This document shows positions 1-60,432 of a stretch of DNA of 60,432 nucleotides, piece after piece. How positions within the stretch are numbered: position 1 is the first letter of the stretch; every line of letters starts with the position of its first letter. The DNA is taken from NCBI GenBank assembly GCA_947629925.1, contig CANRFO010000015.1, positions 1-60,432 of the forward strand. Reading direction: 5' to 3'. The position numbers were made by a program, and so were the translations under genes. Below the pieces are notes generated by a model that was not told the DNA's origin, ran no database searches, and was given only the letters and a program-made list of their open reading frames with translations. Source of the stretch: an uncultured Ruminiclostridium sp. (lineage in GTDB: Bacteria; Bacillota; Clostridia; Oscillospirales; Ruminococcaceae).

Positions 1-81
1 TTTTCTTTCTCAACTTTCAGTCAGCTTTTTTATTTACTGCCTTTTGGCTTTTTTGTTGAGTTTTGCTCTTATCTATAATAT

Positions 82-1122
82 TTATGCTAAAAAGTTAAGG
101 AATTCAAAATAATATATCTTATGAAAAATATAGGTTTCATCGATAGTCATTGTATTTAGAAAAATCAGGCTGTTATCGGAAAGAGAAATAATTACCTGTA
201 TAAAAATACATATAACGAATATGATTATTATTCCCTCAGCCGCTCCTGAAACAGCACCTAATATTTTATTTATGCCCCCGATAAGCGGTATTTTATTGAC
301 GCCTTTTAATACTTTAACGATAAGGTTTAATATAATGGTTATAACAATAAATAAAACGGTAAATATCAAAGCTCTGATTGGAACTAACAGGACAGGTTTT
401 ATCATATTATCGGTTATTGACCTTGCAAAATCATCTGTTGGCGCATCTAAAATGCTGAGAACTATATTTTTTATAACCGACTTGTCGCCTGATTCAACAG
501 ATTCTGATATTCCTGACATAAGCGACGGAATGGTTTCAGCCATATCCTCCACTGCACCGCATATTGAACCGAACGCTGTTCCGTGAATGAGATTGTCGGT
601 CAGAAGAGAAGCAACTATTATTTTATCAACGCCATGTTCTTTTACTTCATCAGCATTCATAACAACTGTTCCGAGATTGACAGATGAATAATCAAACGTA
701 TCATTTGTAATTCCGAAAGCGCTGAGGTCTATATCAGATATTCCTGTTTCACTCAAATCAAGGTGAGACAGATCTATACTTACTTTTCCTGCACTATCCG
801 GCTGTGAAGATATTTCGGAAAGCTCCCTGCTGTTCACCTTGGCTTTGCTCATATCTATGCTGTTTATTTGTGATACAAGGGAATTTTCTATTACTGAACT
901 GATTTGATTGTTTATCTCTTCCGTGACCGCGTCTTTTATAATGTTTTCATATATAGCATTTGAAGCAGTCTCGCTCAATGACAAAGCAAAAGTAAAAGCT
1001 ATCGCTAACGAGACCAATCCTGCTATCTCTGCCACAAACCCTTTTTTTACACCTTTAAATATAAAAGCTACGAACAAAATAACAACAGCTATATCAAAAA
1101 ACCAGAAAAATTGTGTACCCAT
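82..1122 (-). CDS. CvpA family membrane protein
   Basis: 346 residues. The N-terminal half shows the CvpA arrangement: a helix at about residues 8-28, the KGVKKGF-like basic turn, a second helix at about 32-50, then a long polar stretch and two more hydrophobic helices near residues 240-320. The family is named for colicin V production in E. coli; its role in Firmicutes is poorly defined and thought to concern the envelope. The roughly 150-residue polar insert (about 60-210) is longer than in typical 165-residue CvpA proteins. SD AAAGGA lies 9 bases before the ATG. It is the last gene seen of the minus-strand run starting at ruvC. Family call fairly sure, function unknown. Confidence 0.75.
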   Translation of the reverse strand: MGTQFFWFFDIAVVILFVAFIFKGVKKGFVAEIAGLVSLAIAFTFALSLSETASNAIYENIIKDAVTEEINNQISSVIENSLVSQINSIDMSKAKVNSRELSEISSQPDSAGKVSIDLSHLDLSETGISDIDLSAFGITNDTFDYSSVNLGTVVMNADEVKEHGVDKIIVASLLTDNLIHGTAFGSICGAVEDMAETIPSLMSGISESVESGDKSVIKNIVLSILDAPTDDFARSITDNMIKPVLLVPIRALIFTVLFIVITIILNLIVKVLKGVNKIPLIGGINKILGAVSGAAEGIIIIFVICIFIQVIISLSDNSLIFLNTMTIDETYIFHKIYYFEFLNFLA

Positions 1123-1156
1123 AAATCAGTTCCTTTCACAAAGGGCTTGAATTTTA

Positions 1157-2335
1157 TTATGATAATGTTTCTATATCCACTGAATTATATCCGAGAAGCA
1201 AAACAGAATTATTTATCTTTATAAATGAAACATAATCATCATTTAACTGTTTTTCAATTATTGCTTCAGCATTAGAATCATAACCGTATATTTTTCCTGA
1301 TTCTATTATATAGATGTTATTATCATCTTCTATTATTCTGTTTATATTTGGATTAACAACCTTTGAAGCGAGAAATGACATATCGTTATCCAATATTGTC
1401 AAAACCTTTTTATTTGTAGAAGAATCAAGATAGATAAATGAATTGCAGGATCCTGAAAAATCACAGCATTGGATAGTTCCGGACACTGGCATTTCTCCTA
1501 TCAGCGAACCGTCAGCTTCATTTAAAGCCAATGTGCAATTATCATATACCATATATACTCTTCCGTTTTTTACATACATTTTCATCGGAATACCTGAGCT
1601 ATTACGCTTATAACTCCATAATTCCTCAGATTCGTCAGTGGTGTCATATTTGTATACGGCGGAATAAACGTCGCCATTTTCAACGCCTATCGTGCTGACA
1701 TAAATATATCGTTCCTCAGATGAAAACTGAACATTCATAACATTTTCATCTACCAATTTTCTTGTATATCTCCACTCTCCGTCTTCATCATATATATATA
1801 TAATATTGGAATAACGGTCGGAATTAGTTACAACAGCTGCATCTCCTCCACTTCCGAGAGATGCAAAAACAATTTTTTCTTCCAAAGTTTGACTATACAT
1901 AAGGCTCGTATTGCTGTACAATGAGAAATCGTTGTAATCTTTATCATACAAAAGGATACGCTTTGAATTTGAACACTGGATCGGATTTGAGTATCCATGG
2001 CGAAGAGCATAATTCTGCCCTCCGCTCATATTAAATGTATATAAGTAAGTGTCAGTAAGAAGCAGGAAACTGTTTCCAAAACTGTCAAACGAATAAGAAG
2101 CGCTTCCGGGCAGCTTTATAGGAAATCCCACATCTTCGGATGTTTTTGTTTCAATTCTGGAAGCAATTCCCCTTAACGGTTCTATTATCGAAGAAAAATT
2201 CGCTGCTATTATCAAAACCGCTGCGATGATCAAACCGATAATAATAAGTTTGGTCAATGCACGCTTTTGTTTGCGCTTTTTCCTGTATTCCGTCAAATCG
2301 GCAGGAGATTTTTTTTGATCTGTCTTTTCCGCCAT
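1157..2335 (-). CDS. DUF5711-type membrane-anchored beta-propeller-like protein
   Basis: 392 residues. A basic, lysine/arginine-rich cytoplasmic start (residues 1-26) precedes one transmembrane helix (about 27-46). The rest is predicted extracytoplasmic, with repeated short strands of the type 'YIYDEDGEW' and 'VYKYDTTDE' typical of WD40/PQQ-like blades. This layout matches the clostridial DUF5711 family, which has no known function. It lies between truA and cvpA, with 18 bp to truA and 34 bp to cvpA, so it is probably co-transcribed. No enzyme motif is visible; a surface scaffold or sensor role is only a guess. Confidence 0.7.
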   Translation of the reverse strand: MAEKTDQKKSPADLTEYRKKRKQKRALTKLIIIGLIIAAVLIIAANFSSIIEPLRGIASRIETKTSEDVGFPIKLPGSASYSFDSFGNSFLLLTDTYLYTFNMSGGQNYALRHGYSNPIQCSNSKRILLYDKDYNDFSLYSNTSLMYSQTLEEKIVFASLGSGGDAAVVTNSDRYSNIIYIYDEDGEWRYTRKLVDENVMNVQFSSEERYIYVSTIGVENGDVYSAVYKYDTTDESEELWSYKRNSSGIPMKMYVKNGRVYMVYDNCTLALNEADGSLIGEMPVSGTIQCCDFSGSCNSFIYLDSSTNKKVLTILDNDMSFLASKVVNPNINRIIEDDNNIYIIESGKIYGYDSNAEAIIEKQLNDDYVSFIKINNSVLLLGYNSVDIETLS

Positions 2336-2353
2336 TTTTATTTTCCTTTCTGC

Positions 2354-3103
2354 TTAATAAAAAACCTTGTTCAAGTAAAGTCCGCATGCGGGTAGGGTTT
2401 TTCCCGCTAATTCGCGGTTTCCTGTTTCAATCGCTTTTTTTATATCATCGGCATTAAGCTTATTTTCATTTACATATATCAATGTACCGACTATAATCCT
2501 CACCATATTGTGAAGAAACCCGTCGCCGCTGACATAAAAATTTATAAAAGTGCCTTCTTTTTCTATTTTTATGTTATGAACAGTTCTGACAGTGGATTTT
2601 AAGTGTTCTTTTGCTTCTGCTTTACAAAAAGCTGCGAAATCATGCTTTCCTTTTATTACACTTGCAGCTTCAAGCATTTTTTTAATATCAACATCATATG
2701 GATAATGCATTACAAGACTGTTTAAAAAAACATTTCTTACCTTTGAAGTGTCAATAATATAAAGATATTCCTTTCCTTTTGAAGAAAAACGTGCATGAAA
2801 GTCGTGTGATACATACTCGCATGAGTGAACGGCTATATCTTCAGGAAGCAATCCGTTCATTCCCCTAATCAAACCGTTTAGATCAATGCTGCTTTGTGTT
2901 TCATCATATTCCGCGTTAAAAACAAATTCTTTCGCGTGTACTCCCGCATCAGTTCTTGAACAACCGTTTATAATCATAGGCTGGTTCAAAAGTTTAGACA
3001 TAACGAGCTGTATTTTATCCTGGATTGTATTTCCGTCAGGTTGGCTTTGGTAGCCATTATAAGCCGTTCCGTCATATGAAATTACAACTTTGACATTTTT
3101 CAT
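2354..3103 (-). CDS. truA: tRNA pseudouridine(38-40) synthase TruA
   Basis: 249 residues, the usual length. TruA isomerises uridine to pseudouridine at positions 38-40 in the anticodon arm of many tRNAs. The start MKNVKVVISYDGTAYNGYQ is characteristic, the catalytic aspartate lies in the motif CSRTDAGVHA (about residues 48-57), and the C-terminal half keeps the F-x-x-x-V-S-G-D-G-F-L-H-N-M-V-R block. The ATG overlaps the ecfT stop by one base, implying translational coupling. The ecfA-ecfT-truA order is conserved across Firmicutes. Confidence 0.97.
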   Translation of the reverse strand: MKNVKVVISYDGTAYNGYQSQPDGNTIQDKIQLVMSKLLNQPMIINGCSRTDAGVHAKEFVFNAEYDETQSSIDLNGLIRGMNGLLPEDIAVHSCEYVSHDFHARFSSKGKEYLYIIDTSKVRNVFLNSLVMHYPYDVDIKKMLEAASVIKGKHDFAAFCKAEAKEHLKSTVRTVHNIKIEKEGTFINFYVSGDGFLHNMVRIIVGTLIYVNENKLNADDIKKAIETGNRELAGKTLPACGLYLNKVFY

Positions 3104-3909
3104 CAGAACACCATATTATCAACTATAATAAATCCCAAAACAGTAAGCATAAGAAAGAAAATCATATAATCAAATGGGGCGGCTTTAAGTTGACGAAGTT
3201 TTGTTCTTCCGTCTCCGCCGCGGTAGCAGCGGCACTCCATCGCCATTGCCAATTCATTCGCACGTTTGAATGCAGACACGAAAAGAGGTATCAAAACAGG
3301 CACAAGAGCCTTTGCTCTTTTCATAAGTCCACCCGTGTCAAGTTCTGCGCCTCTGGCTTTCTGTGCAGCCATTATTTTATCTGTTTCCTCAATCAGTGTA
3401 GGTATGAATCTTAATGCTATGGTCATCATCATAGCCAGTTCATGTACAGGCAGCTTTATCTTTTTCAATGGGGAAAGAAGACGTTCAATAGCGTCAGTCA
3501 GAACGATCGGCGAAGTTGTATACGTCAGCAGAGACATACCGATTATGAGGCATATAATGCGCACAATCATATATATAGCTGTTGAAATTCCTTCCCAATA
3601 AATAGTTATTATCCACCACTGTACAAGCGGTTCGTCAGTTCCTTTTACGAAAAACAAATTTAGTACGGCAGTAAATAATATGAGTGGGAGGAGAGGCTTC
3701 AGGCTTTTTACCATCATAATCGGCTTGATTCCCGAAACTCCGTATGCCATTATAATAAACAATCCCGCAATTGCAAGAGAAATAAAATTATCAGCTATAA
3801 AAAGCATCACCACATACAAAATATCAAGCACTATTTTAAAGCGGCTGTCCATGCGGTGTATTATTGAATCGCCCGGGAAATATTGTCCAATAGTTATATC
3901 TTTAAGCAT
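3103..3909 (-). CDS. ecfT: ECF transporter transmembrane component EcfT
   Basis: 268 residues, with several hydrophobic helices and the coupling-helix signature QKARGAEL (about residue 190) and a second basic segment CRCYRGG further on; these touch the two ATPases. EcfT is the shared membrane scaffold of group II energy-coupling-factor vitamin/micronutrient importers; different S components plug into the EcfA1-EcfA2-EcfT module. Start and stop each overlap a neighbour by one base (ecfA2 upstream, truA downstream), so translation is coupled. Confidence 0.95.
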   Translation of the reverse strand: MLKDITIGQYFPGDSIIHRMDSRFKIVLDILYVVMLFIADNFISLAIAGLFIIMAYGVSGIKPIMMVKSLKPLLPLILFTAVLNLFFVKGTDEPLVQWWIITIYWEGISTAIYMIVRIICLIIGMSLLTYTTSPIVLTDAIERLLSPLKKIKLPVHELAMMMTIALRFIPTLIEETDKIMAAQKARGAELDTGGLMKRAKALVPVLIPLFVSAFKRANELAMAMECRCYRGGDGRTKLRQLKAAPFDYMIFFLMLTVLGFIIVDNMVF

Positions 3910-4766
3910 CAGTTATGTCCTTTTAATATATTGAGAAGCCTTTCTTTTGCTCTTTCAACGGTGTAAATATCACCGCCGATGTCTATTCCTTTTTCTCTGA
4001 GGCACATGGCAAATTTTGTTATCTGAGGAACATCAAGACCGATTTCCTGTAATTTTTCGGACATTGAAAATACCTTGTCCACATCTTCATAGCAAAACAG
4101 CTGACCTTTATTCATAACCAAAACTTTATCTGCGTATTTTACTATGTCTTCCATAGAATGAGATACCAAAAGTATTGTTGTTCCTGAATCTTTATGATAG
4201 TTGCTTATTTCTTCAAGGACTTTATCGCGTCCCGCAGGGTCAAGCCCTGCCGCCGGTTCATCAAGTATGAGAATTTTCGGCTCCATCGCGATAACGCCTG
4301 CCAAAGCCACACGTCTTTTTTGCCCTCCCGAAAGGTCAAAAGGCGAACGTTCCAGAAGGTCTTCATCAAGTCCCATTTGTTTTGCTGCTTTACGAACACA
4401 TCTGTCTGTTTCTTCTTCCGACAGTCCCATATTTTTGGGTCCGAAAGCTATATCCTTGTATACGGTTTCCTCAAATAGCTGATACTCGGAATATTGAAAA
4501 ACCAGACCTGCTTCAAAACGAATATCCCTTATATTTACATCTTTATCCCAGATATTTCTGCCGTTTATAAAAACTTCTCCCGAAGTTTGTTTCAACAACC
4601 CGTTAAGATGCTGTATAAGAGTTGATTTTCCGCTTCCAGTGTGTCCGATGACGCCTACAAATTCACCCTGCTCTATTGCTACGCTTATGTCGTCTACCGC
4701 AGTGGTTTCAAACGGAGTTCCTACACTATATTTATATGTCAGATTTTTTGTTTCTACTGCATTCAT
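3909..4766 (-). CDS. ecfA2: ECF transporter ATP-binding protein EcfA2
   Basis: 285 residues. ABC ATPase motifs in order: Walker A GHTGSGKST (41-49), Q-loop Gln91, signature LSGGQ (145-149), Walker B ILILDEP (about 165-171), H-loop His203. The C-terminal extension with DVPQITKF is typical of EcfA proteins. Together with EcfA1 it forms the heterodimeric motor for vitamin uptake. It overlaps ecfT by one base but is separated from ecfA1 by an acetyltransferase gene, unlike the usual adjacent ecfA1-ecfA2 order. Confidence 0.95.
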   Translation of the reverse strand: MNAVETKNLTYKYSVGTPFETTAVDDISVAIEQGEFVGVIGHTGSGKSTLIQHLNGLLKQTSGEVFINGRNIWDKDVNIRDIRFEAGLVFQYSEYQLFEETVYKDIAFGPKNMGLSEEETDRCVRKAAKQMGLDEDLLERSPFDLSGGQKRRVALAGVIAMEPKILILDEPAAGLDPAGRDKVLEEISNYHKDSGTTILLVSHSMEDIVKYADKVLVMNKGQLFCYEDVDKVFSMSEKLQEIGLDVPQITKFAMCLREKGIDIGGDIYTVERAKERLLNILKGHN

Positions 4767-4823
4767 TTCCTGTGTTCCTATTTTAAAAGTTTTTATTGAT
4801 AAATTTATTTTGCGAAAGATAAA

Positions 4824-5270
4824 CTACGGATATAAAATAAATTTTTGATTGGGATAACCAAATTCTTCCATCAATTCTCCTTCCTGAAAACCAAACTTCT
4901 TATATAATCTTCTCGGAGCAGTTCCTTTTTCGTCATCTTCCCGAAATGTGGAAACAATTATGGGCTTGCTTCTGTCCAATTCTTCAAGGGCTTTCCTCAA
5001 AAGCTCCGAAGCTACACCGCTTCGTCTATGATCAGGCGCAACAGCTAAACAGCAAATCATATTGTGTTTGCGGGAAAACAAAAGCACACCTATGATCTTA
5101 TCATAATTCTTAACACATAGTGCTCGCTTATCATTTATGAATTTTAAGACAGTTTGTTTATGATCTTCAATATTTTCCTCTGTCTCTAATCCCGGAAAAT
5201 TCCGATTAATAAGCCTCACCAACTTCATCCATGAATCAATATCGTCAGTCTGTCCGAATAAAACTTCCAT
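4824..5270 (-). CDS. GNAT family N-acetyltransferase
   Basis: 148 residues, single GNAT domain. The acetyl-CoA pyrophosphate-binding motif A is visible as AVAPDHRRSGVASELL (about residues 77-92), where R-R-S-G-V-A fits Q/R-x-x-G-x-G/A. The substrate cannot be read from the sequence. It sits between ecfA1 and ecfA2 on the same strand, an unusual place that splits the normally contiguous ECF operon. It is not needed for ECF function by any known mechanism and may be an inserted passenger. Confidence 0.85.
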   Translation of the reverse strand: MEVLFGQTDDIDSWMKLVRLINRNFPGLETEENIEDHKQTVLKFINDKRALCVKNYDKIIGVLLFSRKHNMICCLAVAPDHRRSGVASELLRKALEELDRSKPIIVSTFREDDEKGTAPRRLYKKFGFQEGELMEEFGYPNQKFILYP

Positions 5271-5308
5271 AATTATGTCCCTATGTCTATCACTATTGAT
5301 TTATACAT

Positions 5309-6169
5309 TTATGTTTTATTCATAATTTTCATAAGTTCTTCTGCGCACTCTTCCTCGGTAAGCACTTCAAGGGAAATATCAATTCCCTCTTTTTTCAGTT
5401 CATAAGCCAACTGAGTTACCTGAGGAACGTCAAGTCCTACCTCGTTAAGCCTGTCCACCTGAGAAAAAATCTTTTTCGGAACATCATCCATTATAATACT
5501 TCCATTGTCCATCACAACAACTCGTTCAGCCTGAGCTGCTTCTTCCATGTAATGAGTTATAAGAACAATAGTTATACCAAACTCACTATTCAGGCGTTTT
5601 ATTGTTTTCATGACAGACTTTCTGCCTTTAGGGTCAAGCATTGCCGTAGGCTCATCGAGCACTATACATTCAGGGCGCATAGCAATAACCCCCGCTATGG
5701 CTATTCTCTGCTTTTGTCCTCCTGAAAGCTGATGGGCAGAATGAAGCCTGTATTTATACATATCAACAGCATTAAGTGCCTCATCAACGCGTTCTCTTAT
5801 CTGTTCGGGAGGTAGACCAAGGTTTTCAGGCGCAAAAGCGACATCTTCCTCTACTATTGTAGCGACAAGCTGATTATCAGGGTTTTGAAAGACCATTCCA
5901 ACTGTTTGTCTTATATCATATATCTTATCGTCATCGGCAGTATCAATACCATTTACATAAACCTTTCCGGAATTTCCGACCAGAATACCGTTAAAATGCT
6001 TGGCAAGGGTAGATTTTCCGCTTCCGTTATGTCCGAGTACAGCTACAAACTGTCCCTTGGGTATTACAAGATTTATGTCTTTAAGCACCTTATTCCCGCC
6101 GATGACATTTCCTTCATCATCGGTTATAGGATACTCAAAATCCAGATTTTTTACTTCTATTATATTCAT
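5309..6169 (-). CDS. ecfA1: ECF transporter ATP-binding protein EcfA1
   Basis: 286 residues from ATG at 6169; a TTG one codon upstream is also open, but ATG is preferred. Walker [10 protein letters not shown] (46-54), signature LSGGQ (148-152), Walker B VLDEP (170-174) and H-loop His206 are all intact. The Q-loop stretch FQNPDNQ is the classic EcfA1 sequence. It forms the energising heterodimer with EcfA2 (3909-4766), the two genes being separated here by a GNAT gene. Confidence 0.95.
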
Positions 6170-6197
6170 CAAAGAAAATACACTCCGTATCTCTTAT

Positions 6198-7064
6198 TTA
6201 TTGAAATCTCACAATCGCTGTATTACCGCACGGAATAGCAAGCCCTGTCTGCCTTACGGGCAACCCGATTTCTTCGGCGGAAATATCAACCTTTCTCCTT
6301 CTGCCAACTGTCATTTTAAGAAGATATGCCATAACAGAAGGCGAAAGACCGGTAGTATAGCTGTTTAACAGTATAAACAACGGATCGTCTGACAACACCT
6401 GTTCGCAACGAAGCATAAGCTCATAAATACAATCCTCCAACTTCCACATTTCGCCGTTTGTTCCACGACCGTAGCTTGGCGGATCAAGAATTATACCGTC
6501 ATACTTATTTCCGCGTTTTATTTCTCTTCCGAGGAATTTCATTGCATCATCAACTATCCAGCGAATAGGTTTATCGGACAAACCATTTAATTTGGCATTT
6601 TGTTTTCCCCAATCAACCATGCCCTTTACAGCGTCTAAGTGGCATACACTGGCTCCTGCCGCGGCACATGCAAGCGTAGCTCCACCGGTGTATGCAAAAA
6701 GATTGAGAACTTTCACAGGTCTGTTGACATTTTTTATTAAATCCGAGCAATAATCCCAGTTAACAGCCTGTTCGGGAAAAAGCCCCGTGTGCTTAAAACC
6801 GGTAGGCTTTACCATAAATGTAAGATTTTTATATTTTATTGACCAGCTTTCTTTTAACTGATGGGAATACTCCCAATATCCGCCGCCTGAAGAAGAGCGA
6901 ATATATCTGGCGTCGGCTTTCTGCCAATCAATAGATAGATCGTAATTTTCCCATATTATCTGAGGGTCGGGACGGATAAGCGTAACATTTCCCCACTTCT
7001 CCAGGCGTTCGCCTTTTGACGTATCAATAAGGCAGTAATCTTTCCAGTCACTTGCAATTCTCAT
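6198..7064 (-). CDS. Class I SAM-dependent RNA methyltransferase, RlmI-like
   Basis: 288 residues. The SAM-binding motif I reads NLFAYTGGATLACAAAG (about residues 121-137) and the catalytic motif IV DPPSYGRG (about 195-202), the pattern of the RlmI/RlmK group of 23S rRNA methyltransferases. The N-terminal PUA domain found in RlmI is not evident. The first 110 residues form a short beta-rich extension seen in many Firmicute 'SAM-dependent methyltransferase' entries. It lies between glmM and ecfA1, 28 bp before ecfA1. Substrate assignment is inference. Confidence 0.8.
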   Translation of the reverse strand: MRIASDWKDYCLIDTSKGERLEKWGNVTLIRPDPQIIWENYDLSIDWQKADARYIRSSSGGGYWEYSHQLKESWSIKYKNLTFMVKPTGFKHTGLFPEQAVNWDYCSDLIKNVNRPVKVLNLFAYTGGATLACAAAGASVCHLDAVKGMVDWGKQNAKLNGLSDKPIRWIVDDAMKFLGREIKRGNKYDGIILDPPSYGRGTNGEMWKLEDCIYELMLRCEQVLSDDPLFILLNSYTTGLSPSVMAYLLKMTVGRRRKVDISAEEIGLPVRQTGLAIPCGNTAIVRFQ

Positions 7065-7079
7065 TTTTGAATTTCCTTA

Positions 7080-8441
7080 TCAGCTACAAAGCTCATGTTT
7101 TACAACTTCAACTATTTTTTCGGTCCAATATTTGACGTCTTCGGCATTCTTACCCTCAATCATTACTCTTACCAACGGTTCAGTACCGCTTTCTCTTACA
7201 AGCACTCGCCCGTTTTCACCTAATGTATCTTCAGCTTCTTTTATAACAGAAAGAATTTCGGTATTTTTATCCCATTTTCCTTTTTGACTGTCAGTAATTT
7301 TCACGTTCATAAGCAATTGCGGAAAATCAGGAATATCGCTGACAAGCTGTGAAAGGGGCTTCTCTGAGCTTACAAGCAGGTTAAGGAGCTGAACAGCGGT
7401 AAGCTGACCGTCACCTGTTGTCGCGTGATCAAGAAAAATTATATGTCCTGATTGTTCACCACCGATGTTATAACCGTTTTTCAACATTTCTTCAAGAACA
7501 TATCTGTCTCCTACCGATGTACATACAGTGTTTATATTTTTGTTTTTCATATATGTATGAAATCCCAGATTGCTCATCACAGTAACCACAGCGGTGTCTT
7601 TTTTTAACTTATCATTATTGCGCATATAATCAGAAATTATCGCTATAAGCTTATCTCCGTCTACAACACTTCCCTTATCATCAACGGCAAGACATCTGTC
7701 CGCATCGCCGTCAAAAGCAACTCCAAGATCGCATTTATTCTCTTTTACATATCTGCACAATTGTTCAATATGAGTAGAACCGCAATCTTTGTTTATATTA
7801 CATCCGTCTGGATAATTATTGTACATTATACATTCAGCGCCGAGTATCTCGCTGAACAGCTTTTCTGCTGTAACTGATGCGCTCCCGTTAGCACAGTCTA
7901 TGGCAACAGATATATTTTTAAACGTTTTTTCAGCTGTGGAAGCAAGATGGTCGATATATTCCTTAACTGCATCATGCAAAAAAGAAACTCTTCCTATTTC
8001 ACAGCCGTCTTTCAGATTTATTTTTTCGGGATAATCTAAAATAAGTTCTTCAATCTCGTTCTCAATTGCATCAGGAAGTTTAAATCCTGTCCCTGCAAAA
8101 AGTTTAATACCGTTATATTCTACGGAATTGTGAGAAGCGGATATCATAACGCCTGAATCAGCATTATGAGTCTGTACCAAATATGCCACAGCAGGAGTAG
8201 GCACTATACCAAGCAGTTCAACATCGACGCCGACAGATGTTATTCCTGCAACAAGAGCCGCTTCAAGTACATCTGAAGAAATACGCGTATCCTTTCCTAT
8301 AAGTATTTTAGCTTTTCCGTTTTTTTCTCTGTGTTTTGTAAGAACAGTAGCAGCAGCTCTTCCGATATTCATTGCCATTTCACAGGTAAGTTCAGTTATG
8401 GCTACGCCTCTTGCTCCGTCTGTTCCAAATAATCTGCCCAT
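7080..8441 (-). CDS. glmM: Phosphoglucosamine mutase GlmM
   Basis: 453 residues, full length. GlmM converts glucosamine-6-phosphate to glucosamine-1-phosphate for UDP-GlcNAc and peptidoglycan synthesis. Visible sites: phosphoserine loop SASHN (101-105), Mg2+-binding DGDADR, sugar-binding GGEQSGH and the C-terminal phosphate-binding RESGTEPLVRVM. SD GGGAGA precedes the ATG. It lies directly downstream of ruvB on the same strand. No glmS-type ribozyme is present. Confidence 0.97.
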   Translation of the reverse strand: MGRLFGTDGARGVAITELTCEMAMNIGRAAATVLTKHREKNGKAKILIGKDTRISSDVLEAALVAGITSVGVDVELLGIVPTPAVAYLVQTHNADSGVMISASHNSVEYNGIKLFAGTGFKLPDAIENEIEELILDYPEKINLKDGCEIGRVSFLHDAVKEYIDHLASTAEKTFKNISVAIDCANGSASVTAEKLFSEILGAECIMYNNYPDGCNINKDCGSTHIEQLCRYVKENKCDLGVAFDGDADRCLAVDDKGSVVDGDKLIAIISDYMRNNDKLKKDTAVVTVMSNLGFHTYMKNKNINTVCTSVGDRYVLEEMLKNGYNIGGEQSGHIIFLDHATTGDGQLTAVQLLNLLVSSEKPLSQLVSDIPDFPQLLMNVKITDSQKGKWDKNTEILSVIKEAEDTLGENGRVLVRESGTEPLVRVMIEGKNAEDVKYWTEKIVEVVKHELCS

Positions 8442-8463
8442 TGTAATTTCTCCCGTACAGTAA

Positions 8464-9525
8464 TTATATCAACGTCTGCTGACCGTCAGTTTCTATTCCC
8501 AGATGCTTATATGCCAGAGCCGTTGCTGTTCTGCCTCTCGGTGTACGCGCAATAAATCCAAGCTGCATAAGATACGGTTCACATACATCTTCAAGCGTTA
8601 CCGATTCCTCACCGAGCGCGCTTGCCAATGTTTCAAGACCTACGGGACCACCGTTGTATCCTTTAATGATCATTGTAAGCATGCGCCTGTCCAGACTGTC
8701 CAATCCCAAATCATCTATTTCAAGACAATTAAGTGCATAATCAGCAAGTTCACGATTTATCTGTCCGTTTCCCCTCACTTCAGCAAAATCTCTCGCACGT
8801 TTAAGAAGACGGTTTGCAATTCGAGGAGTGCCTCTTGAACGCCTTGCAAGCTCCATAGCTCCGTCTTTCAATGTAGGTATACCGAGAATAACGGCAGAAC
8901 GCATGATTATCTCGCATAATTGCTTATGTGAATAAAGTTCAAGCCGCTCAACAACCCCAAAACGGTCACGCAGTGGTCCTGTAAGCTGACCCGCGCGTGT
9001 AGTTGCTCCGATAAGAGTAAAATGAGGAAGATCGATTCTTATGGATTGCGCATCAGGACCTTTTCCAATCATTATATCCAACGCATAATCTTCCATGGCA
9101 GGATAAAGCACTTCTTCAACCTGCTTAGATAAGCGGTGTATTTCATCAATAAAAAGTACATCTCCATCCTTTAAAGTTGTCAGGATCGAAGCGAGACTTC
9201 CGGGCTTATCTATAGCAGGACCTGAGGTGATTTTGATCTGGACACCCATTTCGTTTGCTATTATTCCGGCTAAAGTTGTTTTACCAAGGCCAGGAGGTCC
9301 GTATAACAAAACATGATCGAGAGATTCACCCCTGTTTTTAGCTGCTTCTATATAAATTTTAAGATTTTCTTTTACTTTTTCCTGACCAATATATTCAGAA
9401 AGAGTCTTAGGACGAAGACTGAATTCAATATCAACATCTTCGGTCGTGTATCCCGATTCCATAACTCTGCCGATTTGTATATCTTCTTCGGGCATATCGG
9501 TAAAACTGCTCATTTCTATGGCCAC
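8464..9525 (-). CDS. ruvB: Holliday junction branch migration helicase RuvB
   Basis: 353 residues from a GTG start at 9525, chosen because it follows an AAAGGGATGAG SD; the in-frame ATG at 9513 has none. AAA+ motifs: Walker [11 protein letters not shown], Walker B DEIHRL, sensor GATTRAG; the C-terminal winged helix ends in [13 protein letters not shown], diagnostic for RuvB. The hexamer drives branch migration with RuvA. It is third in the ruvC-ruvA-ruvB run. Confidence 0.98.
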
Positions 9526-9584
9526 TCAATCTCATCCCTTTCAAATTATTCGCACAAAAAACAATTTATTCGTCAAAATGCGAT

Positions 9585-10184
9585 TTATCTGCCTGATAAA
9601 CGCTTTAACCCTTCTTTTACAAGCTCCTGAACAGTCATTTCCTCTGACAATCCATCAAGTGCTTTTTGTGCCTGATTATTGCTGAATCCGAGCACCATAA
9701 GTGCAGTCAAAGCTTCAGATACGGCATTATTCGGCGCTGCTGAAAGATCTATCTTAGGAATTTCGGAAGAAGTAAATGAGCTGTCCTTTTTGATCTTATC
9801 TTTTAGTTCGAGTATTATTCTTTGCGCAAGCTTAGCGCCTACCCCCTGCGCACGCGTAATGGTTTTGCTGTCGTCATTTACAACTGCCAAGGCAAACTCC
9901 TGCGGAGTAATATCAGAAAGAATCGCAAGCGCAACCTTTGGTCCAACTCCAGAAACTGAGAGAAGCATTTTAAAGCAATTCAGTTCACTTTCATCTGCAA
10001 ATCCGAAAAGCTCAACTGCATCTTCTCTTACACTAAGATATGTATATAATTTAAGCTTTTCACCGATAGTTGCCATGGAAACAGCGGTTGAAGTGGAACG
10101 GCAGGCATATCCTACTCCGCCGCACTCTATAACTATTAAATTTTGCGATAAATGAATGACTTCTCCATGAAGACTATAAATCAA
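9585..10184 (-). CDS. ruvA: Holliday junction branch migration protein RuvA
   Basis: 199 residues with a TTG start preceded by AAGGAAG at 9 bases. N-terminal OB fold (MIYSLHGEV), two helix-hairpin-helix motifs (LLSVSGVGPKVALAIL and AQGVGAKLAQRIILEL) and the flexible linker to a C-terminal RuvB-contacting domain are all visible. RuvA binds the four-way junction as a tetramer. It lies 16 bp downstream of the ruvC stop. Confidence 0.97.
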   Translation of the reverse strand: MIYSLHGEVIHLSQNLIVIECGGVGYACRSTSTAVSMATIGEKLKLYTYLSVREDAVELFGFADESELNCFKMLLSVSGVGPKVALAILSDITPQEFALAVVNDDSKTITRAQGVGAKLAQRIILELKDKIKKDSSFTSSEIPKIDLSAAPNNAVSEALTALMVLGFSNNQAQKALDGLSEEMTVQELVKEGLKRLSGR

Positions 10185-10200
10185 TTCAGATTACTTCCTT

Positions 10201-10698
10201 TCATTTCTTTTTATATTCTGAAAGAATAGAGTTTTGCGTATGTGCATGGCACACAGCCATTGCCAAGGCGTCGGCTGTATCATCAGGTTTAGGGATAGCA
10301 GGAAGATTAAGCACACGTTTTGTCATTTCCTGAACCTGCTTTTTTACCGCTTGCCCGTATCCTGTGATGGATTTTTTCACTTCAAGCGGAGTATACTCAT
10401 ATATTTCTATATGCCTTTGTACAGCAGCGAGCAATATTACTCCTCTTGCTTCGGCAACATCTATTGCTGTTTTCTGATTATTCTGAAAATACAATTTTTC
10501 AATAGCAAGACTTTCAGGCTTAAACGTGTCAAGTACCTGACAAATATCACCATATATTATTTCAAGTCTTCTGTTGAAATTTATTCCGGCGGGTGTTGTG
10601 ACTGCGCCGTAATTCACAACAGTAAACCTGCTGTTTACATATTCAATAATGCCAAAACCCACTATGGCATATCCAGGGTCTATTCCTATAATTCTCAT
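10201..10698 (-). CDS. ruvC: Holliday junction resolvase RuvC
   Basis: 165 residues from ATG 10698 (MRIIGIDPG), the normal RuvC start with an AGGA four bases upstream; another ATG four codons earlier (10710) is possible. Catalytic acidic residues are visible as D in GIDPG, E in AIEKLYF and the DDTADALA motif near the C-terminus. It cleaves Holliday junctions after RuvAB branch migration. It is the first gene of the minus-strand run that continues to cvpA. Confidence 0.96.
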   Translation of the reverse strand: MRIIGIDPGYAIVGFGIIEYVNSRFTVVNYGAVTTPAGINFNRRLEIIYGDICQVLDTFKPESLAIEKLYFQNNQKTAIDVAEARGVILLAAVQRHIEIYEYTPLEVKKSITGYGQAVKKQVQEMTKRVLNLPAIPKPDDTADALAMAVCHAHTQNSILSEYKKK

Positions 10699-10745
10699 TT
10701 GTCCTGCCATTCCCTAAATTACATATCTTCCCATCATAACAACTT

Positions 10746-10774
10746 ATTATATCACACATGCACAATTTTTGCAA
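10746..10774 (-). promoter_or_regulatory. Sigma-A promoter of ruvC operon
   Basis: On the minus strand TTGCAA (10774-10769), a 17-bp spacer and TATAAT (10751-10746) lie about 48 bp upstream of ruvC. A good match to the housekeeping consensus; it probably drives ruvCAB, glmM and perhaps the ecf genes. Confidence 0.7.
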
Positions 10775-10813
10775 GGATTTTTTATTAAATATGTTAATTT
10801 ATTTTAAATAAAA

Positions 10814-10838
10814 ATGACCCGTTGATTTAACGGATCAC
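10814..10838 (-). terminator. Intrinsic terminator after the spoVB-like gene
   Basis: The inverted repeat TGACCCGTT/AACGGATCA (one C-A mismatch) around a GATTT loop, followed on the minus strand by a T-rich run. It lies 15 bp past the flippase stop. Confidence 0.7.
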
Positions 10839-10852
10839 TTTTATTTATTAAA

Positions 10853-12514
10853 TTAAACGGATATTTTTTTCTTTCTGTAATTTTTCAATAGTTCAATAAG
10901 TCTTTTATCAATAAGCAAAAGGATAACAGAATATGTCAACCCTCCTGCTGCAATCGACAATAACATTCTTATTATATCATTTAGCGCATCAAAAAGAATA
11001 TAGTAAGAAAAAGCAGATACTGCGGCGCAAGCTGATGCGGCTATAAACGGTCTTGACATAAGCGAAAGCGGTCTGCATTCTATTTCCAGTATTTTATTTA
11101 AGTATATAATTCCCAAAATTGAAACTGTGATATGTGAAACAACCGTTGATAAAGCTGCACCTGAGAATGAAAGAAAGGGAATGCGTATAAAAAGAAGATT
11201 AAAGATCAATTTAACAACCGAACCTGTCATCATAAGCTTTATGGGTATATCTGATCTCCCGGTAGCCTGAAAAACAGAAAAGATTCCGCTGCACAAAGCT
11301 ATCGGTATTCCTCCTGCACATAAAACCGACAACGGCGTTATACTTACGCTCACTTCTGCCGGTCTTACAGGATAAAGAAGTGACAAAACAGGCTCGGATA
11401 ATAAACTAAGTGACATACACAACGGCAGTCCTATAATAAATATCCCGCTTAATAAAATATTGACCTGTTTTTTCAGTTCATCTTTTTTACCGCATTCATA
11501 AGCTGAGGCAATACCGGGAAGAGCGCTTTTTCCAATCAAAGAAGTAAGAGAAGTTATAATCATAAATAATGAAAGCACTATTCCTGTATAGCTTCCATAT
11601 ACAAAATTGCCTATATTATCAATACCAGATTCCTTGACAGCAATTGGATAATGAGTCAGAAAAAAGTCGCTTTTTTCCACAAACACCTCCTGTATTCCTC
11701 CTGATATCGTCAACAGATCGATCAAAGAGCTAAGGTTTATTATAACTGCTCCAAGCGATATCGGGAGAGATTGGACCATTATTTTTTTTATTATCTCAAA
11801 AGTGCTTTCTGCCATAGGACTTTTTGATAAATCTTCTGTCGTTATACCGTCAGAACGCAGCTTACTTCTTAAAATAAGAAACAATGTTCCGCCAAATTCA
11901 CCTGCCGTAACACCGAGAATTGCAGCTGCCGCAGCATAGGGAAGAACCTTGTCTTCGGCAATTTTTTCTATATCTCCCAAGTGAAGAACAATGGCTGAAA
12001 ATCCTAACCCGAGTATTGCTTTTATAACTGATTCGATCACCTGAGATAAAGCGGTAGGAAGCATATCGGACAAACCTTCATAATACCCGCGGTATGCAGC
12101 GGCTATACAGCAGAATATGACAGACGGTGAAATCATCAGGACAGCCCATACGCTGTCGGAAGATTTGGCGGCAAAATCAGCAAAAGGTACAGCAAGCAAA
12201 AGCATAAAAGCCGTTCCTATAAATCCTGCAGCAAATGACAAAATCAAAGATGCACGCTTTATTTTTCGCGCTTCTCTGTATTTTCCACATGCGGAACTTT
12301 GGGCAGTCAGCTTTGTCACAATAGTAGGTAAACCCGCTGCAAGGACCGTATAAACAGGATTAAAGAAACTGTATGCAGTGGAAAAATATCCCATTCCAAT
12401 TCCGCCGAGCATATTTGTAAGCGGTATCCTGAGTACAGCTCCTATAATTTTTGTTATAAACATAGCTGTAAATAATATCAATGTGTTTTTTAAAAAGCTG
12501 TTTTTATGATTCAT
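10853..12514 (-). CDS. SpoVB-like lipid II/oligosaccharide flippase (MOP superfamily)
   Basis: 553 residues, about 14 hydrophobic helices. The start FLKNTLILFTAMFITKIIG and the early PLTNMLG segment are typical of the polysaccharide-transport/SpoVB/MurJ branch of MOP exporters. SpoVB is a membrane flippase needed for spore cortex synthesis in B. subtilis. The divergent neighbour is spoIIGA, supporting but not proving a sporulation role. Paralogues in Clostridia are numerous, so the exact symbol is left open. Confidence 0.8.
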   Translation of the reverse strand: MNHKNSFLKNTLILFTAMFITKIIGAVLRIPLTNMLGGIGMGYFSTAYSFFNPVYTVLAAGLPTIVTKLTAQSSACGKYREARKIKRASLILSFAAGFIGTAFMLLLAVPFADFAAKSSDSVWAVLMISPSVIFCCIAAAYRGYYEGLSDMLPTALSQVIESVIKAILGLGFSAIVLHLGDIEKIAEDKVLPYAAAAAILGVTAGEFGGTLFLILRSKLRSDGITTEDLSKSPMAESTFEIIKKIMVQSLPISLGAVIINLSSLIDLLTISGGIQEVFVEKSDFFLTHYPIAVKESGIDNIGNFVYGSYTGIVLSLFMIITSLTSLIGKSALPGIASAYECGKKDELKKQVNILLSGIFIIGLPLCMSLSLLSEPVLSLLYPVRPAEVSVSITPLSVLCAGGIPIALCSGIFSVFQATGRSDIPIKLMMTGSVVKLIFNLLFIRIPFLSFSGAALSTVVSHITVSILGIIYLNKILEIECRPLSLMSRPFIAASACAAVSAFSYYILFDALNDIIRMLLSIAAGGLTYSVILLLIDKRLIELLKNYRKKKISV

Positions 12515-12622
12515 ACATGTTGTCCTTTCATGACTGTTTGTACATTTTATTCGTTTAGAACAGGATTATAACTGCATTTTGCAACGCATATAACAAATAT
12601 TAAATTTTTATCCTGTCTCTGC

Positions 12623-12656
12623 TTCGACATCTTTTTCAACTGATAGGCATTATAAT
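12623..12656 (+). promoter_or_regulatory. Spo0A-box promoter of spoIIGA-sigE
   Basis: TTCGACA at 12623-12629 is a perfect reverse 0A box (TGTCGAA on the other strand). It ends 21 bp before a TATAAT -10 element (12651-12656), with no good -35 at 17 bp. This wide arrangement is the one known for Spo0A-activated spoIIG of B. subtilis. Expected transcript start is near 12663, just before the SD GAGGTGATG. Confidence 0.65.
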
Positions 12657-12672
12657 TTACAGAGGTGATGAT

Positions 12673-13527
12673 ATGCGGGTCATATACATAGATATATTGT
12701 TTTTTATAAATTTTTACACCACATATTTTTTATTGATAGGAACGTGCTGCATTACACATCAGAAAATAAAGATATTTAAACGCATTTCAGGAAGTATCAT
12801 AGGCGCAGTATCCTCATTTGTTATTTTTTTGCCTCAGCTTCCCGCTATTGTAAATATAGCAGGTAAGATATTGATATGCATGTTGATAGTTTTATCATCA
12901 TTTGGCTTTGCAACTTTAAAGTCATTTATAAAAAATACAGCAATATTTTTTTTAATTAACTGTATTTACGCAGGGATAATGTTATGTTTATGGCTGTTTT
13001 CAGCACCGATGGGAATGATCTACAATAATATGACTTCATATTTTAATATTCCGTTATGGCTGATTTTAACTGCAACCGCGACATCTTATATAATTCTTGA
13101 TATTATACGGCGTTTACTTGATTCAAAAACGATTTTCGATAAAAAATATACAATACATATTTTCACTGAAAAAGGTGAAAAACAATTATCCGCTATGGCA
13201 GACAGCGGCAACAAGCTTACCGACTATATAACAGGGCTTCCGATAATTTTTTGTGATATAAACAAATGTTCGGAACTTTGTCCCGATGCTGTAATTCAAT
13301 ACCTTACAGGCAGCAGTAATAACATCATGACTGCAAAAGGAATAAGAATAATTCCCTGCTCAACTGTGGCGGGAAACTCAATGGCCATATGTTTTAAGCC
13401 TGATAAAATAATATTGAGCGATGAAAAAAAGGAAAAAGAAATAACCGCTTTGATAGGATTTACAAAAAAAGGACTTAAAAATACAGACGTCGGCGCAATT
13501 TTTAATCCAAATCTTTTTAATATCTGA
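12673..13527 (+). CDS. spoIIGA: Sigma-E processing aspartic protease SpoIIGA
   Basis: 284 residues. The N-terminal half has five hydrophobic helices (within residues 1-145); the C-terminal half is a cytoplasmic, pepsin-like half-domain with the catalytic motif DSGN at 177-180. SpoIIGA sits in the sporulation septum and cleaves pro-sigma-E when signalled by SpoIIR from the forespore. The gene directly precedes sigE by 14 bp, as in other spore formers. SD GAGGTGATG is strong. Confidence 0.93.
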
Positions 13528-13541
13528 AAGGAAGAGTTATC

Positions 13542-14252
13542 ATGACATCAAAGGAAATGCTAAAAAAACTGCTGTATAAGATAACAATTAAACAATTCGG
13601 AACCGTCTTTTACATAAACGGCTCCGATACTTTGCCTCCACCTCTGACAAAAGAAGAGGAGCAACAAATTTTAGACCTTATGGATAGAGATTTTAATAAA
13701 GCAAGAGAGGAGCTGATTGTTCATAATCTTAGGTTGGTTGTGTACATAGCAAAAAAATTTGAAACGACAGGAATAGGCTTGGAAGACCTTATCTCAATAG
13801 GAACAATCGGATTGATAAAAGCAGTAAATACCTTCAGCAAAGAAAAAAATATCAAACTTGCCACATATGCCAGCAGATGTATTGAAAATGAAATACTGAT
13901 GTATTTAAGAAAATCAAATCAATATAAACATGAAGTATCTATTGATGAACCTTTAAATGTGGATTGGGACGGAAATGAGCTTTTACTGTCAGATATTCTC
14001 GGAACAGATAATGATGTCGTAAATGTAAATATAGAAAACGAGGTTGAGCATCAACTGCTCAGAGGACTTATTTCAGCTCTTCCTGACCGGGAAAAGAAAA
14101 TAATGGAAATGAGATTTGGTCTGAAAAACGGAATAGAAATGACACAAAAAGAAGTAGCTGATGAAATAGGAATATCTCAAAGCTATATTTCAAGACTTGA
14201 AAAAAAAATCATAAAGCGCCTTAAAAAAGACATGGAACGCCTTTGTAATTGA
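13542..14252 (+). CDS. sigE: Sporulation sigma factor SigE (mother cell, early)
   Basis: 236 residues. The N-terminal pro-sequence (about residues 1-27) ends near [13 protein letters not shown], the region recognised and cleaved by SpoIIGA. Sigma-70 region 2 ([22 protein letters not shown]), a long spacer and region 4 with an HTH ([23 protein letters not shown]) follow. It controls early mother-cell genes. SD AAAGGAAG is strong. The gene is followed by sigG without an obvious terminator. Confidence 0.96.
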
Positions 14253-14304
14253 TTTTTTTATTTAAAACAACATATTAGAAAAAAATACCAAGAATAAAGA
14301 AATG

Positions 14305-14341
14305 CTCCCTGCCCATACTTTTTTTAGAAAGCGGCAGGGAG
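14305..14341 (+). promoter_or_regulatory. SD-sequestering hairpin in sigG leader
   Basis: CTCCCTGCC (14305-14313) and GGCAGGGAG (14333-14341) are perfect 9-bp complements around a 19-base loop; two G-U pairs can extend the base. The right arm contains the sigG SD (AGGGAG). A comparable leader hairpin limiting sigG translation has been described in B. subtilis. The structure is seen directly; its effect here is inferred. Confidence 0.7.
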
Positions 14342-14349
14342 TGATCATT

Positions 14350-15120
14350 TTGTACTATAATAAGGTCGAAATAAGCGGAGTAAACACATCTAAGCTCAAA
14401 GTACTTAAAGAAAGTGAAAAAATCGAACTGCTCAGGAAAATAAAGGAAGGCAATGAAAATGCCAGAGAGGAACTTATAAAAGGAAATCTTCGACTGGTAC
14501 TGAGTGTGATACAGCGCTTTTCAGGAAGAGGAGAAAATCCTGACGATCTTTTTCAGGTTGGGGTTATCGGGCTTATAAAAGCCATAGATAATTTTGATTT
14601 GTCTTTAAATGTAAGATTCAGCACATATGCAGTACCAATGATAATAGGAGAAATACGGCGATTTCTGAGAGACAACAGCACCATGCGAATTTCCCGCTCG
14701 CTGAGAGATCTTGCTTATAAAGCAATGCAGGCAAAAGAAAAGCTTACAAATGAAACATCATCTGAACCTACTATTGAAGAAATAGCAAAGGAGATAAATG
14801 CAAAAAAACAAGATGTAGTTATAGCGCTTGAAGCTATAAGCGAACCGATTTCACTATACGAACCTGTCTTTTCCGAATCAGGAGATACCGTATATGTGAT
14901 GGATCAGGTAGGAGATAAAAACAACGATATAAACTGGCTCAATGAAATCGCTTTAAAAGACGCGATCATAAATCTCGGAGCAAGAGAAAAGAAAATCCTC
15001 AACCTGAGATTTTTCCAAGGCAAAACTCAGGTCGAGGTCGCTAATGAGATCGGTATAAGCCAAGCACAAGTCTCAAGGCTTGAAAAAGGAGCGCTTAATA
15101 AAATTAAAAGCCAGATATAG
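14350..15120 (+). CDS. sigG: Sporulation sigma factor SigG (forespore, late)
   Basis: 256 residues from TTG 14350. This start gives YYNKVEISGVNTSKL, matching the SigG N-terminus, and has AGGGAG 8 bases upstream. An ATG at 14302 would add 16 unrelated residues and falls in the leader hairpin. Region 2 (NLRLVLSVIQRF, DDLFQVGVIGLIKAIDNFDL) and region 4 (KTQVEVANEIGISQAQVSRLEKGAL) are near identical to SigG elsewhere. It drives late forespore genes. The rare TTG plus buried SD fits a factor that must not be made early. Confidence 0.95.
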   Translation: MYYNKVEISGVNTSKLKVLKESEKIELLRKIKEGNENAREELIKGNLRLVLSVIQRFSGRGENPDDLFQVGVIGLIKAIDNFDLSLNVRFSTYAVPMIIGEIRRFLRDNSTMRISRSLRDLAYKAMQAKEKLTNETSSEPTIEEIAKEINAKKQDVVIALEAISEPISLYEPVFSESGDTVYVMDQVGDKNNDINWLNEIALKDAIINLGAREKKILNLRFFQGKTQVEVANEIGISQAQVSRLEKGALNKIKSQI

Positions 15121-15146
15121 ACTTTTTATAAAAAATATGGTAAAAT

Positions 15147-15174
15147 AAAAGGCAGCAAAATTGCTGCCTTTTTA
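15147..15174 (+). terminator. Intrinsic terminator after sigG
   Basis: AAAAGGCAGC, a short A/T loop and GCTGCCTTTTT form a strong hairpin with a T tail 27 bp after the sigG stop. The A-rich left side would also let it act on the minus strand. Confidence 0.85.
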
Positions 15175-15205
15175 TAATTATTTTAAGTGAAAGGATACAG
15201 ATAAT

Positions 15206-16051
15206 ATGAATATTGCGGTAGTAGGGCTCGGACTTATCGGCGGAAGCTTGTGCAAATGCCTGAAAAAACATACTTTTCACCATATTATGGGAATAGATAA
15301 TGATGAAAATACAATAAAAAAAGCCATTGAACAAAATGCAATTGATGAGGCGATAACGCCTGACAGACTTGCGGAAGCAAATTTATCAATAATTTGTCTG
15401 TACCCTGAGACAATATGTGAATTTGTTAAAGAAAATGCAGATAAATTTAAAAAAGGCAGTATAGTAATAGATACCTGCGGTGTAAAAAAGGCTGTTGTAG
15501 ACGTATGCACTCCTGTATTATCAGAAAGAGACGTCATTTTTGTAGGGACTCATCCTATGGCAGGAAGAGAATTCAGCGGATTTGATTACTCAACCGACGA
15601 CCTCTTTGACAAAGCCAGCTTTATTGTGACTCCCACTGAATCTACGCCTCAAATTGCTATTGACCTTTTATCAACGCTGGCGGGAAGCATAGGCTTCGGA
15701 AAAGTAGTGGTATCAACTCCTGAAAAACACGACCAGGTGATAGCATATACATCACAGCTTGCGCACGTTGTTTCAAACGCATATGTAAAAAGTCCTTCTG
15801 TTCTTGATTTCAACGGATTTTCCGCCGGAAGCTTTCTGGATCTTACAAGAGTTGCAAAATTAAATGAAAATATGTGGACAAGTCTTTTTATGAACAACAA
15901 AGAGGCTCTTATAGCCGAAATCAATCAAATACTTAAAAGCATTACCGAATACAGAGACGCTATGTGCTCAGGCGATAACGAAAAATTAAGAGAGCTTTTA
16001 AGGGACGGGCGTATACTTAAAGAAAAATGCAACGAAATATATAAAAAATAA
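15206..16051 (+). CDS. tyrA: Prephenate dehydrogenase TyrA
   Basis: 281 residues. An NAD(P)-binding Rossmann start VVGLGLIGGSL (4-14) is followed by the TyrA signature THPMAGRE with the conserved His. There is no chorismate mutase domain and no C-terminal ACT domain, so it is the short monofunctional form. It oxidatively decarboxylates prephenate to 4-hydroxyphenylpyruvate for tyrosine. SD AAAGGA precedes the start. It stands alone; no other aromatic pathway genes are nearby. Confidence 0.9.
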   Translation: MNIAVVGLGLIGGSLCKCLKKHTFHHIMGIDNDENTIKKAIEQNAIDEAITPDRLAEANLSIICLYPETICEFVKENADKFKKGSIVIDTCGVKKAVVDVCTPVLSERDVIFVGTHPMAGREFSGFDYSTDDLFDKASFIVTPTESTPQIAIDLLSTLAGSIGFGKVVVSTPEKHDQVIAYTSQLAHVVSNAYVKSPSVLDFNGFSAGSFLDLTRVAKLNENMWTSLFMNNKEALIAEINQILKSITEYRDAMCSGDNEKLRELLRDGRILKEKCNEIYKK

Positions 16052-16086
16052 TAATTTAAGAAGGAGCGCAATATAAAAATAATACC

Positions 16087-16641
16087 ATGGCAAAAAATGA
16101 CAGACTCAGTTTTAACATAGCATATTGCGGCATTGTCATTGCACTCAGTACAATAATCATGTTAGCTGCATTGATACCGTCAATGACATATGTGTTGCCT
16201 GCTTTTTCAGGAATCTGCATATGGACAATTTCAGAGCAGATAAACAAAAAATGGGGGCTTCTTTCATATATTGCTTCCGCCATGCTTTGCTTTATCCTTA
16301 TTCCCGAAATAGAAGCAGATCTGTATTACCTGTTCTTTTTTGGATACTATCCTATTATTAAAGAATATGTGGAAAAAATTCGTCCGAAGTTTCTTGCATT
16401 TATAGCAAAATTAGCAATTTTCAATATTGCTGTTGTTATTGCTTTTCTTATTTTATCAAATATAATGAACCTTGAGCAGATCCTTGAAGGGCTTGAATCA
16501 TTTGGTGATTTGGCAGTTTATATACTTTGGGGAGCGGCTAATATTGCATTTGTTTTTTATGATTTTGCTTTGAAATATATATTTTATGCATTCAGAAAAT
16601 GGATAAAGCCAAAAATGAATAAAAAACTGAAGAAAAATTGA
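16087..16641 (+). CDS. Small polytopic membrane protein, ECF S-component-like
   Basis: 184 residues, about five hydrophobic helices, with a basic C-terminal tail (WIKPKMNKKLKKN). The opening IAYCGIVIALSTIIMLAALIPSMTYVLPAFSG resembles substrate-binding S components of ECF importers, which also have about six helices and similar size; that likeness is weak and I would not name a substrate. The nearest SD (AAGGAG at 16061-16066) is 20 bases before the ATG, with no in-frame start closer. It follows tyrA by 35 bp. Confidence 0.55.
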   Translation: MAKNDRLSFNIAYCGIVIALSTIIMLAALIPSMTYVLPAFSGICIWTISEQINKKWGLLSYIASAMLCFILIPEIEADLYYLFFFGYYPIIKEYVEKIRPKFLAFIAKLAIFNIAVVIAFLILSNIMNLEQILEGLESFGDLAVYILWGAANIAFVFYDFALKYIFYAFRKWIKPKMNKKLKKN

Positions 16642-16644
16642 TAT

Positions 16645-16675
16645 AAAAAAAGATGCATTTTTATGCATCTTTTTT
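16645..16675. terminator. Bidirectional intrinsic terminator
   Basis: AAAAAAGATGCAT and ATGCATCTTTTTT enclose a short T loop between two converging transcription units, the tyrA unit (plus) and rpsF-ssb-rpsR (minus). It has a T tail in both directions. Confidence 0.9.
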
Positions 16676-16688
16676 CAGTTAATTTAAA

Positions 16689-16952
16689 TCAATCACTTAC
16701 ATAAGGAATAAGAGCAACCTGTCTTGCTCTCTTGATAGCAACAGTAAGTTCTCTCTGATGATAAGCACAGCATCCGGTAACACGACGAGGAAGAATTTTA
16801 GAACGTTCAGTCATGCACTTTTTCAACTTTGCTACATCTTTGTAATCAATAAATTCCGCTCTGTCAACACAGAACTGGCAAACTTTTTTTCTTGCGCGCT
16901 TTACAGGACGTGCGCCCTTATCAGCAACTGCTTCATGCTGTTTTTCAGCCAT
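16689..16952 (-). CDS. rpsR: 30S ribosomal protein bS18
   Basis: 87 residues, basic. It carries the S18 core [18 protein letters not shown], then [18 protein letters not shown] with the [19 protein letters not shown] helix. Four Cys (in CQFC and near C47/C60) are kept, the zinc-type variant. It ends the rpsF-ssb-rpsR operon. S18 binds as a heterodimer with S6 on the 30S platform. Confidence 0.97.
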
Positions 16953-16972
16953 TGTAGTTTCCTCCTTTTAAA

Positions 16973-17425
16973 TCAGAACGGGTAATCATCATCAGAACCC
17001 GTTTCAATAAAATCACCGCTGTTCCCTGCAATAGGTGCGGCATTACCGGTCGTTTCAGACGGAGCGACCGTCGGAGCAGGATATGCTCCGTAGCTTCCCG
17101 AAGATTTAGGCTCGCCTGTGAAATGAGCATTACTTGCTACCAATTCGACAATATTTTGCGTAACACCGTTTTTATCAACATACTGACGAGTCTGAAGCTC
17201 GCCTTCCACCAGTATCATACGCCCCTTGGCAAAATAACGTGAAATAAATTCAGCGGTACTCCTCCAAGCGACGACAGAAAAGAAGTCGGATTTTCTTTCT
17301 TCGCCCTTTGCCTGATATGAACGGTCTACCGCAATACGGAATGACAGAACGCTTACGCCTGTCTGTGTAGTTTTAAGCTCAAGATCGTTACATATACGAC
17401 CCATAAGAATTGCCTTGTTAAACAT
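16973..17425 (-). CDS. ssb: Single-stranded DNA-binding protein SSB
   Basis: 150 residues. The OB fold (residues 1-105) starts MFNKAILMGRICNDLELK. A Gly/Pro/Ala-rich disordered linker follows, then the acidic C-terminal tip SDDDYPF, the partner-binding tail (consensus DDxPF, here with Y). It coats single-stranded DNA in replication and repair. The rpsF-ssb-rpsR order is conserved in Firmicutes. Confidence 0.97.
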   Translation of the reverse strand: MFNKAILMGRICNDLELKTTQTGVSVLSFRIAVDRSYQAKGEERKSDFFSVVAWRSTAEFISRYFAKGRMILVEGELQTRQYVDKNGVTQNIVELVASNAHFTGEPKSSGSYGAYPAPTVAPSETTGNAAPIAGNSGDFIETGSDDDYPF

Positions 17426-17446
17426 CTTTCACAAGCCCCCTGTAAT

Positions 17447-17740
17447 TTACTTACTGATCAATACCAATGAGCGGAGAACTCCATCAGTAATATTGATGAT
17501 ACGTTCAAACTCTGCAGGAAAATCAGTTTTGCTGGTGAATGTGTAAACTACATAATAACCATCGCTTTCATAATTGATGTCATATGCAAGCTTTCTCTTA
17601 CCCCATTCATCAACGTTGATCAATTCACCGTTTGCCTTAATAAGGTCAGTAAATTTGGCTACAAGGTTCTGAACCTGTTCTTCGCCGTTTTTTACAGAGA
17701 ACACTACCATAGCCTCGTACTTTTCGCCGAGCTTTGCCAT
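17447..17740 (-). CDS. rpsF: 30S ribosomal protein bS6
   Basis: 97 residues. It has the S6 ferredoxin-like fold signatures YEAMVVF near the start and the conserved WGKRKLAYDINYESDGYYVVYTF block, which packs against S18. SD AAAAGGAGG is near perfect. It is the first gene of the operon, behind a strong promoter and a structured leader. Confidence 0.97.
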   Translation of the reverse strand: MAKLGEKYEAMVVFSVKNGEEQVQNLVAKFTDLIKANGELINVDEWGKRKLAYDINYESDGYYVVYTFTSKTDFPAEFERIINITDGVLRSLVLISK

Positions 17741-17820
17741 ACTTTAATACCTCCTTTTAGACTTATGGCCCGCACTTTATCGTGTGAGCAAGGATAGATG
17801 GGATTATGCCGTCCCAATCT
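17741..17820 (-). promoter_or_regulatory. Structured rpsF leader, candidate S6:S18 autoregulatory element
   Basis: The 80-base leader holds two hairpins on the minus strand: GGGA/TCCC near 17800-17815, and GCTC-A-CAC loop GATAAA closing to GTG-C-GGGC (17789-17768). S6:S18 complexes bind such leaders to repress rpsF in many bacteria. I cannot confirm the full consensus by eye. Confidence 0.4.
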
Positions 17821-17825
17821 TGATT

Positions 17826-17854
17826 ATTATAACAGAACGAAAAAAGTTTGTCAA
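17826..17854 (-). promoter_or_regulatory. Sigma-A promoter of rpsF-ssb-rpsR
   Basis: Consensus TTGACA (17854-17849), 17-bp spacer and consensus TATAAT (17831-17826) on the minus strand. It starts only 15 bp after the stop of the upstream membrane protein gene. Confidence 0.92.
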
Positions 17855-17869
17855 GCATTTTTTTAATTT

Positions 17870-18622
17870 TTAAAACAATTTTCTGCCGAATATAATACAC
17901 AGCACAGGATAAATAATGACCTGATGCAAAATATATATCCAAAGTGAATAACATCCTGCAAGAGCAAAAAATCTTACATGAGTTTTATAAAAGAACGAAG
18001 GCACGGATCCGTTCTTTACATATACTCCGAAAAATGAACCTGCAATAAAAAGGAACAACCACGGAAACAATGGAAAATAATCAAGGGATGAAAAACCCAC
18101 ATTCGGAAATCCAATGGGAAACATAACATTAGTCGAATACATTACAGAAGGCATCGCCACTCTGAATAGATCACCAATACCTAAGTAGCCGTCCTTAAAA
18201 TTGAATGTTGCTGCAAATAAAAATACACATATGGCAATTCCTATTATAGAAGGAATATTTTTTAAAATATTCTGAACAAGCCCGTAAATCATCATGCATA
18301 TGCCGAGACAATGAAGTATACCGAACATATCAGGCGATTGCGGCATAATATACGCTGTCACAAATGTAAAAATCATTCCGATAAAAAAGCATTGTGCGCC
18401 TCGTTTGAGATTATTTCTTGAATAATTGCATACAATGCCCGAAATAAAAATAAATGTTCCCGCAAAAATATCCCTTATAGGATAAAACCAGCTTTCAAAA
18501 AATATTGGGATGTCTACCCCGAAAATAAACTTAAGGTTGTACATCAGATGGTAAACTACCATACATATTATTGCAAAACCCCTTATTTCATCAAGAAGCC
18601 CTACCCTGTTTTTATTCTCCAT
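17870..18622 (-). CDS. DUF1624/HGSNAT-type membrane protein
   Basis: 250 residues with seven or more hydrophobic helices. The N-terminal motif DEIRGFAIICMVVYHLMYN, with conserved R-G and H, is the signature of the heparan-alpha-glucosaminide N-acetyltransferase catalytic domain/DUF1624 group, which transfers acetyl groups across membranes. The bacterial substrate is unknown. It sits alone between the clpC terminator and the rpsF promoter. Confidence 0.75.
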   Translation of the reverse strand: MENKNRVGLLDEIRGFAIICMVVYHLMYNLKFIFGVDIPIFFESWFYPIRDIFAGTFIFISGIVCNYSRNNLKRGAQCFFIGMIFTFVTAYIMPQSPDMFGILHCLGICMMIYGLVQNILKNIPSIIGIAICVFLFAATFNFKDGYLGIGDLFRVAMPSVMYSTNVMFPIGFPNVGFSSLDYFPLFPWLFLFIAGSFFGVYVKNGSVPSFFYKTHVRFFALAGCYSLWIYILHQVIIYPVLCIIFGRKLF

Positions 18623-18674
18623 AGCATAACACTCTTTTTCATAGTTATGGTGTTATTGTATCACGAATTCTATA

Positions 18675-18693
18675 AAAAAGCAACCTGCTTTTT
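18675..18693 (-). terminator. Intrinsic terminator after clpC
   Basis: On the minus strand AAAAAGCA, loop GGT, TGCTTTTT begins one base past the clpC stop codon. Short stem with a good T run. Confidence 0.65.
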
Positions 18694-18694
18694 A

Positions 18695-21130
18695 TTACTT
18701 TTTACAAAGTTCAGAAGAAATCAATCTTATTTCATCATCAAAGTCAACAATAATTTTTTCATTTTCAGTAATCAAACCGCATGTTATCATATTTGCAAGC
18801 TTATCCTCTACTTCAGATACAATTACTCTGCGAAGCGGTCTTGCGCCATATACTGAATCGTAACCTTTTTGGGTCAGTTCTTTTAATGCACTATCCGTAT
18901 AAGATAAAGTTATACCGATTTCCTCTGCTCTCCTGCACAAATCGTCAAGCATATTACTGCAAATTTTTTCAGCTGCTCGAATGTCAAGTCTGTCAAAAAT
19001 AATAATTTCATCTATTCTATTTATCAATTCAGGTCTGAATGTGCTTTTGACATTTTTAATAATTCGTTCCTTTTCGGCATTATTGTCCTTCTCATCATTA
19101 AATCCGATATTTACACGGTTAGATAATGTCTCGGAAGCGCCAATATTTCCAGTCATGATTATGACAGTATTTGCAAATGACGCTTTTTTACCGTCTGAAG
19201 ATGTCAGGATACCATCGTCAAGTATTTGCAAAAGCAAATTATATATATCAGGATGTGCTTTTTCAATTTCATCAAGTAAAATAACGGAATAAGGTTTACG
19301 CCTTATTTCGTCTATAAGATAACTGCCATTTTCAAATCCTACATATCCAGGCGGAGAACCTATTATTTTTGAAACGGTGTGTTTCTCCATAAATTCTGAC
19401 ATATCAAGCCTTATAAGTGCCTTTTCGCTGCCAAAAAGAGCTTTTGCAAGGCTTTTACACAGCTGTGTTTTTCCTACTCCTGTGGGACCGAGGAACAGAA
19501 ATGAACCAATAGGTCTGTCAGCGGATTTTAAACCTGATTTTCCTCGAATTATCGCCTTGGAAACCTGTTCAACCGCTTTATCCTGTCCTATTATTTCCCT
19601 TTTAAGCTCAGCTTCCAAATCATTACTGCCAATACTGCTGCCATGCCTCATGCTGTCAACAGGAACTCTGCTTATTTCAGAGACTATTTTCATTACAGCA
19701 TTAGTATCAACTGTACTATATTTAATAGAATGTTTTTCAGAAATATCTTTATTTTTTTTGATTTCATGCTTTATATCAATTTCACGATCATTCAATTCTT
19801 GCGCTTTTTCTATATTATTAAGCTCAATTGCTTTTATTTTATCAATAGAAAGCTTTTTTAATATTTTGTCTGTTTCATCACAGACTGAATTTGCCGAAAA
19901 ATTTTTGAGCTTAACATAAGCCGCTGCCTCATCAATTACATCTATCGCTTTATCGGGAAGCCGCCTGTCATAAATATACCTTACTGATAATTTAACCGCT
20001 TCATGTATAGCTTCATCGCTTATTTTTACTCCATGGAATGACTCGTATTTTTCTTTCAATCCAAGAAGAATATTTTCCGTGGTATTTTCATCAGGTTCTT
20101 CAATCATGATTGGCTGAAAACGGCGCTCCAAGGCTGAATCCTTTTCAATATACCTTCTGTATTCATCAAGCGTTGTTGCACCGATCAACTGTATTTCTCC
20201 TCTGGCAAGAATCGGCTTAAGGATATTTGCAGCATCAACTGCGCCCTCAGCAGATCCTGCTCCCACAATCGTGTGTATTTCATCTATGAACAGTATAGTA
20301 TCCTTGTCCTCTGTAACTTCCTCCAATGCGGATTTTATCCTTTCCTCAAAGTCACCTCGATATTTTGCCCCTGCAATCATTGAAGTAATGTCCAGCATGA
20401 ATATACGCTTGCTTTTAAGCATTTCAGGAACATTTCCTTCGGTTATCATCAAAGCAAGTCCTTCCGCTATCGCCGTTTTCCCGACTCCGCTTTCTCCTAT
20501 TAAACAAGGATTGTTTTTTCTTCTGCGCAATAAAATCTGTATAATTCTCTGTAATTCTTTTTCTCTGCATAAAACAGGGTCAATGCCTTTTTCTTCGGCA
20601 AGAGCATTTAAATCCCGTCCGTGCTTTGACAAAATGCTGTCTTTTCTGAATTTACGTTTTGTGTATACTTGTTCTTCGCACTTTCTGCCTTGATTCATGC
20701 CATACGAAGTGCAGTCCCTGATACTTTCCTCTATATCTGCCCCCATATCTTTCAGCAATATGCTTCCGCAGCATTCGGGATCTGCAAGCATAGCATATAA
20801 AATATGTTCCGTACCTGCCGTATCGGATTTCTCTCTTTTTGCCTCTGAAAAAGCGTTTTCCAGTATACGCCTGCTTCTTGGGGTAAAATCACTTATGCCG
20901 AGTTGAGTAGGTATACCCGTTCCCATATTTTTTTCAATTTTGTTTATGACAGAAGTTTTCTTTATACCTTGAAGTGAAAGAATATATCCTGCCGCACCGC
21001 TTTCTTCGGACAATAATCCGCAAAGGATATGCTCGCTTCCTACATAAGTATGACCCATAAGTGATGCGGTCTGTATTGATACATTCAATGCTTTTCCCGC
21101 TTTGTCAGTAAATCCGCTGAATTCTATCAT
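18695..21130 (-). CDS. clpC: AAA+ unfoldase ClpC
   Basis: 811 residues from ATG 21130 (MIEFSGFTDKAG), preceded by AGAAAGGA; an upstream in-frame ATG adds 18 unrelated residues. It has an N domain with two repeats (about 1-140), first Walker A GESGVGKTA (212-220), a UVR-like charged linker (about 420-480), second Walker A GPTGVGKTQ (about 548) and an NIGF loop near residue 673. That IGF/VGF loop docks ClpP and separates ClpC from the disaggregase ClpB. Unlike in Bacillus, no ctsR-mcsA-mcsB genes adjoin it, and I see no CtsR operator. Confidence 0.88.
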   Translation of the reverse strand: MIEFSGFTDKAGKALNVSIQTASLMGHTYVGSEHILCGLLSEESGAAGYILSLQGIKKTSVINKIEKNMGTGIPTQLGISDFTPRSRRILENAFSEAKREKSDTAGTEHILYAMLADPECCGSILLKDMGADIEESIRDCTSYGMNQGRKCEEQVYTKRKFRKDSILSKHGRDLNALAEEKGIDPVLCREKELQRIIQILLRRRKNNPCLIGESGVGKTAIAEGLALMITEGNVPEMLKSKRIFMLDITSMIAGAKYRGDFEERIKSALEEVTEDKDTILFIDEIHTIVGAGSAEGAVDAANILKPILARGEIQLIGATTLDEYRRYIEKDSALERRFQPIMIEEPDENTTENILLGLKEKYESFHGVKISDEAIHEAVKLSVRYIYDRRLPDKAIDVIDEAAAYVKLKNFSANSVCDETDKILKKLSIDKIKAIELNNIEKAQELNDREIDIKHEIKKNKDISEKHSIKYSTVDTNAVMKIVSEISRVPVDSMRHGSSIGSNDLEAELKREIIGQDKAVEQVSKAIIRGKSGLKSADRPIGSFLFLGPTGVGKTQLCKSLAKALFGSEKALIRLDMSEFMEKHTVSKIIGSPPGYVGFENGSYLIDEIRRKPYSVILLDEIEKAHPDIYNLLLQILDDGILTSSDGKKASFANTVIIMTGNIGASETLSNRVNIGFNDEKDNNAEKERIIKNVKSTFRPELINRIDEIIIFDRLDIRAAEKICSNMLDDLCRRAEEIGITLSYTDSALKELTQKGYDSVYGARPLRRVIVSEVEDKLANMITCGLITENEKIIVDFDDEIRLISSELCKK

Positions 21131-21163
21131 AATTTTTTTCCTTTCTTTTAAATGGACACTGTA

Positions 21164-21190
21164 ACACAAAATACAGTTTTTCATATATTA
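21164..21190 (+). promoter_or_regulatory. Possible mother-cell sporulation promoter (sigma-K/E type)
   Basis: CATATATTA at 21182-21190 fits the sigma-K -10 pattern CATAnnnTA, with an AC 16 bp upstream (21164-21165). It is placed correctly for the small peptide gene at 21237. The motif is short and the region AT-rich, so chance is not excluded. Confidence 0.35.
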
Positions 21191-21195
21191 TATTA

Positions 21196-21207
21196 TGAAA
21201 CGTTTCA
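21196..21207. promoter_or_regulatory. Perfect 12-bp palindrome, LacI-family-like operator
   Basis: TGAAACGTTTCA is a perfect palindrome with the central CG and AAACGTTT core common in LacI/GalR-family sites. It lies between clpC (minus) and the small peptide gene (plus), so it could act on either. No LacI-type regulator gene is in the window. Confidence 0.4.
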
Positions 21208-21236
21208 ATAAATATAAACAAGGAGGGGCTTTACTT

Positions 21237-21371
21237 ATGTGCGGAAACAATAATTGCAGTTGGGTTATTATCCTTATTCTCGTACTCTGCTGCTGCGGTA
21301 ACAACAGTCTGTTCGGCAACAACAATGACTGTGGCTGCAACAACAATAATTGCGGCTGCGGCTGCAACTAA
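21237..21371 (+). CDS. 44-residue Cys/Asn-rich single-span peptide
   Basis: Begins MCGNNNCSW, then a hydrophobic segment VIILILVLCCC (about residues 10-20), then an Asn/Cys/Gly tail ending NNNNCGCGCN. Ten or so of 44 residues are Cys. A near-perfect SD AAGGAGGGG (21220-21228) stands 8 bases before the ATG, and a strong terminator follows the stop, so this is a complete gene. I do not recognise a family; size and composition recall small spore-coat or membrane peptides. It is divergent from clpC. Confidence 0.75.
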   Translation: MCGNNNCSWVIILILVLCCCGNNSLFGNNNDCGCNNNNCGCGCN

Positions 21372-21380
21372 AATTTAAGA

Positions 21381-21410
21381 AACGGCGGGGTTGTTCCCCG
21401 CTGTTTTATT
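21381..21410 (+). terminator. Intrinsic terminator after the small peptide gene
   Basis: A 10-bp stem AACGGCGGGG/CCCCGCTGTT with loop TTGTT, followed by TTATT, 9 bp after the stop. Very stable. Confidence 0.88.
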
Positions 21411-21577
21411 GTATGCAAAAGGACAAGTATTGTGCATTTTTTCCAATAACCTCTGTTGTCAAAAAAGCAAGATTATTGAAAAAATACCTTTATAAATATT
21501 ATAAAAAGGAGTATAATATAAAGTTGTTGAATTTTATAGAAAATATATACGTCAAGTTCTTTTAAGGAGAAAATAAA

Positions 21578-23401
21578 ATGGTAAGAAATGATTTAAGAAA
21601 TATTGCAATTATCGCTCACGTAGATCACGGAAAAACAACCCTTGTTGATGAAATGCTTAAACAAGGAGGAGTTTACCGCGAAAACCAGGCTGTTGTGGAA
21701 CGAGTAATGGACAGCAACGACCTTGAAAAAGAAAGAGGAATTACTATCCTTGCAAAAAACACTTCAGTATATTATAAAGGTGTAAAAATCAATATAGTCG
21801 ACACTCCCGGGCATGCAGATTTTTCAGGAGAAGTTGAAAGAATACTTAAAATGGTCAACGGCGTTCTCCTTTTGGTGGACAGTTTTGAAGGCACAATGCC
21901 TCAAACACGTTTTGTTCTGCAAAAAGCGCTTGAGCTTGGTCATAAAATAATCGTCGTTGTAAACAAGACCGATCGTCCCGATGCAAGAAACCATGAAGTA
22001 GTTGATGAGGTCCTTGAGCTTCTGCTTGATCTTGATGCCACGGAAGAACAGCTTGAAAGCCCTGTTGTCTTTTGTTCAGGAAGAAACGGTGTTGCTTCTT
22101 ATTCTCCTGATTCAATGGGAGAAAATTTCGTTCCCTTATTTGAAAAGATCCTTGAACACATTCCCGCACCCGAAGGCGATGAAAACGGAGAACTCCAACT
22201 GCTTGTATCTTCAATAGATTATAACGACTATGTAGGAAGAATTGCAGTCGGGCGTGTAGAAAGAGGCAAAATCAGAGTCAATCAGGAGGTTGCCGTCTGC
22301 GACTACCATAATACCGTGACTCCGTATCGCGGAAAAATAGTCAGCCTTTATCAGTTTGACGGTTTAAACAAAACGCCTGTTGAAGAGGCAATGGTAGGAG
22401 ATATTGTATGCTTCAGCGGAATTGAAAATATAACAATAGGTGAAACAGTTTGTTCCGTAAATGCAGTCGAACCGCTTCCGTTCGTTAAAATAAGCGAACC
22501 TACTGTTGAAATGACTTTCTCCGTAAACGACAGTCCTTTTGCGGGAAAAGAAGGCAAATTCGTCACATCAAGGCAAATTCGCGAAAGACTTCAGCGTGAA
22601 TTGCTTAAAGACGTTTCTTTAAGAGTTAAAGACAGTGATACTACTGACAGCTTTGATGTAGCGGGCAGAGGCGAAATGCACCTGTCAATACTTATAGAAA
22701 CAATGAGACGCGAAGGATATGAGCTGTCCGTAAGCACACCGAGAGTTCTGTACAAGGAAATAGACGGTGTAAAGTGTGAACCTATGGAAAGACTCGTTAT
22801 TGACGTACCAAACGATGCGGTAGGCGCAGTCATGAGCAAAATGGGGATCCGTAAAGGCGAAATGATCTCAATGAATCCTATTGGAAGCCGCACCCGTCTT
22901 GAGTTTGTTATTCCCGAAAGAGGACTTTTCGGTTATAAAAGTGAATTTTTGACTGACACAAAAGGCGAAGGTGTTATGAATACTGTTTTTGACGGCTATC
23001 AGCCCTTTATGGGAGAAATACCTACTCGTACAACAGGTTCTCTTGTGGCGTTTGAAACAGGTACAGCATGTGCATACGGACTTTTCAATTGTCAGGACAG
23101 AGGTCAGCTTTTTGTTGATGCAGGAACTGAAGTTTATGAAGGAATGGTTGTAGGTGTTTCCCCAAAAGCAGGAGATATAAATATAAATGTATGCAAAAAG
23201 AAACACCTCACCAACACAAGAGCAAGCGGAAGCGACGAAGCTCTCAGGCTTATACCTTATAAAAGAATGAGCCTTGAAGAAAGTCTTGAATTTATCAGCG
23301 ATGATGAACTGGTTGAAGTAACTCCTAAAAATATCCGTATAAGAAAGCGTATTCTTAACAACGAACTCAGAGCAAAAGATCAAGCCAAGAAGAAAAAATA
23401 A
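21578..23401 (+). CDS. typA: Ribosome-associated GTPase TypA/BipA
   Basis: 607 residues. G-domain motifs: AHVDHGKT (13-20), [13 protein letters not shown] and NKTDRPD; EF-G-like domains II, III and V and a unique C-terminal domain follow. TypA binds the ribosome at the EF-G site and helps assembly of the large subunit and stress or cold growth. SD AAGGAG is 8 bases before the ATG. The 172 bases between the preceding terminator and the start are AT-rich with several weak -10-like elements; I cannot choose one. Confidence 0.97.
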
Positions 23402-23405
23402 AAGC

Positions 23406-23434
23406 TTGTTTTTTTCACCAAAAAATGCTATAAT
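23406..23434 (+). promoter_or_regulatory. Extended -10 promoter of dus, predicted leaderless
   Basis: TTGTTT (23406-23411), 17-bp spacer and TGCTATAAT (extended -10, 23426-23434). The predicted start, 7 bases after the -10, is 23441, one base before the ATG of dus. Confidence 0.65.
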
Positions 23435-23441
23435 AAAATTT

Positions 23442-24419
23442 ATGGATTATGTAAAAATTGGAAATATCAAGATTAAAAAAACAGCCGGCTTAGCTCCTAT
23501 GGCAGGTATGGCTGATACAGCATACCGCTTGATGGCAAAGAAATTCGGCACATCATATGTTTGCAGTGAAATGGTAAGCTGTAAAGGTTTGTGCTATACG
23601 GACAGAAAAAGCCGCGAACTTTTGAATATAACTGACGATGAACGTCCTATGGCAATACAGCTTTTTGGAAACGAACCTGAATTTTTTGAAAAAGCTGCAA
23701 AAATCTTGGCGGAAGAACACCCTGCACTGATAGATATAAACTGCGGTTGTCCTGTGCCGAAAGTAACAAGCACAGGCGCAGGGTCAGCTCTCATGAAAAA
23801 TCCCCGGCTTATAGGAAAGCTGATAAAAGCTGTCACAAATTCGGTAGATATACCTGTCAGCATAAAAATTCGTTCAGGCTGGGACGATACATGCATAAAC
23901 GCCGTTGAAGTCGCTAAAATCGCCGAAGAAAGCGGAGCATCAGCAATAACAGTACATGGGCGAACCAAATGTCGGATGTATTCAGGAAAAGCTGATTGGG
24001 AAATAATCGCAAGGGTGAAAGAGGCTGTATCAATTCCTGTTTTTGGAAACGGAGACGTTATAGACGCTGTTACATGCAAAAAAATGTATGACGAAACAGG
24101 TTGCGACCTTGTTCTTATCGGAAGAGGCTCATACGGAAGACCTTGGATCTTTGAAGAAATAAATGAATATTTCAAAACAGGAGAAATTCTTCCTGAAAAA
24201 AGCCTTGAACAACGCTTAGAGATACTTACCGAACATATAAATCTGATAATCAGTTTAAAAGGCGAAAGCAAAGGCATGCGTGAAGCCCGTAAACATGCTG
24301 TATGGTACCTTAAAGGCATACAGAACGCCGCATATTATCGTAACAGGTGCGGCATGCTCAGCACGATAGATGATTTTCATCATTTAGTAGATGATGTTTT
24401 GAAAGATAATATTTTGTAA
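23442..24419 (+). CDS. dus: tRNA dihydrouridine synthase Dus
   Basis: 325 residues from ATG 23442 (MDYVKIGNIKIKK). A TTG at 23406 is open but forms the -35 element and adds residues foreign to the family. TIM-barrel FMN enzyme: APMAGMADTAYR start, INCGCPVPK with the catalytic Cys, RSGWDD, TVHGRT and GRGSYGRPWIF. It reduces uridine to dihydrouridine in the tRNA D-loop. No SD precedes the ATG. It lies 40 bp after typA. Confidence 0.93.
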   Translation: MDYVKIGNIKIKKTAGLAPMAGMADTAYRLMAKKFGTSYVCSEMVSCKGLCYTDRKSRELLNITDDERPMAIQLFGNEPEFFEKAAKILAEEHPALIDINCGCPVPKVTSTGAGSALMKNPRLIGKLIKAVTNSVDIPVSIKIRSGWDDTCINAVEVAKIAEESGASAITVHGRTKCRMYSGKADWEIIARVKEAVSIPVFGNGDVIDAVTCKKMYDETGCDLVLIGRGSYGRPWIFEEINEYFKTGEILPEKSLEQRLEILTEHINLIISLKGESKGMREARKHAVWYLKGIQNAAYYRNRCGMLSTIDDFHHLVDDVLKDNIL

Positions 24420-24432
24420 AACAGGAGTCGTT

Positions 24433-25611
24433 ATGAACAATCCCCTATTAAAATCGTTCATAGTATACAATATAGGTGAACATAAAATAATAAAATCATT
24501 TAAGGATATTTTTTCCGACATATATTCCACGGCTTTAAACGGATATTCTTCTCTGCTTAAATTGTTGTTAACGTCTCAAACTGATTTATGCACGGCTCTA
24601 CATAATATGATAGTTTTCTCTGAGCAGGAGCTTGTATGGAAATATATTCAAACTAATGATAAGTTGATTTTAAAGGCGATTGAATATGATGTTGAAATTA
24701 TAAAAGAACTCAGCATAATAAATGCATCTGATATAAAAAAATATCTGTCTGAAAAATTTAAAACAGATTTATCAGAAATGCCTGAATATGAAAAAGGCGA
24801 ATTTCCGTATGATGCTTCGTATTTTATAAAATACTGCGATGAAAACGGAAGCGGAATTTTTGCCGAATATAAAGCATTTATCTATGACGGAAAAAATATT
24901 TCTCCTGTTTTACACCGTGATCCTGTAAAGCTGTCGGATTTAAAACTTTATGAAATCCAAAGAAACCAGATAATTGAAAACACAGTATGCTTTATAAATA
25001 ATAAACCTGCTGTAAATACGCTTCTTTACGGTGACAGAGGAACAGGAAAATCCAGCACAATAAAAGCGCTTTTGAATGAATATTCTTCTCTGAGAATGAT
25101 ACAGATAGATAAATCTCAAATTTCAAGGCTTTTTGACTTGTATGATGTGCTAAGAGAAATACCTCTTCATTTTATCATATTCATAGATGATCTGAGCTTT
25201 TCGGAAGATGACGACGGATTTTTTGCACTTAAACAGGCACTTGACGGTTCTCTGTCCATCAAACCCGATAATGTTCTTATTTATGCAACCACAAACCGAA
25301 GGCATATTATAAAAGAAACAGCTCTGAACCGTAGTGAGAACTATGTACATAAAAGCGACGCCGTTGATGACAATATGTCGCTTTCTGAAAGATTTGGTCT
25401 GTTTGTTACTTTTTCTTCTCCAAATAAAGACCAGTTTACTGAAATTGCCCTCAAAATTGCAGAAAGCAGAGGACTTAATATTGATAAAGATACATTTACC
25501 GCAGGTGTGGAGAGATTTGCACTGAAACGTGGCGGGCGTTCTCCCAGAATTGCTAAGCAATATGTTGATATGATTGAAGCGAGATTAGCGTTAGGGCTTG
25601 AAATAAAGTGA
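24433..25611 (+). CDS. DUF815 family AAA+ ATPase
   Basis: 392 residues. The N-terminal half has no clear motif. The C-terminal ATPase carries Walker A GDRGTGKSS (about 200-208), Walker B FIIFIDDLSF, an ATTNRRHI sensor-like block and a C-terminal helical lid ending near RGGRSPRIAKQYVDM. DUF815 proteins are widespread, and their role is not established. SD ACAGGAG is close to the ATG. It overlaps no neighbour and lies 13 bp after dus. Confidence 0.85.
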   Translation: MNNPLLKSFIVYNIGEHKIIKSFKDIFSDIYSTALNGYSSLLKLLLTSQTDLCTALHNMIVFSEQELVWKYIQTNDKLILKAIEYDVEIIKELSIINASDIKKYLSEKFKTDLSEMPEYEKGEFPYDASYFIKYCDENGSGIFAEYKAFIYDGKNISPVLHRDPVKLSDLKLYEIQRNQIIENTVCFINNKPAVNTLLYGDRGTGKSSTIKALLNEYSSLRMIQIDKSQISRLFDLYDVLREIPLHFIIFIDDLSFSEDDDGFFALKQALDGSLSIKPDNVLIYATTNRRHIIKETALNRSENYVHKSDAVDDNMSLSERFGLFVTFSSPNKDQFTEIALKIAESRGLNIDKDTFTAGVERFALKRGGRSPRIAKQYVDMIEARLALGLEIK

Positions 25612-25631
25612 TATATCTGAAAGGAACATTC

Positions 25632-26537
25632 ATGAAGAAAATATCTGCTCTTTTGCTGGCAACTGTTTTTATTTTGTGTTCTTGCAGCAACGATATAAGC
25701 GATACACCTGATATAACTGAAAATACTGAAAATACAACAGTTTCCGAAGAACCTTCTCCGTATCCTTTTACTCTAAATGATTCTGTTATAAGCAAAAAGC
25801 CGGAAAAAGTTGTATGCCTTTCTCCTGCTCTTGCAGAAATAATTTATGAAATAGGATACGGTGACAAAATAATAGGTCGCGGAAGCTATTGCGATTATCC
25901 TGCAAGCATACTGAGCGCCGATGATGTCGGAAGCTCTGCAAATCCAAATATTGACAAAATAAGTGATTTGATGCCCGACTTAGTAATAACCTCTTCCCCT
26001 ATTGCCTCCAAGGATATTTTTACAATGGAACAGGCAGGCATAACAACGGTAAATATACCGGCACCTACTACAATAAAAGGCTTTGAATCAATATACACTT
26101 CTCTCGGACTCATCTTTGAAGGAATGTTCACAGGTAATGAGAAAGGTGAGGAAGCCTTTTCAACATTTTCAGAGCTTCTATCAGACAATCAATCCGTTAA
26201 TGTAGGTAAATTTGCATATATCACTGAAAATCTTTCCGTTGCGGGAGGAGATACATTTGAAAGTAACGTTCTTTCATTGTTCGGGACAAACGTTGCAAAA
26301 AACTCATCAGCATATACTTATGACTTGGAAATGCTTGTAAACGATCAGCCTGATATAATTTTTGTAAACGATAAGTATGCAGAAGAAGATATATTATCAG
26401 ATGAAACGTTATCCCAGCTTGATGCTGCAAACAATGGAAAAATAATATACATCAACAATATTTTTTTTGAACGTCCTTCTTCAAGAATTTCCGAGCTTAT
26501 AAATAAGCTTAAAGCTGATTATGAAAAACTCGGCTGA
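25632..26537 (+). CDS. Helical-backbone metal receptor lipoprotein (BtuF/FhuD-like)
   Basis: 301 residues from ATG 25632, behind SD AAAGGA; an upstream GTG in frame adds 8 residues. A signal peptide MKKISALLLATVFILC ends in lipobox LCSC. The TroA-like core starts PEKVVCLSPALAEIIYEIG and includes SDLMPDLVITSSPI, typical of class III binding proteins for cobalamin, siderophores or haem. No permease or ATPase gene is nearby, so the partner transporter must be elsewhere. Ligand unknown. Confidence 0.82.
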   Translation: MKKISALLLATVFILCSCSNDISDTPDITENTENTTVSEEPSPYPFTLNDSVISKKPEKVVCLSPALAEIIYEIGYGDKIIGRGSYCDYPASILSADDVGSSANPNIDKISDLMPDLVITSSPIASKDIFTMEQAGITTVNIPAPTTIKGFESIYTSLGLIFEGMFTGNEKGEEAFSTFSELLSDNQSVNVGKFAYITENLSVAGGDTFESNVLSLFGTNVAKNSSAYTYDLEMLVNDQPDIIFVNDKYAEEDILSDETLSQLDAANNGKIIYINNIFFERPSSRISELINKLKADYEKLG

Positions 26538-26550
26538 TGATAAAATCCGA

Positions 26551-26578
26551 TTGACTTTTGACCTGATCGGAATATAAT
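26551..26578 (+). promoter_or_regulatory. Sigma-A promoter of alaS
   Basis: TTGACT (26551-26556), 16-bp spacer, TATAAT (26573-26578). The -35 lies inside an inverted repeat TCCGAT (26546-26551)/ATCGGA (26566-26571), a possible operator. Confidence 0.7.
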
Positions 26579-26619
26579 AAATATTGTATGTAAATTTTAA
26601 ATGAAAGGTATATACAAAA

Positions 26620-29247
26620 ATGAAATGGACAAGTCTTAATGATTTAAGAGAAAGCTATCTGAAATTTTTTGAGAGCAAGGGGCACCTCAGAATGGATTCC
26701 GCTCCGCTCGTACCGCAGGGCGATAATTCCGTACTTCTGATCAATGCGGGAATGACCCCGTTAAAAAAATATTTTCAGGGTGTTGAAACACCGCCCTGCA
26801 AAAGAGTAACAACCTGTCAGAAATGTATTCGTACTCCTGATATTGAAAATGTGGGAAAAACCGCAAGGCACGGCACTTATTTTGAAATGCTGGGCAATTT
26901 TTCATTCGGCGACTATTTTAAGCATGAAGCAATTGCATGGGCTTGGGAGTATCTTACAAAAGTTTTGGAAATACCTGAAGACAGACTTTGGGTAACTATA
27001 TATACCGAAGACGATGAAGCGGGTGAAATATGGGCAAACGAAATCGGTGTTCCACGCGACAGAATAATCAAATTAGGTAAAAAGGATAACTTCTGGGAAC
27101 ATGGAAGCGGTCCCTGCGGTCCTTGTTCCGAAATACATTTTGACCGCGGCGAAAAATACGGTCCTTTTATTGACTTTGAGCAAGCAGGCGAATGCGACAG
27201 AATTATCGAAATATGGAACCTTGTATTTACACAGTTTGATAATGACGGCAACGGCAATTACACAATGCTTTCAAATAAAAATATCGATACCGGTATGGGG
27301 CTTGATCGTCTTGCATGCGTTATGCAAGGCGTAGATAATATGTTTGAAGTAGATACTGCCCAGAACATAATCAAAACGATATGTGAAATTACAGGCAAAA
27401 AATATAAAGAAAACGAAAAAGATGATGTTTCAATTCGTGTTATCACAGACCATGTAAGAGCAAGCACATTTCTTATAGGCGACGGTGTAAGACCTTCCAA
27501 CGAAGGAAGAGGATATGTGCTCAGAAGACTTATCAGAAGAGCTGCACGTCACGGAAGACTTCTCGGAATGAATGAAAGCTTCCTTTATAAAGTAGCAGAC
27601 AGCGTTATAAACGAAAATGAAACCGCTTATCCTGAAGTAAACGAAAAGCGTGAATATATTAAAAAAGTTCTTCAGGCAGAAGAGGACAGCTTCAACAAGA
27701 CAGTCGAAAAAGGTACACAGATGTTGCAGAGCCTTATTGACAAAATGGATACAAACAGTATCCTGAGCGGCGAAGATGTATTCAAGCTTCATGATACCTA
27801 CGGCTTCCCTCTTGATCTTACAAAAGAAATACTTGCTGAAAAAAATCTTACGCTTGATGAAGCACGTTTCCGCGAACTTATGGAAACGCAACGTGCTACC
27901 GCCCGTTCAAATCAGGCATTCAAAGGCGGCTGGGACGAAGCGTCAATGGACTCGTTCAATGGATATACAACAAAATTTGTCGGATACGAAAGCTTAACTG
28001 CTGAAACGCAGCTTAAAGTGATACTTAAAGACGGCGAAGTAGTTGATTCATGCACTGAAGGCGACGATGTTATAGTATTGATCGAAACGACACCGTTTTA
28101 TGCTGAAAGCGGCGGTCAGGTCGGAGATAAAGGCATTATCACAAACGGAGATAATATTCTTAATGTAGTTGACACAAAGAAGCTTGGCGGTGGTCAATTT
28201 GTATGCGAATGTCATGTGGAAAGCGGCTCTTTTTATAAAGATGACAGCGTTACTGCACAGGTAGACGAAAAACTGCGTATGGCTACTGCAAGAAACCACA
28301 CAAGCGCGCATCTTCTGCAAGCTGCTTTAAGGCGTGTTTTAGGCGACCATGTTCACCAATCAGGTTCTTATGTTGACCCGTATAAATGCCGCTTTGATTT
28401 TTCACATTTTAATGCAATGACTTCTGAAGAAATTGCAGAAGTAGAAAAAATAGTAAATGAAGAAATTCTTAAAGCAACTCCTGTAATTACCGAAGAGCTT
28501 CCTATTGAAGAAGCTCAAAAGCGCGGAGCTATGGCATTGTTTGGTGAAAAATACGGTAAAATAGTCAGGGTTGTTACTGTTCCCGGATTTTCCACCGAAT
28601 TCTGCGGTGGTACTCATCTTACTAACACTGCGCAGGCAGGACTTTTTAAAATTATAACTGAAACCTCTGTTGCGAGCGGTGTAAGACGTATAGAAGCCAT
28701 AACAGGATTTGAAGTTATAAAGGCGTTCAACGCAATGAACATAATGCTTTCAAAAATCGGTTCTATAATGAAGGTTTCAAATGACGGTGCAATTTTAAGC
28801 CGCTGCGAGAGTCTTCAGTCTGAAGTTCATGACTTAAAAAGAGAAATTGAGAAACTTAACGAACAGATATCCTCATCTCAGCTTAAAGGTCTGTATGATA
28901 ACCTTGAGGAAGTATGCGGCATAAAGATATTAACTGCTATGCTTACCGGTACATCAGGGGATAATCTTCGCAGAGCAGTCGACGGCATAAAGAATAAAGA
29001 AAACAGTTATATAGCTGTTCTTGCCGGTGTAAGCGACAGAAAAGGAAATTTTGTATGTTTTTGCAGTCCTGAGGCAATTGCCAAGGGTGCAAATGCAGGA
29101 CAAATTGTAAGAAAGGTCGCTGAGATCACAGGAGCCAAAGGCGGCGGAAAGCCTGATATGGCTATGTCGGGCATAGGTGATATTACAAAAATCGACGAAG
29201 CGCTTATAGCAGTAAAAAATATAGCTCAGGAAATGCTTAAAGATTAA
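26620..29247 (+). CDS. alaS: Alanyl-tRNA synthetase
   Basis: 875 residues, complete. The class II aminoacylation core is N-terminal (SAPLVPQGDNSVLLINAGM, RVTTCQKCIRTPDI, GRGYVLRRLIRRA). The editing domain zinc ligands are in NHTSAH (about 557-562) and CGGTH (about 661-665). The C-terminal DHHA1 domain ends GAKGGGKPDMAMSG. It charges tRNA-Ala and hydrolyses misacylated Ser/Gly-tRNA-Ala. There is no T-box leader; only 82 bp separate it from the preceding gene. Confidence 0.98.
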   Translation: MKWTSLNDLRESYLKFFESKGHLRMDSAPLVPQGDNSVLLINAGMTPLKKYFQGVETPPCKRVTTCQKCIRTPDIENVGKTARHGTYFEMLGNFSFGDYFKHEAIAWAWEYLTKVLEIPEDRLWVTIYTEDDEAGEIWANEIGVPRDRIIKLGKKDNFWEHGSGPCGPCSEIHFDRGEKYGPFIDFEQAGECDRIIEIWNLVFTQFDNDGNGNYTMLSNKNIDTGMGLDRLACVMQGVDNMFEVDTAQNIIKTICEITGKKYKENEKDDVSIRVITDHVRASTFLIGDGVRPSNEGRGYVLRRLIRRAARHGRLLGMNESFLYKVADSVINENETAYPEVNEKREYIKKVLQAEEDSFNKTVEKGTQMLQSLIDKMDTNSILSGEDVFKLHDTYGFPLDLTKEILAEKNLTLDEARFRELMETQRATARSNQAFKGGWDEASMDSFNGYTTKFVGYESLTAETQLKVILKDGEVVDSCTEGDDVIVLIETTPFYAESGGQVGDKGIITNGDNILNVVDTKKLGGGQFVCECHVESGSFYKDDSVTAQVDEKLRMATARNHTSAHLLQAALRRVLGDHVHQSGSYVDPYKCRFDFSHFNAMTSEEIAEVEKIVNEEILKATPVITEELPIEEAQKRGAMALFGEKYGKIVRVVTVPGFSTEFCGGTHLTNTAQAGLFKIITETSVASGVRRIEAITGFEVIKAFNAMNIMLSKIGSIMKVSNDGAILSRCESLQSEVHDLKREIEKLNEQISSSQLKGLYDNLEEVCGIKILTAMLTGTSGDNLRRAVDGIKNKENSYIAVLAGVSDRKGNFVCFCSPEAIAKGANAGQIVRKVAEITGAKGGGKPDMAMSGIGDITKIDEALIAVKNIAQEMLKD

Positions 29248-29261
29248 AAGGAGAAAATTTT

Positions 29262-29603
29262 ATGGATAACTGCCTTTTTTGCAAAATAATTGCAGGTGAG
29301 ATCCCTTCATCAAAAGTATATGAAGACGATGAAATACTCGCATTCAAGGATATAAACCCCATGGCGCCTGTTCATATACTCATTATTCCGAAAGTACACA
29401 TCGACGGAGCAGACAAGTTGAATGAAAATAATACCGACGTTGTATCAAAAATATTTGCTGTTGCAGCAAAGCTTGCTGAAGAATTCAAATTAGAAAACGG
29501 ATTCAGAATAGTAACAAATGTAGGCTGCGATGGAGGACAAACTGTCAGACACCTGCATTTTCATCTCTTAGGCGGCAAAAAGCTGAATACTGAACTTTGC
29601 TGA
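29262..29603 (+). CDS. HIT family nucleotide-binding protein (HinT-like)
   Basis: 113 residues. It has the histidine triad HLHFHLL near residue 98-104 and the start CLFCKIIAGEIPSSKVYEDD, typical of HinT purine nucleoside phosphoramidases. It lies 14 bp after alaS with SD AAAGGAGAA and is surely co-transcribed. Confidence 0.93.
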   Translation: MDNCLFCKIIAGEIPSSKVYEDDEILAFKDINPMAPVHILIIPKVHIDGADKLNENNTDVVSKIFAVAAKLAEEFKLENGFRIVTNVGCDGGQTVRHLHFHLLGGKKLNTELC

Positions 29604-29638
29604 AAAATTTTCAATAATATAATAAACCGAAAGGAGAA

Positions 29639-29665
29639 ATGTTTCCCTTCGGGAGGCATCAATAA
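29639..29665 (+). CDS. Possible 8-codon leader ORF of comEC
   Basis: ATG 29639 follows a near-perfect SD (AAAGGAG) and reads MFPFGRHQ, then TAA four bases before the comEC ATG. A CCC-TTC-GGG hairpin in it overlaps the GGGAGG that could serve comEC. Such an ORF may couple translation. Short, so chance is possible. Confidence 0.35.
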   Translation: MFPFGRHQ

Positions 29666-29669
29666 TGTT

Positions 29670-31679
29670 ATGAAGCACAAATTAGGCTTAATAGGGTTTT
29701 CATACCTTGCAGGTCTTATTTGTGCTACAATTTTTAATTCCGTTTTTGTATTTGTTTTTGCAGGAATTTTATTGATCGTTGCTTTGATTTTTACATTTGC
29801 AAGAAAAGCAATACCCTCAATAATATGTTTCACAGCCTTTGCAGCTGCTTCTGTTTACGGAATATACACTATTCTGGTTTATGAGCCGATATTATCATAT
29901 GAAGGTAAAACCGCAGAAATAAACGGAATCGTATCTGAAGTCGAACATTACTCAAACGATACCGCATCTTATGTTATAGAAACCAATATAAACGGTGTTA
30001 ATACATCAATAACTTTATTTTCAACTGACACTCACTGTTCAGTAGGTGATCATATAAAATTCAGCGGCAAATTATCATCGCTCAAAGACAATACAGAATT
30101 TTCCGAAGAAAGTTACTACAAAACAAAAGGTATATTTTTAAAGGCTACCTCTGATTCTTCAATTGAAATAACTCATTCAGAAGATTTTAATATCCGCTCC
30201 ATAATAGTTAATTACAGCGATTATGTTGGAGAAAGAATAAAAATTTTTCTTTCAGGAGAAGAAGGCAATCTGCTGAACGCTTTGTTTCTGGGTGATAAAT
30301 CCAATCTTTCATATGAACTCTCAAATAATATCAAGCGGGCGGGGATCAGTCATTTCACTGCTGTTTCAGGTCTTCATCTCACAATTATTTCCCATATATT
30401 GATGATTATAATATCGCTTACGCCTTTCAGAAATAGAAGAATAATAAAATTTTCAATTCTGACAGCTTTGATATTTATTTTTATGATATTCTTCAAAATG
30501 TCTGTTTCCGTTATAAGGGCAGGAATTATGCTCATTGTGTTTTACGGCGCTGATTTATTTATGAGGAAAGGAAATACGCTGAATTCTCTCGGACTTGCTA
30601 TTCTTGCAATAACACTTTTCAGACCTTACTCATGTTTGGATATAGGGTTGCTGTTGTCTGTGGCAGGCGCTTTCGGAGTTGGTACGCTTGCTCCGTTTTT
30701 CTGTAAAAAACTCATTTCCAAACGGTTTAAATCCGTAAAGGCAGCAATAATAGGCTCTTTATGCGCAACAATATGTACTATGCCGTTAAGCTGTATATTT
30801 TTCGGTGGATTTTCAATAATAGGAATATTTATGAATATGCTGCTGTACCCGCTGTTCTTCCCTGCACTTATTTGCGTAACACTTTTTGCTTTGACGGGTG
30901 CATTCGGAAGCGGCCTTATGTTTGTGGCAGGAATATGTTCAAAAGCAATGATCTCTCTTATAAATTTCTTCGGAAGTTTTAAATATGGTTACATAAGTCT
31001 GGATTATGATTTTATCGGAATATTGTTCTCAGCTGAAATAATATTTACCACTGCGATTTATCTGATTTTTAAAAGTCCCGAACGTGCAGCAATGGCAATA
31101 GGTCTTTCAGTATGTGTTTTAGTAGGCGCAGTAACAGCTGTAAATATATCGGAATCTGACAAAACAAAGCTGCTTATGTTTTCTGACGGTGATGACGCAT
31201 GCGTAATAGTTGATGACAAAACATGTGTTTGCATTTTTGCCAGTGACGACTCAAATGATATATTTGAATATATAAATGAGTATATGCAAAATAATTTTTT
31301 GGATAAAGTGCAGGTTTTACGTCTTATAAACAGTACACATAACAATATGGAAGCCTTTGAAAACATTCCTTGTGATTTATTTTCGCCTCCTGATTCTGAA
31401 ACAAAACAATACTCTGTCGGTAAAAATATCACGGTGAGCTGTGGAGAAAAATACAGCACAATAATCGCAAATAACATTTCTTTAAGCATTTCACCTTCTG
31501 CAGATCCAAAAGATGATATGATAAGCGTCATATACGGATATAAAAAGAACATTCCGAAAATGTCAGGACAAGTTTACTGTTCAAGCAGACGAATAAGTGA
31601 AGACTATAATTTTACTAATCTTTACTATGAATCTGCAAATTATATAATAAACGAAAATGGATTCATGTACAAGTCGTGA
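29670..31679 (+). CDS. ComEC/Rec2-like DNA uptake channel with degenerate C-terminal domain
   Basis: 669 residues. N-terminal helices and an OB-fold-like region (about 75-165) precede the Competence domain, with HFTAVSGLHL (about 229) and about seven helices to residue 480. The C-terminal part occupies the place of the metallo-beta-lactamase nuclease domain but shows no HxHxDH: the equivalent stretch reads LRLINSTHNNMEAF. ComEC passes single-stranded DNA across the membrane. Here the nuclease function is probably lost. The SD is weak (GGGAGG at 14 bases). Confidence 0.8.
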   Translation: MKHKLGLIGFSYLAGLICATIFNSVFVFVFAGILLIVALIFTFARKAIPSIICFTAFAAASVYGIYTILVYEPILSYEGKTAEINGIVSEVEHYSNDTASYVIETNINGVNTSITLFSTDTHCSVGDHIKFSGKLSSLKDNTEFSEESYYKTKGIFLKATSDSSIEITHSEDFNIRSIIVNYSDYVGERIKIFLSGEEGNLLNALFLGDKSNLSYELSNNIKRAGISHFTAVSGLHLTIISHILMIIISLTPFRNRRIIKFSILTALIFIFMIFFKMSVSVIRAGIMLIVFYGADLFMRKGNTLNSLGLAILAITLFRPYSCLDIGLLLSVAGAFGVGTLAPFFCKKLISKRFKSVKAAIIGSLCATICTMPLSCIFFGGFSIIGIFMNMLLYPLFFPALICVTLFALTGAFGSGLMFVAGICSKAMISLINFFGSFKYGYISLDYDFIGILFSAEIIFTTAIYLIFKSPERAAMAIGLSVCVLVGAVTAVNISESDKTKLLMFSDGDDACVIVDDKTCVCIFASDDSNDIFEYINEYMQNNFLDKVQVLRLINSTHNNMEAFENIPCDLFSPPDSETKQYSVGKNITVSCGEKYSTIIANNISLSISPSADPKDDMISVIYGYKKNIPKMSGQVYCSSRRISEDYNFTNLYYESANYIINENGFMYKS

Positions 31680-31694
31680 TCAAAAGGAGAAGCC

Positions 31695-32729
31695 ATGCCT
31701 GTTATAACCGAAACAAAGTTAAATTCCGATATTAAAAGCGGTAAATTTTCCGGTGTTTATTTTTTCTATGGTGAGGAAGCTTTTCTCACAAGAACATATG
31801 TACAGCGCATAAAAACGGTAGCGCTGGGAGAAGATCCTTCAGATATAAATCTGTTGGAAATGAACGGAAATCCTGATCTTAATATTCTTTCCGACCATGT
31901 GGAAGCACTTCCCTTCTTTTCAGATTATAAGGTAATACTGATAAATGATTTTAATCCTGAAAAATTAACAGAAGAAGAGGCTGACGCATTCAAAGAGCTG
32001 ATCAAAAATGTTCCTGACACAACTATCGTCGTTTTTTACTTGACAGATTGTTCATTTTCACTGCGTTCTGAAAAAATGAAAAATTTGTTTGAGTATATAA
32101 AAAAATATGCTGCTGTTTGCGAATTTAAACCACTCAATAAAATGAAAATAGGCGAACTTATCAGCAAAAAAGTTGCACGGAAAAAACGCCTTATTTCACG
32201 AACAAATGCAGAGTATCTTGCTGAAATAACAGCTTGTGATTTGACATTAGCGTCTGTTGAAACAGAAAAATTGTGCTGCTACATAGCAGAAGGTGAAGAG
32301 ATAACAAGAGAAACCATTGATATAATGGTAGCCAAAAAACTGGAAACAAAGGTGTTTACTTTATCAGACGCTATAATTGCGGGAAATAAAAACCGAACAT
32401 TAAAAATACTAAATGAATTACTGGAACAAAAAGCCGAACCGATTGTCGTTTTATCGACCCTTGCATCAACATTTGCAGACTATTATTACGCAAAGGCAGC
32501 TAATGAACACGATATTTTTCCTCAGCAGGTAGCGTCTGATTTCGGATATACAGGAGCAAAAGCTACATTTGCAGCAAGAAGGTACAGCGAAAGCACAAAA
32601 ATGAATCTTCAGGATCTGCGAGATTCAATTCAGATAATATTTAATGCAGATATAAAATGTAAATCAACAAGCATAGATAAAAGATTTTTATTGGAAAAAA
32701 CCATACTTGAACTTATCGATAAGAGGTGA
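31695..32729 (+). CDS. holA: DNA polymerase III delta subunit HolA
   Basis: 344 residues. The start VYFFYGEEAFLTRTYVQRIK, the segment TIVVFYLTDCSF and the C-terminal KFTLSDAIIAGNK-like helical domain fit HolA, the clamp-loader subunit that opens the beta clamp. The Walker A Lys is absent, as normal for delta. Strong SD AAAGGAGAA. The comEC-holA order is common in Firmicutes. Confidence 0.9.
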   Translation: MPVITETKLNSDIKSGKFSGVYFFYGEEAFLTRTYVQRIKTVALGEDPSDINLLEMNGNPDLNILSDHVEALPFFSDYKVILINDFNPEKLTEEEADAFKELIKNVPDTTIVVFYLTDCSFSLRSEKMKNLFEYIKKYAAVCEFKPLNKMKIGELISKKVARKKRLISRTNAEYLAEITACDLTLASVETEKLCCYIAEGEEITRETIDIMVAKKLETKVFTLSDAIIAGNKNRTLKILNELLEQKAEPIVVLSTLASTFADYYYAKAANEHDIFPQQVASDFGYTGAKATFAARRYSESTKMNLQDLRDSIQIIFNADIKCKSTSIDKRFLLEKTILELIDKR

Positions 32730-32734
32730 TCACT

Positions 32735-33400
32735 ATGATAATGCTTACATCTGACGGTCTTTCATCAGAAAAGATTTTAGATATCTTAAAAGAAAGAAAA
32801 AAATATATTCCATTTTCAACTTCCGTTATCATCACAACAGCATCGTTCCCTTACAAAGAAAAGGACTATCACATTCCAAGAATTACCGCTGAACTTGAAT
32901 CTTTGGGACTGACGGTGGATTACTTTGATTTTGATACAGACAAACCTGAAAAACTTCTTGACTATGACGTAGTTGAAATAAACGGAGGAAATCCTTTTTA
33001 TTTGCTGAAAGCAATAAAAACCGCAAAAGCTGAAGAAATTCTTAAAAAAATTTCTATGGAAAAAATATTGATAGGTATCAGCGCAGGTGCTCTTGTACTT
33101 CAAAGAAATATAGATTTTATTGCGAGCCTTACCCCTGAGATGAACGATGAAGTGGGGCTGACTGATCTTACCGGGGTAGATCTTACCTCTTATTTTGAAA
33201 TATTTCCTCATTACAGCAGATATTTAAACAGATTTGAAGGTCTTGAGGACAAAATAAAGGAACATGAAAAAGCAAATAATTGTGAAGTGTACAGAAGAGA
33301 CGACGGCGAAGCCGTAATTTTTACATATCCTGAAGAACTTGAAAGAATAAACAATATTTTAGATGAAATGGAAATGAATGAAACAAATATGACAGATTAG
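32735..33400 (+). CDS. Type 1 glutamine amidotransferase-like / peptidase S51-like protein
   Basis: 221 residues from ATG 32735, where AGAGGTGA serves as SD; the GTG at 32726 is part of that SD. The fold is read from INGGNPFYLLK (about residues 84-94) and the nucleophile elbow GISAGALVL (about 115-123), with a later conserved PHYSRY His. This matches the peptidase E/cyanophycinase clan; the substrate is unknown. The region between holA and rnmV has no gap, so this is one operon. Confidence 0.75.
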   Translation: MIMLTSDGLSSEKILDILKERKKYIPFSTSVIITTASFPYKEKDYHIPRITAELESLGLTVDYFDFDTDKPEKLLDYDVVEINGGNPFYLLKAIKTAKAEEILKKISMEKILIGISAGALVLQRNIDFIASLTPEMNDEVGLTDLTGVDLTSYFEIFPHYSRYLNRFEGLEDKIKEHEKANNCEVYRRDDGEAVIFTYPEELERINNILDEMEMNETNMTD

Positions 33401-33408
33401 GAGTTAAA

Positions 33409-33996
33409 ATGTTGCATCTTAAACAAGCGGTCATTGTTGAGGGAAAATATGATAAAATAAAACTTTCCTCAATGATAGACTCTCTTATTATAACTACCGA
33501 CGGCTTTTCAATTTTTAAAAATAAAGAAAAAATATCACTGATAAAAGAACTTGCGGAAAAAGACGGAATTATAATACTCACAGACAGTGACAGCGCAGGA
33601 TTTAAAATAAGAAACTATATCAAGGGCTGCACTTCCAAAGGGAAAATAATAAATATATATATTCCTGAAATATTCGGCAAGGAAAAACGCAAAGCTGAAC
33701 CTTCAAAAGAAGGAAAGTTAGGCGTTGAAGGCATTTCTGTTAAAATTCTTACTGAAGCTTTTGAAAAAGCGGGAATAACCGTTTCCGACAATGAAAAAAA
33801 AGAAAGTTTAGTATTTACAAGAGCAAGGCTTTTTGACGACGGTCTTATCGGACGGGCAAACTCAGAAGAAAAAAGAAAAAAACTTCTGAAAGAACTTTCT
33901 CTTCCTTCGGCTTTATCCACAACGGCAATACTCGAAGTGCTGAACACAATGTATACGGAAGATGAATATAAACAGGCACTTGAAAAAATCAGATAA
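33409..33996 (+). CDS. rnmV: Ribonuclease M5 (5S rRNA maturation)
   Basis: 195 residues. The Toprim domain begins AVIVEGKYDKIKL and has the acidic ILTDSDSAGFKIRNYI motif; the C-terminal DUF4093 domain follows (LVFTRARLFDDGLIG, NGFG-like region lost). RNase M5 matures 5S rRNA precursors with ribosomal protein L18. It is often next to ksgA, which is not here. Confidence 0.88.
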   Translation: MLHLKQAVIVEGKYDKIKLSSMIDSLIITTDGFSIFKNKEKISLIKELAEKDGIIILTDSDSAGFKIRNYIKGCTSKGKIINIYIPEIFGKEKRKAEPSKEGKLGVEGISVKILTEAFEKAGITVSDNEKKESLVFTRARLFDDGLIGRANSEEKRKKLLKELSLPSALSTTAILEVLNTMYTEDEYKQALEKIR

Positions 33997-34014
33997 TTTG
34001 TTACCGTTTTGTAA

Positions 34015-34043
34015 TTGACTATGATATACAATTCTGATATAAT
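34015..34043 (+). promoter_or_regulatory. Sigma-A promoter of the O-acetylation pair
   Basis: TTGACT (34015-34020), 17-bp spacer, TATAAT (34038-34043), with the ATG 36 bp downstream. Marks the start of a new unit after rnmV. Confidence 0.85.
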
Positions 34044-34079
34044 TTTTTTAATATATAAATAAAGGGGAAGAAATTATAA

Positions 34080-35489
34080 ATGGTATTTTCCAGTCTGACA
34101 TTCATGTTTCTATTTTTACCTATTGTTCTTATAGTGTATTATATTACGCCTAAGCAGCTGAAGAATCTGTTTATCCTTATAAGCGGGATTGTCTTTTACG
34201 CATGGGGCGAACCGCTTTATGTACTTGTGATGATAGCTTCAACGCTGATCGACTATACAGCGGGGCTGCTTATTTATAAGTTTGATAACAGAAAAGCTGT
34301 AAGAAGAATTTGCCTTATCGTTTCACTGGTAATGAATCTCGGTTTACTGGGCGTGTTCAAATACGGCGGATTTGTCCTGCAAAATATAGACGCAATATTT
34401 GGTACAGCATTTTATGACCCAAGCAGAGCGCTTCCGCTTCCAATAGGAATCAGTTTCTTCACATTTCAATCCATGTCATATACAATAGATATGTATATGA
34501 GAAAGATAAAAGTTCAGAAAAATCCGATCTCATTTGCGGCGTTTGTTACACTTTTCCCTCAGATAGTTGCAGGTCCTATCGTAAGATATGATGATATAGC
34601 GGCTGAACTTGACGACAGAGTAATAAATTTTGACTGTCTTTATGAAGGAATAATAAAATTCATTACAGGAATCGGCAAAAAAGTCCTTATAGCAAATAAC
34701 ATCGGTCTGTTATGGACCACTGTCAAGGGATTTGATACAGGAGAATTATCTGTACTTACAGCATGGCTCGGCATAATCGCTTATACGTTCCAGATATATT
34801 TTGACTTTTCAGGATATTCGGATATGGCTATCGGTTTAGGAAAGATGATGGGATTTAATTTCCCGCAGAATTTCAATTATCCGTATCAATCAAAAAGTAT
34901 AAGCGAATTTTGGCGCAGATGGCATATAACTTTGGGAGCATGGTTCAAAAGCTATGTATACTTCCCTCTCGGCGGCAGCCGCAAAGGTATGAAAAGAACA
35001 GTTTTCAACCTTGCCGTTGTTTGGTTGCTTACGGGTATATGGCACGGCGCAAGCTGGAACTTCATTTTGTGGGGCGTTTTATATGGAGTTGTAATAATAC
35101 TTGAAAAGCTGTTTCTCGGAAAAATACTTGACAGAATACCGTCATTTTTCTCATGGCTTTATACAATGCTGTTGGTTGTTTTAGGCTGGGTATTGTTTGA
35201 CACCGCAAACCTGCCTACCGCTTTCGGATATATAGGTTCTATGTTTGGCGGAACGGGAATTTTATTCGACGATCAGGGATTGTATCTGCTTAAGAATTAT
35301 GCCCTTATGCTTGTTGTTGCAGCATTTGCATGCACAGATGTTTTCAAGAAACTCATAGAATTTGCAAAAACAAAAATTCCTAATATCATCAACTATTCCA
35401 CCCCAATAGTAAAGATGGCTGTTCTGGTTCTTTCGACCGCTTATCTTGCAAATGCGACATACAATCCGTTCTTATATTTCAACTTTTAG
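34080..35489 (+). CDS. MBOAT family O-acyltransferase (AlgI-like)
   Basis: 469 residues, about 11 membrane helices. MBOAT signatures: SFFTFQSMSYTIDMYM, FPQIVAGPIVRY, FWRRWHITLGAWFKSYVY and the catalytic His in TGIWHGASWNF (about residue 322). AlgI-type proteins pass acetyl groups across the membrane to a partner that acetylates an extracellular polysaccharide. The partner is the next gene, 17 bp downstream. The polymer being modified is not encoded nearby. Confidence 0.92.
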   Translation: MVFSSLTFMFLFLPIVLIVYYITPKQLKNLFILISGIVFYAWGEPLYVLVMIASTLIDYTAGLLIYKFDNRKAVRRICLIVSLVMNLGLLGVFKYGGFVLQNIDAIFGTAFYDPSRALPLPIGISFFTFQSMSYTIDMYMRKIKVQKNPISFAAFVTLFPQIVAGPIVRYDDIAAELDDRVINFDCLYEGIIKFITGIGKKVLIANNIGLLWTTVKGFDTGELSVLTAWLGIIAYTFQIYFDFSGYSDMAIGLGKMMGFNFPQNFNYPYQSKSISEFWRRWHITLGAWFKSYVYFPLGGSRKGMKRTVFNLAVVWLLTGIWHGASWNFILWGVLYGVVIILEKLFLGKILDRIPSFFSWLYTMLLVVLGWVLFDTANLPTAFGYIGSMFGGTGILFDDQGLYLLKNYALMLVVAAFACTDVFKKLIEFAKTKIPNIINYSTPIVKMAVLVLSTAYLANATYNPFLYFNF

Positions 35490-35506
35490 AAGGAGGAGCA
35501 ATTACA

Positions 35507-36688
35507 ATGAAAAATTTATATAAAAAAATAATGATAGTTTTCTTTGCACTCTTTCTTATAGCAATGCCGATTCTAACCTTTATTTATATGCCAAAAGAAG
35601 CAAAGCCGTTTTCCGAAAATGAAAATAAATATCTTATCGGCTTTCCCAGCTTGTCTTTAAAAACATACAAAAACGGAACTTTTATGACAGATTTTGACGA
35701 TTGGCTTTCAGACAGATTTTTTGCACGCGAAAATTGGATAGTTTTCAAAAATAAAACTGACATGGCAATCGGCAAGGACGAAATAAACGGCGTATTCATA
35801 AGAAACAATATGATGATGCAGGTGTGGAAAGATTATGATGAGGAGCTGCTGCAAAAAAATATAAAAGCAATAAATAAATTTATTGAAAACCATCCGGGTA
35901 TTGATCCATATTTTATGCTCGTTCCTAATGCCCAGGAAATATATTTGGACGACCTGCCTGATCATGCTGTTGTGGGAAGTCAAAAGGAATTTATAGATAA
36001 CTTTTATGATTCGCTCACAGGATTTAACGGGACTATTGATGTTTATTCAGCTTTAGCAGAAGCTAAAAAAGAAGGCTCTTATATTTATTACAGGACTGAC
36101 CACCATTGGACCAGCTATGGCGCATATCTCGGATATAAGTCTGCATCGGAAATGCTGAATTACACGCCAAAAGAACTTGACGATTTTTCTGTTGAACATG
36201 CAAGTAATGAATTCCGAGGAACGCTTTTTTCAAAAACGCTTGATTTTGATGTAACGCCTGATACAATAGATTACTACACACTGAAAGAAAATGAACCGAA
36301 AGTTAAAGTTTCAGTCTATGAAAGTTATAACAATGCAACAGGCAATGTTAAATATACAGAATATGACAGCATGTACTTCAGGGAATTTTTGAATGTAAAA
36401 GACAAATATTCCTCTTTTCTGGGACAAAATTCTCCTATTGTAACTGTTGAATCAGACCTTGCGGATAATGACCGTTCCCTGCTCATTATAAAAGACAGTT
36501 ATGCACACTCAATGGTTCCCTTCCTTGCGAAAGAATACAGTAAGATCACTATGATAGATTTAAGATATATAAATTCTGATTTACAGTTATTTGTATCTTT
36601 GGAAGATTACGATCAGCTCCTTTTCCTATATAATGTCATAACTCTTTCAGACGATGAAAACATAATAAAACTAAATTTAAGCAAATAA
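35507..36688 (+). CDS. AlgX/AlgJ-like (DHHW family) extracytoplasmic acetyltransferase
   Basis: 393 residues. One N-terminal signal-anchor helix (about 8-28); the SGNH-like catalytic domain outside carries YRTDHHWTSYGAYLGY (the DHHW motif, about residue 198) and a serine region IIKDSYAHSMVPFL. It works with the MBOAT upstream, taking acetyl groups for a wall polysaccharide. SD AAGGAGGAG is strong. Confidence 0.88.
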   Translation: MKNLYKKIMIVFFALFLIAMPILTFIYMPKEAKPFSENENKYLIGFPSLSLKTYKNGTFMTDFDDWLSDRFFARENWIVFKNKTDMAIGKDEINGVFIRNNMMMQVWKDYDEELLQKNIKAINKFIENHPGIDPYFMLVPNAQEIYLDDLPDHAVVGSQKEFIDNFYDSLTGFNGTIDVYSALAEAKKEGSYIYYRTDHHWTSYGAYLGYKSASEMLNYTPKELDDFSVEHASNEFRGTLFSKTLDFDVTPDTIDYYTLKENEPKVKVSVYESYNNATGNVKYTEYDSMYFREFLNVKDKYSSFLGQNSPIVTVESDLADNDRSLLIIKDSYAHSMVPFLAKEYSKITMIDLRYINSDLQLFVSLEDYDQLLFLYNVITLSDDENIIKLNLSK

Positions 36689-36692
36689 AAAC

Positions 36693-36731
36693 AAGGCTGA
36701 TACTTATAAAAAGTATCAGCCTTAATTTTTT
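36693..36731. terminator. Bidirectional intrinsic terminator
   Basis: A perfect 13-bp stem AAGGCTGATACTT/AAGTATCAGCCTT with a 5-base loop and a T run to the right, between the converging acetyltransferase and rubrerythrin genes. Confidence 0.92.
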
Positions 36732-36740
36732 GTTCATTTA

Positions 36741-37280
36741 TCAATAATTTTCAGCCATAATCTTAAAATATGCTTGTGGGTGATTGCAAACAGGACATAC
36801 TTCGGGAGCTGATTTTCCTATATGTATATGACCGCAGTTTGAACACTGCCATACCATATCGCCGTCACGGCTGAAAACAAGTCCTCCCTGAACGTTTTCA
36901 AGCAGCTTAAGGTAGCGTTTTTCATGCGCTGCCTCAATTTTGGCAACACCTGCGAAAAGATCAGCAATATCATTAAATCCTTCTTCCCTTGCCGTCTGCT
37001 CAAAGCCTTTGTACATATCAGTCCATTCATAGTTTTCACCCACCGCAGCGTCTTTAAGGTTTTCAACAGTATCACTTATAGACCCGCCGTTAAGCAGCTT
37101 GAACCAGATCTTAGCGTGTTCCTTTTCCTGCTCAGCAGTTTCAAGAAATAAATCTGCGATCTGCTGATAACCGTCTTTCTTTGCCTTTGAAGCATAATAG
37201 GTATACTTGTTTCTCGCCTGGCTCTCACCTGCAAAAGCTGTTTGAAGGTTAGCATAGGTTTTAGATGTTTTAAAATCCAT
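36741..37280 (-). CDS. Rubrerythrin
   Basis: 179 residues. A ferritin-like four-helix di-iron domain ([21 protein letters not shown] ligands) is followed by a C-terminal rubredoxin-like domain with CSNC and CPVC. It reduces hydrogen peroxide in anaerobes. SD AAAGGAGA is strong. A PerR-like box sits on the promoter. Confidence 0.96.
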
Positions 37281-37331
37281 AGAACAAAATCTCCTTTGTA
37301 TTTATTCAAATGCCGAACAATAACTACACTT

Positions 37332-37346
37332 GTATAATTAGTATAT
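37332..37346. promoter_or_regulatory. PerR-like box over rubrerythrin -10
   Basis: GTATAATTAGTATAT matches the PerR box TTATAATNATTATAA at 12 of 14 defined positions and overlaps the -10 element, where a repressor would block transcription. PerR control of rubrerythrin is known in clostridia. No perR gene is in the window. Confidence 0.6.
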
Positions 37347-37368
37347 CACCATATAAAATCTTTGTCAA
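37340..37368 (-). promoter_or_regulatory. Sigma-A promoter of rubrerythrin
   Basis: Minus strand TTGACA (37368-37363), 17-bp spacer and TATACT (37345-37340). The leader is about 50 bases. Confidence 0.88.
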
Positions 37369-37440
37369 TAGTTACAAATTTCACTTAACATTCATTAAAT
37401 CGTATTTGAATAAATTTCAGATACTGTGTGAAGCTATCCG

Positions 37441-38070
37441 TTATACATTTTCCTCATCGGAGTTATCTGTAATGTAATGTCTTATCCTTAGAGGAAGTCC
37501 ACAGTCCTCTTTTGCTCTTATTTTGCAAAGCTCTATCTCCTCCTCGCCAAGCTCCTTGTCCACGATAGTCAGCATTACATCAGGCACATATTCTTTTATT
37601 GCAATAGCAAAATGCAGCATCGCATTATATGAGGGCAGGCCATACTTCGGGTGCGTAATACGGAGATATTTTTCAGGATCGGAGGCGTTAAGACTTATTG
37701 AAACAGCATCTATCTTCCATTTAAAAGATGAAATGTCAAATGACGGATCCATAAGCGCTACCAAACCATTTGTGTTTACGCGTATTTTCATCCCTGTCTT
37801 TTCCTTGACATACTTAGCTACCTGCAAAAGCAGCTCCGCTCTCATCATCGGTTCACCATAGCCGCAGAAGACCAACTCATTTATTCCTGTTTTGTCAAAG
37901 CTTTCAAATGCATCAACTATCTCTTCATAACTCGGCTCATGTTCAAGCCACAAACTATCATTATTTCCAACACTGTCACCATTTTTTCTTATGCAAAATT
38001 CACACGCACAAGGACACTGATTGGTTATGTTGGCATACATTTTACCGCAGTATTTATAAAAAATAGTCAT
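37441..38070 (-). CDS. TatD-associated radical SAM protein
   Basis: 209 residues. The 4Fe-4S motif CxxxCxxC is C19, C23, C26 in QCPCACEFCIRKNGDSVG, followed by a GEP motif CGYGEPMMR. Size and the NITNQCPCACEFC start fit the radical SAM family that accompanies tatD genes in clostridia; tatD itself is not here. The reaction is unknown. The start codon lies 27 bp past the ilv terminator with no visible promoter; SD GGAGGG is strong, so read-through is the likely source of message. Confidence 0.8.
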   Translation of the reverse strand: MTIFYKYCGKMYANITNQCPCACEFCIRKNGDSVGNNDSLWLEHEPSYEEIVDAFESFDKTGINELVFCGYGEPMMRAELLLQVAKYVKEKTGMKIRVNTNGLVALMDPSFDISSFKWKIDAVSISLNASDPEKYLRITHPKYGLPSYNAMLHFAIAIKEYVPDVMLTIVDKELGEEEIELCKIRAKEDCGLPLRIRHYITDNSDEENV

Positions 38071-38089
38071 ATGTCTACCCTCCGTAAAT

Positions 38090-38118
38090 AAACAAAAAGC
38101 CCCTGAAAACAGGGGCTT
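38090..38118 (-). terminator. Intrinsic terminator after ilvC
   Basis: A 9-bp stem AAGCCCCTG/CAGGGGCTT with a TTTT loop and a TTTTTGTTTA tail on the minus strand. Confidence 0.9.
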
Positions 38119-38128
38119 AAATTAAACC

Positions 38129-39190
<1,062 letters not shown>

Positions 39191-39682
39191 TTATATCCTA
39201 AGGGAAGCTGTTCCCTTTTGAATTGCAATTGTTCCTGTTCTGACAACTTCTTTTATGCCGTATGGACGAAGAAGTTCCTGAAAATTATTAAGATTAGAAT
39301 CGTTAGCGGATAACTCAAGGGTCATCGAATCGACTGAAATATCTGATATTTTTGCCTGCGTTATTTCGGCAATTGAAATAAGTTCATGTCTTTGAGCAGC
39401 GTTACAGCTTACTTTAATCAGTACCAATTCTCTCTGAAGAAGTTCATCGGCTTTTACGGTACGCACTTTTATTACGTCTATCAACTTATTCAGCTGCTTC
39501 TCTATCTGCTCTAATGTATAGTCATCTCCGTCTGCAACAATAGTGATGCGGGAAACGCTTTCATCATCTGTAACTCCCACTGCAAGGCTGTAAATATTAA
39601 ATCCTCTGCGGGCAAAAAGTCCGGAAATTCTCGCCAGTACACCGGCATGATTTTCAACCAATATTGAAATTGTATGCTTCAT
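39191..39682 (-). CDS. ilvN: Acetolactate synthase small (regulatory) subunit
   Basis: 163 residues. An N-terminal ACT domain (ISILVENHAGVLARISGLFARRGFNI) is followed by the ALS_ss_C domain. It confers valine feedback and stability on IlvB. Located between ilvB (20 bp) and ilvC (24 bp). Sometimes named ilvH. Confidence 0.96.
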   Translation of the reverse strand: MKHTISILVENHAGVLARISGLFARRGFNIYSLAVGVTDDESVSRITIVADGDDYTLEQIEKQLNKLIDVIKVRTVKADELLQRELVLIKVSCNAAQRHELISIAEITQAKISDISVDSMTLELSANDSNLNNFQELLRPYGIKEVVRTGTIAIQKGTASLRI

Positions 39683-39702
39683 ATTCCTTCCTTTCCCACA
39701 TA

Positions 39703-41340
39703 TTACAGAATAAGAGATTTTTGATTTTTATCCACAATAACCTGAAGCAAATACGGAGCATCAGTTTCCACAAGCTCTTTGACCGCTTCAGCAATCTGAT
39801 CGTTGGATGTGACCGTTCTTCCGCGTATTCCGTACGCTTCTGCAATTTTCAGAAAGTCAGGACTTCCGCTGAGGTCTATCATCGTGTGTCTGCCCTCATA
39901 GTTATTATTCTGATATTCTCTTACCATTCCAAGCTTGTTGTTTACAAAAACAACAGTTTTAACGTTTATATTATGCTGAACTGCGGTAGCAAGTTCCATA
40001 AAGCTCATCTGAAAGCTTCCGTCACCGCATATCGCTACAGCCTCAACACCTTCATCGGCACATTTTGCTCCTATGGCAGCAGGAAGAGCATATCCCATAG
40101 TGCCCATACCGCCTGAAGTTATAAATCTTCCATCTTCGCCGATTTCAATATTGTTTGCCGTCCATATCTGGTTAGAACCTACATCTGCGCAAATAACACG
40201 TTTTTGCGGCAAAACCCTGCACAATGATTTAATAAACAGTTTAGGATTGACATATGTATCAACAATATTTGCTGTTTGCGTCTCAAATGCGATCTTATTC
40301 TGATAGAGGTCGTTCTGCCACTCATCATGCTTCATAGGTTCCAGCTCAGCTATGAACTGTTCAAGAATGGTCTTTACATCCCCGACTATCGGAATATTAA
40401 CAGGAGCATTCTTTCCTATTTCAGCAGGATCAACGTCTATATGTATTACTGTTGTATCGGAAAAAGGAGCCATAGACGTAACAGCTCTGTCGCTCATACG
40501 GGCGCCGAGTACAATAAGCAAATCACATAATTTCAATGCCTGATTTGCAATTTTTCTTCCAAAAATGCCGAGCATACCATAATAATTCTTATGATTAGTA
40601 GGAACTGAACCGATTCCCATCATAGTAACAATTATAGGTATATCGCAAGTTTCAGAAAGTATTTTTAATTGCTCACATGCGTTTGACATGAAAATTCCGC
40701 CGCCTGCGCATATAAGAGGCCTTTTACTGTTTTTCAAAGCTTCAGCCGCTTTTTTTATCTGGAGCTTATTTCCAAAAATACTGGGCTTATACGAACGGAT
40801 TTCCACCTTTTCGGGATATTCAAATTCGATTACCTGTTTTTGAATGTCCATTGGAACATCAATAAGAACAGGACCGGGTCTTCCGGTAGATGCTATGAAA
40901 AATGCTTTTTTTATTACGTCACCTATATCATCCGGATTTTTAACGAGATAACTATGTTTTACAAAAGGCTCAGCCGCACCGGTTATATCAGCTTCCTGAA
41001 AAGCATCTCTGCCCAACTGACTGCTTACGACCTGACCTGTTATGGCGATCATGGGAACACTGTCCATATGTGCTGTTGCAATAGCAGTAATAAGATTAGT
41101 AGCACCCGGACCTGAGGTTGCAGCACAAACTGCAGGCTTTCCCGTAACTCTTGCATATCCGCTTGCAGCATGGCCACTGTTTGCTTCGTGCCTTACCAAA
41201 ATATTCTTTATATCTGATTTAATCAGTTCGTCAAAAAACGGGCATATAGCTGCACCGGGATATCCAAAGATATGTTTTATGCCCTCTGCCTCAAGAGCAC
41301 GCACCATTGCCCCTGCTACCGTTAACCTTTCCTTTGCCAC
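39703..41340 (-). CDS. ilvB: Acetolactate synthase large subunit
   Basis: 545 residues with a GTG start behind GAGG. ThDP enzyme: GYPGAAICPFFDEL and HEANSGHAASGYARVTGK (catalytic Glu at about 51 is replaced in position by the HEA run), plus the cofactor motif GDGSFQMSF ending in VFVNNKLGM. It condenses pyruvate to acetolactate. Transcription starts about 52 bp upstream; no T-box or leader peptide is seen. Confidence 0.97.
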   Translation of the reverse strand: MAKERLTVAGAMVRALEAEGIKHIFGYPGAAICPFFDELIKSDIKNILVRHEANSGHAASGYARVTGKPAVCAATSGPGATNLITAIATAHMDSVPMIAITGQVVSSQLGRDAFQEADITGAAEPFVKHSYLVKNPDDIGDVIKKAFFIASTGRPGPVLIDVPMDIQKQVIEFEYPEKVEIRSYKPSIFGNKLQIKKAAEALKNSKRPLICAGGGIFMSNACEQLKILSETCDIPIIVTMMGIGSVPTNHKNYYGMLGIFGRKIANQALKLCDLLIVLGARMSDRAVTSMAPFSDTTVIHIDVDPAEIGKNAPVNIPIVGDVKTILEQFIAELEPMKHDEWQNDLYQNKIAFETQTANIVDTYVNPKLFIKSLCRVLPQKRVICADVGSNQIWTANNIEIGEDGRFITSGGMGTMGYALPAAIGAKCADEGVEAVAICGDGSFQMSFMELATAVQHNINVKTVVFVNNKLGMVREYQNNNYEGRHTMIDLSGSPDFLKIAEAYGIRGRTVTSNDQIAEAVKELVETDAPYLLQVIVDKNQKSLIL

Positions 41341-41397
41341 TTTTCTACCTCGCTGAATTATTTCTTTTTATGCTTTATTTAAATGCTCTAAAAATAA

Positions 41398-41426
41398 ATT
41401 ATACTATGAATATATACTTTTGTCAA
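41398..41426 (-). promoter_or_regulatory. Sigma-A promoter of ilvBNC
   Basis: Consensus TTGACA (41426-41421), 17-bp spacer and consensus TATAAT (41403-41398) on the minus strand. No CodY-type box (AATTTTCWGAAAATT) is seen in the leader. Confidence 0.92.
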
Positions 41427-41460
41427 GGGTTAAAGGACATAAAAAGTTATTTCAAAAAAT

Positions 41461-41491
41461 AAAAGCAGACAGAAAACAACTGTCCGCTTTT
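41461..41491 (-). terminator. Intrinsic terminator after rplJ-rplL
   Basis: A 12-bp stem with one G-U pair, AAAAGCGGACAG/CTGTCTGCTTTT, loop of 7, tail ATTTTTT on the minus strand. Confidence 0.9.
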
Positions 41492-41521
41492 ATAACTTTG
41501 AAATTATTGTAAGACAAGCTT

Positions 41522-41896
41522 TTACTTGAGTTCAACCTTAGCGCCTGCTTCTTCGAGCTTAGCCTTGATTTCTTCAGCTTCTGCCTTAGCAACTGCTTCC
41601 TTAAGGGTCTTAGGAGCAGCTTCAACCAGCTCCTTAGCTTCCTTAAGACCGAGACCGCAAATATCCTTTACAGCTTTGATAACGTTCATCTTAGCGTCGC
41701 CAAAGCTTGCAAGAACTACATCAAACTCTGTCTTTTCTTCCGCAGCGGCAGCACCGCCGGCAGCAGGAGCAGCAACAGCCATAGCAGCTGCAGATACGCC
41801 AAATTCTTCCTCAAGAGCCTTTACCAGTTCATTAAGTTCAAGAACAGTAAGTCCCTTAACTTCTTCTACTAATGCCAAAACTTTTTCTGAAGCCAT
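41522..41896 (-). CDS. rplL: 50S ribosomal protein bL12 (L7/L12)
   Basis: 124 residues from ATG 41896 ([16 protein letters not shown]), with SD GGAGGA upstream; an earlier ATG adds 14 unrelated residues. An N-terminal dimerisation domain, an Ala/Gly-rich hinge and the C-terminal [25 protein letters not shown] factor-binding domain are clear. It forms the ribosomal stalk with L10. Confidence 0.98.
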
Positions 41897-41941
41897 TTTT
41901 ATGTTCCTCCGTAAATTAAAATTTGTGTTGTACTGCAAAAA

Positions 41942-42451
41942 TTATGCAGCAGATTCTTCGTTTTTCTTTGCAATCTCGCTTGCAGCAATAGCAAGCTTCT
42001 GGATGGGTGCCTGAAGCACATACAGGAATTTCGCAACCAAAGTGTCCTTATCAGGCAGTTTAGCATACTCTATAACTTCTTCCGCAGTTATAGTCTTACC
42101 GTCAATAAAACCGACTTTGATAGAGAAAGTGTCCTTTGATGCTTCTACCTGCTTGTACAGCAGCTTAGGTGCAACAATTATGTCTTCCTTGGAAAGAGCG
42201 ATTGCGGTGGTTCCTTCAAGATGAGCATCAAGGCCTTCAATACCGGCAGCCTCAGCTGCTCTCTTAAGCAGAGTATTCTTTACAACAAAGTACTCAACTC
42301 CCGCTTCGCGAAGACTTTTTCTAAGTGCGGTATCATCTGCAACGTTTATGCCCTTGTAGTCAACAATAACTCCGCATGCGGAATTTTTAAGTTTGTCTGC
42401 AAGCTCGTTGACATACTGCTGCTTAGATTCCAGGATCTTCTGACTTGGCAT
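41942..42451 (-). CDS. rplJ: 50S ribosomal protein uL10
   Basis: 169 residues from ATG 42451 (MPSQKILESKQQYV), preceded by AGGAGG. The earlier in-frame start at 42535 lies in the L10 leader and is not used. The rRNA-binding domain with VDYKGINVADDTALRKSLREAG and KNTLLKRAA is intact, and the C-terminal helix binds L12 dimers. It autoregulates via its own leader. Confidence 0.97.
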   Translation of the reverse strand: MPSQKILESKQQYVNELADKLKNSACGVIVDYKGINVADDTALRKSLREAGVEYFVVKNTLLKRAAEAAGIEGLDAHLEGTTAIALSKEDIIVAPKLLYKQVEASKDTFSIKVGFIDGKTITAEEVIEYAKLPDKDTLVAKFLYVLQAPIQKLAIAASEIAKKNEESAA

Positions 42452-42493
42452 GATTTTACCTCCTATTTTAGTATTGCTGTCACTAAAAAGGGG

Positions 42494-42604
42494 AACAAAA
42501 AGTCCTTTTCCAAAGGAAAAGGACGCAATTATCAATTACTTCCCATTCCTCGGCAGGCGGCGTAGACCGTTAGCGCATATGCGACCTGCTGTCTTTAGAA
42601 CAGC
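42494..42604 (-). promoter_or_regulatory. L10 leader (ribosomal stalk autoregulation)
   Basis: On the minus strand the transcript begins with an extended hairpin including GACAGCAGGTCGC and CCTGCCGAGG, the hallmark of the L10(L12)4-binding leader (Rfam family L10_leader). It ends in the attenuator terminator at 42502-42524. Excess L10 stabilises the leader and favours termination. Confidence 0.88.
42502..42524 (-). terminator. Attenuator terminator in L10 leader
   Basis: A perfect 10-bp stem GTCCTTTTCC/GGAAAAGGAC with a 3-base loop followed by TTTTTGTT on the minus strand, 50 bp upstream of the rplJ start. Confidence 0.9.
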
Positions 42605-42610
42605 AAAAAT

Positions 42611-42639
42611 ATTATAGCATAAAAAAACATGTTTGTCAA
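42611..42639 (-). promoter_or_regulatory. Sigma-A promoter of rplJ-rplL
   Basis: Consensus TTGACA (42639-42634), 17-bp spacer and consensus TATAAT (42616-42611). The -35 lies within the terminator hairpin of the upstream rplA transcript. Confidence 0.93.
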
Positions 42640-42654
42640 TAGGCAAACATGTTT
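42625..42654 (-). terminator. Terminator after rplA, nested with rplJ promoter
   Basis: An 11-bp stem AAACATGTTTG/CAAACATGTTT with an 8-base loop, followed by a run of seven T on the minus strand. The loop carries TTGA of the next promoter's -35. Confidence 0.85.
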
Positions 42655-42665
42655 TTATTGAAAAA

Positions 42666-43358
42666 TTATGCACCGTATTTAACAGTATTAACCTTTACGC
42701 CAGGACCCATTGTAGAGGAAACAGTGCAGGATTTTATATATGTGCCCTTTGCAGCAGCAGGTTTAGCCTTAACAACTGCACTCATAAGAGCTTCAAAGTT
42801 TTCTTCAAGCTTCGCACCACCGAATGAAACCTTTCCGATAGGGCAGTGAATAATATTGGTCTTATCAAGACGATACTCGATCTTACCTGCTTTAGCTTCC
42901 TGAACAGCTTTTCCTACTTCAGGAGTAACTGTACCTGCCTTGGGGTTAGGCATGAGTCCACGAGGACCGAGCACTTTACCAAGACGACCTACAATACCCA
43001 TCATGTCAGGAGTAGCAATAACAACATCGAAATCCATCCAACCGTCCTGAATCTTCTTTACTGTATCGTCATCAGCAACGTAATCAGCACCTGCTTCTTC
43101 TGCTTCTTTTATCTTATCGCCTTTAGCAAAAACAAGAGTTCTTACTGTTCTACCGGTACCGTTGGGAAGAACAACTGCGCCTCTTACCTGCTGATCAGCA
43201 TGACGTGAGTCAACGCCAAGTCTGATATGCATTTCCACGGTTTCGTCAAACTTTGCTTTAGCAGTCTGACAAACAAGACCCAAAGCGTCGTTTACTTCAT
43301 AATATTTAGTGGAATCTACCAGTTTTGCGCTTTCAATATATTTTTTTCCGTGTTTCAT
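42666..43358 (-). CDS. rplA: 50S ribosomal protein uL1
   Basis: 230 residues, full length. Typical blocks: [56 protein letters not shown] and the C-terminal MGPGVKVN. It forms the mobile L1 stalk and is a translational repressor of its own operon. An L1-type site lies just upstream. Confidence 0.98.
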
Positions 43359-43372
43359 TTATTATCCTCCTT

Positions 43373-43401
43373 GTGGTCAAACGGTTCAAAGAACCTCCCA
43401 C
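43373..43401 (-). promoter_or_regulatory. L1-binding translational operator before rplA
   Basis: Minus-strand GTGG-GA-GGTTC, loop TTT, GAACC-GTTTGA-CCAC: two stems with an asymmetric internal loop, as in the 23S L1 site and known L1 leaders (GUGGGAGG with UGACCAC). The rplA SD AAGGAGG begins directly after it, so L1 binding would block initiation. Confidence 0.75.
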
Positions 43402-43487
43402 TGTCAATATTGTTTAATGAATAATTAAAGGCAAATTGTTCATATAACATTACATTATGAACAAATCATATGCTTTTGTTTAGCTTA

Positions 43488-43913
43488 TCAGTCAACGACT
43501 TCGACACCCATAGAACGGCAAGTGCCAGCTATCATAGACATAGCAGCTTCAATGGAACCTGCATTAAGATCTCTCATCTTCTGTTCGGCAATCTGCTGAA
43601 CCTGAGCCTTGCTGATTTTAGCTACCTTAGTCTTGTTAGGTGTACCTGAAGCTGTTTCAATTCCACAAGCCTTTTTGATCAGAACTGCTGCGGGAGGTGT
43701 TTTTGTAATAAATGAAAAACTTCTGTCCGCATAAACAGTAATAACAACAGGAATAATCAGTCCGATATCATTTTTTGTACGCTCATTGAATTCCTTGGTG
43801 AATGCAGGAATATTTATACCATGCTGACCGAGCGCAGGACCAACAGGGGGAGCAGGCGTTGCTTTGCCTGCGGGAATCTGCAATTTGATAAATCCGACTA
43901 CTTTTTGAGCCAT
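43488..43913 (-). CDS. rplK: 50S ribosomal protein uL11
   Basis: 141 residues. [32 protein letters not shown] is the canonical L11 N-terminus, and the C-terminal RNA-binding domain ([33 protein letters not shown]) is intact. It lies at the GTPase centre. The 129-bp gap to rplA contains the L1 site and a 9-bp inverted repeat at 43436-43464. Confidence 0.98.
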
Positions 43914-43942
43914 TTTATTTTACCTCCAAAAACTTAAAGAAC

Positions 43943-44461
43943 TTAACTGTTTTTCTGAATCATCGACATATCAAGAGTTGTTGGCGTTTCTCTTCCGAAC
44001 ATAGAAACAGTTACAACAGCTGTGCCTGCTGCTTCATCAATTTCTTTTACAGTTCCTTCAAAGCCTTCAAGATTTCCTGATACAATAGTAACCGAATCAC
44101 CGACTACAAAGTTGATTTCAGTCGGTTTTCTGACTACGCCAAGATTTGCGACTTCCTCATCTGTGAGGGGTATTGGTTTTGATCCGGGACCTACGAAGCC
44201 TGTACAACCTCTCGTATTACGGCAAATATACCACGATTCATCGGTCATTACCATTTTTACATATACATAACTGGGATATATCTTGCTTTCATATGTTCTG
44301 ACTTTCCCGTCATGCTCTTCGGTTTTTGTTTCGGTAGGAACCATAACTTCTTCAATAAGGTGATGAAGATTTCTGTTTTCAACTACCTTAATGATATTAT
44401 TTGCTACCTTGTTTTCATAACCGGAAAACGTGTGTAAAATATACCATTTAGCTTCTGACAT
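43943..44461 (-). CDS. nusG: Transcription elongation/antitermination factor NusG
   Basis: 172 residues. The NGN domain (KWYILHTFSGYENKVANNI; YPSYVYVKMVM; RNTRGCTGFVG) and the C-terminal KOW domain (GDSVTIVSGNLEGFEGTV) are complete. It links RNA polymerase with ribosome or Rho. Placed between secE and rplK as usual. Confidence 0.98.
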   Translation of the reverse strand: MSEAKWYILHTFSGYENKVANNIIKVVENRNLHHLIEEVMVPTETKTEEHDGKVRTYESKIYPSYVYVKMVMTDESWYICRNTRGCTGFVGPGSKPIPLTDEEVANLGVVRKPTEINFVVGDSVTIVSGNLEGFEGTVKEIDEAAGTAVVTVSMFGRETPTTLDMSMIQKNS

Positions 44462-44477
44462 CAGTTATCCCTCTCAA

Positions 44478-44762
44478 TTACATGCTGAGCATAAGGCTCC
44501 ATGCGCCGCTGAACAATAAATCTATCAACCATATTCCAACAGCGGATACGATTATCGTCACAAGAACGACAACGGTATTGTTGAAAACTTGCTTTCTGGA
44601 AGGCCAAGAAACCTTCTTAAATTCAGACTTAACATCTTTAAAGTACTGAACTATCGATTTCTTGGGCTTTTTTGCAGCCGCTGCTTTCATGCTTTTAAGC
44701 TGATTCTGCTTCTTTTCTTTTTCAGCCTGCTTCTGAGCCTTTTTTTCGAGATCGTTTGCCAT
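44478..44762 (-). CDS. secE: Preprotein translocase subunit SecE
   Basis: 94 residues. A charged Lys/Gln-rich N-terminus, the conserved amphipathic YFKDVKSEFKKVSWPSRKQV (about 41-60) and one membrane helix (about 65-85). It clamps SecY in the translocon. Between rpmG and nusG, 16 bp from each. Confidence 0.96.
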   Translation of the reverse strand: MANDLEKKAQKQAEKEKKQNQLKSMKAAAAKKPKKSIVQYFKDVKSEFKKVSWPSRKQVFNNTVVVLVTIIVSAVGIWLIDLLFSGAWSLMLSM

Positions 44763-44778
44763 CTACACTTCCTCCTTC

Positions 44779-44928
44779 TTACTTTGTTTCTTTGTGGAGA
44801 GTGTGCTTACGGCAGAATTTGCAATATTTGTTGATCTCAATTCTGTCAGGGTCATTCTTTTTGTTTTTCTTGGTGTTGTAATTGCGCTGCTTGCACTCTG
44901 TACAAGCCAAAGTGATTTTAACTCTCAT
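44779..44928 (-). CDS. rpmG: 50S ribosomal protein bL33
   Basis: 49 residues from ATG 44928 ([17 protein letters not shown]), with SD AGGAGGTG; the longer reading frame upstream runs through leader RNA. Two CxxC pairs (CTEC and CKFC) make this the zinc-binding form. First gene of rpmG-secE-nusG-rplK-rplA. Confidence 0.97.
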
Positions 44929-44949
44929 TTCGGCACCTCCTATTTTATT

Positions 44950-45032
44950 GTCCGGCGCAACCGGACCAGCCTCCCTCGATGTGAGAAACCCTATTCCCAC
45001 AAAAGCTTATTTTTTTGCACAAAAAAATAAGC
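44950..45032 (-). promoter_or_regulatory. Two hairpins in rpmG leader
   Basis: GCTTATTTTTTT/AAAAAAATAAGC with loop GTGC (45032-45005) starts about 12 bases into the transcript and is followed by TTTT. GTCCGG/CCGGAC with loop TTGCG (44966-44950) stands 11 bases before the SD. Function unknown; the first could be an early attenuator. Confidence 0.45.
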
Positions 45033-45050
45033 CCCTAATGAGGTACTATA

Positions 45051-45079
45051 AGTATAGCACATCACAAGGCGCTTGTCAA
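45051..45079 (-). promoter_or_regulatory. Sigma-A promoter of rpmG-secE-nusG-rplKA
   Basis: TTGACA (45079-45074), 17-bp spacer, TATACT (45056-45051) on the minus strand. It sits 26 bp beyond the corA stop. Confidence 0.9.
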
Positions 45080-45105
45080 TACATTTTGTAAATTTTTTCA
45101 GAAAA

Positions 45106-46074
45106 TTATTTATAAAATTTGCTTTTTGAAAGTATAATTCCTGCAAGCAATGCAAGAATAGCTGAAATTATCAGAGGGACATATATACTATCAGCATAAG
45201 GAAGTCCGTTTACATTCATTCCGTAAAAACTGAAAACAATAGTCGGGATCTCCATAACGATAGTTATAATAGTAAGGACTTTCATTACCATATTAAGGTT
45301 ATTTGAAATAATGCTTGAAAAAACATCCATCGTATTTGACAGAATATTTGAATATATGTTAGTCATTTCAATCGCCTGCTTGACCTCTATAAGTACGTCT
45401 TCAAGCAAGTCCTGATCCTCATCATACAGTTTTATTACACGACCGCGAAGTATTTTTTCCAGAACTGTTTCAGTGGATTTCAAAGAAGTTGAAAAATATA
45501 CAAGAGATTTTTCAAGATCCAAAAGCTGGATGATCTCTTTATTTTTCATTGACTTGTGGCTTTGGCTTTCGACATAATTACTTATTTTATCTATCTGTTT
45601 CAGATATTGCAGGTATTTTCCTGCGATTCTGAGAAGCATGCAGAAAATAAACTGCGTCTTGAACTGAGTTTTTATGTTTTTTACAACATTATTTGCAAAC
45701 TCGTCGATTATAGAATTAGGTTTAAGGCTTACAGTCACTACGTTACAATTTGTAAGTATTATACTCATAGGAACAGTATAATAAGAAATAGTATCGTCAT
45801 CAGACCTTGATTTTCTTCTCTTTGAAGTCTGAGGCTCAGGCTTTTCGGCAACAGGATAGTCTAAAACTATCAAAGTCTGCCCTTCCTCGTTTTCAATACG
45901 AGATGTTTCCTCTTCGTCCAAGGCGGATCGTATAAAATCTCTGTCGATACTGAGTTCAGATTCAAGCATTGATATTTCCGCTTCAGTAGGCGCGACGGCA
46001 GAAACCCAACATCCTGCTTCCAGCGTTTCTATCTCAATGATAGCATTGCCTTCGGTTTTGTAAAACTTCAGCAT
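45106..46074 (-). CDS. corA: CorA family divalent metal (Mg2+) transporter
   Basis: 322 residues. A long cytoplasmic funnel domain is followed by two C-terminal helices with the YGMN selectivity motif (about residue 281) before the LPYADS-like loop. CorA channels admit Mg2+ and some Co2+/Ni2+. An insert KRRKSRSDDDT (about 83-95) is basic/acidic and unusual. The SD is inside a hairpin 2 bases upstream of the ATG; see the leader features. Preceded on the same strand by queH, but with its own promoter. Confidence 0.93.
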   Translation of the reverse strand: MLKFYKTEGNAIIEIETLEAGCWVSAVAPTEAEISMLESELSIDRDFIRSALDEEETSRIENEEGQTLIVLDYPVAEKPEPQTSKRRKSRSDDDTISYYTVPMSIILTNCNVVTVSLKPNSIIDEFANNVVKNIKTQFKTQFIFCMLLRIAGKYLQYLKQIDKISNYVESQSHKSMKNKEIIQLLDLEKSLVYFSTSLKSTETVLEKILRGRVIKLYDEDQDLLEDVLIEVKQAIEMTNIYSNILSNTMDVFSSIISNNLNMVMKVLTIITIVMEIPTIVFSFYGMNVNGLPYADSIYVPLIISAILALLAGIILSKSKFYK

Positions 46075-46076
46075 GT

Positions 46077-46121
46077 GTTCCCCTTCCTCAGGGGAACAAC
46101 AACAGAAATGCCTTTCCCCTG
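46077..46121 (-). promoter_or_regulatory. Mutually exclusive hairpins controlling the corA SD
   Basis: On the minus strand: segment A CAGGGGAA (46121-46114), segment B GTTCCCCTG (46097-46089), segment C GGGGAAC (46083-46077). A pairs with B over 8 bp; B pairs with C over 7 bp. B:C buries AGGAAGGGG, the corA SD; A:B frees it. Both helices are seen directly, and the switch function is inferred. It does not resemble the M-box or ydaO riboswitch as I know them. Confidence 0.6.
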
Positions 46122-46124
46122 CGA

Positions 46125-46169
46125 TTATTTTATTTTAATGCAACTATGCCCGCACGGGTCAGCTTTCAT
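46125..46169 (-). CDS. 14-residue leader peptide upstream of corA
   Basis: ATG 46169 reads MKADPCGHSCIKIK and stops with TAA at 46127-46125. SD AAGGAAGG (46186-46179) is 9 bases upstream. The stop is four bases before segment A of the corA switch, so a ribosome at the end of this ORF would cover A and let B:C form. The Asp-Pro pair and two Cys around a His are suggestive of a sensor peptide; I know of no described family. Confidence 0.55.
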   Translation of the reverse strand: MKADPCGHSCIKIK

Positions 46170-46213
46170 TTCAGTATACCTTCCTTATAAAAATATTACT
46201 TTACTAAATTATA

Positions 46214-46242
46214 ATTATAACATAATCTTGTCCGACTTTCAA
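46214..46242 (-). promoter_or_regulatory. Sigma-A promoter of corA
   Basis: TTGAAA (46242-46237), 17-bp spacer, TATAAT (46219-46214) on the minus strand. The predicted leader is about 133 bases, long enough for the peptide and the switch. Confidence 0.85.
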
Positions 46243-46257
46243 TAGAAAAAGAAAAAT

Positions 46258-46878
46258 TTAACCTGTAAATTTCATTTTTTCGGAAATCATTTTGCTGTAT
46301 ATACACCCGCAATAATTCTGACGATAAAGATTATATTCACGCGAAAGCTCTATTGAACGTTTGTATCCGTTTTTCTTCTTAAAATCGGAATAAAGATACT
46401 TTATGTTATATTCTTTTTCTAGCTCTTCACCGATCTCATTAAGTTTTTCGGCGTTTTTATGCGGGCTTATCGATAACGTTGTAGTAAAATAATCAAATCC
46501 TTTTTCAGCAGCAATTTTTGCCGCTTCCTCCATTCTGAGTCTGTAACATCTGAAGCAACGTTCTCCGCCTTCAGGAACATTCTCTAATCCTTTAGCAATA
46601 TTATCAAATTTTTCAGGTTCATATGTTCCGCCAAGAAAGTTTATTTCGTGACTCAAAGGCATTTCGGAAATAAGTCTTCTTAACTCGGAAATTCTTTTCT
46701 CATATTCACTCAAAGGTGATATATTAGGATTATAATAAAAAACAGTAATATCAAAAAAATTATCAAGATATTCAAGTACATAGCTGCTGCAAGGAGCGCA
46801 GCAAGCATGAAGCAGAAGCGTTTTTCTTTCGCTTAATCCTTCTATAATCTCATCAAGTTTTCTTTGATAGTTGATCAT
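46258..46878 (-). CDS. queH: Epoxyqueuosine reductase QueH
   Basis: 206 residues. Cys motifs HACCAPC (24-30), ERCFRCYRLR (about 106) and QNYCGC (about 192) ligate the 4Fe-4S cluster and a further metal of QueH, the non-cobalamin enzyme for the last step of tRNA queuosine synthesis. It lies 16 bp downstream of tex. Confidence 0.93.
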   Translation of the reverse strand: MINYQRKLDEIIEGLSERKTLLLHACCAPCSSYVLEYLDNFFDITVFYYNPNISPLSEYEKRISELRRLISEMPLSHEINFLGGTYEPEKFDNIAKGLENVPEGGERCFRCYRLRMEEAAKIAAEKGFDYFTTTLSISPHKNAEKLNEIGEELEKEYNIKYLYSDFKKKNGYKRSIELSREYNLYRQNYCGCIYSKMISEKMKFTG

Positions 46879-46894
46879 ATATATTTGTTCCTTT

Positions 46895-49042
46895 TCAGTT
46901 CAATCCTTTCATTGTCAGTGAAATTCTATTTTTCTTTATATCGACATCCAAAACTTTTACATTCACCACATCGCCGACTTTGACAACATCAAGCGGGTGT
47001 TTTATATATCTGTCGGAAAGCTGAGAAATATGCACAAGCCCATCCTGATGTACACCAATGTCAACAAATACACCGAAATCTGTTACATTTCTTACCGTTC
47101 CTTTAAGTTCCATTCCTGCTTTTAAACTGTTTATATCCATGACATCTGTTCTGAGAAGCGGCGCAGGGAGCTCATCTCTTGGGTCACGCCCGGGTTTTTC
47201 AAGTTCGCTGACAATATCATTTAATGTTATTTCTCCAACTCCCAGTTGAGAAGCGAGTGACTTAGTACCGATTTCTGAAACTGTTTTTCCTATGCCGACA
47301 TAACCTCCATTTTTCAGGTCAGCAAGCTTAAATCCGCATAAATCCAAAATCTGCTTTGCATAAGAATAACTCTCAGGGTGAACCGCAGTGTTATCAAGAG
47401 GATTACTTCCTCCGTGTACACGAAGGAATCCTGCACATTGTTCATACGCTTTTTTACCGAGCTTTGATACCTTTAAAAGCTCTTTTCTGTCCTTAAATGC
47501 TCCGTTCTCTTCACGATAAGCAACAATATTTTTAGCTACTGACCCGTTTATGCCTGCAACGTAACTTAAAAGGGAGCATGAAGCGGTATTTACATCTACG
47601 CCTACACTATTTACGCAATTTTCAAGGACACCGCCAAGCGCTTCCGACAACTGATTCTTAGGCATGTCATGCTGATATTGACCTACTCCAATTGCCTTCG
47701 GGTCTATTTTCACAAGCTCGGAAAGAGGATCCTGAAGCCGTCTGGCAATAGAAACAGCGCTTCGCAGCGAAACATCATACTGTGGAAATTCTTCAGCAGC
47801 CAACTTGCTTGCCGAATAGACACTGGCACCCGCTTCTGATACAACCATGTATTTTACGGGAGAATCAAGCTCTTTTATCAAATCTGCTACAAAACATTCG
47901 CTTTCATGACTTGCAGTACCGTTTCCAATAGCTATTACAGACACATTGTATTTTTTTATAAGATATTTCAGCTTTGCTTTTGCTTCTTCTGTTTTATTCT
48001 GCGGTGGTGTAGGATATACCACGGCGGTATCCAGTACCTTTCCTATCTCATCTATTACAGCTATTTTGCAGCCTGTACGGTACGCAGGATCAAGCCCCAT
48101 CGTCACAGAATTTTTGACGGGAGGCTGCATAAGAAGCTGAAAAAGGTTGTCCTGAAAAACTTTTATAGCGGCTTTACAACTTTTTTCCGTTAGTTCAGAA
48201 CGTAAGCGCCTTTCAAGAGAAGGGTGGATAAGCCTCGAATAAGCGTCTTCAGCCGATGATCTGACGATATTTCCACATTCGTTTTTCGCCTTTATATATC
48301 TGTGTGAAATAACTTTCAAAGCATCCTCTTCAGGAAAATCAACAGATATTTTAAGATACTCTTCCCTTTCACCTCTGTCCAGAGCCAAAATACGATGTGA
48401 AGGTATTTTTGACGCACTTTCCGTGTAATCATAATAATTTGAGTATACAGATTCTTTTTGATCATCAGAAGCCTTTGAAACGATCACACCTCGGCTTGAA
48501 TAAAGTTCAAAAAGTTCTTTCCTTATTTCAGGATCATCGGAAATCAATTCGGCTATAATATCCATAGCTCCTTGTATTGCTTCTTCCGATGAAGTTATGC
48601 CTTTTTCCTCATCAATATATTTTGCCGCTTCCAAATATGGACTTGCAAGGGTTTGTTCCATAATAAAATCGGCAAGAGGCTGTAATCCCTTTTCTTTTGC
48701 AACAATAGCGCGGGTTTTTCTTTTAGGTTTGAAAGGTCTGTATATATCTTCAACCTCAGCAAGAGTAATCGCATTTTGTAATGAAACAGAAATTTCTTCC
48801 GTCATATTTCCGCTTGTTTCTATACTGTCAAAAACCTCTTTTTTTCTCTGTTCAAGATTTCTCAGATATGACAGTCTTTCGTCAAGCTCGCGTAAAAGCT
48901 GGTCGTCAAGCGCTCCCGTAGCCTCTTTTCTGTATCTTGCTATAAAAGGGATCGTGTTTCCGTCATCAATAAGCGCGACTGTGTTATCTACCTGTTCCTT
49001 GCGGATATTAAACTCTTCCGCTAATTGTTTGTTTATATCCAT
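46895..49042 (-). CDS. tex: Tex family RNA-binding transcription accessory protein
   Basis: 715 residues, full length. Order: N-terminal Tex domains (QVDNTVALIDDGNTIPFIARYRKEATGALDD), YqgF-like RNase H fold (LDPAYRTGCKIAVID), helix-hairpin-helix (NTASCSLLSYVAGINGSVAKNIV) and C-terminal S1 domain (about 640-712, GTVRNVTDFGVFVDIGVHQDGLVH). Tex binds nucleic acid and affects transcription. The upstream phosphatase gene is 18 bp away. Confidence 0.96.
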   Translation of the reverse strand: MDINKQLAEEFNIRKEQVDNTVALIDDGNTIPFIARYRKEATGALDDQLLRELDERLSYLRNLEQRKKEVFDSIETSGNMTEEISVSLQNAITLAEVEDIYRPFKPKRKTRAIVAKEKGLQPLADFIMEQTLASPYLEAAKYIDEEKGITSSEEAIQGAMDIIAELISDDPEIRKELFELYSSRGVIVSKASDDQKESVYSNYYDYTESASKIPSHRILALDRGEREEYLKISVDFPEEDALKVISHRYIKAKNECGNIVRSSAEDAYSRLIHPSLERRLRSELTEKSCKAAIKVFQDNLFQLLMQPPVKNSVTMGLDPAYRTGCKIAVIDEIGKVLDTAVVYPTPPQNKTEEAKAKLKYLIKKYNVSVIAIGNGTASHESECFVADLIKELDSPVKYMVVSEAGASVYSASKLAAEEFPQYDVSLRSAVSIARRLQDPLSELVKIDPKAIGVGQYQHDMPKNQLSEALGGVLENCVNSVGVDVNTASCSLLSYVAGINGSVAKNIVAYREENGAFKDRKELLKVSKLGKKAYEQCAGFLRVHGGSNPLDNTAVHPESYSYAKQILDLCGFKLADLKNGGYVGIGKTVSEIGTKSLASQLGVGEITLNDIVSELEKPGRDPRDELPAPLLRTDVMDINSLKAGMELKGTVRNVTDFGVFVDIGVHQDGLVHISQLSDRYIKHPLDVVKVGDVVNVKVLDVDIKKNRISLTMKGLN

Positions 49043-49060
49043 ATTTTTTACTCCGTTTGA

Positions 49061-49669
49061 TCAAAATAATTTTCCGATAATTTCAAATACAGGACCCTTT
49101 TGCCATAAAAAGGTTGAAAGATTTATCATAAAGCCTTCACCCTGATCAAGTGCAAAATCGGATGGTCTCCCTTTAGGAAGGCCATATCCTGCAAGAAGGT
49201 TCATGATAACGCCTGCATGCGTTATGACAGCCGCTCGGTATATATGCTCCTTCATCATGTCCATAAATACCTCGCCCAGACCGTCTATACACCTTAAAGT
49301 AAAATCTCCGAATGATTCCCCTCCAGGAGCTTTGGCGTCATATCCGCCTTTTATCCATTCCAAATATTCAGGAACATCTTTAAGCTCGTCCGGCGTTTTT
49401 CCCTCAAACTCTCCAAAATCACATTCACAAAGATTTTCTATCTGTTTAATATATCTGTCGGGATAAATGATCTCAGCTGTTTCAAGGCAGCGCTTCAGCG
49501 GACTTGAATATACCTTCTGAACATCAGGATAAAGCTCATCATGAGCCATTCGGGAAATAGCGGCATATCCTTCGTCACAAAGAGGAAGATCGGTAAAACC
49601 TATATATTTACCATCAATATTTCCCTGCGTTATACCGTGCCTTATAAGAAAAATTGTGTAGTTCTGCAT
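49061..49669 (-). CDS. Histidine phosphatase family protein
   Basis: 202 residues. The phosphohistidine motif LIRHGITQGN (about 7-16), a second ITHAGVI His (about 149) and the ECDFGEFEGKTPDEL block are those of the phosphoglycerate-mutase-like superfamily (CobC/GpmB/PhoE type). Substrate undetermined. First in the run phosphatase-tex-queH; SD GGGAGAG. Confidence 0.85.
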   Translation of the reverse strand: MQNYTIFLIRHGITQGNIDGKYIGFTDLPLCDEGYAAISRMAHDELYPDVQKVYSSPLKRCLETAEIIYPDRYIKQIENLCECDFGEFEGKTPDELKDVPEYLEWIKGGYDAKAPGGESFGDFTLRCIDGLGEVFMDMMKEHIYRAAVITHAGVIMNLLAGYGLPKGRPSDFALDQGEGFMINLSTFLWQKGPVFEIIGKLF

Positions 49670-49728
49670 CAGAATAAAACTCTCCCTTCACAATTAAATT
49701 TGCCGTGATAAAACGGCGGTTAAATAAT

Positions 49729-49757
49729 TACTATATAATTTTTGTAAAAAATGTCAA
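49729..49757 (-). promoter_or_regulatory. Sigma-A promoter of phosphatase-tex-queH
   Basis: TTGACA (49757-49752), 17-bp spacer, TATAGT (49734-49729). Its -35 directly abuts that of the divergent XRE promoter. Confidence 0.82.
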
Positions 49758-49786
49758 TTTACAATTTGATATATATTTAATATAAT
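49758..49786 (+). promoter_or_regulatory. Sigma-A promoter of the XRE regulator
   Basis: TTTACA (49758-49763), 17-bp spacer, TATAAT (49781-49786). Back to back with the phosphatase promoter with zero bases between the -35 boxes. Confidence 0.82.
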
Positions 49787-49827
49787 ATACTCTACGGATA
49801 TTACTAAATTAAAGAGGCAAATTATAA

Positions 49828-50496
49828 ATGAACAGTGATTTTCCCAGAGTCCTCACTCTGCTGAGGAAAGAAAGAAAAATAAGCCAGAAGAAGGCCGCTG
49901 AAGACCTTGGAGTTGCACAAGCGCTGTTATCCCACTATGAAAAGGGCAAGCGGGAATGCGGGCTTGATTTTTTGATAAAGGCATCAGATTATTATAATGT
50001 TTCTACCGACTATCTTCTCGGAAGATCCCCTGTAAGTAACGGCGCTGTAATTTCAAACACAGACATAAGTGAATCAACAGCTCCTGAAAAAGCAAGAAAC
50101 CTAAGCCCTGATGAACTTTCCGCTGCTTTTGCAAAAAAGCTTCTTACAAACAGTATCGATGTAATATATTCGCTTATAGCAAAAACAAAAAACGCCGTGC
50201 TTACAGACAAGATACACAATATCTTTTCGTATTCGGTATACAGAGCTTTCAGAATAATTTACAGAAGCAATCCGAACAATGATAAAAATATCTTTAAAAT
50301 ACCTGAAGAAAACGCTTATCACCTTGTATCAGCCGTAGAATCAATAGCTGTATCTGACGCTATTTCCGCTTTATCATCTGCTTCAGAAAAAGCACCCGCA
50401 ATCAGCAGATCAATGCTTGAAAATGAATACGGAAAAAACGCTTCTGTTCTGCTTAATACCGTTATGAATTGTGAAAAACAAATCGAAAAGTTATAA
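49828..50496 (+). CDS. XRE family transcriptional regulator
   Basis: 222 residues. An N-terminal HTH (about 7-62): LTLLRKERKISQKKAAEDLGVAQALLSHYEKGKRECGLDFLIKAS-like, read in parts. Then an unassigned helical C-terminal domain (residues 80-222) with no known motif. The stand-alone arrangement and divergent promoter suggest autoregulation or control of the phosphatase gene. Targets unknown. Confidence 0.88.
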   Translation: MNSDFPRVLTLLRKERKISQKKAAEDLGVAQALLSHYEKGKRECGLDFLIKASDYYNVSTDYLLGRSPVSNGAVISNTDISESTAPEKARNLSPDELSAAFAKKLLTNSIDVIYSLIAKTKNAVLTDKIHNIFSYSVYRAFRIIYRSNPNNDKNIFKIPEENAYHLVSAVESIAVSDAISALSSASEKAPAISRSMLENEYGKNASVLLNTVMNCEKQIEKL

Positions 50497-50510
50497 TTTT
50501 CAAATTCTGA

Positions 50511-50536
50511 ATGACCGCTTCGAGCGGTCATTTTTA
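50511..50536 (+). terminator. Intrinsic terminator after the XRE gene
   Basis: ATGACCGCT/AGCGGTCAT with a tight loop, then TTTTTATTT. Confidence 0.9.
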
Positions 50537-50652
50537 TTTCAGGCTGTATCAAGAGGTGTGTCCATTCAAAAAAGAATTTGTATAATCTGACATGCCTGTT
50601 TCTCCCCTATAAACAGAATCATAAAACTTTACTTTCATGAGAATATACTGCT

Positions 50653-52083
50653 TTACTTATTTTTTTCCATTACCTGTTTAACCATTTTTATAAATGCACG
50701 ATAATTCACTAAAACCACAAACAGGAAAATTACCGCGAGCAAGGAATAGAACAAAACCTCATTTGAAACAAAGAAAATGACAGCTCCCATGGCAAGAAGC
50801 GATACTGTATTGATTATCAGCTTCTTCAGCTTAAGATCCATATAAACGGTTTTTCGCGTATCCCGCGCTCTTATCGCAAACACGGCGAAAAAGCTGATAA
50901 ACGTCGCTATTGCCGCGCCGTTATTGTGAATGACAGGGATTAGCAAGGCGTTGAAAGAAATGTTCAGTACTGCACCTATCGTTGCGGTGACCATAGAACG
51001 TTTCGACTGTTTTGAGGCCACATAAATACTGCCCATAAATGTTCCGAAACAACTGTATACTACCGCAAGTACCAAGAAAGGCGTGTATATGTATGCAATA
51101 TGGAATGCAGGGTCACAAAGTATAGCAATAGCGGGTTTTATCAAAAGCAGCATTGCCGCCCCTACCACAAAGATAAACGACTGAAACGCGCTGAAAACAT
51201 CAGAATAAAATTTCGCGATCGTTCTTGAATTCTTCTCGCTTATGGCAGACATATTCCACGCCTGAGAAAAAATTCCTGACAAAAGAGCTATCATATTTGG
51301 GAGCTTATAAGCTGCATTATATATTCCGCTCTCGCCAAAGTCTAACATAACGGATACGAAAAATGTATCGGATACGTTTATTATCCACCACATAACGTTA
51401 GTCGGAACCATGGGAATGGCAAAACGTATCATTGCGCTTCGGATTTCCTTATCAATGCCGAAAAGAATGAAATAATCCTTTAATTTTCCCATAAAAGTAA
51501 GGAAAATCACTGAGCAGACATCAGCACAGATAACAGAAAGAAGATAACCGACATTGCCGAGATTAAATCCGAGAAGAAACAGGAAATTAAAAAGAATATT
51601 CACAATTGTAGTAAAAATTCCGTCTACGGCATACAGCTTTACATTCCCGTTTGAGCGGACAAAAAGTGCGCAGGTGCTTTTAAGGCTGCCTGTAAATACA
51701 TATAGAACAGTTATCCATGAATACTCGTTTAAAAGCGCAATAACATTTACATCAGGGAACCAGCCTGCCACAACATGCATAATCGGTACAAAAACTATAC
51801 AAAGTAATGTGCCTGCAACAGTCACCTTGAGTCCTATGGAAAAAACCTGAGAATTATTGTAAGCTTTATCCAGACCAAAACGTATTATTGATTCACCTAT
51901 GGAAATAGTAGCAAACGCCATTAAAAGCGTAGCTGTATTTATTATGGTATTTATCTCACCGTAGCCTTCTTTTCCAAGCATGCTCTGATAAAATCCCATA
52001 AGAAGAACTACAAGGAGCTTTGAACCGAATTGACCTAATGCAAGTATAATGGTGTTGGACGCCAAAGTTTTGTATCTATTCAA
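50653..52083 (-). CDS. Oligosaccharide flippase, Wzx-like (MOP superfamily)
   Basis: 476 residues, about 12-14 helices, start LASNTIILALGQFGSKLLVVLLMGFY. It matches polysaccharide-export flippases that move lipid-linked sugars. It starts with TTG; the SD AAAGGTGG stands 12 bases upstream, rather far. A 7-codon GTG frame overlapping the start (GTGGTGAACGTC...) may couple translation. No glycosyltransferase genes are nearby, so the substrate is open. Confidence 0.85.
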   Translation of the reverse strand: MNRYKTLASNTIILALGQFGSKLLVVLLMGFYQSMLGKEGYGEINTIINTATLLMAFATISIGESIIRFGLDKAYNNSQVFSIGLKVTVAGTLLCIVFVPIMHVVAGWFPDVNVIALLNEYSWITVLYVFTGSLKSTCALFVRSNGNVKLYAVDGIFTTIVNILFNFLFLLGFNLGNVGYLLSVICADVCSVIFLTFMGKLKDYFILFGIDKEIRSAMIRFAIPMVPTNVMWWIINVSDTFFVSVMLDFGESGIYNAAYKLPNMIALLSGIFSQAWNMSAISEKNSRTIAKFYSDVFSAFQSFIFVVGAAMLLLIKPAIAILCDPAFHIAYIYTPFLVLAVVYSCFGTFMGSIYVASKQSKRSMVTATIGAVLNISFNALLIPVIHNNGAAIATFISFFAVFAIRARDTRKTVYMDLKLKKLIINTVSLLAMGAVIFFVSNEVLFYSLLAVIFLFVVLVNYRAFIKMVKQVMEKNK

Positions 52084-52118
52084 TTTTGACGTTCACCACC
52101 TTTCGTTTTTATAAAAAT

Positions 52119-52571
52119 TTATTTTCTTAATGCTTGAAAAAATTTGGTCAAAATCTCACTGCACTCTTTTTCAAGAATACGGCTTCTGACCATCGGAGAA
52201 TGATTGAACGGAAGCTCAAATAAGTTTATAACGGAGGAGCAAGCTCCGCCTTTTTCATCAAAAGCACCATATACAACGCGTTTTATCCGTGAATTTATAA
52301 TTGCGCCCGCACACATGGGACAAGGCTCCAATGTAACATAAAGAGTACATTCAGACAAACGCCAGCTTCCCAGTTTTTTTGCTGCGCTTTCTATCGCAAT
52401 TATTTCAGCATGAGCTGTGGGTGAATTATCAGTTTCACGCCTGTTATATCCTTCGGCTATAATTTCACCGTTTTTATCGGTTATTACAGCTCCGACAGGA
52501 CACTCACCCAATTCAAAAGCTTTTTCTGCCTGTTCAAGAGCTTTAAGCATCATTTCCTCATCAAAAAGCAT
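52119..52571 (-). CDS. tadA: tRNA-specific adenosine deaminase TadA
   Basis: 150 residues from ATG 52571 (MLFDEEMMLKAL), with SD AGAGGTGA; an upstream start would cross the promoter. Zinc site HAE (54-56) and PCPMC (83-87). It converts A34 to inosine in tRNA-Arg(ACG). 35 bp before the flippase start. Confidence 0.95.
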   Translation of the reverse strand: MLFDEEMMLKALEQAEKAFELGECPVGAVITDKNGEIIAEGYNRRETDNSPTAHAEIIAIESAAKKLGSWRLSECTLYVTLEPCPMCAGAIINSRIKRVVYGAFDEKGGACSSVINLFELPFNHSPMVRSRILEKECSEILTKFFQALRK

Positions 52572-52593
52572 CTTATTCACCTCTAACTTATTG

Positions 52594-52622
52594 ATTATAC
52601 TATATATAAAAAAAAATTTCAA
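52594..52622 (-). promoter_or_regulatory. Sigma-A promoter of tadA
   Basis: TTGAAA (52622-52617), 17-bp spacer and TATAAT (52599-52594). Within the AT-rich intergenic 52572-52885. Confidence 0.8.
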
Positions 52623-52885
52623 GCGATTTTTAATGTATTGTTTTTATCGAAAGAATAACAACTGATAAATGCTTTATTTTCAACGATTTAACTTTTAATA
52701 AATGAATAATGCCTCAAAATTGTTCATATTTTAAATCTATATGTACATTAAATCAAAAATAAAAAATATGCCTTGACAATTTTAGCCGATTACTTTATAA
52801 TTAAATAGGTAATTTTTTTATTGCGTTAAATCAACGCAAAATATAAGAGCCGTTAAACGGTGTATTTTATTGGAGGCATACTAAA
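52623..52885. other. AT-rich intergenic with serC leader
   Basis: Between tadA and serC. From 52623 to about 52770 I see only AT-rich sequence. The serC promoter follows, and its leader holds hairpin TTGCGTT/AACGCAA (52821-52839) and a small CCGTT/AACGG repeat (52850-52860) before SD TTGGAGG. It also marks the composition change described in findings. Confidence 0.5.
52773..52801 (+). promoter_or_regulatory. Sigma-A promoter of serC-serA
   Basis: Consensus TTGACA (52773-52778), 17-bp spacer and consensus TATAAT (52796-52801). Leader of about 77 bases. Confidence 0.92.
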
Positions 52886-53965
52886 ATGAGAGTTTACAAT
52901 TTCAGTGCAGGTCCGGCTATGCTGCCGGAGGAAGTCCTCAAAAAAGCTGCGGCAGAAATGCTTGAGTACGGCAATTCAGGTCAGTCGGTGATGGAAATGT
53001 CCCACCGTTCCAAGGAATATCAGGCTATTATAGACGCCTGCGAAGCTTCGCTCCGTGAAGTTATGAATATTCCCGACAATTACAAGGTGCTTTTCCTTCA
53101 GGGCGGCGCTTCAATGCAGTTCGCTATGGTTCCCCTGAACCTGATGGTAAAGGGCAAGGCTGACTTTGTAGTTACAGGTCAGTGGGCTACAAAGGCTTAT
53201 AAAGAAGCAAAGAGGTTCGGTATTGCAAACGAAGTTGCTTCTTCCAAGGATAAGACCTTCTCCTACATACCTAAGTTAGACAGCAGCAAATTCGATAAGG
53301 ACGCGGATTATTTCCATATCTGCCTTAACAATACAATTTACGGCACCAAGTTCCCTGTTCTTCCCGAAACGGGCAACGTTCCTCTGGTAGCTGATATGTC
53401 TTCATGTATTCTTTCCGAGCCTGTGGACGTAAGCAAGTTCGGTCTTATCTATGCGGGCGCTCAGAAGAATATGGGTCCTGCGGGTCTGACAGTCGTTATT
53501 ATCCGTGAAGACCTGGTTCGTGAGTTTCCTGAGGACAGCAAGGTGCCCACTATGCTCCAGTATAAAACACACGTTGACAACGGCTCTATGTTCAACACTC
53601 CTCCCACATACGCTATCTATATTTTGGGACTGGTTCTGGAATGGCTGAAGGGAAAGGGCGGACTTCAGGCTATGAAAGAAATAAACGAAAAGAAAGCAAA
53701 GGTAATCTACGACTTCCTGGACAACAGCAAGATGTTCAAGGCTACCGTTCAGGGTGAAGACCGTTCGCTTATGAATATTCCTTTCATCACAGGCAACGAA
53801 GAGCTTGACGCAAAGTTTGTTGCAGAAGCTAAGAAACAGGGCTTTGTAAATATCAAGGGTCACCGCTCAGTCGGCGGTATGAGAGCCTCTATCTACAACG
53901 CTATGCCTATCGAGGGCTGTGAGGCGCTTGTGAAGTTTATGGCAGAATTTGAAAAGAACAACTGA
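52886..53965 (+). CDS. serC: Phosphoserine aminotransferase
   Basis: 359 residues. MRVYNFSAGPAMLPEEVL is the classic SerC start; GGASMQFAMVPLNL and the PLP-lysine region YAGAQKNMGPAGLTVVI are intact. It makes phosphoserine from 3-phosphohydroxypyruvate and glutamate. Codon use is AAG- and CTG-rich compared with the genes to its left. The operon continues into serA, 18 bp on. Confidence 0.97.
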   Translation: MRVYNFSAGPAMLPEEVLKKAAAEMLEYGNSGQSVMEMSHRSKEYQAIIDACEASLREVMNIPDNYKVLFLQGGASMQFAMVPLNLMVKGKADFVVTGQWATKAYKEAKRFGIANEVASSKDKTFSYIPKLDSSKFDKDADYFHICLNNTIYGTKFPVLPETGNVPLVADMSSCILSEPVDVSKFGLIYAGAQKNMGPAGLTVVIIREDLVREFPEDSKVPTMLQYKTHVDNGSMFNTPPTYAIYILGLVLEWLKGKGGLQAMKEINEKKAKVIYDFLDNSKMFKATVQGEDRSLMNIPFITGNEELDAKFVAEAKKQGFVNIKGHRSVGGMRASIYNAMPIEGCEALVKFMAEFEKNN

Positions 53966-53983
53966 TTTGTGAGGTAAAGAGAT

Positions 53984-55165
53984 ATGTATAATATTCAGAC
54001 GCTTAACAAAATCGCACACTGCGGCACCGACCTTATGGATAAATCCAAATACAACGTCGGCGAAGACGTTGCCAATCCTGCGGCTATACTGGTGCGTTCC
54101 GCAAGTATGCACGAAATGGAGCTGAGCGACAGTCTGCTGGCTATTGCAAGAGCAGGCGCAGGCACAAACAATATTCCTATTGACAAGTGCAGTGAAAAAG
54201 GGATAGTTGTTTTCAACACTCCAGGCGCTAACGCAAACGCTGTTAAAGAGCTTATACTTACCGCTCTGCTGATATCAAGCAGAAAAATTCCCGCCGCTAT
54301 CGACTGGGCAAAAACGCTGAAGGGTCAGGGCGACGAGGTAAGCAAGCTTATCGAAAAAGGCAAGAGCCAGTTTGCAGGTCCTGAAATCAAGGGCAAGAAG
54401 CTGGGTGTTATCGGTCTTGGCGCTATCGGCGCAATGGTGGCAAATGCGGCTGTTGATCTGGGTATGGAGGTTTACGGCGCAGACCCGTTCCTGTCGGTGG
54501 GCGGTGCGCTCCACCTTTCCACAAAAGTAAAGTACGTTAAGACAACTACCGACGTAAAGTCCAATAAGGAGATATTTGAAAACTGCGATTATATCACTCT
54601 TCACGCTCCCGCTACTCCTGATACAAAGAATATGATAAACGCTGAAACGATAGCGATGATGAAGAAGAACGTTCGTCTGCTGAACTTCGCAAGAGGCGAT
54701 CTGGTTGACGATCAGGCGGTTATCGACGCACTGGCTAACGGCGGAATGGCGGCTTATGCCACCGACTTCCCCACCGACGCTCTTATCGGCGTTGAGGGCG
54801 TTATCGCTCTTCCTCACCTTGGCGCTTCAACTCCCGAAAGCGAGGACAACTGCGCTGTTATGGCTTGCCAGCAGCTTATCGACTACATTGAAAACGGAAA
54901 TATCAAGAACAGCGTAAACCTTCCCAATGTTTCAATGGCAATGTCGGGCGACGCAAAGGTTTGCCTTATTCACAGAAACGTGGAGGGACTTATCAACAAG
55001 ATCTCCGCAGTTACAGCTGAGGCTAAGATAAACATTGAGAATATGGAGAGCAAGTCCAAGAAGGATATGGCTTATACAGTTCTTGACGTCAAGGGCAGCA
55101 CGGATGGACTTATGGAGAAGTTCAAAGCGATCGACGCAGTGCTTAATGTGAGAATTATCAAGTAA
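53984..55165 (+). CDS. serA: D-3-phosphoglycerate dehydrogenase
   Basis: 393 residues. The NAD-binding motif GLGAIGAMVANAA (about 146) and catalytic HLGAST region are typical of the D-2-hydroxyacid dehydrogenases; a C-terminal ACT domain (about 325-393) should bind serine for feedback. First step of serine synthesis, paired with serC; serB is not seen here. Confidence 0.95.
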   Translation: MYNIQTLNKIAHCGTDLMDKSKYNVGEDVANPAAILVRSASMHEMELSDSLLAIARAGAGTNNIPIDKCSEKGIVVFNTPGANANAVKELILTALLISSRKIPAAIDWAKTLKGQGDEVSKLIEKGKSQFAGPEIKGKKLGVIGLGAIGAMVANAAVDLGMEVYGADPFLSVGGALHLSTKVKYVKTTTDVKSNKEIFENCDYITLHAPATPDTKNMINAETIAMMKKNVRLLNFARGDLVDDQAVIDALANGGMAAYATDFPTDALIGVEGVIALPHLGASTPESEDNCAVMACQQLIDYIENGNIKNSVNLPNVSMAMSGDAKVCLIHRNVEGLINKISAVTAEAKINIENMESKSKKDMAYTVLDVKGSTDGLMEKFKAIDAVLNVRIIK

Positions 55166-55178
55166 ATAACAACGATTT

Positions 55179-55209
55179 ATCAGCGGGCTGAAAGGTCCGC
55201 TGATTTTTT
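55179..55209 (+). terminator. Intrinsic terminator after serA
   Basis: ATCAGCGG/CCGCTGAT with a 10-base loop followed by TTTTTT. Confidence 0.88.
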
Positions 55210-55245
55210 CGGTTGAATTTTCTTTTCCTTTCCACCAAGCGGTTA

Positions 55246-55274
55246 TTGTAAAGGAAAAAAGAAGGATATATAAT
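55246..55274 (+). promoter_or_regulatory. Sigma-A promoter with inverted repeat, XRE-methyltransferase gene
   Basis: TTGTAA (55246-55251), 17-bp spacer, TATAAT (55269-55274). A 9-bp inverted repeat TTTTCCTTT (55223-55231)/AAAGGAAAA (55250-55258) overlaps the -35 and may be an operator for the encoded regulator. Confidence 0.7.
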
Positions 55275-55307
55275 AAAAGCAGGAATTGTGAATACAGGAG
55301 GACGTGC

Positions 55308-56150
55308 ATGAAAAAGATAATCGGAGCAAATATTGCAAGGTACAGGAAAGAAAAGAATATGACTCAGCAGGAGCTTGCAAATCATCTCAATATATCGTTT
55401 CAGGCGGTAAGTAAGTGGGAATGTGGTCAGACGACGCCTGACGTTTACTTATTGCCGCTGATAGCGTCGATTCTTGGGACAAGCGTTGACCAGCTTTTAG
55501 GTTACTCCCATAATTTTGACGGGGCTGTTATCACCGACTATGAGGAAAGATACAGGACAGATGAATACTACTGGGGTGTAAAGCCGTCGAGAATGTGTCT
55601 TGATATACTCAGGCTTATGCCGCCGCAGGACAAAGCGATAAGCGTTATCGATATAGGCTGCGGCGAAGGAAAGGACGCTGTTTTTCTCGCTCGCTGCGGG
55701 TATAAGGTGAGCGCTTTTGACGTAACGGATACAGGAATTGAAAAAACAAAAAGGCTTGCGGAAAAAGCAGGTGTTTATGTGGACGCTTTCAAAGCAAACA
55801 TAATGGATTTCAGGCTGGAAAGAAAGTATGATATACTGTTTTCAAGCGGCGTGTTTCATTATATTCCTCCTGAGCTGCGGGGTGAAATAGTTGAAAATTA
55901 TCAGGAATATACTGCTGAAAACGGACTGAACGTATTCAATGTTTTTGTGGAGAAACCGTTTATAGAAGTTCCGCCTGACAAGGACCAAAGAGAACGCTGC
56001 TTGTGGAAAAGCGGAGAGCTGTTTATGCTGTATCATAACTGGTATTTTGAGGAGTGCTTGGAGGAAGTGTTTGACTGCAATTCGGGCGGCATTCCCCATA
56101 AACACGCTATGGACAGGCTTATTGCGAGAAAAATAAAGAAAATTCAATAA
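55308..56150 (+). CDS. XRE HTH-SAM methyltransferase (TehB-like) fusion
   Basis: 280 residues. The HTH_3 domain (about 1-65) reads IARYRKEKNMTQQELANHLN then ISFQAVSKWECGQTTPDVYLL; the methyltransferase domain (about 80-260) has motif I IDIGCGEGKDAVFLA (about 113-127). The 'YWGVKPS' lead-in fits TehB-like tellurite/thiopurine methyltransferases. A regulator fused to a small-molecule methyltransferase suggests it senses or detoxifies a compound; this is inference. SD CAGGAGG. Confidence 0.85.
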   Translation: MKKIIGANIARYRKEKNMTQQELANHLNISFQAVSKWECGQTTPDVYLLPLIASILGTSVDQLLGYSHNFDGAVITDYEERYRTDEYYWGVKPSRMCLDILRLMPPQDKAISVIDIGCGEGKDAVFLARCGYKVSAFDVTDTGIEKTKRLAEKAGVYVDAFKANIMDFRLERKYDILFSSGVFHYIPPELRGEIVENYQEYTAENGLNVFNVFVEKPFIEVPPDKDQRERCLWKSGELFMLYHNWYFEECLEEVFDCNSGGIPHKHAMDRLIARKIKKIQ

Positions 56151-56152
56151 AT

Positions 56153-56179
56153 AAAAAAAGGCAAATCTGCCTGTTTTTT
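56153..56179 (+). terminator. Intrinsic terminator after the fusion gene
   Basis: AGGCA/TGCCT with loop AATC in an A/T-flanked setting, tail TGTTTTTTG. Short stem but good T run. Confidence 0.75.
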
Positions 56180-56192
56180 GTTTTACTGCTTA

Positions 56193-56221
56193 TTGAAAAT
56201 ACAAAGGCTCTGTGATATAAT
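56193..56221 (+). promoter_or_regulatory. Sigma-A promoter of the CLC gene
   Basis: TTGAAA (56193-56198), 17-bp spacer, TATAAT (56216-56221). The leader is only about 18 bases, too short for a fluoride riboswitch. Confidence 0.85.
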
Positions 56222-56245
56222 TTTAATCGGAACGGAGTTGGGAAA

Positions 56246-57517
56246 ATGGACATAAACAAAGAAATCGTAACAGAAAAAATCAAAAGAATAATAAAATATA
56301 TAGCAACGTTCTTCAAGTGGCTGCTTTTGAGCGGGCTTACTGCTGTTGTGTGCGGCGGGGCGGGCTGTCTTTTTCATATACTGATAGAACAGGCGACCGC
56401 GCTGAGAGAGGAACATTACTTCATTCTTTACTTTCTGCCGCTGGGCGGCGTTGCTATCGTGGCGATGTATCATTTGTTCAAGCTGGAAAATATAGACGGC
56501 ACAAACTATGTAATACGCTCAATAAGGAAAGACGGAGAGGTTCCCTTTCGTATGGCTCCCGGAATACTTATAAGCACAGTCATAACTCACTTTTTGGGCG
56601 GCTCGGCAGGACGTGAGGGCGCAGCGCTCCAACTGGGAGGAAGTCTGGGTTCTTCTCTTGGTAGGATCTTTCGCCTTGACGACAAGGATATGCACGTTAT
56701 GGTGCTTTGCGGAATGAGCGCAGTATTTACAGCTCTTTTCGGAACACCGCTGACGGCGGTTATTTTTGTTATGGAAGTCATAAGCGTGGGGGTCATTTAT
56801 TACAGCGCGATAATGCCTTGTGTTTTCAGTTCAGTGTTCGCCTATTTTCTAACTCTGATACTTAATATCCACCCTGTAAGCTACATACTGGACAATGTGC
56901 CTGAAATCGGCGCTGTGAGCTTGCTTCAGACAATGGGTCTGGGAATAGTGTTTGCTCCAGCAAGTATACTGCTTTGTCTGTCACTTTCAAAAGGGTCAGA
57001 GCTGTTGGGGAAAATATTAAAAAATGATTACGTAAGGGCGTTTGTGGGAGGCGTGGCGATAATCCTGCTCACGCTTGCTGTGGGAAATCAGGAATATAAC
57101 GGGTCGGGAATGAATATTGTGGATAATGCTATTCTGAACGGTTCTGCCCGTCCTGAGGCGTTCATACTGAAAATACTTTTTACTGTCATAACGTTGGGTT
57201 GCGGTTTTAAGGGCGGCGAGATAGTTCCTACATTTTTCGTAGGTGCAACTCTTGGCTGCACGTTGGCGCCGCTTATAGGAATGGACGCGGGATTCGGAGC
57301 TGCACTGGGACTTGTGGGAGTTTTCTGTGGAGCAACGAATGCGCCACTGGCGTCGCTGATACTCAGCATTGAGCTTTTCGGAGTAAAGGGACTTCCCTAT
57401 TTTGCAATAATCTGCTCCACATGCTTTATGCTGTCGGGATATTTTAGCTTGTATAAATCGCAGATAATCGTTTATGATAAGCTGAAGGCTATTTTCATAA
57501 ACAGGAATACAAAGTAA
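56246..57517 (+). CDS. CLC family anion transporter, probable CLC-F fluoride/proton antiporter
   Basis: 423 residues, about 12-14 helices in the CLC inverted repeat. GSAGREGAALQLGG (about 120-133) and GCGFKGGEIVPTFFVGA (about 317-333) are the two conserved anion-pathway motifs; the GFKGGE form and the lack of the GSGIP motif fit the CLC-F branch that exports fluoride. A chloride CLC cannot be excluded. No C-terminal CBS domains. Higher G+C than the left part. Confidence 0.8.
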   Translation: MDINKEIVTEKIKRIIKYIATFFKWLLLSGLTAVVCGGAGCLFHILIEQATALREEHYFILYFLPLGGVAIVAMYHLFKLENIDGTNYVIRSIRKDGEVPFRMAPGILISTVITHFLGGSAGREGAALQLGGSLGSSLGRIFRLDDKDMHVMVLCGMSAVFTALFGTPLTAVIFVMEVISVGVIYYSAIMPCVFSSVFAYFLTLILNIHPVSYILDNVPEIGAVSLLQTMGLGIVFAPASILLCLSLSKGSELLGKILKNDYVRAFVGGVAIILLTLAVGNQEYNGSGMNIVDNAILNGSARPEAFILKILFTVITLGCGFKGGEIVPTFFVGATLGCTLAPLIGMDAGFGAALGLVGVFCGATNAPLASLILSIELFGVKGLPYFAIICSTCFMLSGYFSLYKSQIIVYDKLKAIFINRNTK

Positions 57518-57537
57518 AATATATTTTAACATAACAG

Positions 57538-57567
57538 AAAAAGCAGATATGAATATATCTGCTTTTT
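57538..57567. terminator. Bidirectional intrinsic terminator
   Basis: A 13-bp stem AAAAAGCAGATAT/ATATCTGCTTTTT with loop GAAT between converging genes. Confidence 0.92.
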
Positions 57568-57572
57568 ATTTA

Positions 57573-58142
57573 TTAAATTGCTGTATTCAGGCTTTTGCCG
57601 TATTCATAAAGCTCGTTTATTTCCCGTTGATGTTTTTGCAGAAGATCGTTCAAGGTATCCGTTTCACAAATCGAGACACGTTTCACGGTTTCAATACCGA
57701 GATGTCCGAAGTAATGCTGTATAGAATTAAGTATAAGCTCGTTTTCAGCTTGCCTTACTCCTGCTCTTACCGCTATTGCTATGCCCTTTATCGGTTTTTC
57801 TGCCTTTAAAATGCGATTTGGATTCGTATCGCCGAAAGGAGTGGTGCGGTCAAAAAAAGTTTTCAGCTGTCCAGGGACGTCTGCCCAATAGGAGGGAGCA
57901 GCTATGACCGCATAGTCAGAAGAAACTATATCTGAAACTATTTTAAAAACATCATCATTATGCACGCATTTACCGTCAGTATAGCATTTCTTGCAGCCAA
58001 GGCAGTATTTTATGTTCATCTCATTGATACAATATTTATGTATCTCGGCATTATTTTCTTCTGCGCCTTTAATAAAAGTATCAATAAGGTATTCTGTACT
58101 GCCGCCTGAACGGGCGCTGCCCGATATGCAGGTGAGCTTCAT
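57573..58142 (-). CDS. Flavodoxin-like NAD(P)H-dependent oxidoreductase (iron-sulfur flavoprotein type)
   Basis: 189 residues. FMN-binding start LTCISGSARSGGSTEYLIDTF-like (read in parts: SGSARSGGST, residues 6-15), then a Cys cluster CLGCKKCYTDGKC (about 47-59) and the flavin loop SYWADVPGQLKTFFDRT. This is the NADPH-dependent FMN reductase/iron-sulfur flavoprotein family of anaerobes. Electron acceptor unknown. SD AAAGGAGGA. Confidence 0.88.
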   Translation of the reverse strand: MKLTCISGSARSGGSTEYLIDTFIKGAEENNAEIHKYCINEMNIKYCLGCKKCYTDGKCVHNDDVFKIVSDIVSSDYAVIAAPSYWADVPGQLKTFFDRTTPFGDTNPNRILKAEKPIKGIAIAVRAGVRQAENELILNSIQHYFGHLGIETVKRVSICETDTLNDLLQKHQREINELYEYGKSLNTAI

Positions 58143-58175
58143 TTATCTTCCTCCTTTTTGGATATGATTTATTGT

Positions 58176-58204
58176 ATTCTATCACAAGAGGGAGAAAAAG
58201 TCAA
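58176..58204 (-). promoter_or_regulatory. Sigma-A promoter of the flavoprotein
   Basis: TTGACT (58204-58199), 17-bp spacer, TAGAAT (58181-58176), with the leader about 28 bases. Confidence 0.75.
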
Positions 58205-58283
58205 CATAAATTTGCGGTAAAAATCTGCGAAAGGTTTATTACAAAGGGCAGTATTAAAATCAAAATTATCAGCTTATCAACAA

Positions 58284-58874
58284 TTATTTTTTTATTCCAA
58301 ATGATTCTGCATACCAATCAGGCATTTGTGTGGTGCTTGTATTATTCAAATAATTCCAATACTCCTTGAATTCCTCGTCTGCATCATTTTCGTTGACCCA
58401 AACGGGAAGATTTTCGGGACTTGCATTTTCTATATTAAAAATCAATTTTTTGTTAATGGAAATATCCTTTCCGCTGTCGTCTGTGCCGATGGCCTTAAGA
58501 TTTACCGTTAAAATACCGCCGCTTTGTTCAACTGTATAATCCAAATTTATTCCGCCGATGAATACTCTTCTCGCCAGATATTCCACATATGCACACACCG
58601 GTATATTTACTGCACCGTAAACATCAATATTTTCCAGCCCGACACCGCCATACGATCCTCCTCCTTCACTTATCATAAGAGAATTCCCGAAAAACGGATA
58701 ATTTACTGTACTGCCGTCTTTAAGCTCCAGTCCGATAATATTGTCACAGTCCACATGGTCAAACCTTACCGCAGCGGCGTTTATGTAAATAACGCCTATT
58801 GTGATTGCGGCAATCAGTATGAGTGCTAAAATTACAGACAGTATTATTATTAAAAGATTTTTTGTTTTTTTCAT
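58284..58874 (-). CDS. Hypothetical membrane-anchored protein
   Basis: 196 residues. A Lys-rich start (MKKTKN) and a strong helix (about 7-31), then a predicted extracytoplasmic domain without any motif I recognise; acidic, with many short beta-like stretches (NVYGAV, GGINLDYTVEQ). No signal-peptidase site is obvious. It may be a lipoprotein-like or secreted envelope protein. Own small unit; a promoter is not clear. Confidence 0.6.
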   Translation of the reverse strand: MKKTKNLLIIILSVILALILIAAITIGVIYINAAAVRFDHVDCDNIIGLELKDGSTVNYPFFGNSLMISEGGGSYGGVGLENIDVYGAVNIPVCAYVEYLARRVFIGGINLDYTVEQSGGILTVNLKAIGTDDSGKDISINKKLIFNIENASPENLPVWVNENDADEEFKEYWNYLNNTSTTQMPDWYAESFGIKK

Positions 58875-58921
58875 ATCATTACCATTTTTCCTTACATGAG
58901 TGCTTGAATTATATTATAATA

Positions 58922-59557
58922 TTATATCATTTTTTGGAAAAAGTCAATACTGCAAAGCTCAGTAAGCCTGCTGACTGAAAAATCGGGTTTTTCATTTTCG
59001 TTTTCTATATTCCAGTATTGATGGAAGCCCTGCTTTACCCACACGGTTTTCATACCCAGCTTTTTTGCGGGAACAATGTCGTTGTCAATTCTATCACCTA
59101 TCATTACAGTGTTTTCGGCTTTGCATCCGCTTCTTTCAAGAGCGAGCTCAAAAATTTTCGGGTCGGGCTTTGCAACGCCTTCCTCAGCTGAGGCTATAAC
59201 TAAGTCAATGTACTTTAAAATTCCTTTTTGCTCCAAACGCTCATTTGAACCTAAAGACTGATTTGCGATAATGCCGATTTTATACTTTTTGCTCAACGTT
59301 TCCAAACAGTAGACCGTATCATCATAAAGTATCTCGTACTCTTTATGCCACTTTGTAAGCGGTATTCCCAATGCTTTTGCAGCCTCGTGGTCTCCTGTTT
59401 TGTTTTGCTTGTAAAAGGAAAGTGCCGTTTCATACACTTTTTCAAAAGGAACATCCGCCTGATGAGCAATTTCTCTCAGCCTGTGTTCGTAAGCAACGCT
59501 CTCGTCTATCAAGGTGGAACCTATATCGAAAAATAACCATTTAATGTTTTCGGGCAT
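58922..59557 (-). CDS. HAD superfamily hydrolase
   Basis: 211 residues. Motif I reads DIGST (11-15), so the second catalytic Asp of DxDxT is replaced by Gly. Motif II is in IIANQSLG, motif III K in VAKPDPKIFELAL, and motif IV GDRIDNDIVPAKKLG. Motif III/IV are intact; the altered motif I is found in some HAD subgroups and makes the activity uncertain. The gene follows the Erm-like gene with 13 bp between. Confidence 0.85.
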   Translation of the reverse strand: MPENIKWLFFDIGSTLIDESVAYEHRLREIAHQADVPFEKVYETALSFYKQNKTGDHEAAKALGIPLTKWHKEYEILYDDTVYCLETLSKKYKIGIIANQSLGSNERLEQKGILKYIDLVIASAEEGVAKPDPKIFELALERSGCKAENTVMIGDRIDNDIVPAKKLGMKTVWVKQGFHQYWNIENENEKPDFSVSRLTELCSIDFFQKMI

Positions 59558-59570
59558 TTTAAGAATTTCC

Positions 59571-60353
59571 TTATTTCTTTCCTAAATTTTGCCAGCATCG
59601 GAAAAGGCAGAGCCATTGCACATATGAAATATCGCCGGACGGCGGTATCTGAGGAAGTGACGCCAATTTTAATGCGGCAGAGATCTGCTTTTTTGTAAGC
59701 AGAGATTTCGAGCTAAATATTCCGTATTTTATGCTGTGGGATAAAAAAGAGGAGAAATCGGCACGACTGCTTTGAGGAATGTCATATTGCGGCTTTTGTT
59801 TCATCTCCAGCATTACAACGTCAACATGAGGAGTAGGGTGAAAATCCTCACGTCGAAAATGCCAGACTATCCTGCTGTCAAAATACGGCTTTAAAAGCAG
59901 TGAATTAAGATTCTCTGACGGCAGCCCGCAAAAACGCTTGGCGGCGCCTTTTTCCATTATCAGCCAAGCGGCTGTGGGTTTATTCTCCGACGACGTCAGC
60001 TTTTTTATTATCTCGGAGGTCCTTGAAAAAGGAATGTTTGCAAATACCTTGTAAGGAGCTTTGGGTAATTTGCTTTTCAAAAAATCGGCGCAGTAAAGCC
60101 TTGCGTTTTCTTTCAACTGCGGTTTCAGCTTTTGGAAAAGCGTTGGGTCAAGTTCATAGGAAATAACAGTCCTGCACCTTTCACAAAGCGCTTTTGTTAT
60201 GTGGCCTTTTCCCGCCCCTATTTCAAGGACTGTATCGTTTGGGGAAAGGGTGGTTTTGGATATAAGTCGGTAGATGGTTTTACGGCTTGTCAGAAAATTC
60301 TGTGAGATTTTTAAATTCTGAGACAAAAAAATACACCTCTTTTGCAAATTCAT
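59571..60353 (-). CDS. Erm-like 23S rRNA adenine N6-methyltransferase
   Basis: 260 residues from ATG 60353; a TTG at 60404 would add 17. SQNFL (17-21), SAM motif EIGAGKGH (44-51), catalytic NIPF (105-108) and FRREDFHPTPHVD follow the Erm pattern; KsgA enzymes instead read GQHFL and N-L-P-Y. Erm enzymes modify A2058 in 23S rRNA and block macrolide, lincosamide and streptogramin B drugs. Whether it does so here is not shown. Its promoter and any leader peptide lie beyond the window. Confidence 0.75.
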   Translation of the reverse strand: MNLQKRCIFLSQNLKISQNFLTSRKTIYRLISKTTLSPNDTVLEIGAGKGHITKALCERCRTVISYELDPTLFQKLKPQLKENARLYCADFLKSKLPKAPYKVFANIPFSRTSEIIKKLTSSENKPTAAWLIMEKGAAKRFCGLPSENLNSLLLKPYFDSRIVWHFRREDFHPTPHVDVVMLEMKQKPQYDIPQSSRADFSSFLSHSIKYGIFSSKSLLTKKQISAALKLASLPQIPPSGDISYVQWLCLFRCWQNLGKK

Positions 60354-60432
60354 AAATAGCCTTGAGCAAAACCGTACAAACGCAGTAAATAAGCGGTGTT
60401 GCAAGACATAATAAATAAATTAATCACTAAAA

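Follow-up and report, generated by a model that had tools for sequence, protein, structure and literature searches.

We found that the corA gene of an uncultured Ruminiclostridium sp. is preceded by a short leader ORF whose codons 4-5 encode Asp-Pro, and by RNA segments predicted to form two mutually exclusive folds, one of which hides the corA Shine-Dalgarno (SD) sequence. Based on the sequence, its folding and comparison with related loci, this leader probably acts as a translational attenuator operated by ribosomes, sensing low Mg2+ via the leader peptide, and it appears to be a Clostridia counterpart of the MgtL, CorL and MgtQ Mg2+ attenuators. The window (the whole stretch of 60,432 nucleotides that was analyzed) contains the following features of this system:

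46214..46242, minus strand: candidate promoter of the leader/corA transcript, TTGAAA-17-TATAAT (consensus scan, 11/12, with TG before the second hexamer)
46179..46186, minus strand: SD of the leader ORF, AAGGAAGG (read from the sequence, SD match scored)
46125..46169, minus strand: leader ORF, MKADPCGHSCIKIK, stop TAA; member of a conserved corA leader peptide family
46155..46160, minus strand: codons 4-5, GAC CCG, Asp-Pro, the conserved motif, locked in 105/157 dereplicated corA upstream regions
46150..46158, minus strand: segment 0, pairing with 46124-46116 around the start of A (minimum-energy fold; masking the ORF start makes SD opening cheaper)
46114..46121, minus strand: segment A, CAGGGGAA, an SD-like anti-B (sequence, pairing, comparison with relatives)
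46089..46097, minus strand: segment B, GTTCCCCTG, anti-SD (sequence, RNAfold, comparison with relatives)
46077..46083, minus strand: segment C, GGGGAAC, with the corA SD AGGAAGGGG at 46088-46080 (sequence, RNAfold)
45106..46074, minus strand: corA, 322 aa, CorA-like Mg2+ transporter (PF01544, E 4.9e-52)

The gene is present in a single copy in the source genome. Its product scored 90.5 bits against TIGR00383, under the cut-off of 200.75, and contains a YGMN motif. A terminator scan of the corA leader found none. With regard to the surroundings, corA adjoins queH (epoxyqueuosine reductase, PF02677) at 46258-46878, a neighbourhood that was observed, among the loci compared, in near relatives only (L002, L003, L122, L124, L125 and L135). 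A ribosomal protein L10 leader (RF00557) lies at 42487-42616, downstream of the L1 and L11 genes, and a second strong promoter-like site, TTGACA-17-TATACT, was located on the minus strand at 45079-45051, after corA and before SecE and NusG-like genes.

The first-pass annotation of this DNA had proposed a three-segment RNA switch over the corA SD, and both of its pairings proved exact on the minus strand: CAGGGGAA (46121-46114) pairs with TTCCCCTG (46096-46089) over 8 bp to form A:B, and GTTCCCC (46097-46091) pairs with GGGGAAC (46083-46077) over 7 bp to form B:C. Its statement that A begins four bases past the leader stop agrees with the three intervening bases that we counted after the TAA at 46127-46125. 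RNAfold lengthened B:C to 9 bp (46098-46090 with 46084-46076), covering the corA SD, and the 133-nt leader fold reached -39.6 kcal/mol (z -4.27), which was equalled in 0 of 200 shuffles. Also in line with the annotation, Rfam at gathering scores over the leader returned no M-box, NiCo or other family; the M-box covariance model (RF00380) did not match the corA leader here, though it matched other Clostridia loci. A lax Rfam search of 46050-46260 gave one chance-level match (SNORA35, E 0.13). Thus, the proposed translational attenuation of a metal-transporter gene by ribosome position gains support from the conserved leader ORF, the conserved A:B/B:C competition and the lack of any Rfam riboswitch match or terminator hit. 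The three-segment competition was retained in our analysis; what the annotation had overlooked was the probable sensor, namely the Asp-Pro encoded by codons 4-5, together with a fourth segment competing for A.

Conservation of the leader peptide was analyzed in a corA upstream sample with two parts: a family part covering 105 of 108 places in 197 genomes (3 fragments were left out) and a named part comprising the best 80 of at least 443 confirmed places, which included Oscillospiraceae and Ruminiclostridium MAGs, Acetanaerobacterium, Anaeromassilibacillus, Caproiciproducens and others. A start codon followed by Asp-Pro at precisely the fourth and fifth codons was present in 125 of 175 unique regions, and after dereplication an SD-led start of this kind was found in 105 of 157, the named part being in both cases the best 80 of at least 443. 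Thirty shuffles of the upstream regions gave Asp-Pro at codons 4-5 with a mean of 0.23 and a maximum of 2, and Asp-Pro elsewhere among positions 2 to 12 had 0-3 occurrences each in the 157 regions (named part, best 80 of at least 443). Leaders usually begin with MNPDPGS, MSPDPYG, MKPDPLS, MGTDPYG or MDGDPGS, and the corA leader contains the only SD-led Asp-Pro-4-5 start in the 60-kb window. A short SD-led ORF with an acidic/Pro motif near the peptide start precedes this Mg2+ transporter gene, and the motif is likely to be the Mg2+-sensitive point, as judged from its conservation and from analogy. Asp-Pro at codons 4-5 was absent from 50 of the 175 unique regions (named part, best 80 of at least 443); some of these encode variant peptides, such as MSPYPDGN, some have corA behind another gene, and in some nothing was seen. 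Variant acidic beginnings occur in L081, L090, L096 and L105 (MADDVGRSR, MADDVGRKR, MAPEPCPKP and MEGEPRSRS), and these are natural test cases for which residues matter.

The Asp4 codon was GAC in 75 of 82 loci, where the same corA genes would lead one to expect 41.7 (sd 4.2), so the nucleotides seem to be constrained as well. The preference for GAC at Asp4 (window 46160-46158) was also observed in loci whose leader overlaps corA and which lack segment A; it could be due to RNA pairing or to the speed of decoding. Downstream of Asp-Pro, Cys made up 7.1% in frame 0 versus 1.4-1.6% in the other frames. An initial leader pattern was discarded: it matched in 14 genomes, two matches being this leader and that of L002 and the other twelve lying in or across other reading frames. 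A pattern with rigid SD spacing was too strict to be informative on distribution.

The competition between A:B and B:C was then examined in 73 compact dereplicated leaders whose ORF starts 80-135 nt before corA, taken from 94 dereplicated leaders (107 in all). Since leader lengths differ too much for alignment-based pair counting, arm permutation was used instead. On average, 6.7 bases of B were common to both stems versus 2.9 in shuffles, where the highest of 30 set means was 3.4, and at least 5 shared bases were present in 56 of the 73 leaders, while no shuffle set exceeded 26 of 73. Each of the two fold states was also about 6 kcal/mol stabler than in shuffles. A leader's own arm outranked 95% of the foreign arms in 16 of 73 leaders for C (median rank 0.19) and in 18 of 70 for B (median rank 0.16), with about 4 expected for each; thus, single leaders are mostly not significant individually and the set is. 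A triple change could be seen between near relatives, with GGGGAA/TTCCCC/GGGGAA in the window versus GGAGAA/TTCTCC/GGAGAA in L120. By both arm permutation and shuffles, the competition recurs in relatives far beyond chance.

Simulated ribosome positions pointed to a role for the leader start. The predicted cost of opening the corA SD in the window was 16.3 kcal/mol for the ribosome-free leader, fell to 9.2 when an early ribosome covered codons 1-9 and rose to 19.3 when one stood at the stop. Over the 73 leaders, an early ribosome made opening cheaper in 53 and dearer in 9, with a mean gain of 2.26 kcal/mol, compared with -0.12 (range -0.64 to 0.61) when the middle region was shuffled (15 sets). 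The gain was still 1.84 with segment 0 swapped in from other leaders, and therefore segment 0 acts largely in a generic way, which is not surprising where the codons are conserved; a direct foreign-arm test of the 0:A pairing was weak (8 of 73 leaders). A terminating ribosome would reach the SD in 29 of the 73 compact leaders, which have a long ORF, and among the other 44 the SD was predicted to be closed more strongly by a late than by an early ribosome in 27 and more weakly in 11, including the close relative L120. In addition, 15 named loci around Anaeromassilibacillus and Caproiciproducens (from the best 80 of at least 443) form an overlap type, whose leader starts 58-62 nt before corA, contains the corA SD and ends 23-109 nt inside corA. 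On polarity, which the annotation had not fixed, the evidence leans towards early exit or pause as ON and completion as OFF. All layout types would fit one rule, namely that finishing ribosomes keep corA shut and an early stop at Asp-Pro opens it.

We infer the Mg2+ signal, the event at Asp-Pro (drop-off or a pause) and the polarity as follows. In ample Mg2+, the ribosome would get past Asp-Pro and finish the leader, its footprint masking A (or the SD itself in the long-ORF relatives); with A masked, B:C would pair and corA would be shut. In low Mg2+, the ribosome would be destabilised at the xxDP sequence and pause or exit early, over segment 0 but not over A, so that A would be uncovered, A:B would pair and the corA SD would become free. 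In a leader with no ribosome, segment 0 would hold A and B:C would hide the SD; the untranslated leader is therefore predicted to be OFF, and loss of the leader start codon would shut corA. In the overlap clade, a ribosome completing the leader would just translate across the site where corA initiates. After a clean drop-off, segment 0 could retake A, and a pause or kinetic trapping of A:B would therefore be needed. The sequestration of the SD suggests that the output is translational. Mg2+ was chosen as the signal because of the likeness to MgtL, because two unrelated Mg2+ transporter families lie behind such leaders and because M-boxes occur on some of the same genes. Several facts speak against the model: Asp-Pro at codons 4-5 is missing from part of the corA upstream regions (among them 45 of the 64 class loci described below), 11 of the 44 leaders are predicted to open more with the late ribosome, the segment-0 effect is mostly generic, and many leaders have a single acidic residue, whereas MgtL has two.

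Analysis of the wider distribution covered 25 of 47 corA places in other families of the order, 64 of 85 corA places in the class (both samples repeating some genes of the named set) and 69 of 99 mgtE places (L270 and L271 being one gene). Asp/Glu-Pro was found at codons 4-5 in 22 of the 25 order loci, three being Glu-Pro. Asp-Pro at these codons was present in 19 of the 64 class loci, 17 of them within 260 nt, and absent from the 45 others examined; these class-level leaders span 8 families outside the order and often begin with MDADP, MDTDP or MDCDP. An M-box replaced the leader on corA in two of 20 class loci scanned, L343 (family f78) and L336 (f85), and family f78 holds both kinds, since L337 has the leader. 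In L365, L369 and L372 of family f81, a further short ORF is found repeatedly ahead of corA, reading MDGFRSGGSRK in one locus and MAVDQGQVENIDI or MAVDQGEVENIDI in two; this could be a separate leader or a wrong-frame start.

A search with the Asp-Pro pattern gave 11 matches, four beside corA and one (L231) before mgtE; the remaining six had no Mg2+ transporter within the 900 nt read. The mgtE match led to MSPDPDSKPK, which precedes mgtE in L231/L241, in another order. Under a looser rule for mgtE (acid-Pro anywhere in the first seven codons), such leaders preceded 8 of 69 distinct regions (7 among the 30 nearest and 1 among the remaining 39), four having the motif at codons 4-5: MSPDPDS, MDGDPLSC, MDSDPLP, MDYDPLP, MDYPDPLP, MDPESLP, MVDPGPLP and MDPIPSRS. 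M-boxes were present in 15 of the 69 mgtE regions, two of which also had an acid-Pro leader. In these two, L258 and L260, the leader ORF (MVDPGPLP, MDSDPLP) lies between the M-box riboswitch and mgtE, and the pair may represent two Mg2+ sensors in series.

Translational coupling would reverse the polarity: leader translation would melt B:C and allow re-initiation at corA, so that completion is ON and drop-off is OFF. The 29 of 73 compact leaders whose stop lets a terminating ribosome reach the SD do have the typical layout of coupled genes. However, 53 nt separate the leader stop from corA in the window, and opening of the SD is costliest (19.3 kcal/mol) with a ribosome at that stop; the 15 overlap-type loci (from the best 80 of at least 443) end their leader 23-109 nt inside corA, which is far for backward re-initiation, and coupling would deprive low-Mg2+ cells of their importer. 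We consider this explanation unlikely. The leader might instead read charged tRNA(Pro) or tRNA(Asp) rather than Mg2+, as the conserved Pro and Asp codons and the GAC excess (75 of 82 versus 41.7 expected) would allow, and proline sensing was proposed for MgtL (PMC10117744). Such amino-acid attenuation is quite improbable here: the leaders contain one or two Pro codons and one Asp codon but no codon runs, and the genes served are Mg2+ transporters, not biosynthetic genes.

Direct metal binding, either by the peptide through the Cys/His sequence CGHSC or by a new riboswitch whose folding the ribosome merely aids, appears very unlikely to us. CGHSC occurs in this leader and that of L002, but these are the only 2 of 125 leaders with it, and it was rejected as a metal-binding sensor. 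As for a riboswitch, an Rfam scan of 20 family corA regions (19 with Asp-Pro at codons 4-5 and L045 at 3-4) returned no family, nor did that of the window's leader, and the leader sequences are too variable for an aptamer. It is also conceivable that purine-rich segments such as A and C pair with any pyrimidine-rich stretch and that no switch exists, and foreign arms did pair well, 95% of them being beaten in only 16 of 73 and 18 of 70 leaders. Yet these counts are four to five times the expectation, the shared B bases exceeded all 30 shuffle sets and the leader ORF is conserved by itself, which makes pairing by chance a highly improbable account.

A ribosome-operated attenuator sensing low Mg2+ thus remains our preferred reading. 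We put at about an even chance the broader proposal that acid-Pro fixed at codons 4-5 forms a general Mg2+ sensor based on the ribosome, used in Proteobacteria (mgtA) and Clostridia (corA and mgtE), interchangeable with the M-box and coupled to three mRNA readouts (an anti-SD switch that follows a short leader, one that is translated through, and a plain overlap of leader and transporter start), with the Asp-Pro codons having a dual role, in the peptide and in an RNA segment competing for A. If true, the Asp-Pro leader would be a widespread means of Mg2+ sensing in common gut bacteria across many Clostridia families. Dozens of natural variants are available for locating the Mg2+-sensing part of xxDP and for studying the readout, and the overlap type, which has no RNA switch, isolates the role of the peptide. 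No account of a clostridial Asp-Pro corA leader was found in the open literature, mostly judged by listings and with subscription papers largely outside it.

Finally, we compared the leader with known Mg2+ leader systems. Destabilisation of ribosomes by acid-Pro leaders has been worked out for enterobacterial Mg2+ transporters (PMC11282234, PMC10117744). In E. coli MgtL the destabilising motif is EPDP at codons 2-5, with Glu2 and Asp4 (PMC11282234); Salmonella MgtL is MDPEPTPLPRWRIFLFR and starts with MDPEP (PMC10117744). In low Mg2+ the ribosome leaves at the motif and mgtA is expressed (PMC11282234; Chadani 2017 as cited there). Loss of bL31 raises MgtA in E. coli (PMC11552253), and bL31 is encoded in the source genome. 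The clostridial leaders resemble mgtL in having acid-Pro at the very start, with Pro3-acidic4-Pro5 shared at codons 3-5 by MxPDP/MxPEP (PMC11282234, PMC10117744), and in the proposed expression of a Mg2+ importer upon low-Mg2+ drop-off (PMC11282234). In contrast, mgtL has several Pro and acidic residues, acts by Rho-dependent transcription termination and serves mgtA (PMC11282234, PMC10117744).

The leader also resembles mgtQ upstream of Salmonella mgtB, where acidic residues of the uORF (Asp2 and Glu5) destabilise ribosomes, alternative stems (1:2 plus 3:4 versus 2:3) decide whether the SD of a Mg2+ transporter gene is accessible, the output is translational, and loss of the uORF start lowers expression, as our four-segment model predicts here (PMC8092293). 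It differs in that mgtQ is an 8-aa uORF inside an operon of a proteobacterium, has no Asp-Pro at codons 4-5 and precedes a P-type ATPase gene, mgtB (PMC8092293). The corL uORF of E. coli and Salmonella also precedes corA, with two exclusive folds, a Mg2+ response and translation inverse to corA expression; however, it is described as having a single Pro and fewer acidic residues, works through Rho-dependent termination, and loss of its start codon raises corA, opposite to our prediction (PMC11552253). The published corA RNA motif, located upstream of corA, comes from Gammaproteobacteria (PMC6429828). Judging by its named relatives, the genome examined here belongs to the Clostridia. The M-box (ykoK, RF00380) likewise governs Mg2+ transporter genes in Clostridia (the 15 of 69 mgtE regions, and corA in L336 and L343), but it is a ligand-binding RNA without a leader peptide and was not found here. 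The system proposed here belongs to another phylum than MgtL, CorL and MgtQ, would act through SD sequestration or overlap, keeps Asp-Pro in one fixed place (codons 4-5) and is found before corA and some mgtE genes.
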